Positions 1-64,000 of a stretch of 64,000 bases of DNA are shown here, piece after piece. Below the pieces are notes generated by a model, which did not search any database, was not told the origin of the DNA, and saw nothing but the letters and a program-made list of their open reading frames with translations. A program made the position numbers and the translations under genes. Numbering within the stretch: the stretch's first letter is position 1; every line of letters starts with the position of its first letter. The DNA is from Moraxella caprae DSM 19149 (GTDB taxonomy: Bacteria > Pseudomonadota > Gammaproteobacteria > Pseudomonadales > Moraxellaceae). The DNA lies in assembly GCF_000426885.1 (NCBI RefSeq), contig NZ_AUGF01000004.1, positions 1 through 64,000 on the forward strand. The letters are read 5' to 3'.

Positions 1-53
1 AATTGTCGTCTTCATAACCGTAAATTACCACTGTTTGGTTAAGTTGTCTTTTT

Positions 54-90
54 AGTTTTTGTTACAGCATACTTTTTGAACCACTGCCCT
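54..90 (+). repeat. Right end of a family A palindromic repeat (partial)
   Basis: The segment contains GCATACTTTTTGAACCA, identical to the right end of the two full family A elements at 16046-16179 and 22353-22485. The upstream 60 bases do not resemble the rest of the element, so this is a remnant or diverged copy. Confidence 0.6.
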
Positions 91-180
91 TTTTTAATGA
101 AAATTAAGAATGTTTATTCATCTATGAAATAGGTGTTTAATTGTGGTTTATTATAAAAATAAGTGAAATGCTTGATTAAA

Positions 181-828
181 ATGAAAGCTATTATCATCGG
201 AGCAACAGGCAAAGCCTTAACCCAAATGTTATTAAATAATGAGCATTATCAAAGTGTGGTTGTCTTTGTACGAAAGCTTGTGGCAATTAACCACCCAAAA
301 TTAACCGTGCATTTGATTGATTTTGACAAACCTTCTGATTGGGCGGATAAAATAAAAGGCGATGTGCTGTTTTGCTGTCTTGGCACAACTTTAAAACAAA
401 CAGGCAATCAACAAAATCAACGCAAAATAGATTATGATTATCCGCTCGTATTTGCCCATATCGCCAAACAAAATGGCATTGCACGCTTTTTGGTCTTATC
501 ATCGGACGGAGCGAGTGCAGATAGCCGATTGTTTTATTATCGTTTAAAAGGAGAATTGGAAACGGCTTTGCAAAATATTGGCTTAACCCATTTAACTATT
601 TTGCGACCGCCTTTATTAAAACGAGAAAACAGCGACCGTTTGGGCGAAATGGTCAGCGAAAAAGCCTTATCATTTTTAAATCAATTTGGTTTATTGTTAT
701 CCGCCAAACCTATGCCGACCGATGTTTTGGCAAAGGCGATGATACAAGCAGTTGCTGAGAATAAAACGGGGATTTTGGAGAAGGGGGGATTTGGGAGTTG
801 GGTGCTGTTTATGAGAAAAATGGTGTAA
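181..828 (+). CDS. NAD(P)-binding Rossmann-fold protein, HTATIP2/YbjT-like, with damaged glycine motif
   Basis: A 215-residue member of the atypical short-chain dehydrogenase group. The N-terminal strand leads to IIGATGKALTQ, then a CLGTT segment after strand 4, an LSSDGA segment, a YxxxKGELE catalytic-type motif (near residue 120) and an LRPPLL strand, all in family order. The usual start of this family reads GATGxxGKxL, so three residues of the dinucleotide-binding loop seem to be missing here. The GTG 18 bases upstream (163) is a less likely start, because the ATG at 181 begins exactly at the first beta strand. No partner gene is adjacent. The substrate cannot be told. Confidence 0.8.
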   Translation: MKAIIIGATGKALTQMLLNNEHYQSVVVFVRKLVAINHPKLTVHLIDFDKPSDWADKIKGDVLFCCLGTTLKQTGNQQNQRKIDYDYPLVFAHIAKQNGIARFLVLSSDGASADSRLFYYRLKGELETALQNIGLTHLTILRPPLLKRENSDRLGEMVSEKALSFLNQFGLLLSAKPMPTDVLAKAMIQAVAENKTGILEKGGFGSWVLFMRKMV

Positions 829-855
829 AAAGAAGAGCTGTATAGCATTATAAAT

Positions 856-907
856 GCGTACACCACACCAAATATAGAATTTTGGTAAAATGCCATGCGG
901 TGTACGC
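856..907. repeat. Inverted repeat between convergent genes
   Basis: GCGTACACC at 856-864 is complementary to GGTGTACGC at 899-907, with a 34-base loop. It lies between the stops of two convergent genes and is followed by T-rich sequence, so it may terminate transcription. It may also be a distant relative of the family D repeats, which share the GTGCGTA core. Confidence 0.5.
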
Positions 908-919
908 TTTATTTATTTT

Positions 920-1252
920 TTACATATTATCTACATCTCCTTGCAAGACAGCTCTTGACCTAAAAGATTCTATGGCTTTTGCCAACTTAAATTGGTCGTC
1001 TGGTGAAGAAGCCATTGTTCGTGCTATCAATTCTAATTGAAAACCAAAACTTGTTCGGCTGACACAGTAGCCTTTTAGCTCAAAAAAAGTTTTGGTAAAT
1101 TCCCACATTTCCTGAGTGCTTCTTTGTCGGTTAAGTGCTTGTCTGATTTCATCTTCTGATATGTTGTATTTACCAACAAAATTAGGACCATATGTGTCCA
1201 CTAACTGAAAGAAATGGCTTTTACATTGGGTGTCAAATTGTTCAAGTGACAT
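920..1252 (-). CDS. Hypothetical protein, 110 aa
   Basis: Not recognised. The protein is soluble and mostly helical in appearance, with no signal peptide, membrane segment or obvious catalytic motif. It has two cysteines in the whole chain. The ATG at 1252 is preceded by TAGGAG at a 6-base distance, which is a strong ribosome binding site and supports a real gene. It stands alone between a convergent neighbour and an AT-rich spacer of about 230 bases (1253-1485) in which I see nothing else. Confidence 0.6.
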   Translation of the reverse strand: MSLEQFDTQCKSHFFQLVDTYGPNFVGKYNISEDEIRQALNRQRSTQEMWEFTKTFFELKGYCVSRTSFGFQLELIARTMASSPDDQFKLAKAIESFRSRAVLQGDVDNM

Positions 1253-1485
1253 AATTATCTCCTATATTGGATGTTTAATCAAAATTAATAGTAGCATTTG
1301 AGAATATAGTATCAAAATAAAACAAAATAGTAAAGAAATAATTAAATTTAATAATAAAATAATGTATAAGTTATTGTTTTTATTTAAAATTATTTTATTA
1401 TTTATTCTGCCCCCTTGACTTTCCCCACATTCTCCCTTATAATAGGTTTAAATTTTTAAACATATCAACTTAAAAGAGACCTTTT

Positions 1486-2696
1486 ATGCTATTTCAACCC
1501 TTTACTTTCCCCAACGGCACGACCGCCAAAAACCGCTTTTTTAAATCCGCCATGGAAGAACAGCTCGCCCACGACAGTAAGCCAACCGACACGCTTGTCC
1601 GCCTATATGACACTTGGGCGATGGGCGGGGCGAGCGTGCTGGTTACGGGCAATGTGATGGTGTCGCCAAACGGCAAAGGCTCGGTGGGCGATGTCGTGGT
1701 GTCGGACGACCGCTTTCTCCCTATGCTCAAAGCGGGGCGGACGCTGGCAAAACCGCAGGCACGCTGATGATTATGCAAATCAACCACGCCGGCAAACAGT
1801 CGCCCAAAGCCGTCAATCGTGAACCTGTCGCCCCAAGTGCCGTGCCACTTGTGGGTATGGACGGCTTTATCAATCCGCCACGCCAATTGCAAAATTCTGA
1901 AATTTACGATTTAATTCAAGCATTTATCAATACCGCCAAACTTGCCGAACAAGCAGGTTTTTCAGGTGTACAAATTCATGCGGCTCATGGGTGTCTCATC
2001 AGCCAATTTTTATCGCCACACCACAACCGCCGTGATGATGAATGGGGCGGAAGTCTTGCCAACCGTATGAGTTTTTTATTAAAAATTTATGAAGGCATTC
2101 GGGCGAATGTGGGGGCGGATTTTTTGGTGGGGGTAAAGCTCAATTCTGCCGATTTTCAAAAGGGCGGATTTGATGAAAGCGAAAGCATTACCGTGGTGCA
2201 AGCCCTGTCCGATTTAGGCATTGATTTTATTGAAATCTCTGGCGGTAATTATGAAAATCCACAAATGCTGTCGGCAAAATCAAGCACGCAAAAACGTGAA
2301 GCCTTTTTCTTGGACTATGCCGAAAAAGCTCGCAAGGTTTGCTCTGTACCACTTATCATTACAGGTGGATTTCGCTCTAAGCAGGCGATGAATGACGCAC
2401 TGTCAAGCGGACATTTGGACATGGTGGGCGTGGCTCGTCCTTTTGCCCTTGTGCCTGATTTACCTAATCAAATCAAAAATGGCGCTTATGAAACGGTGCA
2501 AACCGAGCGGATTAAAACAGGCGTTAAACCGCTTGATGATAAAATCGGCTCGGTGCTAGAAATGGACTGGTATATGAGCCAAATGACACTCATCGGACAA
2601 GGCAAATCGCCCAATCCTAAGCTGTCGGCGTGGCGTGTGCTTGCCAAGATCATTTGGGAAAATGGCAAGGCGGGGCTTAGTACGGGGAGAAGTTAA
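1486..2696 (+). pseudogene. NADH:flavin oxidoreductase (old yellow enzyme family), frameshifted
   Basis: The first 84 or so codons (from ATG 1486) encode the N-terminus of an OYE/2,4-dienoyl-CoA-reductase-type TIM barrel (LFQPFTFPNGTTAKNRFFKS, then TGNVMVSP). The rest (QINHAGKQSP, HAAHGCLISQFLSPHHNRR, ISGGNYENP, a late GVARPF segment) continues in another frame to 2696. The switch falls at the G run 1734-1737: adding one base gives an unbroken chain of about 403 residues, normal for the family. The HAAHG active-site pair and the FMN phosphate-binding segments are intact. The gene could be genuinely broken, or the base could be an assembly error in a homopolymer. A SD-like AAAAGAGACC precedes the ATG. 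Confidence 0.85.
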
Positions 2697-2723
2697 GAAA
2701 TAAGTTGGCTTTGGATTTTGGTG

Positions 2724-3326
2724 TTATTGGATGTTAAGATGATACCTATCATCATCAATCCTCACCACCAGTTTATCGCCACGTTCTATCTTGCCCACAC
2801 CTTTTGGTGAGCCTGTCATGATGATGTCGCCTGCTTGTATACCGTAGAGATTATCCAAGTAATCCACCAGATAGTCAAATGAATACATCATCTTTTTGGT
2901 GCTGTCGTCTTGACGAATCTCGCCATTGACGGCTAAGGATAAATGATAATGGCGTTCGCTAAATGGCTTAAATCCCCCAAGCCAACACGCTCCCTTAAAA
3001 CCTTTGGCTTTAAGCCACGGCAAGCCCTTAGCTTTGCACACGTCTTGCACGTCTCTGGCAGTCAAGTCAAGCCCTACCGTGTAGGCGATGATTTGCTTGT
3101 TCTTGCCGATGAGTAGCACAAGCTCGGTCTCGTGATGGACGTTCTCCGAAAAGTCGGGCAAGGTGAGCGTATCGCCTGTTGTGATACTGCTGTTGGGTTT
3201 TAAAAAAACCAACGGTTCGGCAGGGATTTCGTTGTTAAGCTCGTGGATATGCTCCACATAGCTACGCCCGACGCAGTAGATGGTGTTGATGGGGTGGGCT
3301 TGCTTGTTGATAAAGACAGTAGTCAT
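2724..3326 (-). CDS. Fumarylacetoacetate hydrolase (FAH) family protein
   Basis: A 200-residue single-domain FAH fold protein of the YcgM/fumarylpyruvate hydrolase or oxaloacetate tautomerase type. Recognisable parts are IYCVGRSYVEHIHEL near residue 20, FLKPNSSI, HHETELVLLIGK (the metal-binding E-x-E type region near residue 70), GLDLTARDVQ and the C-terminal GDIIMTGSPKGVG. Such enzymes act on small beta-diketo acids with a divalent metal. The substrate is unknown, and no aromatic degradation genes lie nearby. The ATG at 3326 is the only plausible start, with a weak ribosome binding site. It lies 36 bases after the end of the alpha/beta hydrolase gene and on the same strand. Confidence 0.85.
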   Translation of the reverse strand: MTTVFINKQAHPINTIYCVGRSYVEHIHELNNEIPAEPLVFLKPNSSITTGDTLTLPDFSENVHHETELVLLIGKNKQIIAYTVGLDLTARDVQDVCKAKGLPWLKAKGFKGACWLGGFKPFSERHYHLSLAVNGEIRQDDSTKKMMYSFDYLVDYLDNLYGIQAGDIIMTGSPKGVGKIERGDKLVVRIDDDRYHLNIQ

Positions 3327-3362
3327 GGCAAAATTTCAAAAATTGGGGCAAAGGCACAGGGT

Positions 3363-4367
3363 TTATGCTTGTGATAATAAATGTCCCACTATCAAACTTG
3401 CCAAATACGGCTGATAATACACCGGCAGGTCATGTGCCAAGCCGTCTACCGCTACGAATCGGCTGTTTGGGATGATTTTGGCAATGTGTTTACCGTGGCT
3501 TTGGTGCAGTAGCCCGTCTTTGTTGCCGTGAATGACGAGTGTGGGGGTGGTCACTTGACGAGTATACTGGAAAATCGAGCCTGTGGCAAGGATGGCGTTC
3601 ATCTGCTGTGCCATGCCAAGCGGATGATGACAGCGATGATAGCGGATTGAGGCGATGTGGCGAGTGCCTTTGACGTCTAGATGACCGGGGGAGCCGACCG
3701 CTGTCATGAACCATACTGCATGACGGAGCATGTCCCGTTCGCTGTTGCTTTGGGCTTTTTTAAAAAAGGTAGAGAACTCTTTGGGTTTGGGTGGCACCAA
3801 AAAGGGGTGGTTGGTGCTACTAAACAGCAGGGCAAGCCTGTCGACATAATGGGGGTATTTGGCACAGACGATTTGGGCAATCATACCGCCCATGCTCGCC
3901 CCGACCAGATGTGTTTTGCCCAAATTCATCGCCCCAATCAGCCCTGCGACATCGTCCGCCATGTCGGGTAGGGTGTAGGCGACTTTTTCACGGGCGTTGG
4001 ATAAGCCAATTTGGTTTTTGGCAATCATTTTTAGGATGTTGGTGTGTGGCAGTTTGGTTAGGTGCTTGATTTTGGTGGAAAGACCCGTATCACGGTTGTC
4101 AAATCTGATGACAAAAAACCCTGCGTCCATAAACTTTTTTAAAAAAGTATCCGACCAAAACAGCATTTGCGAGCCAAAGCCTGTGATGAACAGTAAAGGT
4201 GGATGGTCAGGGTTGCCCCCTGCTTCGACACACAGCGTAATACCACGCCCAACATCAACCATGCTTTGATAAAAATGGGGCGATAGGTCGGATGCTCGCC
4301 AGTCTTGGTTAAATCTATCCCAGCTTGGCGGTGGCGTGTGGGCGATGGGCGGTGGCAAATAGGCCAT
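3363..4367 (-). CDS. Alpha/beta hydrolase, EstB-like
   Basis: A 334-residue alpha/beta hydrolase. Seen in order: an oxyanion region LLFITGFGSQ, RFDNRDTGLS, the nucleophile elbow GASMGGM (near residue 160), the acid strand LVIHGNKDGL and a late histidine in GLAHDLPV. The gene begins 6 bases after the rubredoxin stop, so the two are almost certainly co-translated. In Acinetobacter a hydrolase called EstB follows rubA-rubB. Here the rubredoxin reductase gene is absent from between them. The substrate is unknown; esters of medium size are typical for relatives. Confidence 0.85.
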   Translation of the reverse strand: MAYLPPPIAHTPPPSWDRFNQDWRASDLSPHFYQSMVDVGRGITLCVEAGGNPDHPPLLFITGFGSQMLFWSDTFLKKFMDAGFFVIRFDNRDTGLSTKIKHLTKLPHTNILKMIAKNQIGLSNAREKVAYTLPDMADDVAGLIGAMNLGKTHLVGASMGGMIAQIVCAKYPHYVDRLALLFSSTNHPFLVPPKPKEFSTFFKKAQSNSERDMLRHAVWFMTAVGSPGHLDVKGTRHIASIRYHRCHHPLGMAQQMNAILATGSIFQYTRQVTTPTLVIHGNKDGLLHQSHGKHIAKIIPNSRFVAVDGLAHDLPVYYQPYLASLIVGHLLSQA

Positions 4368-4373
4368 GAATGA

Positions 4374-4538
4374 TTAAATCTCAACCATCTCAAAGTCTTC
4401 TTTGCTCACGCCACAGTCGGGGCATGTCCAGTCGTTTGGGATGTCTTCCCAACGTGTGCCAGCAGGCAAACCCTCTTCGGGACAGCCTAAGGCTTCATCA
4501 TAAATCCAACCGCAGACGATACATTGATATTTTTTCAT
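4374..4538 (-). CDS. rubA: Rubredoxin
   Basis: A 54-residue protein with the two rubredoxin CxxCG knuckles: CIVCGWIYD near residue 6 and [11 protein letters not shown] near residue 39. This is the tetra-cysteine iron site of the single-iron electron carrier. Full length for the family. It is the first gene of a two-gene unit with the downstream hydrolase. In relatives rubredoxin passes electrons to alkane hydroxylases. No hydroxylase or reductase gene is in the window, so its partner here must be encoded elsewhere. Confidence 0.95.
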
Positions 4539-4651
4539 GGCAAAAACTTCATTGATAAATGGGCATATAGTTTACACTCATACGCCCATTTTGTAAAGAC
4601 TTTTTTGATTTAAAAAATCAATCGTATTATTTTTTTCAGTTATTTTGTCAA

Positions 4652-5578
4652 TTACTTTTCAAATAACTGTTTTCGTAAGTCCGCCCGAGCCTTGACAAAG
4701 CCGTCAATGCCTTTTAAAAGCAGTTCATTGACAGGAGTGTGGTCTTGTAAGTTTTTAAAGCCTTGTTCGTCAAGGGGTGTAGGACGTTCTAGCACCGTTT
4801 GGCTTGGGTTTAATTGGCGGGCAACGTCCGTCTCCATGCTGGCAAGCTCATCAAGCAAGGCAGGCGAGATGGTGAGTAAGTCGCACCCTGCTAGGGCAAG
4901 GATTTGGGCGGTGGAGCGAAAACTTGCCCCCATGATTTCGGTGGCATATCCGTGCGATTTATAAAATTCATAAATATTTTTGACTGAGTTTACGCCCAAA
5001 TCATCATTTATGTCAATGCTTTGGCGGTTTTCATGTGCCTTTTGCCAGTCGGTCAGTCGCCCCACAAACGGCGAGATGAGCTTAACCCCAGCGTCAGCAC
5101 ACGCACGGGCTTGGGTGTCGGTAAAGAGCAGGGTTAGGTTGCAGTGAATGCCTTGTTTTTCTAGGATTTCGGCAGACTTAATGCCTTGCCAAGTGGCGGC
5201 GATTTTGATGAGAATGCGACTGGTGTCTACGCCCAGTTTGTCATAGAGTTCGATGAATGCTAGGGCATTTTGCAGGGTCTTGTCGGTGTCAAATGAGTGG
5301 CGTGCGTCCACTTCGGTGGAGACCCGTCCGTCGATGTGCGACAGTATCCGCTTGCCCAGTTCGGCAGTGAGACGGTCGATGGTGTCATCATCAGACAGTC
5401 CTAAGCCTTTGATTTGGCGAATAAGCTCGTCATGCTCACCTGAGAGTAGGGCGGAGGTGACTAGGCTTGGGTTGGTGGTGGCGTCTCGTGGACGCAAGCG
5501 GGCGATGGCGGTTAGGTCACCTGTATCAGCAACGATGGTGGTGTGCTTAGCGAGAGCGGTTAGGGCGTTCATGGTCAT
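4652..5578 (-). CDS. tal: Transaldolase
   Basis: A 308-residue class I transaldolase of the non-oxidative pentose phosphate pathway, moving a dihydroxyacetone unit between sugar phosphates in the cytoplasm. Family motifs are DATTNPSLV near residue 34, a VSTEVDARHSFDT segment, the Schiff-base lysine in RILIKIAATWQGI, and NLTLLFTDTQA followed by LISPFVGR. The start at 5578 is chosen because AAGGA lies five bases before it. The reading frame stays open another 50 codons upstream, but that part crosses AT-rich spacer and repeat DNA and has no counterpart in the family. Confidence 0.95.
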   Translation of the reverse strand: MTMNALTALAKHTTIVADTGDLTAIARLRPRDATTNPSLVTSALLSGEHDELIRQIKGLGLSDDDTIDRLTAELGKRILSHIDGRVSTEVDARHSFDTDKTLQNALAFIELYDKLGVDTSRILIKIAATWQGIKSAEILEKQGIHCNLTLLFTDTQARACADAGVKLISPFVGRLTDWQKAHENRQSIDINDDLGVNSVKNIYEFYKSHGYATEIMGASFRSTAQILALAGCDLLTISPALLDELASMETDVARQLNPSQTVLERPTPLDEQGFKNLQDHTPVNELLLKGIDGFVKARADLRKQLFEK

Positions 5579-5710
5579 GGGTATCCTTGATAATAGAAGT
5601 GCTTTAACATACCACAAATACGGACGTTTGGCAAAATATTTGTTGGGAAAAGTTGGAGTATGTCTGCTGCGGATGATACACCCAACCAACTTGATATTTA
5701 CCATGGGTTT

Positions 5711-5776
5711 GTAGGGGTGTGCTGAGCACACCCTTTGATGACATTACTATACAAGGCGTGCTCAGCACGCCCTTAC
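5711..5776. repeat. Family C element: two palindromes in GTAGGGG...CTTAC ends
   Basis: GGTGTGCTGAGCACACC and AGGCGTGCTCAGCACGCC are two self-complementary blocks bounded by GTAGGGG and CCCTTAC. A closely related element is at 47258-47315, and looser relatives are at 22222-22289 and 31187-31264. It sits upstream of the transaldolase gene. Confidence 0.8.
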
Positions 5777-5846
5777 GTCCACACATCATTGTATTTGTAG
5801 TAATTTTAAAGTTTCTTGGGTGTACTTTGGCGGAATCTGATAAAGA

Positions 5847-6191
5847 TTAAAACCAATCTTCTAATAAAAAGGACGGCTTTTCATAACGCTTGGCTTCTTT
5901 GGGGGTGCATGGCTTGAGGGCTAGGCGATTTTTGATGGCAGGATTTTTGGCAAAGCTAATGTCATCGCACATCGCTCTGCCATGATAGGGGTGGATGGGC
6001 AGGTGCTTTTGTCGTAGGTTGGGCGTGTGTTCGGGGGTGTTGGGGTTAAGGTTTGGGTTTAGGGTGACGGGCAGGGGGCTATCCACCCACTGGATGTGTT
6101 GGCAGGCACTGAGCATGCCACAAAGTAGCACTAAGCCAAAACGCACGAGCAGATGAGTCGTGCGTTTTTTTAGGATGACTGACAAGTCCAA
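5847..6191 (-). CDS. Small lipoprotein at the end of the tol operon
   Basis: About 110 residues with a lysine/arginine start, a hydrophobic stretch and a lipobox LSAC followed by QHIQW, so it is predicted to be an outer- or inner-membrane lipoprotein. The rest is proline-rich and then cysteine-containing, with no OmpA-like peptidoglycan-binding domain, so it is not Pal. No ATG is available. A TTG at 6191 or 6185, right at the tolB stop codon, is the likely translationally coupled start. I do not recognise the mature domain. Its position directly after tolB is where pal normally lies. Confidence 0.65.
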   Translation of the reverse strand: MDLSVILKKRTTHLLVRFGLVLLCGMLSACQHIQWVDSPLPVTLNPNLNPNTPEHTPNLRQKHLPIHPYHGRAMCDDISFAKNPAIKNRLALKPCTPKEAKRYEKPSFLLEDWF

Positions 6192-6192
6192 A

Positions 6193-7500
6193 TCAGTTGA
6201 TACCACCACGTGACCATGTTGGTTCACGCACCGTCCCTTGGGTGTCAATGGTAAAGGCTTGCCCTGTTTTTAGAGAGCGAATGGTCATCTGACCACGTCC
6301 GCCTTTGTGAGATGAATAAACGATGCGATTGCCATTGGGTGAGAAACTTGCTGATTCATCAATGCCTGTCGTGTCAATCGTGCCAGCTCCTGTTACCACT
6401 AGGCTACGCCCTGAGACGTAGGCGATTTTGCTACCATCTGGGCTGACTCGGGGGTTTGCCCCTGCACCGCCAATGGCTGATGCTTGCCCTGTGTTCATGT
6501 TGTAGCGGTAGAGGCGTGGCGTGCGTGAGCCATTGTCAGCGGTAAAGACAAAAGAGCGACCGTCTGGGGTGTACTGCGGTGAGTTTTCTGCCCCTTTCAT
6601 GTTGGTTAGGCGTTTTAGATGACCTGAGGCGATGTGTAGCTCATAGATGGACGGGTCATTATTTTCATGACTGCCTGAGAAAAGAATGCTGGTGCCGTCA
6701 GGCGAGAACGATGCCCCTAGGTTGTTACCCTTAAATGGGGTGATGACTTGACCGCCACCACTGCTACTGGCACTTTGCAGATGAATGACTGGCAAGCCGT
6801 TAGGTTTTTGTACAGAGTAGGCGATACGCTGACCGTCAGGCGACCATGTGGGACTAAAAATAGAGCCTTGCGTGCTAAATAGCACACGGACGTTTTGCCC
6901 GTCAGCGTCCATCACTTTTAGGGTGGAGGTTTTATTGCGTGGGTCGCCTGTCTCTTCGACATAAGCGATACGCCCTGTAAAGTCGCCTGGTTCGCCTGTG
7001 ATGATTTCATAAATCTTATCGCTCACAACATGAGCGGTGTGGCGAAGTTTGCTTTGGTTGTTCTCGCTGTATTTGGTTTGTCTGCCTTGCATGACACGTC
7101 CCGTGGCGACTTCGATGACTTCAAAGACGATGGCGATTTTGCCCCCTGTGACGTTTTGGGTTTGTCCAACCACGACATAATTAAAACCAGCATTTTGCCA
7201 ATGTGATAGGTTTTGGCTAATCTCGGCAGAGGAGTGGGCACGTTGGGGTAGGTTTTGACTGGTGGTTTTTAGTTCGGTGTGGCTTAAGTTGTTGTTGATG
7301 GTGTTGCTGACCACACTGTCGCCAGCAAAGGGAATGAGAGCGACTTGGTAGGGGTTTTGCACACCATCGACGTCAATGTCAAAGTTAAGCTCGCTGTCAT
7401 TGGTGTTGCCCAGTGAGCCATAACCCACGGCAAAAGCAGGGCTCGCCACGACTAGGGCGACAGCCAGGGTTAGGTGGGATAGGGGGGTTTTGATGTTCAT
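6193..7500 (-). CDS. tolB: Tol-Pal system beta-propeller protein TolB
   Basis: A 435-residue periplasmic protein with an N-terminal signal peptide ending near AFA. It has an N-terminal domain containing VALIPFAGD and GFNYVVVGQT, and then repeated propeller blades with SPDGxxIAYS-type signatures (SPTWSPDGQRIAYSVQ, ASFSPDGTSILFS, PRVSPDGSKIAYVSG, SFSPNGNRIVYSS). TolB links the TolQRA motor with Pal during outer membrane constriction. Length matches the family. AAGGA six bases before the ATG supports the start. A MITE-like element separates it from tolA upstream. Confidence 0.96.
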   Translation of the reverse strand: MNIKTPLSHLTLAVALVVASPAFAVGYGSLGNTNDSELNFDIDVDGVQNPYQVALIPFAGDSVVSNTINNNLSHTELKTTSQNLPQRAHSSAEISQNLSHWQNAGFNYVVVGQTQNVTGGKIAIVFEVIEVATGRVMQGRQTKYSENNQSKLRHTAHVVSDKIYEIITGEPGDFTGRIAYVEETGDPRNKTSTLKVMDADGQNVRVLFSTQGSIFSPTWSPDGQRIAYSVQKPNGLPVIHLQSASSSGGGQVITPFKGNNLGASFSPDGTSILFSGSHENNDPSIYELHIASGHLKRLTNMKGAENSPQYTPDGRSFVFTADNGSRTPRLYRYNMNTGQASAIGGAGANPRVSPDGSKIAYVSGRSLVVTGAGTIDTTGIDESASFSPNGNRIVYSSHKGGRGQMTIRSLKTGQAFTIDTQGTVREPTWSRGGIN

Positions 7501-7542
7501 GAGGTATCCTTAAAAATGTTTAAATATGATATTTGGAAATGC

Positions 7543-7746
7543 AGGGCGTGCTAAACTTTTGTATTTGCAATGAAAATCACGAAAAATCGCACGTTTTTCA
7601 AGGAAAAAACTTGAGGCTGTGAGTTTTCTATCAGACAAGTTTTCGCCTTCGAGCCACAAGATTTAGCCATTTTTCATGCAAAAACGATCAGTTTTTCTAA
7701 AATATTTCTATATTGTAAATAGTGTTATAAAGGGCAGGCACGCCCT
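7543..7746 (+). repeat. Family B MITE-like element B1 in the tolA-tolB spacer
   Basis: A 204-bp element with terminal inverted repeats AGGGCGTGC at the left and GGCAGGCACGCCCT at the right. Internal blocks TATTTGCAATGAAAAT, AAAAAACTTGAGGCTGTGAG and TAGCCATTTTTCATGCAAAA recur in element B4 (40244-40524, inverted) and partly in B3 (39288-39413). It has no coding capacity. It nearly fills the tolA-tolB gap. Confidence 0.85.
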
Positions 7747-7753
7747 ATATATT

Positions 7754-8680
7754 CTAATTGATTTTAAAATTAAAATTCAAGTCACGATAATTCGTGCCAA
7801 CAATGGGCGTGAGTGGACTGGCTCGACGCACGGTATCTTCTAGCTGTTCACGCAAATAATCATCACCGCCTGAGACTTGCACGCTCAGCACGTTACCACC
7901 GCCATCCACTTTGAGCTTGACTTGCAAGGTTTGGTTTTTACCAGTGGCTCGCCAATGTGAGCGAATGTGGCGTTGCAAGGCAGAGATGACTTCGTTGGGG
8001 TTGCTACTTTGTCCGCTACTGCCACTGCTATTACCGCCACTGACCGCTCCGCCACGTCCTACGGTGGGGGTGGTGGGCGTGTCTTTGAAGGTGCTTTCAT
8101 CACTGCTTGAACTTTTGTTTTCTTGTTTGTTGGCACGCTCCATTTGGGCGATTGCCTCATCACGGCGTTCACGAGCTTTGTTAAGTCCTTCGATGTTTTC
8201 ACGGGCAATCTCATCATTACTGCGTTCACGAGCTTGAAACTCTGCCACTGCCTCTTGGCGTTCTCGTTCCTCTGCCTCCATTGCCTCTCGTTGTAGCTCT
8301 ATTTCTGAGAGTATCTCCTCATCTAGGCTTTTGGCGTATTCTGCCATCTGTGCCTCATAAGCCCGTTCTTTTTCAGCTAAGTCATTGTAATACGCCTCTA
8401 ACTGCTCACTGCGAGTGTCTGTGCTGTCTTGGTTGGTTTCTTGTGCTTGGGCATTGGCTTGATTTTGGGCAAATTTTTCGGCAATCATCGCCTCTGCCCC
8501 TGCCAAATCATCGCCCGTTACCAAACTTGCCTCTAAGGACACTACCTCTGGTGAGGGTTTTTTTTGGGTGTAGGCAAAAATAATCCCGCCCACAATCAGC
8601 CCATGTACCAGTAGGCTTACCATCATAGAGAGGGTGGAGCTGGGTTGTTTGGTGTTGATGTCGGTGGGTGTGTAATTCAT
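7754..8680 (-). CDS. tolA: TolA, cell envelope integrity protein
   Basis: A 308-residue inner-membrane protein: a cytoplasmic start, one membrane segment near residues 19-41 (MVSLLVHGLIVGGIIFAY), a long charged coiled-coil domain rich in Glu, Ala and Arg (residues about 60-200), a Ser/Gly linker and a compact C-terminal domain beginning around ISALQRHIRSHW and ending NFNFKIN. The order and the TolR/TolQ genes upstream identify it. It transmits proton-driven motion to TolB and Pal. The coiled coil is shorter than in E. coli (421 residues overall). Confidence 0.93.
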   Translation of the reverse strand: MNYTPTDINTKQPSSTLSMMVSLLVHGLIVGGIIFAYTQKKPSPEVVSLEASLVTGDDLAGAEAMIAEKFAQNQANAQAQETNQDSTDTRSEQLEAYYNDLAEKERAYEAQMAEYAKSLDEEILSEIELQREAMEAEERERQEAVAEFQARERSNDEIARENIEGLNKARERRDEAIAQMERANKQENKSSSSDESTFKDTPTTPTVGRGGAVSGGNSSGSSGQSSNPNEVISALQRHIRSHWRATGKNQTLQVKLKVDGGGNVLSVQVSGGDDYLREQLEDTVRRASPLTPIVGTNYRDLNFNFKIN

Positions 8681-8757
8681 GGATATTTGGGTTTTTAAAG
8701 TGAATTGATGGTGTGTTTTATCAAGGAGTTAAATACAAAACGCCAGTGGCGACTGTG

Positions 8758-9225
8758 TTATTTTTTGGCTTTTTTGTTCTCTTTGCCATTTTGACTGCTT
8801 AATAAGCCCACTTTGGTAACGCCAGCCCCTTGCACCAGTGCCATGACGTGCATGACCGCTTCATAGGCGTTATCTTTATCGGCATTAATCAGTACTTGGA
8901 GCTGGCTACTGCTCTCGCCGATGTTCGCCTGTGCCATGTCGGTAAGCAAGGCAGACAGCTCGCTCTCGCTGATGGCTTGGTCAATGGCCCTCTCATGACT
9001 GACAAACAGCTCACCATCTTTGGTGAGAGAGACGATGACAGGGGTCAGCTCACTTTTGGTGATGTTACTGGTTTTCTCACTTGGCAAATTGACTTCTACC
9101 CCTGTCGTGAGCATGGGGGTGGTTACCATAAAGATGATGAGTAGCACGAGCATGACGTCAATGTAAGGGACGACATTCATCTCGCTATTTAGGGGTTTTT
9201 TGGCACGTGCGTAGCTGTTTTTCAT
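8758..9225 (-). CDS. tolR: TolR, proton-channel subunit of the Tol motor
   Basis: A 155-residue ExbD/TolR family protein. A short cytoplasmic start leads to one membrane helix (VVPYIDVMLVLLIIFMVTTP, residues about 18-37) carrying the conserved Asp of the proton path, followed by a periplasmic domain with LINADKDNAYEAVMHVMALV. It starts 8 bases after tolQ. Length is normal. The C-terminal tail is lysine-rich. Confidence 0.95.
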   Translation of the reverse strand: MKNSYARAKKPLNSEMNVVPYIDVMLVLLIIFMVTTPMLTTGVEVNLPSEKTSNITKSELTPVIVSLTKDGELFVSHERAIDQAISESELSALLTDMAQANIGESSSQLQVLINADKDNAYEAVMHVMALVQGAGVTKVGLLSSQNGKENKKAKK

Positions 9226-9233
9226 GATGTCGC

Positions 9234-9920
9234 CTAACTCCGACCATTACGCTGTGCCATGGTGTACTCATGAGCAAATACACCCGTTAGCTCTTCACAA
9301 AATAGCGCCCGAGACTCGTACAACGCCCCTGCCTTGGCACTAAAATGGTTAAAGGCAAGACTGGCAGGAATGGCGGCAAATAACCCCATGGCGGTGGCAA
9401 TCAAGGCTTCGGCAATACCAGGGGCGACGGTGGCAAGGCTCACGCTCTCAGCACTAGATAACCCAATAAAAGCGGTCATAATCCCCCACACTGTGCCAAA
9501 CAGTCCGATATAAGGCGACACCGATGCGATACTGGCTAAGGTTGCCAAGCCTTGCTCTAATACGGCTTGTTGTTTGCCAATGGCGACTTTAAATTTACGC
9601 TCAACACTGTCTAGTGTGTCGGCTCGCATTGCCCCTGATTTTTGGGCTTTTAAAAACTCGCCATAACCGACAAAAAATACCTGCTCTAAGCCGGTGCGTT
9701 CAGGCTCATTGGCAACTGAGCTGTACTGTTTGGCAAGGGTGTTGCCTGACCATAGCCACGCTTCAAAATCATTATCAAAGCGTTTGGCACTGCCGAGTTT
9801 GGCGGACAGGCGAAAAATCAACCCCCAACCAATCAATGACAACAACAGTAGCAATCCCATGACCAGTTGCACCAGCAAACTGGCTTCTAAAATCAAATCT
9901 AAGACGTTAAGTTCGCTCAT
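9234..9920 (-). CDS. tolQ: TolQ, proton-channel subunit of the Tol motor
   Basis: A 228-residue MotA/TolQ/ExbB family protein with a first membrane helix near residues 10-35 and the paired C-terminal helices, including IASVSPYIGLFGTVWGIMTA and ALIATAMGLFAAIPA, that line the channel. The ATG at 9920 is preferred over a TTG 18 bases upstream. It is the first gene of tolQ-tolR-tolA-tolB. A thioesterase of the ybgC type, which heads this operon in many gammaproteobacteria, is instead found at 23721-24173. Confidence 0.95.
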   Translation of the reverse strand: MSELNVLDLILEASLLVQLVMGLLLLLSLIGWGLIFRLSAKLGSAKRFDNDFEAWLWSGNTLAKQYSSVANEPERTGLEQVFFVGYGEFLKAQKSGAMRADTLDSVERKFKVAIGKQQAVLEQGLATLASIASVSPYIGLFGTVWGIMTAFIGLSSAESVSLATVAPGIAEALIATAMGLFAAIPASLAFNHFSAKAGALYESRALFCEELTGVFAHEYTMAQRNGRS

Positions 9921-9947
9921 CGTATAAAATTTTGCCAAAAATGGCTT

Positions 9948-9953
9948 ATTATA
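9948..9953 (-). promoter_or_regulatory. Possible -10 hexamer of the tolQ promoter
   Basis: A perfect TATAAT on the minus strand lies about 28 bases before the tolQ ATG. The -35 region is poor (GTGTGG at 17-base spacing), so this is only a likely promoter. Confidence 0.4.
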
Positions 9954-10078
9954 GCTGTTTTTTTAAAAAACCACACCAAAAAGTGTGCCTAAGTTTACAA
10001 ACGGTATGAAAATTATCCTTAATGCCAGTGGCACGGCTTGTAAATCCTTGCATAAGCCCCATTTATCTGATTTTTAGA

Positions 10079-13000
10079 ATGATTAATGATAACACAACAA
10101 TGCCAAATACAACCCAAAATCCCAACACCATCCTACTCGCCAAAGACCGCCACATCGCTCATCGCTTAGAGCGTGAGTTGCGTGGCAATTTTCCGCCCGA
10201 CATCAAAGCCAAAAAGCAAGCCCAGCTTGACAGTATCATTGAGCGTTCTAGTCAGGCGGTACAAGCTCGTATGGACAGCGTGCCGTCTGATTTAAAGGAT
10301 AAGCTCAATGCCGATTTGCCCGTTACCGCCCGAGCCGATGAGATTATCCGTGCGATACAGGACAATCAAGTCATCATTGTCGCAGGCGAGACGGGTTCTG
10401 GCAAAACCACTCAGCTTCCCAAACTTGCCATGCTCGCAGGACAGGGCATCACAGGGCAAATCGGACACACTCAGCCCAGACGGCTTGCCGCTCGCAGTGT
10501 TGCTATGCGAATTGCAGACGAGCTTGGCGAGAGTTTGGGGCAGACGGTGAGTTTTAAGGTGCGATTTACCGAGCAGGGCAGTCGTGATAGTCTTATCAAA
10601 CTCATGACGGACGGTATTTTGCTTGCCGAGCTGGGGTCGGACAAGTTTTTGACACGCTATGACACCATTATCATTGATGAAGCCCACGAACGTAGCCTAA
10701 ATATTGACTTTATTTTGGGTTATCTAAAACGCCTACTGCCAAAACGCCCTGATTTAAAGGTCATCATCACGTCCGCCACCCTAGACACCGCCCGCTTTGC
10801 CGAGTATTTTAAAAGTGCGGGCAAAAATGGTATGGAGGGCGATGTGCCGATTATCAACGTAGAAGGGCGAAGCTATCCTGTGGAGACCCGCTATCGCCCC
10901 TTGATAGATGAGATTGTCAAAAGCCATGACGATGACGCTTTTGATGACATGGAAGACAAACTGCCCCGAGCCTTGATGTCTGCCGTTGCCGAGTGTTTTG
11001 AAGACGCACGCACCAAAGGACACCCCACGCAGTCGGACATATTGATTTTTGCCAGTACCGAAGCTGAGATTCGTGAGATACAGGACATTTTGACCGCTTA
11101 CGCACCGCCCCATGCTCAGATTTTGCCCCTGTTTGCCCGCCAAAGTTTTGCCGAACAGCAGCGTATTTTTAAGCCCACAGGGGGCAGGCGGATTATCATT
11201 TCAACGAATGTGGCGGAGACCGCTCTTACCGTGCCAAACATCCGCTATGTGATAGATTTGGGCTTTGCCCGTGTGAGCCGTTATAATTACCGCTCACGCA
11301 TTCAACGCTTGCCCATTGAAGCCATTAGCCAAGCGGCGGCGAACCAACGCCAAGGGCGGTGTGGACGGATTGGGGATGGTGTGTGTATACGTTTGTACTC
11401 AAAAGAAGATTTTGACAGCCGTCCGCCTTTTACCGAGCCTGAGATTTTGCGTACCAATTTGGCAAGCGTGATTTTGCAAATGGAGCATTTGGGGCTGGGC
11501 GATGTGGCAGAATTTGACTTTATCACACCGCCTGATTTACGCCTTATCAATGACGGACGCAAGCTCTTGCACGAGCTTGGGGCGTTATCCGACACGCCCA
11601 CCAAAACCGCCTTTAAAAAAGCCCTAAAAGGAAAAACGAGCAAACAAAAACACTCCGCTTTGACCGACATTGGCAAAAAAATGGCTCGTATGCCGATAGA
11701 CCCACGCCTTGCCCGTATGCTCATCGCAGGGCATGAATTTGCCTGCCTTGACAAAATGCTCATCATCGTCTCCGCCCTTGCCGTGCAAGACGTGCGTGAG
11801 CGACCTGCCGATAAACAGTCGCAAGCTGACCAAAAGCACGCCCTGTTTCGCCGTGAAAATTCGGACTTTTTGTTTTATGTAGAATTGTTTAACATACTGT
11901 TTAACGCCCATGAAATGCACGGTGGCAATAAGCTGACTGGCAACGGACGCAAGAATTTTGCCAAAAAGCATTATTTGTCATTTCCACGCATCAAAGAATG
12001 GCAAAAAACGCATGAACAGCTTAGTCAAATGGTGGCGGATTTGGGTTATCAGGTTGCTGATAATGACAATAAAATTGACGATAATAATGCCAAAAAAGCT
12101 GATGATAAAAAAGATGCCCCAAAAGGTCGCATTAGCTTAAAAGGCGGTAAAAAAGCTAAGGTGGGAAACAGTGCGATTTTAGCCAGTTTAAAAGAACAAG
12201 GCAAAACCAAACCGCAATTTAGCGAAGATTATGCCAGCATTCATCGGGCGTTATTGACCGCTCTGTTGTCCTTTGTTGCTCACAAAACCGACACGGTGGG
12301 CGAGTATCTCATGACCAAAAACCAAAAGGCACGTATTTTCCCTGCCAGCACCTTGCATAAAAAAGGCGTGGATTGGGTGCTTGCCTTTGAAGTAGTGGAA
12401 ACTTCACAAGTGTATATGCGTACACTTGCCAAGATTGAGCCTGAGTGGATTTTGTTGGCAGGCAAAAATCTTTTAAAATATCATTATTTTGAGCCACATT
12501 GGTCAAAAAAAGCCGGAAGAGTGCAAGCCTATGCTCAGATTAGCCTGTTTGGGCTGATTATTGTTCATAAACAATTGGTTAATTATGAAACCATTGACCT
12601 GACCGCAAGCCGTGAGATATTTATCCGTGATGCTCTGGTGGGGGACGTACAGGACAGCCAAGCGGACGAGCGATACCCTAAAGCCCTGCCGTTTTTGACC
12701 CACAACCGCCAAAAAATCAAAGACGTGGGCGACACCGAAGACAAGCTAAGACGGCGAGATTTACTCGTGGACGAAGAGCGACTGTATGAATTTTATGATG
12801 ATAAAATTCCGCCCCACATTGCGTCCGCCAAAGCCTTTGAAGATTGGCTTGGCAAAGTGGGCGATGATGAGTTTTTAAAATTTAAAGACGAAGATGTCGT
12901 AAACAATGTCGTCAATGTCGGACAAGAATTTCCCAAATTTTGGCAGGTGGGGGCAGTCAAATTCCCCTTGTCCTATGTCTTTGACCCAAGCTCGGACGAT

Positions 13001-14320
13001 GACGGCGTAAGCGTCAAAGTGGGGGCAGGGGCGTTGTCTCAGCTTGATGGCGTGGATTTATTGTGGGGTGTGGCAGGGTGGCGGTATGAACTGGTGGCAA
13101 GCCTGTTAAAAACCTTGCCAAAAGACATTCGCAAAAAAATCGTCCCCATTCCTGACACTGCCCACGCTCTGATGGATAAGCTCGTGCAGGGCAATGGCGT
13201 GGGACTCTTAGACCAGCTTTGTGGACAGCTTCTTAGACTGGGCGTGAAGGTCGGTGCTGATGACTTTAAGCCAAGCAAGATTGACACTTATTTACAGCCC
13301 TTGATTTGTGTGCTTGATGACAAGGGGCGAGTGATTGAAAAAGGGCGAGATTTAGAAAAATTGCAAGCCAAGTACCGCACGCACGCCCAAGTACAGACCG
13401 TGTCCGAAGGCATTCACGACAGCTTCCCTGAGCATTTTGACTTTATCAAAACTCGTCATCATAAGGGCATGGTAACACAAGCCTTTTTTGCCCTAAGTCC
13501 TGATGAGACGGGCAAAGTGGCGGTGGTGGAGTTTGGCGACTTGGCAGGGGCATTAGCCATGCACAAAAAAGGCGTGTTGTCGCTTGTCAAGCTGACACTC
13601 GGAGCAAAACAAAAACAGCTGACTTCTCAAATTGATAAAGCCTTTAAAATGGCGTTCGCTCCTTTGGGTGATTTGGAAAAATTAAAAAGCGTTTTGGTGG
13701 ATGCGACTTTGCAAGCGACTTTTGAAAAATACGCCAAGCCCTTTGTTGATACGAGCGTGCGTGAAAAGGTGGCGGGCTTTGTGCGTGATGATAAGATGGG
13801 CGATTTGCTTGACAAAGTGCCCCTAAATGCAGGCGAGTTTGGGGCGGTTAGGGAGCTGATAAGCGGTCAGTTTTTGAGCGTGGGACAAGAGATGTTAAAG
13901 GCGCTAAAAGAGATTTATACCACATGGCAAATCGTGCGTGGGCAACTGCTCATGCTTGACCGTGAGATTTTTGGCGAAAGCATTGATGACATTGAAGACC
14001 AGCTTGATGATTTGTGTTTGGGCGATTTTGTTTACCGTGTGCCTTATGACGCTTGGCGACAGTATCCCCGTTATTTGGGGGCATTAAAGGTGCGTCTTGA
14101 CCGTTTGCCCAACAATCTGGACAATGATTTGGACGGGGTGTATGCCCTTGATGAGCATATGGAAAGGCTAGCAAACCGCATTCACGACCCAAAAATTAGC
14201 GAGTATCGCTGGCTTGTCGAAGAATACCGTATCCAGCTTTTTGCTCAGCCGATGAAAACGATGGGTTCGGTGTCGGCGAAGAAATTGGAGAAGTTGTGGG
14301 GGAGTTTAAATACTCGTTAA
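10079..14320 (+). CDS. hrpA: ATP-dependent RNA helicase HrpA
   Basis: A roughly 1413-residue DEAH-box helicase. Motif I GETGSGKTTQ lies near residue 103, DEAH near 200 and SAT near 231. Motif V/VI segments (STNVAETALTVP, QRQGRCGR) follow, then the helicase-associated and OB-type domains and the long HrpA-specific C-terminus. A Lys/Asp-rich low-complexity insertion lies near residues 660-690. HrpA rescues stalled ribosomes or remodels RNA in bacteria. The start is uncertain: ATG at 10079 or 10100, neither with a clear ribosome binding site. Confidence 0.96.
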   Translation: MINDNTTMPNTTQNPNTILLAKDRHIAHRLERELRGNFPPDIKAKKQAQLDSIIERSSQAVQARMDSVPSDLKDKLNADLPVTARADEIIRAIQDNQVIIVAGETGSGKTTQLPKLAMLAGQGITGQIGHTQPRRLAARSVAMRIADELGESLGQTVSFKVRFTEQGSRDSLIKLMTDGILLAELGSDKFLTRYDTIIIDEAHERSLNIDFILGYLKRLLPKRPDLKVIITSATLDTARFAEYFKSAGKNGMEGDVPIINVEGRSYPVETRYRPLIDEIVKSHDDDAFDDMEDKLPRALMSAVAECFEDARTKGHPTQSDILIFASTEAEIREIQDILTAYAPPHAQILPLFARQSFAEQQRIFKPTGGRRIIISTNVAETALTVPNIRYVIDLGFARVSRYNYRSRIQRLPIEAISQAAANQRQGRCGRIGDGVCIRLYSKEDFDSRPPFTEPEILRTNLASVILQMEHLGLGDVAEFDFITPPDLRLINDGRKLLHELGALSDTPTKTAFKKALKGKTSKQKHSALTDIGKKMARMPIDPRLARMLIAGHEFACLDKMLIIVSALAVQDVRERPADKQSQADQKHALFRRENSDFLFYVELFNILFNAHEMHGGNKLTGNGRKNFAKKHYLSFPRIKEWQKTHEQLSQMVADLGYQVADNDNKIDDNNAKKADDKKDAPKGRISLKGGKKAKVGNSAILASLKEQGKTKPQFSEDYASIHRALLTALLSFVAHKTDTVGEYLMTKNQKARIFPASTLHKKGVDWVLAFEVVETSQVYMRTLAKIEPEWILLAGKNLLKYHYFEPHWSKKAGRVQAYAQISLFGLIIVHKQLVNYETIDLTASREIFIRDALVGDVQDSQADERYPKALPFLTHNRQKIKDVGDTEDKLRRRDLLVDEERLYEFYDDKIPPHIASAKAFEDWLGKVGDDEFLKFKDEDVVNNVVNVGQEFPKFWQVGAVKFPLSYVFDPSSDDDGVSVKVGAGALSQLDGVDLLWGVAGWRYELVASLLKTLPKDIRKKIVPIPDTAHALMDKLVQGNGVGLLDQLCGQLLRLGVKVGADDFKPSKIDTYLQPLICVLDDKGRVIEKGRDLEKLQAKYRTHAQVQTVSEGIHDSFPEHFDFIKTRHHKGMVTQAFFALSPDETGKVAVVEFGDLAGALAMHKKGVLSLVKLTLGAKQKQLTSQIDKAFKMAFAPLGDLEKLKSVLVDATLQATFEKYAKPFVDTSVREKVAGFVRDDKMGDLLDKVPLNAGEFGAVRELISGQFLSVGQEMLKALKEIYTTWQIVRGQLLMLDREIFGESIDDIEDQLDDLCLGDFVYRVPYDAWRQYPRYLGALKVRLDRLPNNLDNDLDGVYALDEHMERLANRIHDPKISEYRWLVEEYRIQLFAQPMKTMGSVSAKKLEKLWGSLNTR

Positions 14321-14324
14321 ACAC

Positions 14325-14346
14325 AAAAAACCATTATTGGTTTTTT
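14325..14346 (+). terminator. Terminator after hrpA
   Basis: AAAAAACC, a 6-base loop and GGTTTTTT form a hairpin ending in a T run five bases after the hrpA stop. Confidence 0.75.
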
Positions 14347-14398
14347 AAACTATCATTAAAAATCACATTCACAGAATTTGAAAACTACCATAAGCTGT

Positions 14399-14455
14399 AA
14401 GGTGCGTAATACGCACCATTTAAGGTTATTTTTTATGGTGCGTGATATACACCTT
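14399..14455. repeat. Family D paired palindromes (GGTGCGTAATACGCACC)
   Basis: A perfect palindrome GGTGCGTAATACGCACC is followed after 20 bases by an imperfect one, GGTGCGTGATATACACC. The same arrangement occurs at 16295-16428 and 48249-48307, with a single half at 52596-52615. Confidence 0.8.
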
Positions 14456-14509
14456 GCACCAGAATTTATTTTGTGCCAATTTTAATATTCTTTGGGTGTG
14501 AATAAATGA

Positions 14510-15904
14510 TTACAAACAAAACGGATTTAATTCGTCATTATTATCATCATTGGGTTTGATATTTACTTTTTCAAACTCCTCCAATACAGGCAAAAGACTG
14601 TTTGCCTCATGTGGTGGTAATACATCAAAGGCATTAAAATGATATTTGCCGAGTAGCTCTTTTAATTTGTCTTTGGCAAGGCGAACCGTGAGTATCTCAT
14701 GTCCTGTATCGTCAAATTCGCTATGGGTGATGACCCCAAGCTCATGCAAGGCGTTTTTTAATTGTCCTGCGTGATAGGGTGGGGTTAAGTGAAAATCCGA
14801 CAAGCCCCCCACCAAAAGTTCCTGCACCGCTTGGGTTAGTTCATCGATACCCAAATTTGCATGAGCCGACACATAAACACGGTGGGGTGTGGTAGCGTCC
14901 TTATAATGAATGGTGGGCTTTTCTTTGGTTTTGTCGATTTTGTTGTGGACAAGCAAGACAGGGGCGGTTGCACCAATTTCATGAAGGACGCTATTAACTG
15001 CGTCAATCTGCTCGTGCATGTTGGGACTGCTACTGTCAATAATATGCAATAACAAATCTGCTTCCAAAGTCTCTTCCAGTGTGGCGTGAAAGCTCTCCAC
15101 CAGTTCGTGTGGCAGATTTTGCACAAAGCCGACCGTGTCCGCCAGCACCACTTTGCCCACGCCTTGCCAGTCAATTTGACGCAAAGTGGGATCAAGCGTG
15201 GCAAATAGCTGGTCGGCACTATAAATGTTCTCGTCCGTCAAGGCGTTGAACAGCGTGGATTTGCCTGCGTTGGTGTAGCCGACCAGCGAGACGGTGGGCG
15301 TGGACGATTTGGTGCGTTTGGCTCGTCCGATTTGGCGGGTTTGTTTGACTTTGGCGAGCTTGGCTTTGAGCTGATTTACCCGCACTTGGAGTAGCCGTCT
15401 ATCGGTTTCAAGCTGAGTTTCGCCCGGCCCCCGAAGACCGATACCGCCTTTTTGTTGCCCAAGATGGGCATAGCCACGCACCAGCCTTGACGATAAATGG
15501 GTCAGCTGTGCCAATTCCACTTGCAATTTTCCTTCATAAGTCCTTGCTCGTTTGGCAAAAATGTCCAAAATTAGCCCCATACGGTCAATGACCTTACATT
15601 GCAAGATTTTTTCCAAATTGCGTTCTTGACTGGGCGTAAGTGTATGATTAAAAAGAACAATTTCCGCTCCCGTCTCAGCGACTTGCTTGGCGATTTCGTC
15701 CGCCTTGCCCATCCCTACAAAATATTTGGCAGAAGGTTTGTTCATTGTGCCTGTGATTTCGCCCAAAATCTGGGCATCGGCAGAAATGGCAAGTAGGCGA
15801 AATTCGTCCAAATCGTTTTGATTGTCGGCAAAATCCAAACTTTTAAAGGTGCAATGCACCAAAATCGCCCGCTCCCCGCTTTTGTGTTGTTCAAAATAGT
15901 GCAA
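14510..15904 (-). CDS. hflX: GTPase HflX
   Basis: A 464-residue ribosome-splitting GTPase. The N-terminal HflX domain runs to about residue 190 and includes GGIGLRGPGETQLETDRR. The G domain follows with G1 GYTNAGKSTLFNAL, G3 DTVGF and G4 HNKID. The reading frame starts with TTG at 15904, preceded by AAGGA six bases upstream. There is no ATG before about residue 57, so the TTG start is well supported. It is not linked to hfq and miaA here, although hfq-hflX is a common neighbourhood in gammaproteobacteria. Confidence 0.95.
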   Translation of the reverse strand: MHYFEQHKSGERAILVHCTFKSLDFADNQNDLDEFRLLAISADAQILGEITGTMNKPSAKYFVGMGKADEIAKQVAETGAEIVLFNHTLTPSQERNLEKILQCKVIDRMGLILDIFAKRARTYEGKLQVELAQLTHLSSRLVRGYAHLGQQKGGIGLRGPGETQLETDRRLLQVRVNQLKAKLAKVKQTRQIGRAKRTKSSTPTVSLVGYTNAGKSTLFNALTDENIYSADQLFATLDPTLRQIDWQGVGKVVLADTVGFVQNLPHELVESFHATLEETLEADLLLHIIDSSSPNMHEQIDAVNSVLHEIGATAPVLLVHNKIDKTKEKPTIHYKDATTPHRVYVSAHANLGIDELTQAVQELLVGGLSDFHLTPPYHAGQLKNALHELGVITHSEFDDTGHEILTVRLAKDKLKELLGKYHFNAFDVLPPHEANSLLPVLEEFEKVNIKPNDDNNDELNPFCL

Positions 15905-16045
15905 AGTTTTTCCTTAACAAGGATTTTAAAATAAAGTATAATGGCATAATTAAAAATTTTTTTCAAGGTTTATTGTGTAATAAAAATTATTTTTTAAAGT
16001 TAATTAGATTGTGGTTTTTTTAAATGAAAAAAATAATAATTTTTC

Positions 16046-16179
16046 GGCTTTGGTTCAAAAAGTATGCTACAAAGAAAACCGTTCGTGGCGTGGTTGTCGA
16101 GCCATAACGGTTTTCCTACCCGCAGGCAGGCTCAGGGCGAACGGAAAACCTAGTTTGGCATACTTTTTAGACTACTACC
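16046..16179 (-). repeat. Family A element A1 with alternative hairpins
   Basis: A 134-bp element nearly identical, in reverse orientation, to 22353-22485. Its ends are GGTTCAAAAAGTATGC and GCATACTTTTTAGACTA. Three arms can pair in two exclusive ways: GAAAACCGTT (16074-16083) with AACGGTTTTC (16106-16115), or GGTTTTCC (16109-16116) with GGAAAACC (16143-16150). It lies in the divergent hflX-folP spacer and has no coding capacity. Confidence 0.85.
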
Positions 16180-16294
16180 AATTTTTCATTTTACTACTTT
16201 TTAAAATTAAGTTTGGCAAGGCGTGTATCAAGAACTATTAAAAGTTAATAACTACAAATGGCAATTTAATTATTTTATTTTTTAATTTGGAGTG

Positions 16295-16428
16295 TAAGGT
16301 GCGTATCACACACCATTAAAAATTATCATTATAAGATTATACCTTAATGGTTTTTATTTTAAAAAATACTTTATTATCAAAAAATAACCGATAAGTTAAA
16401 TAAGGTGTTGTGTAATACGAACCTTATG
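16295..16428. repeat. Family D degenerate palindromes
   Basis: AAGGTGCGTATCACACACCA near 16296 and AAGGTGTTGTGTAATACGAACCTT near 16402 are degenerate forms of the GGTGCGTATTACGCACC repeat. Between them lies AT-rich DNA. The rest of the 15905-16527 spacer holds the family A element and nothing else that I recognise. Confidence 0.55.
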
Positions 16429-16527
16429 ATTTTAAAAATAAAAAACAATTTTAAAAAATACAATGTTTTTAATAAAATTATCTGCTATAATATTTTCAAA
16501 ATTTAAAACCTATTTGGACAAATTGAA

Positions 16528-17448
16528 ATGACCGACTTTAACGAAATCCAAAACCCATTATTCGCCCCTTTACCCAATTTTGCCTTATCCGCCAATGGCA
16601 AAATTTTAAATTTATCCAAACCCAGAATAATGGGAATTTTAAATGTAACGCCCGATTCTTTTTCGGACGGTGGGCAATTTACCGCCACCCACACCGCCCT
16701 TGCCCGAGTGGACGAGATGCTACAGCAAGGGGCAGACATTATTGACATTGGAGCGGAATCCACTCGCCCCAATGCCACGCCTGTTACAGACGAGTTGGAG
16801 CTGGCTCGCCTAACGCCCATTGTTACCGAAATCAAAAAAACCTACCCCAATCTTTGGCTATCCATTGACACGAGTAGTCCTGTCGTTATGGCACAAATGG
16901 CGGATTTGGGGGCGGACATTTGGAACGATGTGCGGGGCTTACAACGGGCAGGGGCGTGTGAGATGGCAAGCCGTTTGGCATTGCCTGTTGTCTTAATGCA
17001 CAGTCGGGGCGAGCCTCTCACAATGAACAAAATGGCGGTGTATGACGATGTCCTAGCCGAAGTGTCGGCGGAGCTTGGCGGCTTGGCGGATAAGGCGTTG
17101 CAAGCAGGCGTTCGGCGAGAAAATATCGTCCTTGATGTGGGTATGGGCTTTGCCAAAGAATATGGACATCATATTGATATTGTTAAGAATTTGAGCGAAT
17201 TTGGCAAACTAGGTTATCCGATGTTGTTTGGCGTGTCTCGTAAACGCTTTGTTGGCGAAATTCTAGCGGAGAGCGGTATTGAAATCCTAGCAAACACCAA
17301 TCCTGCCGAGCGAGATACCGCCAGCACCGCTCTTGCAATGCTTGCGGTGGCACAGGGGGCGGGCATTGTGCGGACGCATAATGTGGCACAGGCGGCACAA
17401 AGTTTGGCGGTGTGGTATTCGCTTTCGGATAAGGTTGATGATGATTAA
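16528..17448 (+). CDS. folP: Dihydropteroate synthase
   Basis: A 306-residue TIM-barrel enzyme joining p-aminobenzoate with dihydropterin pyrophosphate in folate synthesis, the target of sulfonamides. Visible signatures are GILNVTPDSFSDGG near residue 35, IDIGAESTRPNA near 75, LSIDTSSP near 110, WNDVRGL, VLMHSRGEP and VLDVGMGFAKE. The C-terminal FGVSRKRFVGE carries the SRK phosphate/substrate loop. About 25 extra N-terminal residues precede the barrel. It is monocistronic between a repeat-rich spacer and the rplU promoter. Confidence 0.97.
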   Translation: MTDFNEIQNPLFAPLPNFALSANGKILNLSKPRIMGILNVTPDSFSDGGQFTATHTALARVDEMLQQGADIIDIGAESTRPNATPVTDELELARLTPIVTEIKKTYPNLWLSIDTSSPVVMAQMADLGADIWNDVRGLQRAGACEMASRLALPVVLMHSRGEPLTMNKMAVYDDVLAEVSAELGGLADKALQAGVRRENIVLDVGMGFAKEYGHHIDIVKNLSEFGKLGYPMLFGVSRKRFVGEILAESGIEILANTNPAERDTASTALAMLAVAQGAGIVRTHNVAQAAQSLAVWYSLSDKVDDD

Positions 17449-17454
17449 AACCTC

Positions 17455-17483
17455 TTGCACCCCTCAAAAAAATAGCGTATAAT
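17455..17483 (+). promoter_or_regulatory. rplU-rpmA promoter
   Basis: TTGCAC (17455-17460) and TATAAT (17478-17483) are separated by exactly 17 bases, a strong sigma70-type promoter. It begins just after the folP stop and gives a leader of roughly 75 bases before rplU. Confidence 0.8.
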
Positions 17484-17515
17484 GGGGCGTTTTCATCCTA
17501 GTCTCGTCCGTTTTC

Positions 17516-17541
17516 AAGTGTTGGCAGGTCGCCAATCACGG
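17516..17541 (+). promoter_or_regulatory. Hairpin in the rplU leader
   Basis: GTGTTGGC, a 5-base loop AGGTC and GCCAATCAC form a stem with one bulged base in the untranslated leader of rplU. It could serve ribosomal-protein autoregulation or simply RNA stability. I do not match it to a known leader family. Confidence 0.45.
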
Positions 17542-17566
17542 CAGACAGGTTTCTTGGAGAGTACAG

Positions 17567-17878
17567 ATGTACGCAGTTATCAAAAGTGGCGGTAAGCAAC
17601 ACCGTGTCAGCATTGGCGAGACTTTGAAAGTTGAGCTTCTAAAAGCAGAAGTTGGTGCAACCTTGAATATTGAGGAAGTGCTAATGGTAGTAAATGGCTC
17701 TGATGTAAAAATCGGTCAGCCTGTAGTTGTTGGTGCCAGCGTGGTTGCAGAAGTGGTTTCTCACGGTCGTGGTAAAAAAGTGCGTATCGTTAAGCATAAA
17801 CGTCGCAAGCATTACCACAAAGAGCAAGGTCATCGCCAATGGTACACCGAGCTTAAAATCAACGCAATCAATGGTTAA
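17567..17878 (+). CDS. rplU: 50S ribosomal protein L21
   Basis: A 103-residue L21: [15 protein letters not shown] at the start, [20 protein letters not shown] in the middle and the basic [19 protein letters not shown]-type end (here [20 protein letters not shown]). GGAG precedes the ATG. It is followed 40 bases later by rpmA in the universal order. Confidence 0.98.
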
Positions 17879-17918
17879 TTCATATACTTTATAAAAAGTA
17901 TTCACAGGAGATATTCTC

Positions 17919-18176
17919 ATGGCAACTAAAAAAGCTGGTGGTTCCACCAAAAATGGTCGCGATTCTAACCCAAAAATGCTCGGTGTAAAAGTATTTGGCG
18001 GTCAAGATGTCATCGCAGGTAACATCATCGTGCGTCAGCGTGGCACCGAGTTTCACGCAGGTGAAGGCGTAGGCATGGGTCGTGACCACACGCTATTTGC
18101 CTTGACTGATGGCGTGGTAAAATTTGAAAAGAAAGGCGAGTTCGGTCGCCGTTATGTGTCTGTTGTTGGCGAATAA
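17919..18176 (+). CDS. rpmA: 50S ribosomal protein L27
   Basis: An 85-residue L27 starting [16 protein letters not shown], the N-terminal tail that reaches the peptidyl-transferase centre. [20 protein letters not shown] and [14 protein letters not shown] follow. ACAGGAGA lies upstream of the ATG. It is the second gene of the rplU-rpmA operon. Confidence 0.98.
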
Positions 18177-18199
18177 TTAGCCAAAGACCTCACACAAAG

Positions 18200-18228
18200 T
18201 CCCACGAGTATACACTAGTGGGATTTTT
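18200..18228 (+). terminator. Terminator after rpmA
   Basis: TCCCAC and GTGGGA close a 12-base loop and are followed by TTTTTG, about 24 bases after the rpmA stop. Confidence 0.75.
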
Positions 18229-18359
18229 GTTTGGGTGATTAAAATTTATTTAACATAATACTTTTTGATGTTTGCGTGGTGTTTTGGATGGGGGGGTGGA
18301 ATTGACTATAAAGTCTGCGTAAGGTTGATTTTGCGGTACTTTTAAAATTTTTGACCGTA

Positions 18360-19115
18360 TTATTTTGACATGATGACCAACGTTTCCAACATCAAGGCGA
18401 AATTGTGTAAAAAATGCAAAAATATGGCAAAGGCAAGTGTTCCCCCTGCGGTTCTGGCAGAAACAAAAATAAAACTGCTGATAAAATAGAATATTACAGC
18501 GGTTGGGTCAAAGTTGTAGTGTGTAAAAGCAAAAACAGCACTGCTAAGAATTAAAGCAATGCGTTCGCTTTGAAAGGCATCTAAGGTTGCCCGCCATAAA
18601 AATCCACGAATCAAAATTTCTTCGCAAATGGGGGCGACAATCACGGTACTGATTAAGGTTGCCCAAAGTCCATAAGTTAAAATGTCTTCGCTTAACCTAA
18701 TATGAATAGCTCGGGTGTGATTCGCCCATTGAAATGAATGCAAGCTGATAAAAATAATCGTCCATAATAATAAAAAATTCCAATTTGGTTTGTTAAATCC
18801 CAAATATGAAGACAAACTTTCATAAGAATAATGATAAAGGCGATAATGGACAAGCCAAATCACAACAAAGGTAAGTAAACATAAACTGCTTTTAAATAAA
18901 ATCAAAAACCATAATTTCTCATTGTAAGCCAAAGGATAAATGACTTTAATAATTTCTTCATTAAAAAAATGAAAGATAAACGTTGAAAAAATGCCCAATG
19001 TGAGAGTTGCAATAGAAAAAATGAGAATTTCTATTTTTGAAAATAAGGGCTCTTCATATCCCCAGTTCTCATCAAAATTACCATCAAAATCATTGTCATG
19101 TGGTTCTAGGGGCAT
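18360..19115 (-). CDS. CPBP family intramembrane glutamic protease
   Basis: A 251-residue multi-pass membrane protein with six to eight hydrophobic segments. It carries the CPBP/Abi signatures EEILIRGFLWR (the EExxxR motif, near residue 165) and FTHYNFDPT (near 200), with a late HFLHN histidine. Relatives are membrane proteases of the CaaX-type fold, often of unknown substrate and sometimes linked to bacteriocin or stress functions. AGGAG four bases before the ATG at 19115 fixes the start. The acidic N-terminus (about 25 residues) is cytoplasmic. It is third in a three-gene minus-strand group with two unknown genes. Confidence 0.85.
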   Translation of the reverse strand: MPLEPHDNDFDGNFDENWGYEEPLFSKIEILIFSIATLTLGIFSTFIFHFFNEEIIKVIYPLAYNEKLWFLILFKSSLCLLTFVVIWLVHYRLYHYSYESLSSYLGFNKPNWNFLLLWTIIFISLHSFQWANHTRAIHIRLSEDILTYGLWATLISTVIVAPICEEILIRGFLWRATLDAFQSERIALILSSAVFAFTHYNFDPTAVIFYFISSFIFVSARTAGGTLAFAIFLHFLHNFALMLETLVIMSK

Positions 19116-19123
19116 GGAGTCTC

Positions 19124-19528
19124 CTACTGATGAGCATGAGAAATAGGTGTGGTGGGGTATACATAGTAATGATTGCGATATTTCATATAACGCACAGGAA
19201 TGCAAGCGGTAGCATAAAATTCATATAACGCTTCGTGTGAAGTGCTAAAGGAGCGATCAAATTTAGCAGAACGTTTGATGAGTTCATTGATGAAAGAATT
19301 TGTGATGTTATTTGTGCGATTGTCAATTGCCATAAGGTGATTCTCTTCAATGTGTGTGTTATTAAACTTGATAACTGCTTGAAATTCTTTTGAGATAAGT
19401 GAGGGCATGGTGGTTAGCTCCATTTGATGGGGTTGCTCATCTTTATCCCAGAAATATGTGTGTGAAAAACAAACGTGCCTGTAGTGAATACGTTTGTTGC
19501 CTATGTCATTAATGAGTGTTTGAGTCAT
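19124..19528 (-). CDS. Hypothetical protein, 134 aa
   Basis: Not recognised. A soluble protein with many His, Tyr and Asn residues and no signal peptide. The segment EEFYATACIPVRYMKYRNHYYVYP-like near the end (residues about 105-128) is aromatic-rich. It starts inside the end of the upstream small membrane gene (4-base ATGA overlap) and ends 8 bases before the CPBP protease start, so the three genes form one transcription unit and may act together. Confidence 0.6.
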   Translation of the reverse strand: MTQTLINDIGNKRIHYRHVCFSHTYFWDKDEQPHQMELTTMPSLISKEFQAVIKFNNTHIEENHLMAIDNRTNNITNSFINELIKRSAKFDRSFSTSHEALYEFYATACIPVRYMKYRNHYYVYPTTPISHAHQ

Positions 19529-19656
19529 GCTTTTAAAAATGAGCTTTGGTGCAGGTCATAATAGCGAAAAATCGGCTGAAAATATAATCTGGTTGCTAAG
19601 ATTACTGCCATACAGCCAATACCAAGCAATATCAAGCCAATATTGTGTAAATTCAT
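19525..19656 (-). CDS. Small single-pass membrane protein, 43 aa
   Basis: Starting at the ATG at 19656, the protein is essentially one hydrophobic helix (IGLILLGIGCMAVILATRLYF) with a short polar tail. The frame is open further upstream to 19716, but that part lacks membrane character. It overlaps the next gene by 4 bases. The function is unknown; such short helices often act as partners of membrane proteases. Confidence 0.5.
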   Translation of the reverse strand: MNLHNIGLILLGIGCMAVILATRLYFQPIFRYYDLHQSSFLKA

Positions 19657-19803
19657 AAATATACGCCCAGTGTGATGAATGTATTGTAATCGTTCGGATA
19701 TAATTTTTTCAACCAACAGATATTTTTTATAAACTGTGCTTTTATGATAAAGATTTTATAAAAAAAACGTGATATAATTACCAGTTAGATTAAAATATTT
19801 TGA

Positions 19804-21024
<1,221 letters not shown>

Positions 21025-21049
21025 TGATGAGCTGATATAAGGAAATAGC

Positions 21050-22165
21050 ATGGATAATTCGCCAAAGCGTATCGTGGTAAAAATCGGCTCATCGCTACTG
21101 ACCAACAACGGTCGGGGGCTTGACCGTACCGCCATTTATGAATGGGCAAGACAAATCGCCACCTTGCACGCTCGTGGGATTGAGGTGGTACTGGTATCTA
21201 GTGGGGCGGTGGCGGAAGGCGTGGTTCGTATGAACTTGCCCGAACGCCCCAAAAAATTGCCTGCCTTGCAAGCCTGTGCGTCCATTGGACAAATGGGGCT
21301 GATTGAGACATGGTGGCAAGCGTTAATCCAAAAAGGCGTACAGTCATCACAGATTCTCTTGACCCATGATGACCTAGTCCACCGCTCCCGTTATCTTAAC
21401 ATTAGCCAGACCATGAGCCAGCTTTTGGCGTGGCGTGTCGTGCCTGTCATCAATGAAAATGATACGGTCAGCTATGGCGAGATAAAATTTGGCGATAATG
21501 ACACGCTTGGGGCGATGAGTGCGACCATGATAGGCGCGGATTTGTACATTATCCTAACCGACCAAGACGGTGTATTTACCGACAATCCACGCACCAATCC
21601 CAACGCCAAGCTTATCACAAGCGAGCGAGCGATGGCGGATTATCTGTTTGATGTGGCAGGGGACGGTGGTAAATGGGGGTCTGGCGGTATGCTAACCAAA
21701 ATCCGTGCGGGGCGATTGACCGCCATGGCAAACTGCCCGACCATCATCGCCAATGGTAAGGTGGAAAATGTCATCGTGCGACTGGCGGATGGCGAGGCTA
21801 TCGGCACACGACTCACGACCGACCATGCCGACCGCCTGATTGCCAAAAAACAATGGCTTGCCACGCACCTACGTATGGCGGGCACGCTCATCATCGATGA
21901 TGGCGCAGTCAAGGCGATTACCGAACAGTACAAATCACTACTGCCTGTGGGCGTGCTAGACGTGCAAGGTGATTTTGACATGGGCGATGTGGTTGAGATT
22001 GTGAACGCCCAAAAAGTGCGATTGGCGGTGGGTCAAGTTGGTTTTGATAGCCATCAAGCCAAACAAATCATCCAAAAACACACCGATGAAGTCCTACAAA
22101 TCCTAAACCTAAGCGACAACGACAAAGCCATTATGGTGCACCGTGATGACATGGCGGTTTTGTGA
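21050..22165 (+). CDS. proB: Glutamate 5-kinase
   Basis: A 371-residue enzyme for the first step of proline synthesis, phosphorylating glutamate. The amino-acid kinase domain has KIGSSLLTNNGRGLD at the start, LVSSGAVAEG, NENDTVSYGEIKFGDND and the Gly-rich GGMLTKIRAG near residue 215. A C-terminal PUA domain follows from about residue 280. AAGGAAA precedes the ATG. It is probably cotranscribed with obgE. The proA gene is not nearby. Confidence 0.97.
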   Translation: MDNSPKRIVVKIGSSLLTNNGRGLDRTAIYEWARQIATLHARGIEVVLVSSGAVAEGVVRMNLPERPKKLPALQACASIGQMGLIETWWQALIQKGVQSSQILLTHDDLVHRSRYLNISQTMSQLLAWRVVPVINENDTVSYGEIKFGDNDTLGAMSATMIGADLYIILTDQDGVFTDNPRTNPNAKLITSERAMADYLFDVAGDGGKWGSGGMLTKIRAGRLTAMANCPTIIANGKVENVIVRLADGEAIGTRLTTDHADRLIAKKQWLATHLRMAGTLIIDDGAVKAITEQYKSLLPVGVLDVQGDFDMGDVVEIVNAQKVRLAVGQVGFDSHQAKQIIQKHTDEVLQILNLSDNDKAIMVHRDDMAVL

Positions 22166-22221
22166 TAGATATTTAAAACTTTGATATTGTTTAATAAAGA
22201 TGCATTTTACAATTTGGGTGT

Positions 22222-22289
22222 GTAGGGACGAATTGCAATTTGCCCAAAAATCAACACGTTATTAAAGGGCAAGTGTCATTTGCCCTTAC
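22222..22289. repeat. Family C-like element with paired inverted repeats
   Basis: The ends GTAGGGACGAATTGC and GCCCTTAC resemble the family C ends. Inside lie AATTGCAATTTGCCC and GGGCAAGTGTCATTTGCCC. The element lies between proB and the family A element upstream of hemE. The whole 22166-22517 spacer contains these two repeats and no gene. Confidence 0.55.
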
Positions 22290-22352
22290 AAATTTACCCA
22301 AAGGTATAGTCAATTAACAATGAAAAAATTTTAAAAATTGATTTAACTAAAA

Positions 22353-22485
22353 GATAGTAGTCCAAAAAGTATGCTGAACTAGGTTTTCCGTTCGCCCTGA
22401 GCCTGCCTGCGGGTCGGAAAACCGTTAGGTTTCCCAAGCTCACCACGAAAGGTTTTCTTTGTAGCATACTTTTTGAACCAGAGCC
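22353..22485 (+). repeat. Family A element A2 directly upstream of hemE
   Basis: A 133-bp copy closely matching A1 in the opposite orientation: TAGTAGTCCAAAAAGTATGC at the left, GCATACTTTTTGAACCAGAG at the right. Internal arms GGTTTTCCG and CGGAAAACC make a hairpin around GTTCGCCCTGAGCCTGCC, and a third arm GGTTTTC lies near 22451. It ends about 32 bases before the hemE start, so it probably lies in or near the hemE promoter or leader. Confidence 0.85.
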
Positions 22486-22517
22486 AACTAAAAATTAACT
22501 TAACCAGTGGAATGACA

Positions 22518-23624
22518 ATGACCCAGCAATTTGCCCTCCTAAAAAATGACCGCCTACTGCGTGCTTTGCGTTTTGAGCCCATTGATGTCACCCCTGTATG
22601 GATGATGAGGCAGGCAGGACGGTATCTACCAGAATACAAAGAAACCCGTGCCAAAGCAGGTGATTTTTTAAGCCTGTGTAAAGACACCGACATGGCGACC
22701 GAAGTTACGCTCCAACCTTTACGCCGTTTTGAGCTGGATGCGGCGATTTTGTTCAGTGATATTTTGACAATCCCTGATGCGTTTGGGCTTGGACTTTATT
22801 TTGAAGAAGGCGAAGGCCCTAAATTTAAATACACCGTACGCACACCGACCGACCTTGAACGTTTGCCAAAAATTGATGTAAACAGTCAGCTTGACTATGT
22901 CATGAAAGCGGTAACCAATATCCGTAAAGAGCTAAACGGACAAGTGCCACTGTTTGGATTTAGTGGCAGTCCTTGGACTTTGGCAACTTATATGGTGGAA
23001 GGCGGTTCTAGCCGTGAGTTTCGCCATACCAAAGAGATGATGTACGCCCGACCACAGTTTTTGCACGCCTTACTTGCCAAAATCTCGGACGCTGTCGTGG
23101 ATTATCTGGACGCTCAAATCATCGCAGGGGCTCAGATTGTGCAGATTTTTGACAGTTGGGGTGGGGCGTTGGGTCATCGTCAATTTGTGGAATTTAGCCA
23201 TAATTATAATCGTGAAATCATCGCCCGCTTAAAAGCCAAGCACCCCGATGTGCCTGTGGTCATGTTTACCAAAGGGGGCGGGCTGTGGCTTGACATACAG
23301 GCGGACAGCGAGGCGGATTGTTTGGGTCTTGACTGGACGACACCGCTTGATAGGGCAAGACGGGAGCTGAACAATGCTCAAAAAATCCTAACCATCAAGC
23401 ACAAAAAGCTACAACGTCAAAAAGCCATTCAAGGTAACCTTGATCCTGCCACGCTTTACGGCTCGCCTGCCGACATCAAAAAGGCGGTACATGATATGCT
23501 ATCAGATGTCTATGTGAATGACAAAACGGGCTATGTGGCAAATTTTGGGCATGGCATTACCCAGTGGGTCAAGCCCGAACACGCTAAGGTGTTTGTGGAT
23601 AGCGTGCATGAGTTTAAACTGTAA
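22518..23624 (+). CDS. hemE: Uroporphyrinogen decarboxylase
   Basis: A 368-residue haem-pathway enzyme removing four carboxyls from uroporphyrinogen III. Signatures are the N-terminal [15 protein letters not shown] (near residue 26), [13 protein letters not shown] with the catalytic Asp, the [17 protein letters not shown] loop and [15 protein letters not shown] six bases before the ATG at 22518 favours that start over an ATG six bases upstream. The family A repeat forms its upstream boundary, and a terminator follows. Confidence 0.97.
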
Positions 23625-23640
23625 GCTACTGTCAAAAGCA

Positions 23641-23673
23641 AAAAAACAGGGAGAAAATACTTCCTGTTTTTTT
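23641..23673. terminator. Terminator between hemE and the convergent thioesterase gene
   Basis: AAAACAGG (23643-23650) pairs with CCTGTTTT (23663-23670), with A and T runs on either side, so it can act in both directions for the convergent genes. Confidence 0.75.
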
Positions 23674-23720
23674 ATGATTAAGCCAAGTGATTTTTTGTGA
23701 TTTGGCTGTTTGATAAATTA

Positions 23721-24173
23721 TCAGCGAAACGCCATAGGTAGACGACAGGGGCGAATGCCGTGTTCGCTGTTCATGACGCAAGCAAGGGTAATCACACCAA
23801 TGGTGGCGACCTTGCCCTGATTAAAATCATCATCACTGCGGTAGATGTGCTGAGTCATGATGAGACTGGCGGATTTTTTGGCGACATCAGTAATGGCAAC
23901 GACAAGGTTGTCATCAACCAAAAGTGGTAATTTATAGGTTAAATCAGCGCGACTGACCACAAAATGCAGCTTGCCTTGCTGTCCGTCTGTGCCATCTGCC
24001 GTCCCGTCCGTGTCAAAAAAATAACCATTAAAGCCGAGCGATGTCAGCCAATCCCGACGGCAGTTCTCAAAAAAAGTCAGATGATTGGCGTGATAGACGA
24101 TGCCACCAGCGTCTGTGTGGTTGATATAGACCTTGTAGTGGTTGCTAAAAATGGGTTTTGCTTGAGCAATCAT
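23721..24173 (-). CDS. Acyl-CoA thioesterase of the YbgC/4-hydroxybenzoyl-CoA thioesterase family
   Basis: A 150-residue hot-dog fold enzyme. NHTDAGGIVYHANHLTFFE near residue 18 contains the catalytic Asp followed by GGxVYHxxYxxFFE, typical of YbgC. RRDWL follows, as expected. An insertion of about ten residues (FDTDGTADGTDGQQG) replaces the usual short loop after the first helix. YbgC often heads the tol-pal operon. Here it stands alone, 14 kb from tolQ. It hydrolyses acyl-CoA or acyl-ACP in the cytoplasm. Confidence 0.85.
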   Translation of the reverse strand: MIAQAKPIFSNHYKVYINHTDAGGIVYHANHLTFFENCRRDWLTSLGFNGYFFDTDGTADGTDGQQGKLHFVVSRADLTYKLPLLVDDNLVVAITDVAKKSASLIMTQHIYRSDDDFNQGKVATIGVITLACVMNSEHGIRPCRLPMAFR

Positions 24174-24328
24174 GGGTTATTCCTTAAATTTTTAACCATT
24201 GTACACCTAAATGTAAAAAATATCATCTTTATGTGGAAAGTGTTTTTGTTAAAAATTGAAAAATCAGGGTGTTTTTAACATGGTTTGTGTTAGAATGTAA
24301 GTATTCATTTTGTAAAAAGGAGTAGCCC

Positions 24329-24751
24329 ATGACTTACGACAACACCAACATTTTCGCCAAAATCCTGCGTGGCGAGATTCCTTGCCATAAGGTTTATGAA
24401 GATGACAAAACCCTTGCCTTTATGGATGTCATGCCACAGGCAACAGGTCATGTGCTAGTCATTCCAAAGTGTGAAGCGGTGGAGCTGTCTGATTTGCCGT
24501 GCGAATATGCCTGTGCGGTGTTTAAAACCGCCCAAAAAGTCATGACCGCCCAACGCAAAGCCCTAGGCGTGGACGGCATTGTGCAGATGCAACTTAACCA
24601 CGCGGGTGCAGGGCAAAGCGTGTTCCACTATCACATGCACCTAATCCCAACCCACGTCCACGAGCTGGGCAAGCACGAGAGTGTCATGGCAGACCAAGAC
24701 GAGCTGGCGGAGCTGGCAAGTAAAATCCGTGCGGTCATTGACAGTAAGTAG
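24329..24751 (+). CDS. HIT family nucleotide-binding protein
   Basis: A 140-residue histidine-triad protein. NIFAKILRGEIPCHKVYEDD starts the chain, VLVIPKCEAV and QLNHAGAGQSVFHYHMHLIP follow, ending in the HxHxH active site (near residue 100). Such proteins hydrolyse nucleotide phosphoramidates, such as adenylated amino groups. AAAGGAG lies before the ATG. The next gene starts six bases after its stop. Confidence 0.93.
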   Translation: MTYDNTNIFAKILRGEIPCHKVYEDDKTLAFMDVMPQATGHVLVIPKCEAVELSDLPCEYACAVFKTAQKVMTAQRKALGVDGIVQMQLNHAGAGQSVFHYHMHLIPTHVHELGKHESVMADQDELAELASKIRAVIDSK

Positions 24752-24757
24752 GGCATT

Positions 24758-25237
24758 TTGAACATTTTCTACCTTGATCCTGACCCGATACACTGTGCCA
24801 TTTTTCATGGTAATAAGCATGTGGTCAAGATGATATTGGAATACGCCCAGTTACTGTGTACCGCTCATCATCTAGGTGATAGCGTCCTTTGCGATGATGA
24901 GCGGGCGGTGCTGTATAAATGCACGCATCAAAACCACCCATGTGCAGTGTGGGTGCGTGGCTCAAAGTCGCATTATGACTGGCTTTACCAGCTGTTTGTC
25001 GCCCTATGTGATGAATATACGCACCGCTATGGCAAGGTTCATCTGACCGACCAAAAGCTCCGCCACATCCTGATAAATTGCCCTATCTCCGCCGACACGC
25101 CATTTGTAGCACCGCCACAGGTCATGCCCGATGAGTATCAAGGCGATGATACTGTTAGTGCCTATCGTGCCTATTATCGCTGTGGCAAAGCGGATATTTT
25201 GGCGTACACGGGTCGCCCAAGCCCTGATTGGCTATAG
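24758..25237 (+). CDS. Conserved protein of unknown function also seen in phages
   Basis: A 159-residue soluble protein starting MNIFYLDPDPIHCAIFHGNK, with HVVKMILEYAQLLCTAHH near residue 20, HPCAVWVRGSKSHYDWLYQL near 65 and VAPPQVMPDEYQ near 118. I recognise this pattern from bacterial and phage proteins with no assigned function. The conserved Asp, His, Lys and Trp residues suggest an enzyme or nucleic-acid binder, but that is inference. The frame opens with TTG GAAC-type sequence context: the start is TTG at 24758, six bases after the HIT stop, with GGGC before it. It is probably cotranscribed with the HIT gene. Confidence 0.65.
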   Translation: MNIFYLDPDPIHCAIFHGNKHVVKMILEYAQLLCTAHHLGDSVLCDDERAVLYKCTHQNHPCAVWVRGSKSHYDWLYQLFVALCDEYTHRYGKVHLTDQKLRHILINCPISADTPFVAPPQVMPDEYQGDDTVSAYRAYYRCGKADILAYTGRPSPDWL

Positions 25238-25250
25238 TTTAATTTAAGCA

Positions 25251-25842
25251 TTAAGGTAAAATCTCAATCACCACATCTTCCACGACCGCCACAAACAGCT
25301 CGTCTATTTCGGGGTCAGTTACGGCGATACAGCCGTGTGTCCAGTCTTTGAGCAGATGATTTGCCCCGATGATGTCGCCAAGTCCGTTTTTTATGCCGTG
25401 AATCTTTATCGCCCCGCCTGCTAATTTGCCGTGAGCTTTGGCGTAGGCGATGTCGGCTTCATTGGGATAAGAGATGCCCAAATTTTTGTGATAACCGCTA
25501 TTGGCATTACGGTCGTTTATGGTATAGACCCCTTCGGGCGTTTTCATGTCGCCTTCAAATTCTTTGTGTCCTATCGGGTTTTTGCCAAGCGATATCGGAT
25601 AAATTTTTACCAAACTGCCTTGATGTAAAGCGTGCATTTCTCGTTTTGATTTGTAGACGATGAGTTTGTCAATCTGTGTGCCTATCGGTAGCGGTGGTTG
25701 ATTGACAAGTTCAAGCTGTTTGGGCGATAGAGTGCTGGCGTGTGCCGTGGGATTGGTAGGCAAGTTTTGATAAAAATTAACTCCAAAGGCGGATAAAATG
25801 GCAATGGCAAATAAGGGCAGGGCAGTGTGTTTTTTTCATCAT
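25251..25842 (-). pseudogene. L,D-transpeptidase (YkuD/YafK-like), frameshifted in the signal peptide
   Basis: The catalytic domain is intact: KSKREMHALHQGSLVKIY, GDMKTPEGVYTI, IKIHGIKNG and DWTHGCIAVTDPEIDEL with the nucleophilic Cys. It cross-links or edits peptidoglycan in the periplasm. No signal peptide exists in frame. A run of seven A (T at 25830-25836) lies directly after ATGATG. With six A the frame reads MMKKHTALPLFAIAIL and on through SAFGVNFYQN into the domain, a normal signal peptide giving 196 residues. So a one-base homopolymer change silences an otherwise intact gene, or the base is an assembly error, or the tract is phase-variable. Confidence 0.82.
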
Positions 25843-25935
25843 AATTTTCATGTTTAAAATTTATCATAGCATGGCAGTAGCTGATAAATTATGGAAAAAT
25901 TATGAAAAGTGGATTTTGTAAAAATATAAAAACAA

Positions 25936-25963
25936 AAAACGCACCATAATAATAGTGCGTTTT
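25936..25963 (-). terminator. Terminator after fpr
   Basis: AAAACGCAC and GTGCGTTTT form a 9-bp stem with a 10-base loop just past the fpr stop. The stem is followed by a T run on the minus strand, and it can also serve from the other side. Confidence 0.7.
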
Positions 25964-25978
25964 ATTATCAATGGGTCA

Positions 25979-26752
25979 TCAGCCCACAAACGCCCGCTCT
26001 ACCACATAATCGGCAGGTACGCCCATGCGTGGCGAAACGGTCAAGCCAAAGCTGTCTAAAATGGCAGACATATCGGCATTCATCGCCATACTACCGCAAA
26101 TCATCGCACGGTCATCGTCTTTGTTCATGGGGGGCAGACCGATGTCTTCAAAGAGTTTACCTGATTTGATGATGTCGGTAACACGCCCTTGGTTTTTAAA
26201 CTCATCACGGGTTACGGTGGGATAGTAGATGAGTTTTTCACGCACCCATTCACCAAAAATCTCATCGTTTGGCAGTTCATTTTCAAAAAAGTCTTTATAC
26301 GCCAAATCTTCGGTATGACGCACGCCATGCACCAGAATGATTTTTTCAAAGCGTTCGTACATCTCAGGCTCACGCACGAGAGACAAAAATGGAGCAAGTC
26401 CTGTGCCTGTGGCAAGTAGGTATAAATGCTTGGCAGGAAGCAGGTCATCGAGTACGAGCGTACCAGTGGGCTTTTTGGAGACAAGCAGGGTGTCGCCCAC
26501 TTGGATGTGTTGCAGGCGTGAAGTCAAAGGGCCGTCTTGGACTTTGATAGAGAAAAATTCAAGCTCTTCTGCCCAAGCGGGACTGGCGATAGAGTAAGCA
26601 CGAACAAGCGGTTTGCCGTCCACTTCAATGCCAATCATGGCGAATTCGCCACTTCTAAAACGCAAGCTGTCGCTACGGGTGGTCTTAATGGTAAATAGGC
26701 GGTCTGTCCAGTGGTGGACGTAGGTTACTGTTTCGTTGATGAATTTTGACAT
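25979..26752 (-). CDS. fpr: Ferredoxin--NADP reductase
   Basis: A 257-residue FAD enzyme of the Fpr class, passing electrons between NADPH and ferredoxin or flavodoxin. The FAD site RAYSIASPAW (RxYS motif near residue 48), KKPTGTLVL, the NADP-binding GTGLAPFLSLVREPE (near 110) and the C-terminal VVERAFVG tail with aromatic-poor ending fit the bacterial subclass. The ATG at 26752 is preceded by GGAT at six bases. A Fur-like box lies 17 bases upstream, so iron or redox regulation is likely. Fpr could also serve the isc ferredoxin encoded at 30811-31152. Confidence 0.93.
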   Translation of the reverse strand: MSKFINETVTYVHHWTDRLFTIKTTRSDSLRFRSGEFAMIGIEVDGKPLVRAYSIASPAWAEELEFFSIKVQDGPLTSRLQHIQVGDTLLVSKKPTGTLVLDDLLPAKHLYLLATGTGLAPFLSLVREPEMYERFEKIILVHGVRHTEDLAYKDFFENELPNDEIFGEWVREKLIYYPTVTRDEFKNQGRVTDIIKSGKLFEDIGLPPMNKDDDRAMICGSMAMNADMSAILDSFGLTVSPRMGVPADYVVERAFVG

Positions 26753-26768
26753 GGCATTATCCAATTAT

Positions 26769-26783
26769 TAAGAATGATTATCA
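26769..26783 (-). promoter_or_regulatory. Possible Fur box upstream of fpr
   Basis: On the minus strand TGATAATCATTCTTA matches 12 of 14 informative positions of the 7-1-7 consensus TGATAATnATTATCA. The left half is perfect. It lies between the likely -10 region and the fpr start. Confidence 0.45.
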
Positions 26784-26893
26784 AATCTGATATAATAGCA
26801 AATTTTGTGTATAATAGCGATTTTTTATGCCAAATTTTACTTAAAAATTGGCATATCTATTTGTCATTTTAGCATAAAACGCCCAAAAATACC

Positions 26894-27625
26894 ATGAACA
26901 CACACGTTTTGCCGATTATCGGTTATCATCACTCGCCCTTATCCCAAAAGTTTGGCATTCCACGCCAGCCCAACCTTGTCGCCATTAAAAGCCACATCCG
27001 CTTTATTGCCCCTTATGGCACGCCCGACGCCTTTGTCGGCATTGAGCGGTATAGCCATTTATGGGTATTGTGGCAATTTCATCACAACAAAGAACAAGCC
27101 AGTTTTCGTCCGCAGGTGCGTCCACCACGTTTGGGTGGTAATGACAAAATCGGGGTATTTGCCACACGCAGTATGTACCGCCCGTCTGGGGTGGGGTTGT
27201 CGGTGGTGGGGTTTGATAAGGTAGAAGTGGTTGATAGTCAAATGATTTTACATATCATAGGGGCGGACATGATGGACAGCACGCCGATACTAGACATCAA
27301 GCCGTATCTGCCCTATGTGGACGGTGTGAATGGGGCGATGGGATTTGACAAACCGACTGGTCGGAATGTTATCTTTAATGATAAGGCAAATGATGAATTT
27401 GAACAATTGATAAAGTTGGGCTTATTAACAGCTGATGACAAAGCACTCATTGGCGAGCTGATTGCCCAAGACCCACGCCCTGCCTATCGCCAATCTGAAA
27501 TCGGGGTGGCGTGTGCCATGCGGTATGGGGCGGTGGACGTGGATTTTGTCATGAATGAGCAGGGGGTTATGGCGGTGTGTGGGGTGCGGGGTGCGGGTGG
27601 TTTAAAACCCCGACAAAATCTTTAA
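26894..27625 (+). CDS. trmO: tRNA (adenine(37)-N6)-methyltransferase TrmO
   Basis: A 243-residue TrmO/TsaA (YaeB) protein, which methylates t6A37 of tRNA-Thr to m6t6A with S-adenosylmethionine. Signatures are IIGYHHSPLSQKFGIPRQP at the start, YSHLWVLWQFH, RPPRLGGNDKIGVFATR with SMYRPSGVGLS (near residue 95), and DIKPYLPYVD (near 138). It is divergent from fpr and its end overlaps the convergent ruvA end by 24 bases. The t6A it acts on needs TsaE, encoded at 60316-60750. Confidence 0.93.
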   Translation: MNTHVLPIIGYHHSPLSQKFGIPRQPNLVAIKSHIRFIAPYGTPDAFVGIERYSHLWVLWQFHHNKEQASFRPQVRPPRLGGNDKIGVFATRSMYRPSGVGLSVVGFDKVEVVDSQMILHIIGADMMDSTPILDIKPYLPYVDGVNGAMGFDKPTGRNVIFNDKANDEFEQLIKLGLLTADDKALIGELIAQDPRPAYRQSEIGVACAMRYGAVDVDFVMNEQGVMAVCGVRGAGGLKPRQNL

Positions 27626-28228
27626 ACTTGCCTTTAATAGGTTTGATGTGGTCAGCTCATCATCGGACAGCGACTGTTTGGCGGTCTTAATGGCGGATTG
27701 AGCTTCCTTTTCTTTGTAGCCTAGGCTCACCAACGCACTTTCGGTTTCAGCGATGACGTGCATGGGGTTGGCGGTGTGTGTTGGCTCATTTTGGGCGGTG
27801 GTTGGGGTAAATAAATCGTCCGATGTGCCGTCCAATTTGCCTTTTAATTCAATAATAAGCCGTTGGGCGGTTTTTTTGCCAATGCCTGCCACACGAGTTA
27901 GGGCAGACTCATCGCCATATTCTACCGCCTGATGTAGTTCGCTAGGCGGTAAGGTTGAGAGTATGGCAAGTGCCATTTTTGCCCCCACGCCATTGATTTT
28001 GATGAGTTTTTTAAAAATTTCTCGCTCAGACTTGTCAGTAAAACCAAACAGCAGATGAGCATCTTCACGCACGACCAGTTGCGTATAAAGCGTAACGTTC
28101 ATGCCGACAGACAATGTACAAAACCCACCAATGGGCATTTCTATCTCATAGCCGACCCCGCCTGATGTCATGACACAAGCGACGGGAGCGGATAGATGGG
28201 CGACTTGCCCTGTAATCATACCAATCAT
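27602..28228 (-). CDS. ruvA: Holliday junction branch migration protein RuvA
   Basis: A 208-residue RuvA. MIGMITGQVAHLS starts the OB domain. The helix-hairpin-helix region has INGVGAKMALAILS and VAGIGKKTAQRLIIELK (near residues 70-125), and a C-terminal RuvB-binding domain has ALVSLGYKEKEAQSAI. AAGGA six bases before the ATG at 28228 supports the start. ruvB is not adjacent. It lies behind fba on the same strand, but a hairpin separates them. Confidence 0.95.
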   Translation of the reverse strand: MIGMITGQVAHLSAPVACVMTSGGVGYEIEMPIGGFCTLSVGMNVTLYTQLVVREDAHLLFGFTDKSEREIFKKLIKINGVGAKMALAILSTLPPSELHQAVEYGDESALTRVAGIGKKTAQRLIIELKGKLDGTSDDLFTPTTAQNEPTHTANPMHVIAETESALVSLGYKEKEAQSAIKTAKQSLSDDELTTSNLLKASLKILSGF

Positions 28229-28251
28229 GGTTTTTCCTTTAAAATACAAAT

Positions 28252-28273
28252 AAGGGCGAATCTTGTCGCCCTT
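28252..28273 (-). terminator. Hairpin between fba and ruvA
   Basis: AAGGGCGA and TCGCCCTT form a perfect 8-bp stem with a 6-base loop, located between the fba stop and the ruvA ribosome binding site. The following T tract is weak, so it may attenuate rather than stop. Confidence 0.55.
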
Positions 28274-28292
28274 ATTCACGATTTACACCAAT

Positions 28293-29330
28293 TTATTTGT
28301 AATATTCTACCATTTTTTCCAATGAGATTGGGCGGATTTTGCTGGCATGACCTGCCGAGCCAAAGGCTTCATAGCGTTGTACGCAGATGTCTTTCATGGC
28401 GTTCATGCTGGCTTGTAAATATTTTCTTGGGTCAAATTCAGCAGGGTAGTCGTTCATAAATTTACGAATCGCCCCTGTGCTGGCTAGGCGTAAGTCGGTG
28501 TCAATGTTGATTTTGCGAACACCGTGCTTGATGGCTTCGACAAGTTGTTCTACTGGCACGCCATAGGTTTCGCCAATGTTACCGCCATTTTCGTTGATGA
28601 TTTTTAGCCATTCTTGGGGAACGCTTGATGAACCATGCATGACAAGGTGAGTATTTGGCAGGGCTTCGTGGATTTCCTTAATGCGGTCAATCGCCAAAAT
28701 GTCGCCAGTAGGCGGACGGGTGAATTTGTACGCCCCATGAGACGTACCCACTGCAATGGCAAGAGCGTCCACGTTGGTATCGGCGACAAATTGACGGGCT
28801 TCTTCGACCGATGTCAAAAGCTGGCTATGGTCAAGTACGCCTTCTGCACCCACGCCATCTTCTTCGCCCGCCATGCCGGTCTCTAAGCTACCCAAACAGC
28901 CGATTTCGCCTTCGACCGACACACCGCACGCATGAGCCATTTTGACGACTTCACGGGTTACACGCACGTTGTAGTCATAATCAGCAGGGGTTTTGCCGTC
29001 TTCTTTTAATGAACCGTCCATCATGACCGAGCTAAATCCAAGCTGAATGGAGCGTTGGCAGACGGCAGGGCTTGTGCCGTGGTCTTGGTGCATGACAACA
29101 GGAATGTGCGGCCACTCTTCAATGGCAGACAAAATAAGGTGGCGTAAAAAGGGAGCCCCTGCGTATTTTCTGGCTCCTGCTGATGCTTGCACGATGACAG
29201 GCGAGTCGGTCTCGTCCGCTGCCATCATGATGGCACGCATTTGTTCTAGGTTGTTTACGTTAAAGGCGGGCAGACCGTAAGCGTGTTCGCCTGCGTGGTC
29301 AAGAAGTTGGCGTAAGGATACAAGTGCCAT
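28293..29330 (-). CDS. fba: Fructose-bisphosphate aldolase, class II
   Basis: A 345-residue zinc-dependent aldolase (class IIB type) of glycolysis and gluconeogenesis. Seen are [11 protein letters not shown] near residue 20, the zinc ligand region [11 protein letters not shown] near 80, [19 protein letters not shown] near 105, [12 protein letters not shown] near 140, GTSHGAYKF near 205 and [14 protein letters not shown] near 240. Full length. GGAGC precedes the ATG and a TATAAT lies about 25 bases further upstream on the minus strand. Confidence 0.96.
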
Positions 29331-29610
29331 GATAGCTCCAAAATGATTAAATTTGTCAAATTATATCAAAAAAAAACGTGAAAATCATGGTATTTTGTAT
29401 CAAATCACGTAGTTATTGTGAACTTTCTAGACATCAAAGACGAATCAAATAAAAAAGTTATCAATAATCATTATTTTTGAAACAAATAATTTGCAACAAA
29501 ATGTAATAAGCTTATGAAACCACTGTATCAAAATTAAATAACGTGTTATCATCATAAAAACTTAACAATTTGTTAGGTTAAATCAATCCCTTAGTTAGGA
29601 GAAGGAAGCT

Positions 29611-30500
29611 ATGAAAAATTTCAATACCAAGGCAAAGTATGCCATTTTACCATTGATGTTGTCAGCGTTGATGGCATGTAGCGATAAAGCCCCTGAAACT
29701 GCCAGTGAGCCTAAGAGCGAGCCGGCACCTACCGCACAGCACCAGCCACGGGTGAGCAAGCTAGTACCAGTGCCACCGCACCCAACGCCCAAAGCTATGT
29801 GGTCGGTATTGACGCCAACTATCCCCCTTATGATTTTAAGGATGAAAATGGCAATGCCCAAGGCTTTGATGTGGATATCATCAAAGCCATTGCTGAAAAT
29901 CAAGGCTTTGGTGTGGACGTCGTTCCTCAGGACTGGGAAGTGCTTGTTGAAGGTTTGGATAATGCCCAAAGCCATGTTGTGATGTCAGGTTTTTCAAGAA
30001 ACGATGAGCGAGAAGCAAAATATTTACTTTCTAATACCTATGCATGGGGACGAGATGCGCTCGCTGTTTCTGCGGAAAACAACAGTATCAAAAACTTAAA
30101 AGATTTAAATGGCAAGAAAGTTGCAACATTGGCTGATAGTCCCTATATTCCGCAATTAGAAGAAGTGATTGGTCAAGGCAATCCTAGTATTATTGGAAAG
30201 CCATCTGCATTCTTAGCTTTTAAAGAATTGGCGACAGGCAATGCTGAGGCGGTATTGGCAGATGAAGGTGTGCTACGTTACTATGCCAAGCAGTTCCCCG
30301 AGGTTAACTTTAAAATCGTCGTCGGTGAAGGCGAGGCTTTTGAGTATTATGACATGATTATCATTACACCAAAGTCTGAAAATGAGCTGATGGAAAAAAT
30401 CAATACAGGGCTTGCCAACATTGTCGCCGATGGTACTTATGCCAAAATTCATGAAAAATGGTTTGGCGTAGCACCCGAAAAATTACCCACTACAAAATAG
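29611..30500 (+). pseudogene. Amino-acid ABC transporter substrate-binding lipoprotein (SBP family 3), frameshifted
   Basis: The first part encodes a lipoprotein signal with lipobox LMAC (Cys near residue 23) and a Ser/Pro/Ala linker. The binding domain (GIDANYPPYDFKDENGN, FDVDIIKAIAENQGF, an NLKDLNGKKVATLADSP stretch, AVLADEGVLRYYAKQ) continues in another frame to 30500. One missing base between about 29715 and 29800, in the low-complexity linker, rejoins them into about 296 residues. Ligands of this family are polar amino acids or cystine. No permease or ATPase gene is adjacent. A strong AGGAGAAGGA region precedes the ATG. Confidence 0.82.
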
Positions 30501-30509
30501 GGTAAATGC

Positions 30510-30728
30510 TTAAAAAGACTTGGTGTTGCCAAGTCTTTTTTTATTGCTAAGATTTATAAAGTATCCAGATGGGTATTGATGGGAAAATACCCAAATCCCA
30601 ATCCGCATTCCAACGCCCATTAACGAACCAAACACACTCAATGGGATAACTAAAGTCAAAAGCCATTGTAAATTTTTAAAGATAAAGGCTAGGAATTTGT
30701 CTTTAAAATTAGGATGTTGGGTTGTCAT
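30510..30728 (-). CDS. Small membrane protein, 72 aa, possibly a remnant
   Basis: ATG at 30728 with AAGGCG upstream. Two hydrophobic stretches are seen (LQWLLTLVIPLSVFGSLMGV and MRIGIWVFS). The C-terminus runs through the opposite-strand terminator hairpin of the convergent gene, which suggests that the end is not original and that this is a shortened gene. Not recognised. Confidence 0.4.
   Translation of the reverse strand: MTTQHPNFKDKFLAFIFKNLQWLLTLVIPLSVFGSLMGVGMRIGIWVFSHQYPSGYFINLSNKKRLGNTKSF
30515..30543 (+). terminator. Terminator after the binding-protein gene
   Basis: AAGACTTGG, loop TGTTG and CCAAGTCTT followed by a T run, 15 bases after the stop. Confidence 0.85.
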
Positions 30729-30783
30729 GATTTTCGCCTTTTTAAATTTATCAAAATCTCAAACTTATCATAATACAAAAATA

Positions 30784-30804
30784 AAACCACTCAAAGAGTG
30801 GTTT
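30784..30804 (-). terminator. Terminator at the end of the isc operon
   Basis: On the minus strand AAACCACTC, a 3-base loop and GAGTGGTTT are followed by TTATTTTT, 7 bases after the fdx stop. Confidence 0.8.
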
Positions 30805-30810
30805 AGGATT

Positions 30811-31152
30811 TTAATGATGACCTTCTTTGGCGTGGTTTAGCGTGTGTTTTGGGATATAGACGGTTAGGTTTTCGTCAGCGACAACGCATTGGCACGATAG
30901 GCGAGAGTTTGGCTCCAAGCCCCACGCACGGTCAAGCAAGTCAGCTTCTATGTCGTCCATTTCTTCTAGGCTATCAAAACCTTCACGGACAACCACATGG
31001 CACGTGGTACACGCCTTTGAGCAGTCGCAAGCGTGTTCAATGTTAATGCCGTGTTCGTGCAAGCCTTCAAGCAGGTTTTCGCCTGCGTTTAGCTCAACGG
31101 TTGCCCCTTCTGGGCAGATTTCGTGGTGGGGAAGTACGGTGATTGTTACCAT
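30811..31152 (-). CDS. fdx: ISC system [2Fe-2S] ferredoxin
   Basis: A 113-residue adrenodoxin-type ferredoxin. The cluster ligands are in CDCSKACTTC (near residues 41-50) and the later LSCQC. It supplies electrons for Fe-S cluster assembly on IscU. It is the last gene of the isc operon. ATG at 31152 is preferred; a GTG nine bases upstream is possible. It is separated from hscA by a spacer holding a family C-like palindrome. Confidence 0.95.
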   Translation of the reverse strand: MVTITVLPHHEICPEGATVELNAGENLLEGLHEHGINIEHACDCSKACTTCHVVVREGFDSLEEMDDIEADLLDRAWGLEPNSRLSCQCVVADENLTVYIPKHTLNHAKEGHH

Positions 31153-31186
31153 GATACTCACTTTTATTTTTTAATGGGTTTTTGGA

Positions 31187-31264
31187 CAATTGCCCAACCT
31201 ACGGATTTTTAACGATTAATTTTGACAATTAAGGATTGATTGGGCAATTGCAATTGCCCCCTAC
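31187..31264. repeat. Family C-like palindromic element inside the isc operon
   Basis: ATTGCCCAACCTAC at the left is complementary in part to the right end TGGGCAATTGCAATTGCCCC with CTAC, and TGGGCAATTGCAATTGCCC is itself nearly palindromic. The element fills most of the 127-base gap between hscA and fdx and can form strong hairpins in the transcript. Confidence 0.6.
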
Positions 31265-31279
31265 TTGATAGAAATGCAA

Positions 31280-33151
31280 TCATTTCCAATCACTTGCCTT
31301 TGTTCCTGCCAATGCCTGTTTGACATTTTGGTTCATGATAACGGACGCAAAATTATCCGACAATGGTTTTAATTCGCTCACCGCCTTATCCAGCATTGCT
31401 TTATCATCGACAGTTTGGGCGGTGTCAATGGCGGATTTGACAGCGGTCATTTTTTCGTTTAATTTGGCTTTTTCATTGTCATCAAGCAAGTCGCCAAATT
31501 CGTCCAACGCCGATTGCAATGCCAAAATCTCACGCTCGGCTTCTACTTTGGCTTCGATAAGCATACGTTTTTCTTTATCGGCTTTGGCGTGGATAAAGCC
31601 TGCTTTTAGAAGTTCTTCTTGTTGCTCTTCGGTCAGTCCATAGCTTGGCACGACATCAATTTTACTGGCGACTTTGGTGGTCGTCTCCATTGCCGATACG
31701 GTCAGTTGTCCGTTGGCATCAATGGCAAAGGTAACTTCCACACGGGCAAGCCCTGCTTTCATCGGTGGAATGCCTGTCAGCGTAAAATTCGCCAAAGTGC
31801 GACAATCCGCCACGGTCTCACGCTCGCCTTGCACCACATGAATCACCATACCCGTCTGAGCGTCCGTGTGCGTGGTAAAGGTCTGTCTGCGTGCCACAGG
31901 AATGGGGGTGTTGCGTGGAATGATGACTTCGGTCAGTCCGCCCATGGTTTCAAGCCCAAGCGATAGGGGCGTAACATCAAGTAGGAGCAGGTTATCATCT
32001 TCTTTGTTGATGAGCTGATGAGCAAGCCTTGTCGCCCCAAGTGCCACCACTTCATCGGGGTTGATGGAGCAAAGGGGCTGTTTGTCAAAAAAAGTTTGTA
32101 CCGCTTGCTTGATAATAGGCATGCGGGTTGAGCCACCAACCAGCACCACTTCATCAATGGCGGTCTTGTCAAGGCGTGCGTCAGTTAGCATTTGTTTGCA
32201 ATTTTGCAAAGTTCGGCGAATGACAGGCTCACAAATTTGGGTTAAAGTTTCATTTGTCAAAATTGTGGTAAAGGGCACGCCGTTAATCTCAATATCTACC
32301 GACACCGCTTGACGCTGTGAGAGTTTTTGCTTGTAGCTTTTGGCAAGGTTGGCAAGGGTGCTTTTTTGGGCGTTGTCCACGTCTTTGGGGTCATGTCCTG
32401 CCGATTTGATAAAAAAGTTGGCAATCAAGCGGTCAATGTCATCTCCGCCCAAAGCCGAATTTCCGCCTGTGGCCAAGACTTCAAACACGCCGTCTTTTAG
32501 GGATAGCACCGACACATCAAACGTCCCTCCGCCTAGGTCATAAATCAGATAAGTGCCTGTTTTGGCGGATTTGTCAAGCCCATAGGCAATGGCGGCGGCG
32601 GTTGGCTCATTTAAAAGGCGTAAGACATTGAGTCCAATGCTCGCCCCTGCGTCTTTGGTGGCTTGGCGTTGGGCTTCGTCAAAATAGGCAGGCACGGTAA
32701 TCACCGCCCCCTGTATGCTGTCAGGCGGTAGGCTTGCCTTGGCGTGGTTGTAGAGCTTGGCTAGGATGTGGGCAGACGTTTCAACGGGCGATTTGTCACC
32801 TTGTGCAGTAACGAACGCTGGCATGGCGTTGTCGCCCCCAACCAGCTCGTAAGGGTGGCTAAATTTAATATCGGCAAGCGAACGCCCCATAAAGCGTTTG
32901 GCAGAAATAATGGTATTTTTGGGGTCATTATAAGTCAAGGCGTGCTTGCCCACAATGGGAATGTCCGCCTTATCGCCATAATACACCACGCTCGGCAATA
33001 GGGGGCTGTCGCCAAAGGGCAACACGTCCGCCCGTCCTGAGCGTACCACGCCCACAAGCGAATGAGTCGTCCCTAAGTCTATGCCTAAGGCGTAGCGGTG
33101 CTCGTGGGGTTTGGCGGATTGGTTGGGTTCGCTGATTTGAAGTAGGGACAT
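31280..33151 (-). CDS. hscA: Fe-S assembly chaperone HscA
   Basis: A 623-residue Hsp70 specialised for IscU. The ATPase domain has GIDLGTTHSLVGVVRSG near residue 24, VPAYFDEAQRQATKDA near 155, RLLNEPTAAAIAYGLD near 180 and YDLGGGTFDVSVL near 205. The substrate domain starts around LLLDVTPLSLGLETMGG. It is in the usual position between hscB and fdx. Length fits the family (616 in E. coli). Confidence 0.97.
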   Translation of the reverse strand: MSLLQISEPNQSAKPHEHRYALGIDLGTTHSLVGVVRSGRADVLPFGDSPLLPSVVYYGDKADIPIVGKHALTYNDPKNTIISAKRFMGRSLADIKFSHPYELVGGDNAMPAFVTAQGDKSPVETSAHILAKLYNHAKASLPPDSIQGAVITVPAYFDEAQRQATKDAGASIGLNVLRLLNEPTAAAIAYGLDKSAKTGTYLIYDLGGGTFDVSVLSLKDGVFEVLATGGNSALGGDDIDRLIANFFIKSAGHDPKDVDNAQKSTLANLAKSYKQKLSQRQAVSVDIEINGVPFTTILTNETLTQICEPVIRRTLQNCKQMLTDARLDKTAIDEVVLVGGSTRMPIIKQAVQTFFDKQPLCSINPDEVVALGATRLAHQLINKEDDNLLLLDVTPLSLGLETMGGLTEVIIPRNTPIPVARRQTFTTHTDAQTGMVIHVVQGERETVADCRTLANFTLTGIPPMKAGLARVEVTFAIDANGQLTVSAMETTTKVASKIDVVPSYGLTEEQQEELLKAGFIHAKADKEKRMLIEAKVEAEREILALQSALDEFGDLLDDNEKAKLNEKMTAVKSAIDTAQTVDDKAMLDKAVSELKPLSDNFASVIMNQNVKQALAGTKASDWK

Positions 33152-33289
33152 GGTATTATGGTATTTTATGGTTTTACAGGTTGGCTAAAATTTTAACATG
33201 GTTTTACCTATTTGGGATAAATTGGGTGTTAAAATTTTTGGTGTTTTATGGGTTGTTTAAGTTTTTTGAATTTTTAAAATAATAAAAAA

Positions 33290-33832
33290 TCACACATATA
33301 AATCATCATCTTGCCCGTCATCTTGACTTGATGATTTGGACAAAGCGTCCGTCATGTCATCGTGCAATTTACCCAAAAAGCGTAATTTTTGGGCGATGAT
33401 TTGGGCGGTTTGCCAGTCTTTTGCTTGATAAACGCTGTCAAAATCGTCTGCTGTTTGGCTCATTAAGGCATTGATATTGTTGGCAATTTGGCTGATTGTA
33501 TGTTTGTCATTATCAAAAATGGCATCTTCTAGCTCCATGCGATAGCTCATCATCTGCATCAAAAACGGCTCATCGGCAATGGTTTTGTCCGAATTAAATG
33601 CCACGCCTGATAATTCAAGCAAATAGATTGCACGGCTGTCATCACGGTTTAGGGTGTCAAAAGCGTGATTAATCAAAGCGGTATTTTGCTCGGCTTGGGC
33701 GATATTGTCGGCATTGTCGGGGTGGTGCTGTTTTTGCAGGTGTAAAAAGGTCGCTTTTAGGGCGGATTTATCAATGCTAAACGCCACAGGCAGCCCAAAC
33801 AATTCAAAAAAATTATTGGTTAATAACGCCAT
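33290..33832 (-). CDS. hscB: Fe-S assembly co-chaperone HscB
   Basis: A 180-residue J-domain protein. NFFELFGLPVAFSIDKSAL begins the chain and the J domain includes the QKQHHPDNADN segment with the HPD motif near residue 37. The C-terminal helical domain binds IscU. It starts 4 bases after iscA ends. Length is normal (171 in E. coli), with an acidic tail. Confidence 0.95.
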   Translation of the reverse strand: MALLTNNFFELFGLPVAFSIDKSALKATFLHLQKQHHPDNADNIAQAEQNTALINHAFDTLNRDDSRAIYLLELSGVAFNSDKTIADEPFLMQMMSYRMELEDAIFDNDKHTISQIANNINALMSQTADDFDSVYQAKDWQTAQIIAQKLRFLGKLHDDMTDALSKSSSQDDGQDDDLYV

Positions 33833-33835
33833 AAG

Positions 33836-34156
33836 TTACACCGTAAAGGATTCGCCACAACCGCATTCGCCTGTTTGGTTGGGGTTTGTGAATTTAAAGC
33901 CAGAATTTAGCCCTTCGGTAACGTAATCCATTTGTAAGCCGTCCAGATAGACAAGGCTTTTTGGATCAACGAACACACCCACGCCGTCATTATCAAAACG
34001 CTCATCGGTTTCGTTTGGCTCGTCCACAAATTCAAGCACATAGGCAAGACCTGAACACCCCGCCGTTCGTACGCCCACACGAATGCCCACACCGCTTCCA
34101 CGATTTGCCAAAAAGTCTTTGACGTGCGTTATCGCTCGGTCTGTTAGAGTAATCAT
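33836..34156 (-). CDS. iscA: Iron-sulfur cluster assembly protein IscA
   Basis: A 106-residue A-type carrier. [19 protein letters not shown] starts the chain, [16 protein letters not shown] holds the first conserved Cys (near residue 35) and [11 protein letters not shown] at the end holds the CxC pair. It delivers clusters to target proteins. It is in canonical order after iscU. Confidence 0.97.
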
Positions 34157-34319
34157 AAGTCTTTCCTATTTTTACAATTTTTTACAAGTTATTGATTTTT
34201 ATAGGTAAATTTGCCTTATTTGACTTTGAATTTTATTTTAAAATTCGTAGGGGTGAGTTATATCCGCCAGTACAAAATACCAATAAAAAGCCAATTTGGG
34301 CTATTTAACAGAATTAAGA

Positions 34320-34706
34320 TTAAGCAATTGCCGATTTGGCTTGATAATCTTCAATCGCCGCCTTAATCGCATCTTCTGCCAATACAGAGCAATGCACCTT
34401 GACAGGAGGCAAGGCAAGCTCTTGGGCAATGTCTAGGTTTTTAATGGCACGGGCTTCGTCAATGGTTTTGCCTTTGAGCCATTCGGTAACGAGTGAGCTT
34501 GATGCAATCGCCGAGCCACAGCCATAAGTTTTAAATTTTGCGTCTTCGATGATACCATCATCGCCCACTTGGATTTGCAAACGCATCACATCGCCACAGG
34601 CGGGGGCTCCGACCATGCCTGTGCCAACATTTTTGGCGTTTTTGTCTAGGCTACCCACATTGCGGGGGTTTTCGTAATGGTCAATGACCTTGTCTGAGTA
34701 TGCCAT
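34320..34706 (-). CDS. iscU: Fe-S cluster scaffold IscU
   Basis: A 128-residue scaffold with the three ligand cysteines in GAPACGDVM (near residue 36), KTYGCGSAIASSS (near 62) and VHCSVLAEDAI (near 106), and the HscA recognition segment LPPVKVHCS just before the last one. GAGAGA precedes the ATG. A foreign-looking gene separates it from iscS upstream. Confidence 0.97.
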   Translation of the reverse strand: MAYSDKVIDHYENPRNVGSLDKNAKNVGTGMVGAPACGDVMRLQIQVGDDGIIEDAKFKTYGCGSAIASSSLVTEWLKGKTIDEARAIKNLDIAQELALPPVKVHCSVLAEDAIKAAIEDYQAKSAIA

Positions 34707-34818
34707 AGTTTTTCTCTCTTTGTTTGGGATTATTGCCTTGCTCTATGGGCTTGGAATAATCAGTTAATTTGGTTAAATTAAATCACTTTTTAAAATTAAG
34801 GATATAAACTTGAATAGG

Positions 34819-35588
34819 TTAGCCACCAGACCAAGCATAAACAACTTTACTAAAATCTAAATTTTTTAAATCTTCGGGTGTGATAAAGAAGTTAGCAACA
34901 CCACAATCTCCCCAAAGGGCTTTATAAGATTTTGTTGCCCTTGAATATTCGCTATCTAATTGAAATAATAGCTTATGGTGTTTATCCCACTTTTCCCAAA
35001 ATGCCCAATAGAAAATATCACCCTGTACAAAAGTGGGCTCACCCCCAATTTGATGACGCAAAGGCTCACTTTTTCCCTCCAAAACTATTGTTCACTATGG
35101 AAGGTTATTGGAAATTCCCCACTCAATAAACTATATTCACCATAAGAATGATGACTTTCATAAGTGGGGTACTGCGAAAAATCGGATTGCAATTCACTTT
35201 CTGGTAAAATATCAGTGTGATAAATCACATCATAGCCAATTTTCTTGAAAATTTGTGGGTATAACTCTTCTCGCATATTTGGAGTAATTTCTGCAAAAGG
35301 AACACTACAATCACCACCCTGCCCATAATCTTCATCATCTCTATCCACAAAAAACTGTAAAATGCCTTTGGTGGGGTAGTCTGGCAATGGGGGCATTTCG
35401 GCAAAATTGATTTGTGCCAATAGCGTTAATGGATTGCCAGTTTTTCTATTTTTGGGGTATTCCATACCAATGGGCAAGTAGGGCTTTCCGCCCACTTTAC
35501 TTTGAAATAAAGTGGTTGGAGAATTTTCGCCCAATTTCAGATAAACGACAGGGTGTTTTACATTATCTTCCATTAGTGTTCCTGCCAC
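34819..35588 (-). pseudogene. YwqG family (DUF1963) protein within the isc operon, frameshifted
   Basis: The first part (from ATG 35588, 16 bases inside the iscS end) has the DUF1963 features KVGGKPYLPIGMEYP and LTLLAQINFAEMPPLPDYP, with KGILQFFVDRDDEDYG. The last part (HQIGGEPTFVQGD, LFQLDSEY, WGDCGVANFFITPEDL) is in a different frame after a stop at 35085-35087. One missing base near 35078-35088 rejoins them into about 256 residues, the usual family length. The family function is unknown. Its position between iscS and iscU is not part of the standard isc order. Confidence 0.85.
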
Positions 35589-36796
35589 TCAACCTTACTA
35601 AAATCAACCCCTTCTTTAAACATATCCCAAAGAGGCGACAGCTCACGCAGTTTGTTTACCGCATCGGTGATTTGGGCAAGCACACGGTCAATGTCTTCAT
35701 CAGTGGTGTAGCGACCGATACTAAAACGAATGGACGAGTGAGCCAGCTCATCGGGGCGTCCGATTGCTCTTAGCACGTAGGAGGGTTCTAAGGTTGCTGA
35801 CGTACACGCCGAACCAGACGACACCGCCAAATCTTTTAGGCTCATCATTAGGCTCTCGCCTTCGATGAAGTTAAAGCTCACGTTTAGGATATTGGGAATG
35901 CCATGCTCAAAACTGCCGTTCAAATAAATCTCTTCAATGCCTTGCAAGCCATTCCACAGCTTATCACGCAGGCGAGTGATGTGGGCGTGGTCTTCATCAA
36001 AACGCTTAACCGACAAGGCAAACGCTTCGCCCATGCCAACAATCTGATGCGTAGCAAGCGTACCAGAACGCATACCACGTTCATGCCCACCACCATGTTG
36101 TTCGGCTTTGATACGCACACGGGGTTTACGGCGAACGTATAATGCACCAATCCCCTTAGGGCCGTAGATTTTGTGTCCTGAAAAGCTCATCAAATCCACT
36201 TTTAGCTCTTCTAGGTTAATCTTGATTTTGCCAACGGCTTGGGCTGCGTCCACATGGAATAGCACACCCTTAGCACGGGTAATCTCGCCAATCTTGGCAA
36301 TGTCTGTTACCGTGCCAAGCTCGTTATTGACCGCCATAAGGCTGACCAAAATCGTATCGGGGCGAATGGCTTCTTCTACCTGCTCGGGTGTGATAATCCC
36401 TGTGGCTTCTTGGGGGATAAGATAGGTAACTTCAAAACCTTCTTCTTCTAATTGACGGCAGGTGTCTAGGATTGCTTTGTGTTCAATCTTTGATGTGATG
36501 ATGTGTTTGCCTTTTTGATGATAAAAATGAGCCACACCTTTTAGGGCTAAGTTGTCCGACTCGGTTGCCCCACTGGTAAACACAATCTCACGGCTGTCGG
36601 CACCGACTGTCTCGGCAATCTGCAAACGGGCATTTTCTACCGCTTCTTCGGCTTGCCAACCAAAGCCGTGCGAGCGACTGGCAGGGTTACCAAAAATCCC
36701 GTCAAAGGTCATGTATTTGACCATTTTGTCGGCGACTTCTTGGGCGACTGGCGTGGTGGCGGCATAATCTAAATAAATAAGTGATGACTGGCTCAT
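35573..36796 (-). CDS. iscS: Cysteine desulfurase IscS
   Basis: A 407-residue PLP enzyme that takes sulfur from cysteine for Fe-S clusters and tRNA thiolation. [13 protein letters not shown] begins the fold. [15 protein letters not shown] is the PLP phosphate region, [12 protein letters not shown] holds the PLP Asp, [19 protein letters not shown] holds the Schiff-base Lys (near 207) and [19 protein letters not shown] holds the sulfur-accepting Cys. It overlaps iscR by 4 bases (ATGA) and its end overlaps the ywqG-like gene. Confidence 0.98.
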
Positions 36797-37302
36797 GCTG
36801 GATTGACCCCTAAGTTAATTGTATTGATTGAATTGGTTTTGTCGTTTTTCTCGCCAGAGATTTTTTGTTGTTGGCGGTCGGCGATGCACCCTGTGTGCTT
36901 GGATTCTAAAAGTTGGGCTAGGGTAACATTGCTCAGATACGCTTCGATGTGGTTGGATAAATCATGCCACAGGTCGTGCGTTAGGCACATCTCGCCATCT
37001 CGGCAGTCACCCTTGCCACCGCACTGCATGGCGTTAATGGACTCATCGACGGCGGTGATGATGCTCATGATGTCAATCTCGTCTAAGGGTTTGGCAAGAT
37101 GATAACCGCCAGACGCCCCACGAGTACTGCTGACCAAGCCTTTTTTGCGTAGCTTTGAGAAAAGTTGTTCAAGATAAGAGATGGAGATGGATTGACGCTT
37201 TGCAATGTCAGACAAGGACACCGCCCCTTGATGGCGACTTTCTTGTACCGCCAAATCAAGTAGGGCAGTCACTGCATAGCGTCCACGAGTTGTCAATCGC
37301 AT
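36793..37302 (-). CDS. iscR: Fe-S cluster-responsive regulator IscR
   Basis: A 169-residue Rrf2 family repressor. [20 protein letters not shown] leads the winged helix. The [2Fe-2S] ligands lie in [13 protein letters not shown] (C-x5-C-x5-C, near residues 92-104), followed by [10 protein letters not shown]. It senses cluster demand and represses its own operon. It is the first gene of isc, overlapping iscS by 4 bases. Confidence 0.97.
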
Positions 37303-37319
37303 AATATGGTTTCCAAATT

Positions 37320-37356
37320 GCCTAGCCTAACGTTGATGGCAACTAAGCTAGGCGTG
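37320..37356 (-). promoter_or_regulatory. Hairpin in the iscR leader
   Basis: GCCTAGC and GCTAGGC are separated by about 20 bases that also contain GTTG and CAAC arms, giving a long imperfect hairpin between the promoter and iscR. It could affect translation or stability of the isc transcript. Confidence 0.5.
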
Positions 37357-37374
37357 GGTAGATAATATGTGGCT

Positions 37375-37403
37375 ATTATAATAATTCCCAGTAATCCAGT
37401 CAA
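37375..37403 (-). promoter_or_regulatory. isc promoter with overlapping IscR-like (type 1) site
   Basis: On the minus strand TTGACT (37403-37398) and TATAAT (37380-37375) are spaced by 17 bases. The surrounding sequence, ATAATCTTGACTGGATTACT then GGGAATTAT, resembles the pseudo-palindromic type 1 IscR site, which overlaps -35 regions in enterobacterial isc promoters. Autorepression of the operon is therefore likely. Confidence 0.7.
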
Positions 37404-37485
37404 GATTATTTTTTATCAAAGTAATTGATTTTTGCCATTGATAAAATTCATCATAAATTTATCTTTTGAATTACTTGTCAAATAT

Positions 37486-37584
37486 AGGGCGTGCCTGCCG
37501 TTGGTATTTGCAATGAAAAATCTATTTCAAGCGTTAAGTTTTCACTACATCTTTTTAAAATGTTGTCAATGGTAGGCATGCCCC
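37486..37584 (+). repeat. Family B MITE-like element B2
   Basis: A 99-bp element with ends AGGGCGTGCCTGCC and GGTAGGCATGCCCC. GTTGGTATTTGCAATGAAAA at the left and a GTTGTCAATGG block at the right match the ends of B4 in reverse. It is a centrally deleted form. It lies in the 37303-37767 spacer upstream of iscR, which otherwise holds the isc promoter and AT-rich DNA. Confidence 0.8.
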
Positions 37585-37767
37585 AACTCCAATCAAGCCA
37601 AAACTAAAAATTGACATTTATCATAGCATGACAGACGTGGTTTGCAATCCGACTAAGGGGGTAGGAATTGATATTTGTCGTTAGGACGAAAAATCAAGCC
37701 AATAAAATAAATAACCAGTAAAATAAATAAAAAGGCGGAAAGTTCGCCTTTTTATGCGTAAAAATAA

Positions 37768-38469
37768 TCAAACAAAGTTCATGATGATGGCAACCAGTGC
37801 GATGATGCCCACGACAACAAGGGCGATAAAGGTGCTTTTTTGTTTGCCTTGTAGTTCGATGAGGGCGGTATTTAGCTTATGGTTATGCACTGTTAGCTCA
37901 TCAATGCGAGCAGACTGCTCGGCGATTTTGGCTTTGTAGTTTTCTTGTTTTTCGGCTTTTTGTTCGGGGGTGGGGGCAGGTTTTCCCTTGACTTTGCCCA
38001 GTAGATTTTGAATGACACCGCCCACGCCCAACTGCACCAAAAACGCCTTAAAATCATGCATATCTTCATGACTGCCACGAATTTGTAGCGACTCAACACT
38101 GCCACTGCTATGCGTGGTAATGGCATTGATGAGCTGAAAACTGTAAGCGTTTACCGTCATGTCGGGCGTGGTCTTGTCATTGGGCAGGCGGTCATCAAGT
38201 AGCACCCCGCGATAGCCAAATGTAGCATAAAACTGCACGTGAGGCAGGTAGGTGCGAATGCAGACCACCGTACCACGCTCGGCAAGTGGGTAGGCAAGCT
38301 GTCGCAGTTTGGGGTCAAAGCGGAGAATTAGAGTGATGGCTGATTCTAAAAACACCAATAGAACATTTAACAACCCACGAGAGACACCGCCATTATCGCC
38401 ATCATCGGTGCGATAGGTTGGTTGTGGATTACTGGGTTTGGTGTTGTGAGTCGGCTGTGAGTCGGTCAT
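37768..38469 (-). CDS. Tail-anchored protein with possible SCP2/UbiJ-like domain
   Basis: A 233-residue protein. After a polar N-terminus, residues about 35-160 have the layout of an SCP2-like lipid-binding domain (AITLILRFDPKLRQLAYPLA, VNAYSFQLINAI and a following SVESLQIRG). Residues about 165-208 form a coiled coil (EQSARIDELTVHNHKLNTAL) and the last 22 residues are a membrane helix. UbiJ has an SCP2 domain followed by a helical end, but this assignment rests on weak similarity, and ubiE and ubiB are not nearby. It could be a Moraxellaceae-specific membrane protein. Confidence 0.6.
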   Translation of the reverse strand: MTDSQPTHNTKPSNPQPTYRTDDGDNGGVSRGLLNVLLVFLESAITLILRFDPKLRQLAYPLAERGTVVCIRTYLPHVQFYATFGYRGVLLDDRLPNDKTTPDMTVNAYSFQLINAITTHSSGSVESLQIRGSHEDMHDFKAFLVQLGVGGVIQNLLGKVKGKPAPTPEQKAEKQENYKAKIAEQSARIDELTVHNHKLNTALIELQGKQKSTFIALVVVGIIALVAIIMNFV

Positions 38470-38816
38470 GCGTGATTATCTGATCAAAAAATAATGCTAA
38501 TGATAAAATGATATCCAAAAAAAGTAAACCACCTTAATGTAACCAATGCGTGATTTTTTGGTAAAAAAGGATAAAAGTAAGCTTTTATCGTAAATATCAC
38601 GCCTTTGATGGGGTATTTTTGTAAAAAAGATAAAAATATTTTGCCATACCCCTTGTAAAATGGGCAATACCCTTATACAATGCACTCAAAATAAGCCCAA
38701 GCATGCAGCATGTGTTGTAGGCTTAGATTTGCTTTTGCTGACTTTATTGCTATTGCAAGACTTGGCAAATGTAAATTCATTTCACATTCTTATCATCAAC
38801 ACCATGAGGACAAATC
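38470..38816. other. Spacer upstream of hup
   Basis: No gene is seen in these 347 bases. The right end must hold the hup promoter, but I see no clean -35/-10 pair. GAGGA lies seven bases before the hup ATG. CATGCAGCATG near 38702 is a short direct/inverted motif of unknown meaning. Confidence 0.5.
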
Positions 38817-39122
38817 ATGAATAAATCAGAATTAGTAGATGCTGTTGCCAGCGAAGCAGGTCTTACCAAAGAGCAAGCCACCAAAGCCATTAATGCTTTT
38901 ACTTCTAGCGTACAAGGTGCCTTGGAGCGTGGTGATGACGTGGTATTGGTCGGCTTTGGTACTTTTAGCGTTAAAGAGCGTGCTGCCCGTACAGGTCGCA
39001 ACCCTAAGACTGGTGAGCCACTACAAATCGCTGCCAGCAAAGTGCCTGGATTTAAAGCAGGTAAAGGTCTAAAAGACGCGGTAAACCCTACCGAAAAATC
39101 CGCTAAAAAAGGCAAAAAATAA
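38817..39122 (+). CDS. HU family DNA-binding protein
   Basis: A 101-residue nucleoid protein. [18 protein letters not shown] starts the helical dimer domain. [20 protein letters not shown] and PKTGEPLQI form the DNA-clasping arm with the conserved Pro. A ten-residue lysine-rich tail (EKSAKKGKK) extends beyond the usual 90 residues. It is monocistronic with its own strong terminator, as expected for an abundant protein. Confidence 0.95.
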
Positions 39123-39150
39123 TTTTAACATCGTTAAAATGTTTAAAAAA

Positions 39151-39222
39151 TAAACTAACCCCCAATTCTTATCCAGCAATCTAGCATTAATTGCTGAGTT
39201 AAGATGGGGGTTGGTTTATTAT
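39151..39222 (+). terminator. Long terminator hairpin after hup
   Basis: TAAACTAACCCCCA (39151-39164) pairs with TGGGGGTTGGTTTA (39205-39218). An inner stem CAGCAAT...ATTGCTG and CTTA...TAAG extend it, making an unusually long, nearly continuous stem. Confidence 0.8.
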
Positions 39223-39287
39223 TAGACTTTGGTTGGATCTAGTTGGGCTAAGTTTCTGTGCTTAACGGAACTTGGTTCTTTTGGTGT

Positions 39288-39413
39288 AGGGCGTATCTGT
39301 CTTTGGTGTTTGCAATGACAAGCAAAATTTAGCCATTTTTCATGCAAAAACACCATTTTATTTCTATGAAATTTCTAAATATTAAAATGTGTTATAAAGT
39401 TTCAACACGCCCT
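39288..39413 (+). repeat. Family B MITE-like element B3, overlapping the rlpA stop codon
   Basis: A 126-bp copy with left end AGGGCGTATCTGTC and right end AACACGCCCT. It keeps TTAGCCATTTTTCATGCAAA and GTGTTATAAAG from B1 but lacks the central block. Its right end supplies part of the rlpA stop codon (39412-39414). Confidence 0.8.
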
Positions 39414-39981
39414 AATCAATACGCTCAATGCTGACATTGCCCACGCCTTTTTGGGTTAGCCCAATGGCTTTGGCAGCACCATAAGACAAATCCAAGATAC
39501 GGTTGGCTTGGGCAGGGCGGTCATTGACTTTAACGACGACAGATTTGCCGTTGTCCTTATTGGTGACTTTGATGTAGCAGTTCATCGGTAAGGAGCTGTG
39601 AGCGGCGGTCATGGCATTCATGTCAAAGGTTTCGCCACTGGCGGTAGGTTTGCCATGGAACTGACGACCGTACCATGATGCCATGCCTGATTGTTTAAAT
39701 TTGCTGACGGTATTAGAAGCAACAGCAGAGAGCTGTCCTAGCATGTCCGAGTCTTTTTGAGAGTCACTCTTAGCGTCCTTGATTAAAGAGCTTGATAACG
39801 CCAATGAAGTGTTGCCACGAGTCGATTTGACAAGGCTTGATGCGTTGTTGTGCTGACGGCTAAGCTCGCCCAATACTTTATCAATATTGGCACTTGTGTT
39901 TGCCGCATTGACCGCTTGAACAGGAGCGACTGTTCCTAGGGTTGTTGCAAGTGCAATCGCACCAGTTTTTAGATATTTCAT
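39412..39981 (-). CDS. rlpA: RlpA-like septal/lytic protein, exported
   Basis: A 189-residue exported protein with a signal peptide (about residues 1-26, ending around VQAVNA). A low-complexity linker follows, then the RlpA double-psi beta-barrel: SGMASWYGRQFHGKPTASGE near residue 100, MTAAHSSLPMNCYIKV and VKVNDRPAQANRILDLSYGA. The usual NDRGPF loop is shortened to NDRPAQ. No SPOR domain and no lipobox is seen. RlpA proteins cleave denuded glycan strands or bind peptidoglycan at division sites. It lies downstream of rodA, the usual order. Confidence 0.9.
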   Translation of the reverse strand: MKYLKTGAIALATTLGTVAPVQAVNAANTSANIDKVLGELSRQHNNASSLVKSTRGNTSLALSSSLIKDAKSDSQKDSDMLGQLSAVASNTVSKFKQSGMASWYGRQFHGKPTASGETFDMNAMTAAHSSLPMNCYIKVTNKDNGKSVVVKVNDRPAQANRILDLSYGAAKAIGLTQKGVGNVSIERID

Positions 39982-40243
39982 GTGAGAACCTATAAAGGAA
40001 TGCCTGACATTTTTTTATTCATACTTACAAAAGCAATGATGGCATTCTGGTGGGTTAATGATTGGTGTTAAGTCAATTTAAGCAAGCCAATCGTTAGTTA
40101 GCTTAATAAGATGGGGGGTTCTTTTTATTTTGCAAGATTGTTCTATAAGTCACTTTACAAATTTGCAAAGGTTAAAATGAAATCCGTCCCATGACATAAA
40201 ATTAATTGTTGCAAGTTTTATGCCAAATAATCACAACGATGTT
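39982..40243. other. Spacer upstream of rlpA
   Basis: AT-rich DNA with no gene. A run GATGGGGGGTTC is seen near 40110. The rlpA promoter presumably lies here. The rest of the 702-base rodA-rlpA gap is taken by element B4 (40244-40524) and 160 bases of AT-rich sequence before the rodA stop. Confidence 0.5.
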
Positions 40244-40524
40244 AGGGCGTGCCTGCCATTGATAACATTTTTATAAAATAAGATGAAAATTTAACGCTTT
40301 TATCTATTTTTGCATGAAAAATGGCTATCCAACCACCTAATTTAAAAAGTTAAGTAAATTCTTAGATTTACCCAGTTAAGTGGTCGGATTGTTTTTCATA
40401 ATAAAAACTTGTCTGATAGAAAACTCACAGCCTCAAGTTTTTTCCTTGAAAAACGGGTGATTCCCCTGCTTTTTTAACAGGCATTTTCATTGCAAATACC
40501 AAATACCAAAGGCAGGCACGCCCT
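40244..40524 (-). repeat. Family B MITE-like element B4, the longest copy
   Basis: A 281-bp element with perfect 14-base ends AGGGCGTGCCTGCC and GGCAGGCACGCCCT. Read on the minus strand it shares TTTGCAATGAAAAT, TTTTTCAAGGAAAAAACTTG and TAGCCATTTTTCATGCAAAA with B1. A second palindromic unit is nested in it at 40328-40388. Confidence 0.9.
40328..40388. repeat. Palindromic unit nested in element B4
   Basis: Ends TCCAACCACCTAA and TTAAGTGGTCGGA are inverted repeats, and the inner AAGTAAATT/GATTTACCC arms extend the stem. Its ends fall between blocks that are closer together in B1, so it looks like an insertion or replacement in the middle of the element. Confidence 0.6.
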
Positions 40525-40683
40525 ATTGTTTTTAAAAATTTAACAAATAAAGGGTTTCCCCAACCATTATTTATGATTTTTTGTCATAAATCTGTCATGT
40601 TCTTATCTTAACATGATTTATAACAAAACCGTACATCATTTTATGACATGCGGTTTTAAAACAGCGACAGAAGGTATTGTGTC

Positions 40684-41826
40684 CTACTGCTTGGTATGAG
40701 TATGCACGCAGGTTAGCAGTCCAAAGCCTGCCATTAGGGTAATCACCGCCGTACCACCATAACTGATAAATGGCAAAGGCACACCAACCACGGGCAGTAT
40801 GCCACTGACCATGCCCATATTTACAAAAATATAGACAAAAAATGACATGGTCAATGCCCCAGCGAGCAGACGACAATAAGTGTCAGGATTAACAACGGCA
40901 ATATAAAAAGAGCGAGCCAGCAAGCACAGATAAAAGAACAGCAACAGACCCACGCCTGCCAAACCAAACTCTTCGCTAAATGCTGCGATGGCAAAGTCGG
41001 TATGACCTTCGGGCAAAAAGTGTAAATGTGACTGCGTGCCTTCAAGATAGCCTTTGCCTGTCAAGCCACCCGAACCGATGGCGGTTTTTGATTGGATGAT
41101 GTTCCAACCTGCCCCCAAGGCGTCCGCTTCGGGGTCAACTAGGGTCATGACACGGGTTTTTTGGTAGTCGTGCATGTAAAAATTCCACAAGCCCCACACA
41201 AAAGGAATGAACACCGCAATCGCCCCACCAATCATCCACCAAGGCAACCCCGATAAAAACAGCACAAACATACCACTGCCTGCCACCAAAATAGACGTTC
41301 CCAAATCAGGTTCTTTGGCGATGAGTATCACAGGCACAGCGATGATGGTAAGCGTGGTAAAGACCGTGGGAATGCTTGGTGGTAGCTCCTTTCTGGATAG
41401 ATACCACGCACACATCATCGGCATGCCAAGTTTCATGAATTCAGACGGCTGAACGCTACCAAAGCCAGGGATGTCAATCCAACGCCTTGCCCCCATGCGA
41501 ACTTCGCCAATAATCTCAACCAGTACCAACAAAATCAGCCCCAATACATAAAAAATGGGGCTTAGCGTGCGATAAAAAGTCGGGGGAATCTGTGCCATGA
41601 CTGCCATGACCACAAAGGCAATGCCATAGCTCACCATTTGTCGGATGACCATGGCGGTGTTTTGCGTGGACGCACTGTATAGCACCGTCAAGCCCACAAA
41701 GCAGATACTGAACAAAATCAGGGTCAGCCACGGGTCGATGTGAATGCGTTGCCACACGCTCGGCTCTAAATCTCGCCCAACGAAATGATGGCTTTGGCGT
41801 GAAAATCGGTACTGTTCTTCTCTCAT
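40684..41826 (-). CDS. rodA: Rod shape-determining protein RodA
   Basis: A 380-residue SEDS family peptidoglycan glycosyltransferase with about ten membrane segments. Signatures: QPSEFMKLGMPM near residue 130, EPDLGTSILV near 170, LGAGWNIIQSKTAIGSGGL near 225, LPEGHTDFAIAAFSEEFGL near 255 and the closing GVPLPFISYGGTAVI near 350. It elongates the cell wall with PBP2. mrdA is not visible upstream; the divergent lemA gene lies there instead. Confidence 0.96.
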   Translation of the reverse strand: MREEQYRFSRQSHHFVGRDLEPSVWQRIHIDPWLTLILFSICFVGLTVLYSASTQNTAMVIRQMVSYGIAFVVMAVMAQIPPTFYRTLSPIFYVLGLILLVLVEIIGEVRMGARRWIDIPGFGSVQPSEFMKLGMPMMCAWYLSRKELPPSIPTVFTTLTIIAVPVILIAKEPDLGTSILVAGSGMFVLFLSGLPWWMIGGAIAVFIPFVWGLWNFYMHDYQKTRVMTLVDPEADALGAGWNIIQSKTAIGSGGLTGKGYLEGTQSHLHFLPEGHTDFAIAAFSEEFGLAGVGLLLFFYLCLLARSFYIAVVNPDTYCRLLAGALTMSFFVYIFVNMGMVSGILPVVGVPLPFISYGGTAVITLMAGFGLLTCVHTHTKQ

Positions 41827-42045
41827 GGCAAATCGTGGTGCGGTTGGATGAACTTTTGATAAAATTTATCAAAAAATTGCTGATAGTTGGCGGATTTCAT
41901 GATAAATTATAAGATGGTCGTGTAAGTTACTTGATGTATCAGCGACTGATATTTTTATCAAAACATACTATTTTAATTCATCTTGATGATTTTTAACAGT
42001 AAAATTTTGTGTTAGGGCAAAATTTCGTAAAAATAAGGAAAAATT

Positions 42046-42636
42046 ATGGCCATCATCGTAACGCTCATCATATTGGCAGTTATCATCGGCTTTTTGATAG
42101 CGGTGTATAACGCACTGGTTCGTCTAAGAAACCAAGTGGCAAATGGATTGGCACAGATTGATGTTCAGCTCAAACGTCGCCACGACCTAATACCCAATCT
42201 CGTCAATGTCGCCAAACGCTACATGACCCACGAAGAGCAGGTGCTAACCCAAGTGACCGAAGCCAGAAACATCGCCAAAAGTGGATTGGATACCCTTAAA
42301 GGTGCAGGGCTGTCAGGCACGGATGGGCTTACCAAACTGGCAAATGCTGAGAGCAACCTGTCTCGGGCGTTGGGCAGTTTTTATGCCGTGGTAGAAAATT
42401 ACCCTGAATTAAAAGCCGATTCTGCCCTAAAAGAGCTCTCTGATGAGATTAAAAATACTGAAAATCGCATTGGATTTGCCCGTCAGTTTTATAATGACAG
42501 CGTGATGTTTTATAATAACCAACGTGAGAGTTTTCCTAATAATTTAGTGGCAAATTGGTTTGGGTTTATGCCAATAGCACAATTAGAATTTGCTGATAAA
42601 TCCGCCATTGATGTTGCACCAACGGTCAGTCTTTGA
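42046..42636 (+). CDS. lemA: LemA family protein
   Basis: A 196-residue protein with an N-terminal membrane helix (residues about 2-26) followed by the LemA helical domain: YNALVRLRNQVANGLAQIDV, LKRRHDLIPNLVNVAKRYM, RAL-GSFYAVVENYPELKA-type segment and ENRIGFARQFYNDSVMFYN. AAGGA before the ATG. Its cellular role is unclear in general. It is followed 14 bases after its stop by a membrane M48 peptidase, a pairing also found in other bacteria. Confidence 0.92.
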   Translation: MAIIVTLIILAVIIGFLIAVYNALVRLRNQVANGLAQIDVQLKRRHDLIPNLVNVAKRYMTHEEQVLTQVTEARNIAKSGLDTLKGAGLSGTDGLTKLANAESNLSRALGSFYAVVENYPELKADSALKELSDEIKNTENRIGFARQFYNDSVMFYNNQRESFPNNLVANWFGFMPIAQLEFADKSAIDVAPTVSL

Positions 42637-42650
42637 TGTATTGGTGATGT

Positions 42651-45047
42651 ATGCCACAGCGAATTTATCAAAACTTTTTTGAATTACAACGCCATTACAA
42701 AAGAAACAGCATGGTGTTATATGCGTTATTTGTCATGGCGATGATGATTCATGTATTGCTTGCCTTATTATTTTTTATGATAATATGGTATGTTATTTTT
42801 GGTGATTTGGGTGGTTTTGCATGGTTTTGGGTGCTGATTCTTGTGCCCAGTTATTTTATCATGAGTGTATTATATCATTATAATAAAATTAGCCATGATA
42901 ATGACTTTTTACTAAAAGACATTGATGTCACACGCTTATTTATTAATATCTCAGGCGTGGATTTGCCTATTAATCATTTTAATGATGAAGATAATAATAA
43001 AAAGAGAAAAAGACAGCAGGTGATTTATGCCAAAGACATCAAAGACTTTGAACCAAAATATCGGCGGTATTATGAATTTGCCGAGCAGTTAGCCATTGCC
43101 TCAAATATCACTTTACCCAAATTATACGTCATGGATGAGACAGGGGTGAATGCCTTTGTGGCAGGGGTCAATCAAGCAAATATGATGCTCGTTGTCAGTA
43201 AAGGAGCGTTGGAATTAGATAATGAAAGTCTTTATGGGCTTATTGGACATGAATATGGGCATATTTTACATGGCGATGCCAAATTAAATGTGCAAATGTA
43301 TGTCTTAATGTCAGGTCTGTCTTGGCTTTATGATGTTGCCGATGGCTTAGAATGGCTGTCCAAATGGCGACAAAAACCCAAAGCCAAACGCTATCAATAC
43401 CAAGATGATAAAGGTGAACGCCAAGAATATGTGATTGTGATGGGTACGGGGCGATTGTCCATAGAGTTTATTTCTTTGGTGATTCGCTTATTGGGCTTTT
43501 TAGGCATGGCAAGTAGCGAATGGATAAAACAGCATTTTAATCGTCAGCGTGAGTTTTTGGCGGATGCAACATCGGTGCAATTAACCCGTAGCGATGGCGT
43601 GGCAAAATTATTACAAACCCTGCAGCGAACGCCGTATTTGGCACATGCCCAAAAACGCTATACCACGCATTTGAGTTATTTTTTCTTTCTAAATCCCCAA
43701 GATACCCAGACGTCTATCAACTGGCGGGAGCGAATGGGGCATACGGGTAGCACGCACCCGAGCAATCATGAGCGAATACTGGCGTTGAATGAGCATTATT
43801 ATGATGACTTTGCCAAGATGGTGATTGATGACTTGGATGTGGATGTATTACAACAAACCCATGATAAGATGATGCTCGTTGATTGGCATGAAAAATCAGG
43901 CGTGAGTGATTATAAAACCGTGGAGTTTGTATTATGTGATAATAAAGATATAGGTAAAGATAAAGATGCTCATTTATTTGTGAATTCTGGTAATAATCAA
44001 AAAGTGATTGATATCGCCATTTATAAAAATGACATTGAAATATCACAAGATAAAGTGGTTAATGGCAGGCTGGTTGTGGATAAATCATGGCAAGCCCAAG
44101 GTGAGATGATGTACCCCAAACAAGCCAGAGCCGATTATGAATTAAAAAATATTCATCATGTTAATATGATTCATGTCAAAAGCATGACATTGCCCCTTAT
44201 CATCGCTCGTTATTTACGTAATGATGACCTACATCGCCCCATGAGTAAATTATTTTCGCTGTTTTATGCGATTGTCTTTTGCCATGATAATGATGGGTTT
44301 TATTTATCCGACTCGCTTAATTTGGCAAATATTTTTTATATAAAATCAGATAATAGTGATACCATAAAAATAGATAAGTCTTTACTAAAAACTGTGGCAG
44401 AGATGGATAGACGCATTGATAATGGTTTATTAATGCTGATTTATCAGCGTATTATCAAGGATTTGGAACATGATGATAAACGGGCTTTATTAAAAAATGA
44501 CGTTCATCATCTGTTGGATTTTATCAATGGGTTACATCATCAAGACAATCATCACGATGATTTGAGTCTATTATGGCAGGGCGTGCATTTATATCGTTTA
44601 TTGGTGATATTTGCCGATGATATGTATATTGCTGACAAGATATTATTGCAAAAGCTGACATTCATGTATCATAAATATGACATGAATATGAATGATTGGG
44701 TAATGATAACAGTAATGATATATATGGTTATGGCTCATTATGATGATGGCGATGACATAAAATGCCGTGCAAGCATACAACGGCTGATTCGGCTTATCAA
44801 TCATGAGATTGTGATTGATGAGACAGACATGACAAAATTAATGCAAGTCATGAGTGCATTTAGTGCGATAGATATGGCGTTATGGCTGTTAAAATATCAG
44901 CAGAAAAATACATTGACGGCTAAGCGATATATTGATACACTACATACTGCTTTATTGGGCGATGGGATATTGTGTGAGCGTGATTATGAAATATTATTAA
45001 CCTTACATCAATATTGGTGTCCTGATGATGAATTTGTTTTGTATTGA
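42651..45047 (+). CDS. Membrane M48 family metallopeptidase
   Basis: A 798-residue protein. Two membrane helices lie at residues about 21-50 and 52-75. The peptidase domain has NAFVAGVNQANMMLVVSKGA near residue 167, the zinc motif HEYGH at 200-204 and the third-ligand region NRQREFLADATSVQLTR near 300, then HTGSTHPSNHERI near 365. Further hydrophobic stretches flank the motif. The last 400 residues are helical and unlike HtpX; I do not recognise a domain there. It probably cleaves membrane or misfolded proteins, with LemA as partner by context. Confidence 0.88.
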   Translation: MPQRIYQNFFELQRHYKRNSMVLYALFVMAMMIHVLLALLFFMIIWYVIFGDLGGFAWFWVLILVPSYFIMSVLYHYNKISHDNDFLLKDIDVTRLFINISGVDLPINHFNDEDNNKKRKRQQVIYAKDIKDFEPKYRRYYEFAEQLAIASNITLPKLYVMDETGVNAFVAGVNQANMMLVVSKGALELDNESLYGLIGHEYGHILHGDAKLNVQMYVLMSGLSWLYDVADGLEWLSKWRQKPKAKRYQYQDDKGERQEYVIVMGTGRLSIEFISLVIRLLGFLGMASSEWIKQHFNRQREFLADATSVQLTRSDGVAKLLQTLQRTPYLAHAQKRYTTHLSYFFFLNPQDTQTSINWRERMGHTGSTHPSNHERILALNEHYYDDFAKMVIDDLDVDVLQQTHDKMMLVDWHEKSGVSDYKTVEFVLCDNKDIGKDKDAHLFVNSGNNQKVIDIAIYKNDIEISQDKVVNGRLVVDKSWQAQGEMMYPKQARADYELKNIHHVNMIHVKSMTLPLIIARYLRNDDLHRPMSKLFSLFYAIVFCHDNDGFYLSDSLNLANIFYIKSDNSDTIKIDKSLLKTVAEMDRRIDNGLLMLIYQRIIKDLEHDDKRALLKNDVHHLLDFINGLHHQDNHHDDLSLLWQGVHLYRLLVIFADDMYIADKILLQKLTFMYHKYDMNMNDWVMITVMIYMVMAHYDDGDDIKCRASIQRLIRLINHEIVIDETDMTKLMQVMSAFSAIDMALWLLKYQQKNTLTAKRYIDTLHTALLGDGILCERDYEILLTLHQYWCPDDEFVLY

Positions 45048-45099
45048 TTTATCCTAACTTTAAATTAACTGATAAAATTGCCTTGGCAAAACGCATAAC

Positions 45100-45999
45100 A
45101 TGAATACCCTGTCCGACTGTCCGCCAAAGATTGCCCAAAGTCGCCATATCCTAGCATTGGCGGGCATACCTTTGTGGGCAAAAAAACACCCGACAGCAGG
45201 GCAAAGTAGGGCAGGGATTATAACCCTACCGCCTGCGTATGACCGCCTGCAACCCAATCCACGCTTGACCCATTTGTTGCCCAATGAGTTGCTTACCAAG
45301 CAACATGATAAGCCAAACACGATACCAATTACCACACCAAATACCACGCCAACATCGGACAAATCGCAAATCTCATCTGCTGTGGATGTCAGAGCGTTGC
45401 TCAGTCCTGCGAGTTTATCAGCTGATAATCCGTCATCTGTCGAATTAACACCAGCCACGCCCGAATCACAAAGAGAGTTGGGGGGCAATACAACAGGCGA
45501 GCAAGCCCAACCCCTAATCCAATCCCCAGCCCAACCAAACCCCATAACCAACCTTGTCCAAGTCCAACCCTTTGCTCCGCCTGCCCATCTTGACATTCGC
45601 TTTGCTCTACAAGGCGTGCGGTTCGGGCAGTGGGTGCTGATTGTGGATATGCTACTGATGAGCCGTGATGAGCAGTCGCTGTGGCAGTCGCTCAAAAATG
45701 CCCTAAGCAATCAAGCCAATCATCAGCCCATTACCGCCTTTTATCGTGAGATTGGTTATCCATTGGTTAAAAATGATTTTCGCTCGGATATAGGGCTAAA
45801 TCCTGCCCAATATACCTTTGACGGCTTTGTCATTGGGCTTTGTGTGTCATCTGGTCATCATCAAGCTGTGCAAGTGGCGTTCTTGACAGATACGCCCGCA
45901 GGTGTCATTGCCCAGACCACCCAAACCCTGCCGAGTATCCGCCAAATGATGACGAGTCCTGCCCTAAAAAAGCAGTTTTGGCAAACGGTGGTGGGTTAA
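45100..45999 (+). CDS. holD: Probable DNA polymerase III psi subunit (HolD), divergent
   Basis: A 299-residue protein in three parts. Residues 15-50 (HILALAGIPLWAKKHPTAGQ) resemble the conserved start of HolD (LQQLGITQWSLRRP in E. coli). Residues about 60-165 are a Pro/Thr/Ser-rich linker. The C-terminal domain ends LPSIRQMMTSPALKKQFWQT, which matches the ending SPALTDLRANPTARAALWQQ of E. coli psi in pattern. Pseudomonas psi is also much longer than that of E. coli. HolD joins chi and the clamp loader. The call rests on short patterns recalled from memory and is tentative. Confidence 0.5.
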   Translation: MNTLSDCPPKIAQSRHILALAGIPLWAKKHPTAGQSRAGIITLPPAYDRLQPNPRLTHLLPNELLTKQHDKPNTIPITTPNTTPTSDKSQISSAVDVRALLSPASLSADNPSSVELTPATPESQRELGGNTTGEQAQPLIQSPAQPNPITNLVQVQPFAPPAHLDIRFALQGVRFGQWVLIVDMLLMSRDEQSLWQSLKNALSNQANHQPITAFYREIGYPLVKNDFRSDIGLNPAQYTFDGFVIGLCVSSGHHQAVQVAFLTDTPAGVIAQTTQTLPSIRQMMTSPALKKQFWQTVVG

Positions 46000-46122
46000 G
46001 TTGTGGTTAAATATGCCGATGACTGTTAAAATTTTGTCAAAAATCTGCTACAATGCTAGGGCATTTTGAGTATTTACCAAAGTTCAATACACCCTATCAT
46101 TCCCCACCTTTAAAGGACAGCT

Positions 46123-47205
46123 ATGAACCGTCTTGCCAATTTTTGTGCTGGCCCTGCCACCATGCCCACCGAAGTCCTACAAAAAGCCCAAGCTGAGCTG
46201 TTAGACTGGCGTGGCAAGGGCACCTCCGTCATGGAGATTAGTCACCGCAGTGCCGATTATATTGAGATTGCCACCAAAGCCGAGCAGGATTTACGCACGC
46301 TCATGGGCATCTCGGATGATTATGCCGTGCTGTTTTTGCAAGGCGGTGCGTCATTGCAATTTTCCGCCATTCCCTTTAATTTGTTAAATGGCGGTACGGC
46401 GGATTATCTAAATACTGGCACATGGTCCCAAAAGGCTTATAAAGAAGCCAAACGCTATGAAACACTGGGCTTAGGCAGTATTAACCTAGTCGCACAAGGG
46501 GGTGGTAAAGACGTACCCACGCCCGACACTTGGGAGCTGACAGACGGTGCGTCTTATTTTCATTATTGCCCCAACGAGACCATTCACGGCGTGCAGATTT
46601 TTGATACGCCGAAAGTAAACGCCCCCATTGTGGCGGATATGTCGTCTTGCATCTTATCCGAGCCGATTAACGTTAGCGATTTTGGGCTGATTTACGCAGG
46701 GGCTCAAAAGAACATCGGGCCTGCTGGCTTGACCCTTGTCATCGTCCGTAAAGACCTAATGGAGCGGGCAAGTGCGTGGTGTCCTAGTATTTTAAATTAT
46801 AAAAATCAAGCAGATAGCGACAGCATGCTCAACACCCCGTCCACGTTTGCGTGGTATTTGTCGGGATTGGTATTTGAATGGTTATTGGCAAATGGCGGAG
46901 TGGAAGGCATTGCCAAAACCAACCGAGCCAAAGCTGAACTACTATATCAAGTCATTGATAATTCTAGCTTTTATGATAATGCCGTCAATCCACGCCACCG
47001 CTCTATCATGAACGTGCCGTTTACGCTTGCCGACAGCGAGCTTGATAAGGTCTTTTTGGAAAAATCCAAAAATGCAGGGCTGTTAAACCTAAAAGGTCAT
47101 CGTGTGGTTGGCGGTATGCGAGCGAGCATTTATAATGCCGTAACCTATGAGCAGGTGCAAGCGTTGGCGGACTTTATGAAAGAATTTGAAAAAACGCACG
47201 CTTGA
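46123..47205 (+). CDS. serC: Phosphoserine aminotransferase
   Basis: A 360-residue PLP enzyme for serine and pyridoxine synthesis. NFCAGPATMPTEVLQKAQ starts the chain, FLQGGASLQFSAIPFN near residue 75 binds the cofactor phosphate, VADMSSCILSEPINVSDFGL and YAGAQKNIGPAGLTLVIV (Schiff-base Lys near 198) follow, and RASIYNAV is near the end. AAAGGA precedes the ATG. Full length (362 in E. coli). Confidence 0.97.
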   Translation: MNRLANFCAGPATMPTEVLQKAQAELLDWRGKGTSVMEISHRSADYIEIATKAEQDLRTLMGISDDYAVLFLQGGASLQFSAIPFNLLNGGTADYLNTGTWSQKAYKEAKRYETLGLGSINLVAQGGGKDVPTPDTWELTDGASYFHYCPNETIHGVQIFDTPKVNAPIVADMSSCILSEPINVSDFGLIYAGAQKNIGPAGLTLVIVRKDLMERASAWCPSILNYKNQADSDSMLNTPSTFAWYLSGLVFEWLLANGGVEGIAKTNRAKAELLYQVIDNSSFYDNAVNPRHRSIMNVPFTLADSELDKVFLEKSKNAGLLNLKGHRVVGGMRASIYNAVTYEQVQALADFMKEFEKTHA

Positions 47206-47257
47206 TTTGTACCAATGCATAGACCAACCCCAAATCACAAATTCATGATATATGGAC

Positions 47258-47315
47258 GTAGGGGCGTGCTGAGCACGCCTAGCTCTATCAAAGGGCGTGT
47301 GCAACACGCCCCTAC
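47258..47315. repeat. Family C element, best-preserved copy
   Basis: A 58-bp unit bounded by GTAGGGGCGTG and CACGCCCCTAC, containing GGCGTGCTGAGCACGCC and GGGCGTGTGCAACACGCCC. Each half is a palindrome and the whole unit is also an inverted repeat. It lies after serC. Confidence 0.85.
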
Positions 47316-47353
47316 AAAACCTATGGCAAATATCAGGTTTATTAGGTTAACAT

Positions 47354-47382
47354 AAGGGCGGATTTGGTTTGCCCTTATTTTT
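47354..47382 (+). terminator. Terminator after serC
   Basis: AAGGGC, an 11-base loop and GCCCTT followed by ATTTTT. Confidence 0.65.
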
Positions 47383-47384
47383 AT

Positions 47385-47404
47385 AACCGACCAGTCGGTT
47401 TTTT
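47385..47404 (+). promoter_or_regulatory. TetR-type operator or second hairpin before gloB
   Basis: AACCGACCAGTCGGTT is a perfect 16-base palindrome followed by TTTT, ending 18 bases before the gloB ATG. As RNA it could be a hairpin with a T tract. As DNA it has the ACCGAC-x2-GTCGGT look of many TetR-family operators. No tetR gene is in the window. Confidence 0.5.
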
Positions 47405-47421
47405 ATATTTTGGAAAAACTC

Positions 47422-48207
47422 ATGCACATTATCCCTATACCAATTTTAAATGACAACTACGTTTGGCTTATCGTGAAGGATAATAACGCCATTGCTGTGG
47501 ATATTGGCGATGATAAGCCTGTGCTTGATTATTTACATGAGCACAATCTTACCCTATCTGCCATTTTAATCACGCATCATCACGATGACCATATTGGCGG
47601 TGTGGCAAATGCCAAATCCGCTTATCCCAACGCCAAGATTTACGCCCATAAGTCGCACCTTAATGCCATTGGCATAGCCCCTGATGTGGCGTGCGATGAA
47701 GGTAGTGAATTTGACCTGCTCGGCTTGACGTTTAAAGTATGGAAAACGGCAGGACATACTGACACGCATTTGTCCTATCTGTGTGATATGGACGACAAGA
47801 CCCATTTATTTTGTGGCGATACGCTATTTAGTGGCGGTTGTGGACGGGTGTTTACAGGGACGATTGGGGAGCTGTTTGATAGCATGGAGCGGTTTGGGGG
47901 TTTGCCTGAGGAGGCTTTATTTTATCCCACGCATGAATATACGCTCTCCAATCTTAACTTTGGCTTGTCGGTATGTGATGAGATGACCAAAAAAGAAATT
48001 TTGAGTTATAAAAATACCGTGGAAAATGAGTTAAAAAACAATATTCCGTCTTTGCCAACTTCTTTACAACAAGAACGGCTAATTAACGTCTTTTTGCAAA
48101 CCGACAATGGGGCGATGATAAATAATATCAAGCAAATTTATCCCTTAAATCATGACGATAAATTATCGGTATTTTCGGCACTGCGTGAATTAAAAAATAA
48201 GTTTTAG
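47422..48207 (+). CDS. gloB: Hydroxyacylglutathione hydrolase (glyoxalase II)
   Basis: A 261-residue metallo-beta-lactamase fold enzyme that splits S-lactoylglutathione in methylglyoxal detoxification. HIIPIPILNDNYVWLI begins the chain. The binuclear site is ITHHHDDHIGG (near residue 51) with TAGHTDTHLSY, LFCGDTLFSGGCGR and YPTHEYTLSNL. GGAAA precedes the ATG at 47422; a TTG four codons upstream is in frame but less likely. It sits next to a possible operator. Confidence 0.95.
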   Translation: MHIIPIPILNDNYVWLIVKDNNAIAVDIGDDKPVLDYLHEHNLTLSAILITHHHDDHIGGVANAKSAYPNAKIYAHKSHLNAIGIAPDVACDEGSEFDLLGLTFKVWKTAGHTDTHLSYLCDMDDKTHLFCGDTLFSGGCGRVFTGTIGELFDSMERFGGLPEEALFYPTHEYTLSNLNFGLSVCDEMTKKEILSYKNTVENELKNNIPSLPTSLQQERLINVFLQTDNGAMINNIKQIYPLNHDDKLSVFSALRELKNKF

Positions 48208-48248
48208 GCGAATAGATAAATCACCGTCCAAAACATGTCCAAATATGG

Positions 48249-48307
48249 TAGGGTGAGTACCACACACCTTTAAAAGAAAATCTTATGGGTGTGTAATACG
48301 CACCTTA
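48249..48307. repeat. Family D paired palindromes after gloB
   Basis: TAGGGTGAGTACCACACACC and GGGTGTGTAATACGCACCTTA, 16 bases apart, repeat the arrangement of 14399-14455. They lie between convergent gloB and the J-domain gene. Confidence 0.75.
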
Positions 48308-48320
48308 CTGTAACTATCTA

Positions 48321-50192
48321 TCACTCTTCTTCTGTCTCATAAGTAAATGATTTAAACAATAAAAATATCCCAAAAGCGACAATCACGCTAAGTAACGGCA
48401 ATGACAATAATAAGCATAAAGCATAAATCATTGCAAAAAACATAAATAGCATGAAAATACCAATCAATATTCTTAAACTTAAATTAGCCATAGGGTGTAG
48501 CCAGTGCATTTTGTCATTATGGGCAAATAGATGAATACCAATCGGCAAACAAATAATAACCCACAATAAAGGCGTATATGCCATGATGAATTTTTTAACT
48601 TCCAAATCCTGAGTTAATAAAACCACGCTCGGATAAAATATTGCCAATATCAAAAACACAAATACCGCCAACCAATACGCCTGTATGACAAAAGGATTGC
48701 CATAGCGATTGGTTCGCATGAGCGACCACCACAGCCCAAATCCTGCCAAATGAGTCAAAAAATAGCTTGGTTTGTCATACAACTCAACAATATTCGTTAC
48801 GCCGTCTATGACAACTTCATGTTCTTTCCAAATCCGATAAAATGAAAATAGCAGAGTGCCAAAAATTAACGGCAATGAAATATATAAACTTCTTAAAAGA
48901 TGAGCATTGGGCTGATAGGCATAATCTTGATAAGAAAACTCACTGGGATTGGCAAATAAATACCAACGTAATTGCCAAAAAATCATCATGGCAAATACAA
49001 ATAAAGCAATCGGCAAAACATGGCGATTTAACCATGACAAATCGCCAGCAATGATTAAAGAGAATATTAAACCTATTAAAAACACCCCGCCAAAAGCAAA
49101 TGCCAGATAAATGGGTCTAAATACGCCTTTATTAACAAATTGATTTAATAAGCCATATTCTTTATCATGATTTAGGATATTATGATACAGGTTATTGCCA
49201 TTTGAGTTTTCTTGTTCTTGATTGGCGTGTCGGGTTAATAATTCATTGACCTTTTGTAAATCATGGTTTAATGCAAGCAGATATTCAGGATAAAAAGATT
49301 TTTTGATAAAATGCCATAAAAATACCGCCCGGTTTCTGGGTTTTGGCGAATAATAATTATATAAGACAGGGTAATTATCCATTAAAAATTCATGAAATTT
49401 ACCATAAGCCGAAAAGGGTGGTGCTTGGTACTGATACCGTTCTTGTAAATCAATCAACCGAGACCACGGATAACGCTCTATTTGCCATGATTGTATGATT
49501 TCATGCCAAGAAAACGCCTCAAACGCATGGCGATAGCTTTTGGGATATTCGGCATTTGACCATGTAAAAAAGTCCAACAATGCCTGTTCATAATCCATAC
49601 GCTCATCAAGGGCGAATGTGTACAAGCTGTCGGTTTGGGTGTGGAGCACGTCAAGTAGGACTTGGTCTTTGTCCGCCACGTCATCATCATTGTCAATGTC
49701 ATACCACAACGAGCCAAAATGCGGACTGTCGCCCACGTTCCACCAATTATCATCGCTGTTATGGCTGTCATCGGCTGTCTCATCATAAGGCGTATCGTGC
49801 AAATGTTCGTCATCATTTGCCAATGGCGATTTATCCAGTAGCGACTCATCAAACGCACTGGTATAACTTGTGATGATAAGCCCGTGTTGGCTAGGCTCGG
49901 CTGTATCCTTTATATCATGATGATTGTTATCAAGATGATTAGATTTGTTATCGTCCGCACACTCATTACCCACATTGTCATCGCTCACATTGCTATCTGG
50001 GTCATCATCATCTTGATAATCATCGTCATAATAATAGCGTGTGGCAAGGGCGGTTTCATAGGCTTCACGCAACGCCTTAAAGCCGTCTGGATTTTTGTCG
50101 GGCTTGTTGTGTTTGAGCTGTTTGGCATAAGCCTTTTTAATGGCGGATTCGTCATCGGTCGGCTCTATGCCCAGTATTTGCCATGCCGTCAT
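48321..50192 (-). CDS. Membrane J-domain protein, DjlB/DjlC-like, partner of the adjacent HscC
   Basis: A 623-residue protein. The N-terminal J domain (AWQILGIEPTDDESAIKKAY, residues 3-22) has NKPDKNPDGFKALREAYE where the HPD loop belongs, so the motif reads KPD. An acidic Asp/Asn/His-rich disordered stretch runs from about 55 to 165. A globular part follows (to about 340), then about eight membrane helices to the C-terminus. It ends close to the family D repeat. Its start overlaps the hscC stop by 4 bases. E. coli pairs hscC with djlC in the same way. Confidence 0.85.
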   Translation of the reverse strand: MTAWQILGIEPTDDESAIKKAYAKQLKHNKPDKNPDGFKALREAYETALATRYYYDDDYQDDDDPDSNVSDDNVGNECADDNKSNHLDNNHHDIKDTAEPSQHGLIITSYTSAFDESLLDKSPLANDDEHLHDTPYDETADDSHNSDDNWWNVGDSPHFGSLWYDIDNDDDVADKDQVLLDVLHTQTDSLYTFALDERMDYEQALLDFFTWSNAEYPKSYRHAFEAFSWHEIIQSWQIERYPWSRLIDLQERYQYQAPPFSAYGKFHEFLMDNYPVLYNYYSPKPRNRAVFLWHFIKKSFYPEYLLALNHDLQKVNELLTRHANQEQENSNGNNLYHNILNHDKEYGLLNQFVNKGVFRPIYLAFAFGGVFLIGLIFSLIIAGDLSWLNRHVLPIALFVFAMMIFWQLRWYLFANPSEFSYQDYAYQPNAHLLRSLYISLPLIFGTLLFSFYRIWKEHEVVIDGVTNIVELYDKPSYFLTHLAGFGLWWSLMRTNRYGNPFVIQAYWLAVFVFLILAIFYPSVVLLTQDLEVKKFIMAYTPLLWVIICLPIGIHLFAHNDKMHWLHPMANLSLRILIGIFMLFMFFAMIYALCLLLSLPLLSVIVAFGIFLLFKSFTYETEEE

Positions 50193-51916
50193 CGCCAGTC
50201 TTCCCTGCTTTCTATGTTATCCAAAAACTCGCCGAATTTGACTTGGGCGTGGCGGATTTTGTCGGTGTCTTGGCTGTCAAGCACGCTCTCAAACCATGCG
50301 ATGAGTCGCCCCACTTCGTCCCTGTCATGCCCTAGTCGTTGAGAATACAAGCGTTCGGCTCGTGCGATGAGCGTGCGACTTTCTAGCGTGTCTCGTGGGT
50401 GGATTTTTAGGGCGGAAAGTTTGTCTTTGGACGCTTTTAGCTCGGTGTCGGTTAGGCGTTTTGCCCCATTTTCTATCACAAGATTGTGCTGATTGCCCCC
50501 TGCGTCTATGTCTACTTCCAAAAGCCCGTTCACGTCATAAGAAAAACGCACGTCTATGGATAGCTCGGTGGCTTTGCCTTTGTAGGCGTGGGGGACTTTG
50601 ACGGTGATTTCGCCCAGTTTGATATTATCCTTGACCAGCCGAGCTTCGCCTTGATAAATGCCAAATCGCACTTCGGTTTGGTCATTATAAACAGGACTAA
50701 AATTTTGCACACGACTGGTAGGAATGACCGTATTTCGCTCAATGATGGGGGCAAAAATGCCGTCTCGTCTCTCGGTTTCGCTTATCTGCATAGTGGTTTG
50801 CACCCCAAGCGAATAGGGCGATACGTCTGTCAGTACCAGCTCATCTAAGGCAGAATCTTCGGCGATAAGACCTGCCTGAATGCTCGCCCCAATGCCAATG
50901 GCTTCATCAGGATTTAGGCTTGCGGTGGGAAAACGCCCAAGCAAACGGACTATCATCTTTTTAAACATGGGCATACGAGTAGAACCGCCAACCAGTACAA
51001 TTGCATCCAAATCTCGCACTTTTAGCCCTGCATCTCGCACCGTGCGTTCTATGGGGGCGGTGATTTTGGCAAATAGGGGCTGGCAGAGTGTTTCAAACTT
51101 ATCGTCATTTAGTGTGTAACTGTACTCTTTTTCATCAAGCGTTAGGCGAATCTCGGTGCTATCTTGGGTGGATAAGGTGCGTTTGGCAGACTCGCAAGCA
51201 TTGTACAGTAGGGCGTAATGACGTTGCCAAAAGTCGGCAGGCGTGCCTTGTTTTTCGTGATGAGTGATAAAATCTTTGATGATGATGTCGGTAAAGTCTT
51301 CTCCGCCCAACAGGTTATCGCCTGCGGACGCTTTGACTTCCATGACCCCTGCAAAAAGTTCAAGCAAGGTAACGTCAAACGTCCCTCCGCCCAAATCCAG
51401 CACCAAAAATTTGCGTTCATCATCGTCATCATACTCATGCAAGCCATACGCCATAGCGGCGGCGGTCGGCTCGTTGATGAGACGGACGACATTTAGCCCT
51501 GCAAGTGTTGCCGATGTTTTGGTGGCTTCTCGTTGGTGGTCGTTAAAGTAGGCAGGCACCGTGATGACCACGTCCGTAACGTCATGCCCCAGATGTGTTT
51601 GTGCGTCTTGTTTGAGTGATTTTAGGATAAGAGCCGACAGCTCTTCGGGGCTAAACTTTTGGCTATGCTTACCTGTGGCAAGCGTGTAGGTTTTTTGGCT
51701 TCCCATAAAGCGTTTAAAGGTGCTGGCGGTGGCGGTTGGGTGGCTAATCAAGCGTTCTTTGGCAGGCTCGCCAACCAAAATCCGCCCGTCATCGTCCACA
51801 CTCACCACAGACGGCGTTAGCACCTTGCCAAGTGCGTTTGGGATAAGTGTGGTTTTGCCGTCTTTAAAATAACTGATAAGACTGTTGGTCGTCCCCAAAT
51901 CAATACTGACTATCAT
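50189..51916 (-). CDS. hscC: Hsp70 family chaperone HscC
   Basis: A 575-residue short Hsp70. MIVSIDLGTTNSLISYFKDG at the start, ITVPAYFNDHQREATKTSA near residue 135, RLINEPTAAAMAYGL near 160 and LDLGGGTFDVTLLE near 185 are the ATPase motifs; VLVGGSTRMPMF near 305 is phosphate 2. The C-terminus is shorter than in DnaK and lacks its EEVD-like tail. AGGA five bases before ATG 51916 selects this start. Client proteins are unknown; E. coli HscC affects sigma70 activity and membrane stress. Confidence 0.92.
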   Translation of the reverse strand: MIVSIDLGTTNSLISYFKDGKTTLIPNALGKVLTPSVVSVDDDGRILVGEPAKERLISHPTATASTFKRFMGSQKTYTLATGKHSQKFSPEELSALILKSLKQDAQTHLGHDVTDVVITVPAYFNDHQREATKTSATLAGLNVVRLINEPTAAAMAYGLHEYDDDDERKFLVLDLGGGTFDVTLLELFAGVMEVKASAGDNLLGGEDFTDIIIKDFITHHEKQGTPADFWQRHYALLYNACESAKRTLSTQDSTEIRLTLDEKEYSYTLNDDKFETLCQPLFAKITAPIERTVRDAGLKVRDLDAIVLVGGSTRMPMFKKMIVRLLGRFPTASLNPDEAIGIGASIQAGLIAEDSALDELVLTDVSPYSLGVQTTMQISETERRDGIFAPIIERNTVIPTSRVQNFSPVYNDQTEVRFGIYQGEARLVKDNIKLGEITVKVPHAYKGKATELSIDVRFSYDVNGLLEVDIDAGGNQHNLVIENGAKRLTDTELKASKDKLSALKIHPRDTLESRTLIARAERLYSQRLGHDRDEVGRLIAWFESVLDSQDTDKIRHAQVKFGEFLDNIESREDWR

Positions 51917-52007
51917 AATCATCCTATTTTTAAAATGAAAATAAGAATTATAACACACTTTTGGCGGTAAAATGGGTTATTTTAAAAGCTTAAATCATGT
52001 GCCAAAA

Positions 52008-52583
52008 TTATACCGTCAAATAAATCACCGCCCAAAATATGCCCAAGACAGCACAGGCGATGAGTAAATTTTCGGCTAATTTTTTATGGTAATTTATCAT
52101 CGCCTGTTTGTCTTTTCTGATTTGAAAAATTCTAATCAAGTATTTTAAAAATCCCATCACAAAAAACGCCCCAATCATACCGACAAATATATGCCCAAGA
52201 TGATAGGTTTTAAAAGATATGGGGATAACCTTACCGTCTTTGATTTGATATTCAGATTTGGTTATTATCAAAGGGCTGTCATTAATATATAAATAATTCC
52301 CATTGTCCAATATCTTTAAACAATCTTCTACACAGTTCTTATCAGGGGTGGTTAATGGCGGTTTGGGGTTGATTTGATATTCTTGCCAAGTTTGGCGATA
52401 ATAGCCATTATCGGTATCTGTGGCGATTACCATAAACCTTTCATTGGGCGTATCGGTGGGGGTGTAATGTTCTTTTTCTAATTTACTAAGGCTGATTGCA
52501 ATAAGGGCGGTTAATAAACACCAAAGGCAAACGATGCCGATGGTTTTTATTAAGGATAAAATGGCGTGGATAAATTTTTTCAT
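52008..52583 (-). CDS. Hypothetical membrane protein, 191 aa
   Basis: Three hydrophobic helices: residues about 9-33, 128-150 (LGHIFVGMIGAFFVMGFLKY) and 170-190. Between the first and second is a soluble domain of some 90 residues with a Cys pair (CVEDC). The frame is the only open one and follows hscC in the same direction by 91 bases upstream. Not recognised. A family D half-repeat lies just upstream of its start. Confidence 0.65.
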   Translation of the reverse strand: MKKFIHAILSLIKTIGIVCLWCLLTALIAISLSKLEKEHYTPTDTPNERFMVIATDTDNGYYRQTWQEYQINPKPPLTTPDKNCVEDCLKILDNGNYLYINDSPLIITKSEYQIKDGKVIPISFKTYHLGHIFVGMIGAFFVMGFLKYLIRIFQIRKDKQAMINYHKKLAENLLIACAVLGIFWAVIYLTV

Positions 52584-52595
52584 TGTTTTAGAAAG

Positions 52596-52615
52596 TAAGG
52601 TGTGTATTACGCACC
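52596..52615. repeat. Family D single palindrome
   Basis: TAAGGTGTGTATTACGCACC is a nearly perfect palindrome matching the family D core. It lies between two minus-strand genes. Confidence 0.65.
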
Positions 52616-52641
52616 GTTTTTAATACCGATATTTAATGTTA

Positions 52642-53217
52642 TTAAAATTCAATATCATCATAAATATCCGCCACTTTTACCGAATAATCCACGCTTTTTA
52701 AATATAAGTCATCATCAATATTTAGACATTCGGCTTGCCAATTATTATCTTTGCGATAAATAAAAATTTGCGGATTATTTAAATCTACCACCACATATTC
52801 TTGTAAAGTTTCTAGGGTTTGATAATGTTCAAATTTGGCATTTAATAGGTGTTTGTTTTTATGGGTTAAAATTTCAAAAATAATGATTGGCTCTGTGGAA
52901 TAAGGCTTATCACTATTAACGGTTTGTCTTTTTTCAAGAATTGCTTTTGGTAAATAAATATTATCATCGTCAATTTTTACATCAAAATATTGTAAAAATA
53001 AATGGTCGTCAGATGATTTTCTGTATAAATTAATTAAATTTCCTGTAATTTTAGAATTAATTCTTCCATAATGTAGCGTTAAAATTACCATACCATTGAT
53101 AATTTCATAACGAGTATTTTCAAGTCCATTGGGCGTGTATTCTGTCCAAAGTTTCATTTTGCCAGCATCATCACGCAATTTTTCAAGCAATTCTTGTTCA
53201 TTGTCAAATCTTGGCAT
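52642..53217 (-). CDS. Uma2 family (DUF820) protein with altered active site
   Basis: A 191-residue member of the Uma2 PD-(D/E)xK-like fold. The order YEIINGMVI, VKIDDDNIYLPKAILEK, IIIFEILTHKNK and HYQTLETLQEYVVVDLNN fits the family. In most members the first motif reads PDV; here it is PKA, so one acidic metal ligand is lost, and the usual D-x-x-x-K after EILS/T is also unclear. It may be inactive as a nuclease. Function of the family in bacteria is not settled. Confidence 0.75.
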   Translation of the reverse strand: MPRFDNEQELLEKLRDDAGKMKLWTEYTPNGLENTRYEIINGMVILTLHYGRINSKITGNLINLYRKSSDDHLFLQYFDVKIDDDNIYLPKAILEKRQTVNSDKPYSTEPIIIFEILTHKNKHLLNAKFEHYQTLETLQEYVVVDLNNPQIFIYRKDNNWQAECLNIDDDLYLKSVDYSVKVADIYDDIEF

Positions 53218-53280
53218 CTCTTTTCTCCAAAAAATAAAGGAACGATTACTCGCTCCCTTATTCTACCACTTTATCACCAA

Positions 53281-55179
53281 TTATTCTACTTGACTTACGT
53301 CCCTCACCGCCCCTGTATCGGCACTTGTCGCCATGGCGGCATAGGCTCGTAGGGCTTGGGAGACATAGCGTTCACGATTGACAGGTTTCCACGCTTGTTT
53401 GCCACGTTCATTCATGGTAGTACGGCGTTTGGCAAGCTCATTGTCCGAAACGTCCAGATGAATGGTGCGGTTTGGAATGTCAATTTTGATGATGTCAAAC
53501 TCTTCTACAAGTCCGATTGCACCGCCCTCTGCCGCCTCGGGACTAGCGTGTCCGATAGAAAGACCTGATGTCCCACCGCTAAATCTGCCGTCTGTGAGCA
53601 AAGCACACGCCTTACCCAAGCCTTTTGATTTTAGATAAGACGTGGGATAGAGCATTTCTTGCATACCCGGCCCGCCTTTGGGGCCTTCATAGCGGATAAT
53701 GACGATGTCGCCTGCCACGATTTTGTCCGCCAAAATCGCCTCCACTGCAGAATCTTGGCTTTCAAAAACTCTGGCACGTCCTGTAAAGGTCAAAATGCTC
53801 TCATCCACGCCTGCGGTTTTGACGACACAGCCACGCTCGGCAATGTTGCCAAACAGCACCGCCAAGCCACCGTCCTGACTGTATGCAAATTCTTTGGAGC
53901 GGATACAGCCTGATTCACGGTTCAAATCAAGGTTACCCCAGACTTTGTTTTGGCTAAATGCTTGCGTGGTGCGCACGCCCGCAGGGGCGGCGATGTACAG
54001 CTCTCGGGCGGTTTGGTTGTCGGGGTTCATCACGTCCCATTTGGCAAGGGCGTCCGCTAGGGTTGGGCTATGCACGGTTGGCACGCCCGTACGGATTAGC
54101 CCTGCTCTATCAAGCTCCGCCAAAATCCCCATCACGCCCCCTGCACGGTGTACGTCTTCCATGTGGTATTTTTGCGTGGCAGGGGCGACTTTGGATAGGC
54201 ACGGCACGGCACGAGACAGGCGGTCAATGTCCGCCATTTTAAAGTCCACGCCTGCCTCGCTTGCCGCCGCCAAAAGGTGCAAAATGGTGTTGGTGCTACC
54301 ACCCATGGCAATATCAAGGCTCATGGCGTTCAAAAATGCGTCTTTGGTGGCGATACTTCTTGGCAAAACACTATAATCATCTTGTTCATAATGACGTTTG
54401 GCAAGCTCTACAATCAGCCGACCTGCTTGCAAAAATAACTCTTTTCGCTTGGCATGCGTGGCAAGTAGCGAACCGTTGGCAGGTAGCGACAAGCCTAGTG
54501 CTTCGGTTAAGCAGTTCATGGAATTGGCGGTAAACATACCAGAGCATGAGCCACAAGTTGGGCAAGCAGAACGCTCCACGTTTGCCACGTCTTCATCGCT
54601 GATTAGGTCATCGGCAGCGTCAATCATGGCGTCCACTAGGTCAAGTTTACGCACCTTTTTACCACTCTCATTGGTTATGGTCTCATGGGTCATGTGTCCG
54701 TCATGCACTTCGCTTGCCAGCACTTTACCAGCTTCCATAGGACCGCCCGAGACGAACACCACAGGGATATTTAGACGTAAGGCAGCCATAAGCATACCAG
54801 GGGTGATTTTATCACAGTTGGAGATACACACCAAAGCGTCCGCACAGTGGGCGTTTACCATATATTCCACGCTATCAGCAATCAAATCACGGCTTGGCAA
54901 GCTATATAGCATGCCGCCATGCCCCATCGCAATGCCGTCATCTACGGCAATGGTGTTAAACTCTTTGGCAACGCCCCCTGCTTTTTCAATCTCACGAGCG
55001 ACAAGCTGTCCTAAGTCTTTTAAATGAACGTGTCCCGGCACAAACTGCGTAAATGAATTGGCAATGGCAATGATTGGCTTATTAAAATCATCGTCCGTCA
55101 TGCCTGTGGCACGCCATAAGGCTCTTGCCCCTGCCATGTTGCGACCTTGTGTGGAAGTTTTTGAGCGGTATTGTGGCAT
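53281..55179 (-). CDS. ilvD: Dihydroxy-acid dehydratase
   Basis: A 632-residue Fe-S enzyme in isoleucine, valine and pantothenate synthesis. Signatures: [20 protein letters not shown] near residue 35, [20 protein letters not shown] near 120 (cluster Cys), [19 protein letters not shown] near 195 (cluster Cys), [13 protein letters not shown] near 285, and [20 protein letters not shown] near 555. AGGAAAA precedes the ATG. Full length. The other ilv genes are not in the window. Confidence 0.97.
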
Positions 55180-55387
55180 AATTTTTCCTAAATTGGCGGT
55201 TGGCTAAAAGGGTTATTTTAGCACTTTTTAAAGGATAATATTTGAAAAATTTTATTTATAATTTTTATAAATTTAAAAACTTTTAATTATAAAAATAAAT
55301 TCACCATTTCACAAAAACCCCTTGCCAAATTCGCCATTTTGGGCTACATTTGCACTTTTATTGATAGCATTCATCTAAGTGCCTGCC

Positions 55388-56584
55388 ATGACCAAATCTT
55401 ACAAATCCGCCATTGTCTTTTTTGTCGCCCTTGTCCTATTTTTGATGAGTTTTTATTATCTCATTCAAGTGTGGCTTATGGTGTTTGCGTCCATTTTGGT
55501 GGCGGTTTTTTTGCTAAGTTTGGCACAGCTCACCTGCCAAATTCCCAAAGTGGGCAACTACTTTGCCAAACTGCCCCACGGTGTGCAAGTCGGTGCGGTA
55601 ACGGTGGCGGTGCTGTCGGTGGCGGCAGGGTTTTTGGCGATGTTTGGCTCGGAGCTTGTCGCTCAGTTTCAAGAGATGAAAGAGCTTGCCCCCAAGTCCT
55701 TTGATGCCATAAAAGAGTACGCCAAAGGCTATCCTGTCGTCTATGAATGGCTGACCCAAAATGCGTGGGCGGTGGAATTCCAACAAGACCCCAAGGCGTT
55801 CTTTGCCAAATTTCAAGACAGCATTGTCGGTGGTCTGCCTGCATTTTTTGGGGGCATGCTAAGTGGTGTGGGGACGTTTTTTGTGATTTTGGTGGTGGGG
55901 CTGTTTTTGGCATTATCGCCAAGCGTGTACACCAAAAGTGCCATTGCCCTTGTGCCAAAGCCGTATCGAGACAAGGGTGAATACCTGCTAAAACGCAGTT
56001 ATGGGGCGATAGAGCAATGGCTCATCGGGCAGTTTGTGGTCATGGCGTTTGTGGGCGTGGCGACAGGGGTAGCTTTGTGGCTGATGGGTATTCCGTTTGC
56101 GTTGGCAATGGGCGTGATTGCCTTTGTGCTGGATTTTGTGCCTGTGATTGGTCCGTGGCTGTCGGCGGTGCCGATTCTGCTCCTTGTGCTGATTGTCTCA
56201 CCTGATTTGCTACTGTGGACACTTGTTATGATTGTCGTGGTTCAGCAGTTAGAAAGCTATGTGGTCGCCCCAATGGTGCAACAACGACTCATCGACCTGC
56301 CCCCTGTGGCTCTACTGCTCTCGCAAATCATCATGGGAACGCTCACAGGCGTGCTTGGTATTGCCATGGCGACACCGCTTATGGTGGTGGCGATTGTGTG
56401 GGTGCAGGTGGTGTATGTGAAGTTTGTCTTACAAGACTATTCAATCAAAGTGCTTGACCAAAACGAAAACGACATGAAAACCGACCCCTATGCCGATTAT
56501 GACGCTTATAAGGCAAAAAGCCAGCCGAAAGTGGTGGTGTTATCCCCAAAGCAAGATGTAAATAATACAGACAAGAAGTCTTAA
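55388..56584 (+). CDS. AI-2E family transporter (PerM/YhhT-like permease)
   Basis: A 398-residue membrane protein of the AI-2E exporter superfamily. N-terminal helices (residues about 8-55), a middle domain with VYEWLTQN, then helices from about 150 on, with LPAFFGGMLSGVGTFFVILV, the family GLFLALSPSVY region and PVIGPWLSAVPILLLVLIVS. The tail after residue 350 is polar. ATG at 55388 is preferred to GTG at 55379. Substrate unknown. It is divergent from ilvD. Confidence 0.9.
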   Translation: MTKSYKSAIVFFVALVLFLMSFYYLIQVWLMVFASILVAVFLLSLAQLTCQIPKVGNYFAKLPHGVQVGAVTVAVLSVAAGFLAMFGSELVAQFQEMKELAPKSFDAIKEYAKGYPVVYEWLTQNAWAVEFQQDPKAFFAKFQDSIVGGLPAFFGGMLSGVGTFFVILVVGLFLALSPSVYTKSAIALVPKPYRDKGEYLLKRSYGAIEQWLIGQFVVMAFVGVATGVALWLMGIPFALAMGVIAFVLDFVPVIGPWLSAVPILLLVLIVSPDLLLWTLVMIVVVQQLESYVVAPMVQQRLIDLPPVALLLSQIIMGTLTGVLGIAMATPLMVVAIVWVQVVYVKFVLQDYSIKVLDQNENDMKTDPYADYDAYKAKSQPKVVVLSPKQDVNNTDKKS

Positions 56585-56619
56585 ATGTGAAAATTTTAAA
56601 AATAATCATTCTTAACCCC

Positions 56620-56648
56620 TTGCAATTTTGCACAAAATTTGAGATAAT
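56620..56648 (+). promoter_or_regulatory. tonB-exbB-exbD promoter
   Basis: TTGCAA (56620-56625) and GATAAT (56643-56648) are 17 bases apart. The Fur-like box follows directly, around the expected transcription start. Confidence 0.6.
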
Positions 56649-56656
56649 GTACCAAT

Positions 56657-56671
56657 TGATAATTGTTATCG
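56657..56671 (+). promoter_or_regulatory. Fur box upstream of tonB
   Basis: TGATAATTGTTATCG matches 12 of 14 informative positions of TGATAATnATTATCA. Position just after the -10 fits iron-dependent repression of the TonB system. Confidence 0.65.
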
Positions 56672-56762
56672 TTTCTTACTTTTTTATCCGTTTTGTATAA
56701 CTTTTTGTTATGATGAATGCTGTTTAAATCCAAAAACAGCGTTTTTCTTTTGTGGGTTTGTG

Positions 56763-57824
56763 ATGATGACCTTTGAGCATTCTAATAAATACAAGGTGTT
56801 GGCGGCGGCTGTGGCGATTATTTTGCATGGCGTGGCAGGCGTGGGTTTGGCAACCATGCAAATGCTTCATATTGAGCCACCTAAAATCACGCCACCGCTT
56901 GAAATTCAGATGATTAAGCTTAACAACGAAGAGTCGCCTGAACCACCCAAGCCCGAACCTAAGCCAATGCCCATCCCTGCACAGTCTGTGTCGGCACCTG
57001 CCCCACCCAAGGCAGGTCCACCACCAAAAGCTCCCAAGCCTGAGCCTAGACTTGAACCCCAAAAAGAGTTACCAAAACCTAAACCGCCAAAACCTGAGCT
57101 TAAACAAGAACATGTTAAACTCGAACCCAAAGAGCCACCCAAGGTCACAGAACCACAGGTGGACATCATCGCTCAGGAGCGAGCTCAAAAAGCCTTTGAA
57201 CTGCAACAGAAAAGAGAGCGAGAACAGCGTGAACGTGAGCAACAAGAAAGAGAGCGTCAAGCCGAACGTGAACGCCAAGCCGAGCGAGACAGACAAGCCG
57301 AGTTAGCACGCCAACAAGCCGAGCGAGACAGACAGGCAGAATTGGCACGCCAAAAAGCAGAAGCTGATGCCAAAGCCCGTGCCGAAGCGGACGCAAGAGC
57401 GAAAGCCAAAGCCGAAGCCGATGCCAAAGCCCGTGCCGAACAAGGTCAAGGCAGGGGCGGTGATGGTAAAGACACCAAAACCGACAATAAAACTGGCAAT
57501 AAAGACACGACAAAAAGCGGTGGTGCTGGCGGTGGTGAGCTAAAAGGTCAAAATTTATCCATCTCCAATGCCAGTTGGAAAAGCAAACCTAACTGGAATG
57601 GATTGACGTCCGAAAAATTAAGCGGTTCGGCAAATTTTGTTGCCACGCTCACCATTGATGCTAATGGTAAGATTACCAGTGTCTCTGGCGTGAATACAGG
57701 CGATAAAGGCTTGGATAGACAAATCTCCCAAGCCCTTCGCCGAGCCAGATTGCACCCCTTTAAATCATCAAGCGGTCAGCCGATGTCGGGAACAGCGACA
57801 TTCTCTACGACAGTACAATTTTAA
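56763..57824 (+). CDS. tonB: TonB energy transducer
   Basis: A 353-residue protein. One N-terminal membrane helix (LAAAVAIILHGVAGVGLATM, residues about 14-34), a Pro/Lys-rich region (about 60-120), an unusually long Glu/Arg/Gln/Ala/Asp repeat region of QAERERQAE and ARQKAEADAKA type (about 135-230), a Gly-rich linker, then the C-terminal TonB domain with FVATLTIDANGKITSVSG and ALRRARLHPF. It spans the periplasm and opens outer-membrane receptors for iron compounds. ExbB and ExbD follow. The charged repeats make it look like TolA, but the Fur box and context favour TonB. Confidence 0.88.
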   Translation: MMTFEHSNKYKVLAAAVAIILHGVAGVGLATMQMLHIEPPKITPPLEIQMIKLNNEESPEPPKPEPKPMPIPAQSVSAPAPPKAGPPPKAPKPEPRLEPQKELPKPKPPKPELKQEHVKLEPKEPPKVTEPQVDIIAQERAQKAFELQQKREREQREREQQERERQAERERQAERDRQAELARQQAERDRQAELARQKAEADAKARAEADARAKAKAEADAKARAEQGQGRGGDGKDTKTDNKTGNKDTTKSGGAGGGELKGQNLSISNASWKSKPNWNGLTSEKLSGSANFVATLTIDANGKITSVSGVNTGDKGLDRQISQALRRARLHPFKSSSGQPMSGTATFSTTVQF

Positions 57825-57864
57825 ATACAACATTCACTTAACCCATTCTTTATAAGGAATGATT

Positions 57865-58419
57865 ATGGATTTTGCGCATTATTGGCAATATACTGACGCT
57901 GTCAGTAAAACATTATTTTTTATCTTGATTGCTTTGTCATTGGTTTCATGGTTTGTGGGTATCACTCGCCTGCTGAGTTCTCGCCAAATGGCAGGCGTGA
58001 TTGGCAATGAACTCACTGCCGAGATTGATAACGTTAGCAAAGATTTTGATGGGCTTGATTTTAATCAACGCAAAATCATCACTGAGCAGAGCCTGTTACA
58101 GAACATCGCTCGCTACCGTTTTGAGCTTGAAAAGGGTTTATCGGTACTCGGCACGACCGCTGCCATTGCTCCATTTATCGGGCTGTTTGGCACGGTGTGG
58201 GGGATTTTTCATGCCTTGCATTCTATCGGTCAGAGCGGGCAGGCAGGACTTGCCCAAGTGGCAGGGCCGGTGGGCGAAGCCTTGATTATGACGGGTCTGG
58301 GTCTGGTGGTGGCGATTCCTGCGGTGGTGTTTTTTAACATCATCACACGTATCAATAAGCGTGCCATTCATCACGCCAATGATACCGCTCACGCACTGCT
58401 TGCCCGTGTGGCACGCTAG
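57865..58419 (+). CDS. exbB: ExbB, proton-channel subunit of the Ton motor
   Basis: A 184-residue MotA/TolQ/ExbB protein. First helix near residues 15-35 and the paired helices LGTTAAIAPFIGLFGTVWGI and GEALIMTGLGLVVAIPAVVF. Shorter than TolQ in this window. AAGGA six bases before ATG 57865 chooses this over ATG 57859. It lies between tonB and exbD. Confidence 0.94.
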   Translation: MDFAHYWQYTDAVSKTLFFILIALSLVSWFVGITRLLSSRQMAGVIGNELTAEIDNVSKDFDGLDFNQRKIITEQSLLQNIARYRFELEKGLSVLGTTAAIAPFIGLFGTVWGIFHALHSIGQSGQAGLAQVAGPVGEALIMTGLGLVVAIPAVVFFNIITRINKRAIHHANDTAHALLARVAR

Positions 58420-58428
58420 GGGGTTATC

Positions 58429-58830
58429 ATGGCGTTTGAACTGGGCGACAACGACAATGGGGGCATGAATGAGATTAACCTTATCCCCCTAATTGACATC
58501 ATGCTGGTGCTTATGATTATCTTTTTGGTAACAGCAACGGTGCTAAACCCGACCGTACCGCTTGATTTGCCAAAGACATCGGCACAAGTCAATGACGTAC
58601 CGCCAGAAGTGATACAGATTAGCATTGATGCGGACGGTCAAATTTATTGGGATAAAACGGCTTTGAGCCTAGATGAGCTTAATGCTCGTTTTGGCGAAGA
58701 AGTGGCAAAAGGGGCTGACCCCCAAGTTCATCTGCGTGCCGACAAAGAAGGCAAATATGACACAGTCGCCCAAGTGCTGGCAACAGCAAGCGGGGCAGGG
58801 CTGACTAAGATTGCTTTTGTCAATGAATGA
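58429..58830 (+). CDS. exbD: ExbD, proton-channel subunit of the Ton motor
   Basis: A 133-residue ExbD. NEINLIPLIDIMLVLMIIFL (residues about 14-33) is the membrane helix with the essential Asp. A periplasmic domain with LRADKEGKYDTVAQVLATAS follows. It starts 9 bases after exbB and ends before a terminator. Confidence 0.95.
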   Translation: MAFELGDNDNGGMNEINLIPLIDIMLVLMIIFLVTATVLNPTVPLDLPKTSAQVNDVPPEVIQISIDADGQIYWDKTALSLDELNARFGEEVAKGADPQVHLRADKEGKYDTVAQVLATASGAGLTKIAFVNE

Positions 58831-58856
58831 ACTGTTAAAAATAAATCATCATCAAA

Positions 58857-58890
58857 TAAAGCCCTACATTATGTGGGGTTTTATTTATTT
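58857..58890 (+). terminator. Terminator after exbD
   Basis: AAAGCCCTACAT and ATGTGGGGTTTT form a stem flanked by A and T runs, about 30 bases after the stop. Confidence 0.75.
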
Positions 58891-58966
58891 GGGCTAAAAA
58901 TGCGTATCCGTCCAAAAACAAAATTTCATGATATAATACAAAAAATTAACCACATAACATTCAAAA

Positions 58967-59575
58967 ATGCGTATCCGTAAACTCTTTAAATTTGAAAATG
59001 CCCACATCGTCCGCAACTGCACGTCCGACCGTTGCAGTCGCTCCATCCATGGGCATAGCTATCAGGTGGAACTTATCCTAGAAGCCCATGCCTTTGATAA
59101 CGGGCAAATGGTCTATGATTTTGGGCTATTAAAGTCGCACATTAAGGACTTGATTGACAGCTTTGACCACGCAATTACTTTTTGGGATAAGGACGATGGC
59201 GATTATATCCGTGCGTGCAAGGACTTTTCGGCTCGCTGGATAAGTCTGCCTGTGTCGCCATCTGCCGAGCAGTTTAGTCGTGTGATTTTTTATTGGGCGG
59301 ATAAAGTGCTAGCCAATACCACAACCCAAAATGGTGAAACGGACGTATCTGTCTATTCGGTCATCGTTCACGAGACCGCCACAGGGTATGCCCAATGTTT
59401 TAAAGAAGACGTAGACAACGAACGCATGGGTAAATTGTCGCTGGATATGTTTGAATTTAGCGAGCAAGTCAAAGCCGAGTGGGGCGATAGCGAGCTGTTT
59501 GATAAGCTAAAACGTGGCGAGAAATTTGTCAATCCACAGCCGTTAAGACAAGTGAATTTTAAGGATAAACTATGA
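58967..59575 (+). CDS. queD: 6-carboxytetrahydropterin synthase QueD-like
   Basis: A 202-residue PTPS/QueD family protein. FKFENAH (zinc His near residue 13), a Cys region CTSDRC and SIHGHSYQVEL (two more His near 29-31) form the active site. MVYDFGLLKSHIKDLIDSFDH and VIVHETATGYAQ follow in family order. It makes the precursor of 7-deazaguanine for queuosine at tRNA position 34. It is longer than E. coli QueD (121) because of an internal insertion and a 50-residue C-terminal tail. Its stop overlaps the antitoxin start by 4 bases. Confidence 0.9.
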   Translation: MRIRKLFKFENAHIVRNCTSDRCSRSIHGHSYQVELILEAHAFDNGQMVYDFGLLKSHIKDLIDSFDHAITFWDKDDGDYIRACKDFSARWISLPVSPSAEQFSRVIFYWADKVLANTTTQNGETDVSVYSVIVHETATGYAQCFKEDVDNERMGKLSLDMFEFSEQVKAEWGDSELFDKLKRGEKFVNPQPLRQVNFKDKL

Positions 59576-59826
59576 TAGTATTAGACATTACTCCTAGTGA
59601 GCAAGTGATTATTGAAAAAGCAAGTCAAATTGTTGGTATGCCATTGAGTGATTTTATTACTGAGCAAGCCTATCAAACCGCTTTAAAAATAGTTGATAAA
59701 GACAAAGGTATTTATTTGACTGATGAAGAGTGGAATAATATGATGGATTTTTTAAATAATCCCCCAGAGCCAAATGAAAAAATGAAAGCGTTAATTGCTC
59801 GGGGTTATGAACTTGATAAATCGTAA
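59572..59826 (+). CDS. DUF1778 antitoxin (TacA-like)
   Basis: An 84-residue ribbon-helix-helix type antitoxin. LDITPSEQVIIEKASQIVG and PLSDFITEQAYQTA form the DNA-binding part; YLTDEEWNNMMDFLNNPPEP near residue 50 is the toxin-neutralising segment typical of DUF1778. It should bind and inhibit the next gene product and repress transcription. It overlaps queD by 4 bases and the toxin by 20 bases. Confidence 0.92.
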   Translation: MIVLDITPSEQVIIEKASQIVGMPLSDFITEQAYQTALKIVDKDKGIYLTDEEWNNMMDFLNNPPEPNEKMKALIARGYELDKS

Positions 59827-60319
59827 GCATTCATTGGTATTTGAACCGTTAAATAAAAATCACGATAGGTTTTTATTTGACTGTGGTAATGACATATTAA
59901 ATCGTTTTATTAAACAACTTGCCAGTCAAATTATAAAAAGACAGGAAGCGGTTATTTATGTTAGTCATGAAAATGGTCGTGTCATTGGATTTTACACTTT
60001 ATCAGCGGATAAAATACAAAAATCGGACAGTCCTGATGAATTAAAAAATCAATCACCACATACTGCCATACCTTGCATATTGATTGGGCGTTTGGCGGTT
60101 GATAAAAATTATCAAGGCATGGGAATCGGTATTGATTTGTTGGCACACGCCTTACGGCGAGTAAAAAGAACAGCTGAGTTGATTGGTGTGGCTTTTGTGA
60201 TTGTTGATGCCAAAGATGAACAGGCAAAATCATTTTATCAAAGTTATGGATTTTTTGAATTGCAAAATACACCATTGAGAATGGCTTTTCCTGTTTCTAA
60301 AATTGAACGTGAAGAATGA
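59807..60319 (+). CDS. GNAT acetyltransferase toxin (TacT-like)
   Basis: A 170-residue GNAT protein. FEPLNKNHDRFLFDCGNDIL at the start and the acetyl-CoA loop LAVDKNYQGMGIGIDLLAHA (the Q/RxxGxG/A motif near residue 105) fit the DUF1778-linked toxins such as TacT, AtaT and KacT, which acetylate the amino group of charged tRNA and stop translation. YQSYGFF near 145 holds the late Tyr. ATG at 59807 follows GGGG. Its stop overlaps tsaE by 4 bases. The acceptor tRNA here is unknown. Confidence 0.92.
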   Translation: MNLINRKHSLVFEPLNKNHDRFLFDCGNDILNRFIKQLASQIIKRQEAVIYVSHENGRVIGFYTLSADKIQKSDSPDELKNQSPHTAIPCILIGRLAVDKNYQGMGIGIDLLAHALRRVKRTAELIGVAFVIVDAKDEQAKSFYQSYGFFELQNTPLRMAFPVSKIEREE

Positions 60320-60750
60320 AAACTTTAATCCTAAAAAACGAAACCGACACCCAGCGCCTTGCCAACGCCCTTGCCAAAACCAATCCCACAGGCAGTCTGT
60401 GGCTATCGGGCGATTTGGGGGCGGGCAAAACGACCTTTACCCGTTATCTTTTGCGTGCATTGGGGCATACAGGGGCGGTAAAAAGCCCAACTTATACCCT
60501 AGTTGAGCCGTATAACATCAACGGCAAGCCTGTGTACCATGCCGACCTATATCGCCTAAATGACCCAGAAGAGCTGGATTTTATTGGGTTTTTTGAATAT
60601 TTTGATGAGCCAAATTCACTGGTCATCATCGAATGGGCAAGCCGTGCCGAGAGCATTTTGCCAAAGCCTGATATAACGATAAACATCACAAGACAAGCTG
60701 ATGAAAGTCGGGTGGTTCAGATTGTTGGGGTGGATTTGGATTTGTCATGA
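60316..60750 (+). CDS. tsaE: tRNA t6A biosynthesis ATPase TsaE
   Basis: A 144-residue P-loop protein. GSLWLSGDLGAGKTTFTRYL (near residue 30), VKSPTYTLVEPY near 60, YHADLYRL near 78 and VIIEWASRAES near 105. It powers the TsaB-TsaC-TsaD complex that makes t6A37 in ANN-decoding tRNA. It starts inside the toxin stop and overlaps miaA by 4 bases. Confidence 0.95.
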   Translation: MKTLILKNETDTQRLANALAKTNPTGSLWLSGDLGAGKTTFTRYLLRALGHTGAVKSPTYTLVEPYNINGKPVYHADLYRLNDPEELDFIGFFEYFDEPNSLVIIEWASRAESILPKPDITINITRQADESRVVQIVGVDLDLS

Positions 60751-61886
60751 ATTTACATTATCAATCCCTACCCGACAACACCGTCCTATCGCTTATCGCC
60801 CCAACCGCTAGCGGTAAGACCGATTTGGCGTGCCGTCTGTATGAGACAGGGCGGTTTGAGCTGATTTCGGTGGATAGTGCCCTGATTTATGAGGACATGA
60901 ACATTGGCACGGCAAAACCGACCGATGATGAGCTTGCCCGTTTTCCGCATGATTTGGTGAATATCATCAAGCCGACCGAAACTTATAATGTGGCGACTTT
61001 TGTGGCGGAGGTGGAGCGACTCATTGGCGACATTCACGCACTGGGCAAGATTCCGTTACTTGTGGGCGGTACGATGATGTATTATATGGCGTTACTTGAT
61101 GGCTTATCCGCCGTGCCTGACACCGACCCTGCCATTCGCCAAAAGGTCATGGTGTGGCTGTCTGATAAAGGCATTGGCGAGCTGTACGCCTATCTGCAAA
61201 CGCATGACCCCAAGATTTGTGAGCGTCTAAAAATCTCCGACACCCAGCGTATCACAAGGGCGGTGGAAGTTCATGTACAGACAGGCACACCCATGAGCGC
61301 ATGGCAAGATACGCCCAAAGTCGCCCCTTGTCATAATCCACGCCAGCATTGGCTGACTCTATCGGTTGAGCCTGAGCGTGCGTGGTTACATGAGCGTATC
61401 GCCAAACGCCTTGACATCATGTGGGAGCAGGGACTGGTTGATGAAGTGATTCATCTTTTGCAAAAATACCCCGATTTAACGCCCAATATGCCGTCCATGC
61501 GGTGCGTGGGCTATCGGCAGGTATTGGAGTTTTTGGCGATAACCGACCATGAGATTATGCAAATCTCCCCCATTTGGCAAGCATTTGCTCTAAATTTACA
61601 AAAAAACAACAAAATGACTGCCAAAAATGGCAAGAATTTTGTAACAAAAGGGCAAAATATGCATGATATGGCTTGCCAAGACATGAAAAATAAGGCATTA
61701 TATGCAACAAGGCAACTGGCAAAACGCCAATCAACATGGCAAAGACAACTGACCAGTTTACCCCAATTTATAAACGCCAATGAAATGAATAAAACAAAGG
61801 CTAGCATAACAAGTGACCCCCAGTCACAGCAACGGATTTTTTCATTTGCAAGCATGAAAGATGCACAAAATGAGCTTTTGGCGTGA
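60747..61886 (+). CDS. miaA: tRNA dimethylallyltransferase MiaA
   Basis: A 379-residue enzyme adding the isopentenyl group to A37 of UNN-decoding tRNA. P-loop APTASGKTDLACRLY near residue 18, SVDSALIYEDMNIGTAKP near 42, PLLVGGTMMYYMALLDGLS near 105 and MRCVGYRQVLEFL near 250. A low-complexity stretch of about 50 residues (NLQKNNKMTAKNGKNFVTKG and on) is inserted near 280-315, before the C-terminal ATRQLAKRQSTWQR segment. It precedes hfq as in most gammaproteobacteria. Confidence 0.96.
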   Translation: MNLHYQSLPDNTVLSLIAPTASGKTDLACRLYETGRFELISVDSALIYEDMNIGTAKPTDDELARFPHDLVNIIKPTETYNVATFVAEVERLIGDIHALGKIPLLVGGTMMYYMALLDGLSAVPDTDPAIRQKVMVWLSDKGIGELYAYLQTHDPKICERLKISDTQRITRAVEVHVQTGTPMSAWQDTPKVAPCHNPRQHWLTLSVEPERAWLHERIAKRLDIMWEQGLVDEVIHLLQKYPDLTPNMPSMRCVGYRQVLEFLAITDHEIMQISPIWQAFALNLQKNNKMTAKNGKNFVTKGQNMHDMACQDMKNKALYATRQLAKRQSTWQRQLTSLPQFINANEMNKTKASITSDPQSQQRIFSFASMKDAQNELLA

Positions 61887-61951
61887 TTTTTAACGTATTT
61901 TTCCAAGCACCGTTGGTTGCTTTTTTCTTGTGTTAATTTTGGAGAACAACA

Positions 61952-62557
61952 ATGTCAAAAGGGCAAAGCCTACAAGACCCCTTCTTAAACGCTCTGCGTA
62001 AAGACCGCATTCCCGTGTCTATTTTTTTGGTGAATGGTATCAAGCTACAAGGTCAGATTGAGTCATTTGACCAGTATGTTGTATTGCTTAAAAATACCGT
62101 CAGCCAAATGGTCTATAAGCATGCCATTTCTACCGTTGTCCCCACTCGCAACCCACGCACAGATGGTGCAACCCCTAGCACAGGTACGGGCTATCCGTCA
62201 TCGGTGGGCGTGATGAGTGGCAGTAACTATCAAGGCACGGGCTATCCTAATGCAGGCTTTGACCGTCAAGGCTTTGGCGGTGGAGCAGGCACAACCCGTC
62301 CTGTGGGTGGCTTTACTCGCACTCCGCCAAACCAAGGTTTCGGTGGCAATCAAGGCTTTGAACGTGGTGGCTATCCACAAGGGGGCATGGGCTTTAATCA
62401 AGGCTTTGAGCGTTCGGGTTTTGAAGAGCGTGGCTTTGATGGTAAAGGCTTTGAGAAAAATGAACGTGGCTTTGATGGCAAGGGATTTGATAATAAAGCC
62501 TTTGACAACAGCACCTTTGACCGCCAAGGGTTTGACAAAGCCAGTGACGATGAATAA
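61952..62557 (+). CDS. hfq: RNA chaperone Hfq with long repetitive C-terminal tail
   Basis: Residues 1-68 are a canonical Sm-fold Hfq: [36 protein letters not shown] and the Sm2 motif [10 protein letters not shown]. Residues about 75-201 are Gly/Phe-rich with repeats such as [33 protein letters not shown] and [17 protein letters not shown]. Hfq pairs small RNAs with mRNAs. E. coli Hfq is 102 residues. Long Gly-rich tails are typical of Moraxellaceae. The tail is disordered and might promote RNA release or condensate formation. GGAGAAC precedes the ATG. Confidence 0.97.
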
Positions 62558-62580
62558 TGTCGCTTGTGGTAACTAACCAT

Positions 62581-62608
62581 AAAAAGCTCACATGATGTGG
62601 GCTTTTTT
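62581..62608 (+). terminator. Terminator after hfq
   Basis: AAAAAGCTCACAT and ATGTGGGCTTTTTT form a stem ending in a T run, 24 bases after the hfq stop. Confidence 0.75.
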
Positions 62609-62718
62609 ATCGTAAAAGTTTTTATGATAAAAGTTATCGCAGTTTGATAAAAATGTACCATAAAACATCGCCAAATATGGTATCATACCCATTTTATTTT
62701 ACAAACCATCCGTCACTC

Positions 62719-63708
62719 ATGAACGACCAAACCCCGAACACAGCCGATCTTGATACTGATTTTATCAGCGTGGGCTTGACCGCCATTAACACCGAACAAG
62801 AAGCATTGGCACTGCTTAAAGATGAGCTTGATGAGCGTTTTGTGCAGGCGTGTCAGGCGATTTTGGCGTGTCGGGGGCGTGTCGTGGTGACAGGCATGGG
62901 CAAGAGTGGACATATCGGGCGTAAGATAGCGGCGACATTGGCAAGCACGGGCACGCCTGCATTTTTTATGCACCCAGGGGAGGCGGGGCATGGCGATTTG
63001 GGCATGCTGGTACAGGGCGATGTACTGATTGCCATTTCTAACTCAGGGCAGTCCGATGAGATTAAAATGCTTATCCCTGTCGTTAAACAGTTGGGCATTC
63101 CCCTGATTAGTATCAGCCGTGACCGTCGTGGGTTTTTACCCAAATCTGCCAATATCGCTTTGACCCTTGGTAATTTTGAAGAAGCCTGTCCGCTCGGACT
63201 GGCACCGACATCAAGCACGACCGCCACACTGGCACTGGGCGATGCGTTGGCGGTGGCACTGTTGCATGCTCGGGGTTTTACCAGCAATGATTTTGCCTTG
63301 TCGCACCCAGCAGGGGCATTGGGGCGTAAACTGTTGACCCGTGTCAAGGATGTCATGCACACCGAGAACCTGCCTGTGGTGCGAGCCGATACCAGTCTTG
63401 ATAAAGCCTTGCTTGTGATGACAGGGGGGAGACTGGGCTTGGCGGTGGTGGTTGATGAACAGGATGGTGTGGTGGGTATTTTTACCGATGGCGATTTACG
63501 GCGTAAACTGGCGGATAACGTGTCGCTATCGGCCCCCATGAATACGCTCATGACCAAGCATCCTAAGCATACCACGGGCGAGATGCGAGCGTCTGATGCC
63601 CTAACGCTGATGAATGAGCATGCCATTAGTCAGTTATTGGTACTGGACAACGGTAGGCTTGCAGGCGTGATTAGCATTCATGACTTGCTAAAAGCAGGCG
63701 TGAGCTAA
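62719..63708 (+). CDS. kdsD: D-arabinose-5-phosphate isomerase KdsD
   Basis: A 329-residue enzyme making arabinose 5-phosphate for Kdo of the lipid A core. The SIS domain has VVVTGMGKSGHIGRKIAATL near residue 55, FMHPGEAGHGDLGML near 85 and ISNSGQSDEI near 110; two CBS domains follow (VKDVMHTENLPVV and MNTLMTKHPKHTTG). ATG at 62719 gives the family length; an earlier in-frame start at 62644 adds residues of AT-rich spacer. It is followed by kdsC in the same pathway. Confidence 0.95.
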   Translation: MNDQTPNTADLDTDFISVGLTAINTEQEALALLKDELDERFVQACQAILACRGRVVVTGMGKSGHIGRKIAATLASTGTPAFFMHPGEAGHGDLGMLVQGDVLIAISNSGQSDEIKMLIPVVKQLGIPLISISRDRRGFLPKSANIALTLGNFEEACPLGLAPTSSTTATLALGDALAVALLHARGFTSNDFALSHPAGALGRKLLTRVKDVMHTENLPVVRADTSLDKALLVMTGGRLGLAVVVDEQDGVVGIFTDGDLRRKLADNVSLSAPMNTLMTKHPKHTTGEMRASDALTLMNEHAISQLLVLDNGRLAGVISIHDLLKAGVS

Positions 63709-63736
63709 ATTTTGTAAAACAACAAAAGGAAAAGGC

Positions 63737-64000
63737 ATGAGCGACTTAACCAAACGATTGCAAGCGGTCAAACTTTTTGCCATGGACGTGGATGGGATTT
63801 TGTCAGACGGGCAAATCATCTACGATGCCAATGGGATAGAGACCAAAGCCTTTTATGTCCAAGATGGTGTGGGATTAAAGGCATTAAAAGAGCAGGGCAT
63901 TATCCTTGCCATCATCACAGGTAGAAACTCGCCCATGGTGGCACGTCGTGCCGATGAGCTGGGCATTGACCATGTGGTGCAGGGGCGAGATGACAAATTT
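63737..64000 (+). CDS. kdsC: KdsC, 3-deoxy-D-manno-octulosonate 8-phosphate phosphatase (partial)
   Basis: The first 88 residues of a HAD phosphatase, cut by the window end. FAMDVDGILSDGQIIYDANG holds the nucleophile Asp in the DxDG motif (near residue 16), FYVQDGVGLKAL follows, and IITGRNS is motif II. It removes phosphate from Kdo 8-phosphate, the step after the KdsD product is condensed. AAAGGAAAAGGC precedes the ATG. The lpt genes that often follow lie outside the window. Confidence 0.93.
   Translation, partial: MSDLTKRLQAVKLFAMDVDGILSDGQIIYDANGIETKAFYVQDGVGLKALKEQGIILAIITGRNSPMVARRADELGIDHVVQGRDDKF

Follow-up and report, generated by a model that had tools for sequence, protein, structure and literature searches.

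Family A repeats upstream of hemE and folP in Moraxella caprae as MITEs with IS1-type ends and a palindromic core common to unrelated transposon ends

Results

Family A elements in the window

The 133-bp repeat upstream of hemE in Moraxella caprae DSM 19149 is almost certainly one copy of a MITE, here called Family A, that has the ends of an IS1-family insertion sequence and a core shared with other mini-transposons; this is the best explanation of the observations as a whole. The DNA analyzed (the window, 64,000 nucleotides) corresponds to C3:1-64000 of a draft genome of 2.60 Mb in 103 contigs. The closest named relatives of its hemE gene are from Moraxella, with that of M. lacunata (96%) first. 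According to NCBIfam gene names, copy A2 is flanked by proB and hemE, and copy A1 by hflX (minus strand) and folP (plus strand). The features of the window are as follows.

1-88, minus strand: terminus of a complete IS1-family insertion sequence, inside which the contig starts
16046-16179, minus strand: Family A copy A1, 134 bp, with the 8-bp duplication GAAAAATT, between hflX (minus) and folP (plus)
22183-22324, plus strand: second insertion ahead of hemE, a GTAG-tagged doublet enclosed by F-like ends (limits approximate, placed by eye)
22345-22352, plus strand: left 8-bp target duplication of A2, AACTAAAA
22353-22485, plus strand: Family A copy A2, a 133-bp MITE with IS1-type terminal inverted repeats
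22353-22376, plus strand: left terminal repeat of A2, matching the ends of the parent insertion sequence
22377-22463, plus strand: interior of A2, a convergent palindrome doublet common to end types B, C, D, and F
22382-22389, plus strand: arm 1 of A2, GGTTTTCC
22416-22423, plus strand: arm 2 of A2, GGAAAACC, which pairs with arm 1 or arm 3
22451-22457, plus strand: arm 3 of A2, GGTTTTC
22460-22485, plus strand: right terminal repeat of A2, matching the ends of the parent insertion sequence
22486-22493, plus strand: right 8-bp target duplication of A2, AACTAAAA

The initial annotation had described A1 and A2 as nearly identical copies in opposite orientation. Their coordinates and orientation hold, and the two copies are 89% alike rather than nearly identical. 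A1, which had been placed upstream of folP, sits between the divergent hflX and folP genes, 349 bases from the folP ORF and 142 bases from the hflX ORF, and the distance from A2 to hemE, given before as about 32 bases, is 26 bases to one of two possible ATG start codons and 32 bases to the other.

Copy number, target duplications, and placement

The genome-wide count and flank analysis that the initial annotation had proposed placed at least 40 Family A copies beside many different genes. A2 with short flanks gave at least 41 matches in its own genome, 40 of them Family A elements or parts of such elements, and this count is a lower bound from 40 scored candidates out of 120 found at first look; the one other match, at C19:6489, is a type B element (see below). 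The end motif AGCATACTTTTTGAACC occurs 58 times in this genome with at most two mismatches, compared with 0 for the reversed control. An end-to-end pattern script, which left out chimeras and copies missing an end, extracted from the fetched loci 39 different elements, 131-136 bp long, 37 of them with both flanks. An exact 8-bp duplication abuts the ends of 29 of the 37 flanked copies and is off by one base in one more, the exact form being absent in 8, and no abutting duplication longer than 8 bp was found among the 37. The mismatched-flank control gave exact 8-bp agreement in 8 of 1332 pairs and agreement with no more than one mismatch in 52 of 1332.

With genes crudely approximated by ORFs of at least 90 aa, 37 of the 39 copies lie in intergenic DNA, in surroundings of which ORFs take up 77%. 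The strands of the neighboring genes relative to the element are +/+ in 15 cases, -/- in 10, convergent in 7, and divergent in 4, with a neighbor missing in 3. This placement fits a transposon in AT-rich spacers, found in all gene arrangements with no clear orientation preference. The copies thus lie without regard to particular genes, the random placement that had been named at the outset as speaking, together with a lack of effect on expression, against a regulatory role. A2 had no match in the plasmid and phage collections searched.

Empty sites at hemE and folP in relatives

The hemE leader of M. lacunata is uninterrupted and contains a single AACTAAGA where the window has AACTAAAA on either side of A2. 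A2 is absent at hemE in 13 of the 15 relatives in which both flanks lie on one contig, and the other two are partly covered. In 11 of the 15, 7-90 bases separate the proB flank from the hemE flank, and in the other four the gap is 222, 330, 1723, and 1739 bases; the genus search behind these gaps scored 24 candidates per genome, and the loci were then rechecked. No Family A match was found at hemE in the 12 relatives with both sides in one fetched locus, including those with the 222- and 330-base gaps (G018 and G021). A further relative (G005), with 56 bases between the flanks, was counted as empty from the size of its gap, and in G007 and G009 about 1.5 of the 1.7 kb between the flanks was read, with no Family A match in that part. 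At the A1 site, no Family A match lies between the flanks in any of the four relatives with both on one contig (G007, G016, G018, and G021); only G007 offers a tight empty site, with approximately 100 bases compared with 680.

The second insertion upstream of hemE (22183-22324) is absent in M. lacunata, G001, and G002. Its two GTAG-tagged doublet units lie at 22222-22245 and 22267-22289, and similar stretches occur in at least 14 places in G002 and at least 8 in G001. As this doublet lies inside F-like ends, such ends occur with two different cores.

An IS1-family parent with Family A ends

Inspection of 20 fetched transposase loci for the Family A ends gave an intact parent, a 793-bp IS1-family element present at four loci of G002 (L091, L099, L105, and L109). 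The 232-aa ORF at L091 scores 181.5 bits to the IS1 transposase model NF033558 (cutoff 100), and the 8-bp duplication is exact in three of the four parents and agrees in 7 of 8 bases in the fourth. The likeness of A2 to the parent is confined to 20-29 bp at each end. In the M. caprae draft assembly the IS1-type copies seen are degraded or partial only; one of them (L052, positions 2910-3703, contig C15) has Family A ends and a broken transposase that scores 94 bits to PF03400 and 107.7 bits to NF033558 (cutoff 100). No duplication was found around L052 or around L095, another IS1-type element with similar ends. PF03400 was matched in 9 of 22 genus genomes and had no match in G003, G005, and G017, though A-like matches are present there.

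Positions 1-88 of the window match bases 1-88 of the 793-bp parent with 100% identity. The "remnant" of Family A previously assigned to positions 54-90 is therefore the terminus of a complete insertion sequence cut by the contig edge. Taken together, Family A has the features of a MITE: terminal inverted repeats, a duplication of fixed length, short elements in many copies without a transposase gene, and an autonomous parent. The ends, duplications, parent insertion sequence, empty sites, and copy number were all observed directly.

A palindromic core between different transposon ends

Inside Family A, two GTTCGNNNTGAGCNTGTCGAA palindromes converge, and many copies in the M. caprae genome have this pair in decayed form. 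The exact pattern occurs 56 times in this genome, 72 times in G001, and 146 times in G002, compared with 0 for the reversed control, and is present in 16 of the 57 genomes searched. Among 398 sampled genomes of the phylum it was found in 18, more than 50 times in three of these, M. caprae included, so the likeness of the inner GTTCGCCCTGAGCCTGCC to a widespread palindrome, proposed earlier, is confirmed. The 146 matches in G002 divide into 73 forward and 73 reverse, which suggests up to approximately 73 doublets.

The same core is found between several other ends. Type B, with AGACTTCCTGCAAAACT ends, gave 40 matches, 38 of them near full length, and a 3-bp duplication is present in all 20 scored copies, compared with 128 of 380 in the mismatched control, a high value that reflects the AT bias of the target. 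A type B end is also found next to an ORF that encodes an HTH_Tnp_4 domain, and the B parent is known from partial ends only; from the domain and the duplication we read type B as probably IS5-like. Fourteen type B copies in the M. caprae genome, including the query (e.g. L071, L072, and L077), are 100% identical over 126 bp, pointing to a recent burst. Type F, found in G002 with GGTATTGTTAA ends, has an exact 8-bp duplication in 7 of 9 copies examined; the type F MITE is 133 bp long with the doublet core (L123-L130). Type C ends, TACAGCTAACAAAATTGAA and TACACTCTACAAAATGAA, are paired at several sites, and type D has paired ends in two copies in G001; no fixed-length duplication was recognized in nine C-type and two D-type copies.

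Identity to L034, the A copy with the least decay, is 90-97% for B cores, 91% for F, 89% for C, and 83% for D, and A2 itself is 71-86% identical to cores of other types. Seven representative end strings compared pairwise gave no local match scoring above 7. Of the matches in several relatives to positions 25-110 of A2 alone, many are other end types with the same core rather than Family A. In G042, from another family of the order, the doublet lies in other surroundings and lacks the three-arm design; palindrome matches number 99 in this genome, many of them forming doublets within longer repeats flanked by AACTTCC/GGAAGTT (L131-L142).

Probable exchange of ends and cores

The same interior between unrelated mini-transposon ends indicates that ends and cores have been exchanged. 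Chimeric elements point to how this may have occurred. L054 combines a left end of type A with a right end of type C, and L041 and L163 each have one B end and one A end; none of the three has a duplication, and they look like recombination products. L050, in which A ends surround a C end, has an 8-bp duplication and appears to have moved as an A element. The sequence abutting the L054 chimera (2380-2640) has a translation that, read by eye, resembles the start of an IS3-type OrfA. The exchange of ends and cores was most likely brought about by homologous recombination between copies, as the chimeras suggest.

Alternatively, several insertion sequences could have landed repeatedly next to one and the same REP-like doublet, with later loss of their coding regions and no recombination between MITEs. 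REPs are described as insertion-sequence targets in the available part of one report (PMC1525189), and both arms and spacers differ between the C/D and A/B/F cores, as repeated landing would allow. However, A and B are homologous as far out as the terminal-repeat border (AACTAGG), and chimeric ends exist; these two observations fit recombination at least for A and B, and we regard repeated landing as rather unlikely.

The arms of the core were compared among end types. A pattern search gave 84 cores, of which one mirror image was dropped and the remaining 83 were grouped (44 A, 9 B, 7 C, 2 D, 7 from G042, and 14 others). A MAFFT alignment of 44 cores, thinned from 74 eligible, misplaced gaps in the C arms, and the arms were compared by script instead, with L139, a G042 core, left out of the C group. 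The mean longest pairing between arm 1 and arm 2 is 7.2 within A compared with 3.4 for A with C arm 2, 7.8 within C (arm 2 being deleted in two of the 7 cores) compared with 4.0 with A, and 8.0 within D compared with 3.8 with A; the G042 value is 3.1. Mean pairing between arm 2 and arm 3 within a type is 8.2 for A, 6.6 for C, 6.5 for D, and 2.7 for G042, and between A and C or D it is 3.2-4.4. The arms of C and D partly fit each other (5.3-7.0) because both share an A-rich design. The excess of own-type over cross-type pairing implies that, on at least one occasion, the arms changed in concert between the A/B/F design and that of C and D. This co-switching, which involves few events, may reflect the construction of the doublet rather than selection.

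A possible REP/RAYT origin of the core

The interior could also be a REP family moved by its own RAYT, a tyrosine transposase, with the terminal repeats incidental. A convergent palindrome doublet is often the REP arrangement according to the part of the REP survey available to us (PMC3733652), and the M. caprae genome has a RAYT-like gene that scores 59 bits, under the NCBIfam cutoff of 80. Against this, the target duplications fit the terminal repeats, the RAYT-like gene L183 adjoins a different, GTAG-tagged doublet, and the palindrome, with up to three mismatches allowed, was found at none of the 11 loci read among 56 matches to PF01797 (all 7 of G000, G001, and G021, and 4 of the 49 of G042). 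A RAYT as mover of the core was rejected on this absence of the palindrome at the 11 loci read, and the explanation is improbable. L183 itself (1462-1959, contig C10) is a candidate mover of the GTAG-tagged doublet upstream of hemE.

Alternative hairpins

The middle arm can pair with the upstream or the downstream arm in both copies, as first noticed. The pairing of arm 2 in A2 spans 9 bases with arm 1 and 7 with arm 3; in A1 the corresponding lengths are 8 and 9. Forced folds of the core RNA (plus strand) are predicted to favor different hairpins in the two copies, with -23.4 kcal/mol for arms 1-2 and -18.4 kcal/mol for arms 2-3 in A2, compared with -22.6 and -28.8 kcal/mol in A1, and the alternation of pairing is kept with swapped letters in the C and D cores. 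Such behavior would be expected if the leaders of hemE and folP contained an attenuator or RNA switch in which two competing hairpins control transcription. However, the terminal repeats dominate the folds of the whole elements, for A1 and A2 alike (z-scores of -2.8 to -4.5). The cores of L034, B, C, and D are also predicted to favor a long-range foldback, in which their two units pair with each other, over every local hairpin that could be built on the plus strand (only one of the two could be forced for B), as in the C core, with -47.0 kcal/mol for the foldback and -30.4 and -29.1 kcal/mol for the local hairpins. Consensus scans, which require five T and a loop of 3-8 and which longer or weaker hairpins would escape, gave no terminator-like site at either locus, and no Rfam family was matched at the gathering threshold in window positions 15900-22600. 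Of the features expected of an attenuator or riboswitch, alternative hairpins are thus present, whereas an intrinsic terminator (0 sites) and a conserved association with hemE are not. With approximately 40 sites beside many different genes, the element missing from hemE in M. lacunata and most other relatives, and a transposon copy with duplications and empty sites at both loci, the regulatory or terminating cassette first proposed for hemE and folP is very hard to credit.

Discussion

Family A is a non-coding transposon of 131-136 bp with IS1-family ends of approximately 23 bp that generates 8-bp duplications, mostly in AT-rich intergenic DNA, and it would probably be moved in trans by an IS1-type transposase. 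Its hairpins derive from the interior, where two units of a widespread REP-like palindrome converge and share one arm, and if the element affects hemE or folP at all, it would do so as a by-product of insertion. The suspected control element of hemE and folP is accordingly struck off, the repeat being explained as a mobile insertion.

We tentatively suggest, as a possibility that we consider somewhat doubtful, that the doublet is an exchangeable passenger between unrelated transposon ends, in effect parasitic on parasites, whose three-arm foldback is kept by selection, for example because it quietens transcription through the insertions and renders them harmless. This suggestion covers the three types with duplications (IS1-like A, B with its unrelated transposase domain, and F) as well as end types C and D. 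If this sharing of the core is borne out, the internal part of a bacterial mini-transposon can move from one transposase system to an unrelated one, and the purpose of REP-like palindromes becomes testable, with one core that can be compared in several transposon backgrounds.

In the literature searched, which covered few subscription journals, there was no report of Family A or of a core common to unrelated MITE ends, and no paper was found with the letters of the palindrome. The IS1 family (NF033558, PF03400) shares with the parent its ends, 8-bp duplications, and 232-aa transposase, whereas Family A has no transposase gene. As far as its report is accessible, MITEAba12 (PMC6382973) is likewise a short MITE (111-114 bp) of Moraxellaceae with target duplications and resident insertion sequences that have the same ends; it differs in its ISAba12 ends and 9-bp duplications, compared with the IS1-type ends, 8-bp duplications, and REP-like internal doublet of Family A. 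TIMEs (PMC4133298), in the portion of the source at hand, are also mosaic non-autonomous elements but are derived from Tn3. QMITE2 of Coxiella burnetii (PMC10969869) is similarly a MITE, whose ends are 23-29 bp long, whose duplications are 7-9 bp, and which contains a REP-like element; sharing of a core between unrelated ends is not described in the available part of that paper. GTAG-15 of A. variabilis and CGTC-1 of H. neapolitanus are, in the same partial text of the REP survey (PMC3733652), palindromic REP dimers inside a longer inverted repeat, as in Family A; that text names no transposase for the outer repeats, whereas the Family A cores have transposon ends, and of more than one type. 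Family A alone is a new member of the MITEs, and what sets it apart as a variant is one palindromic core common to mini-transposons with unrelated ends.
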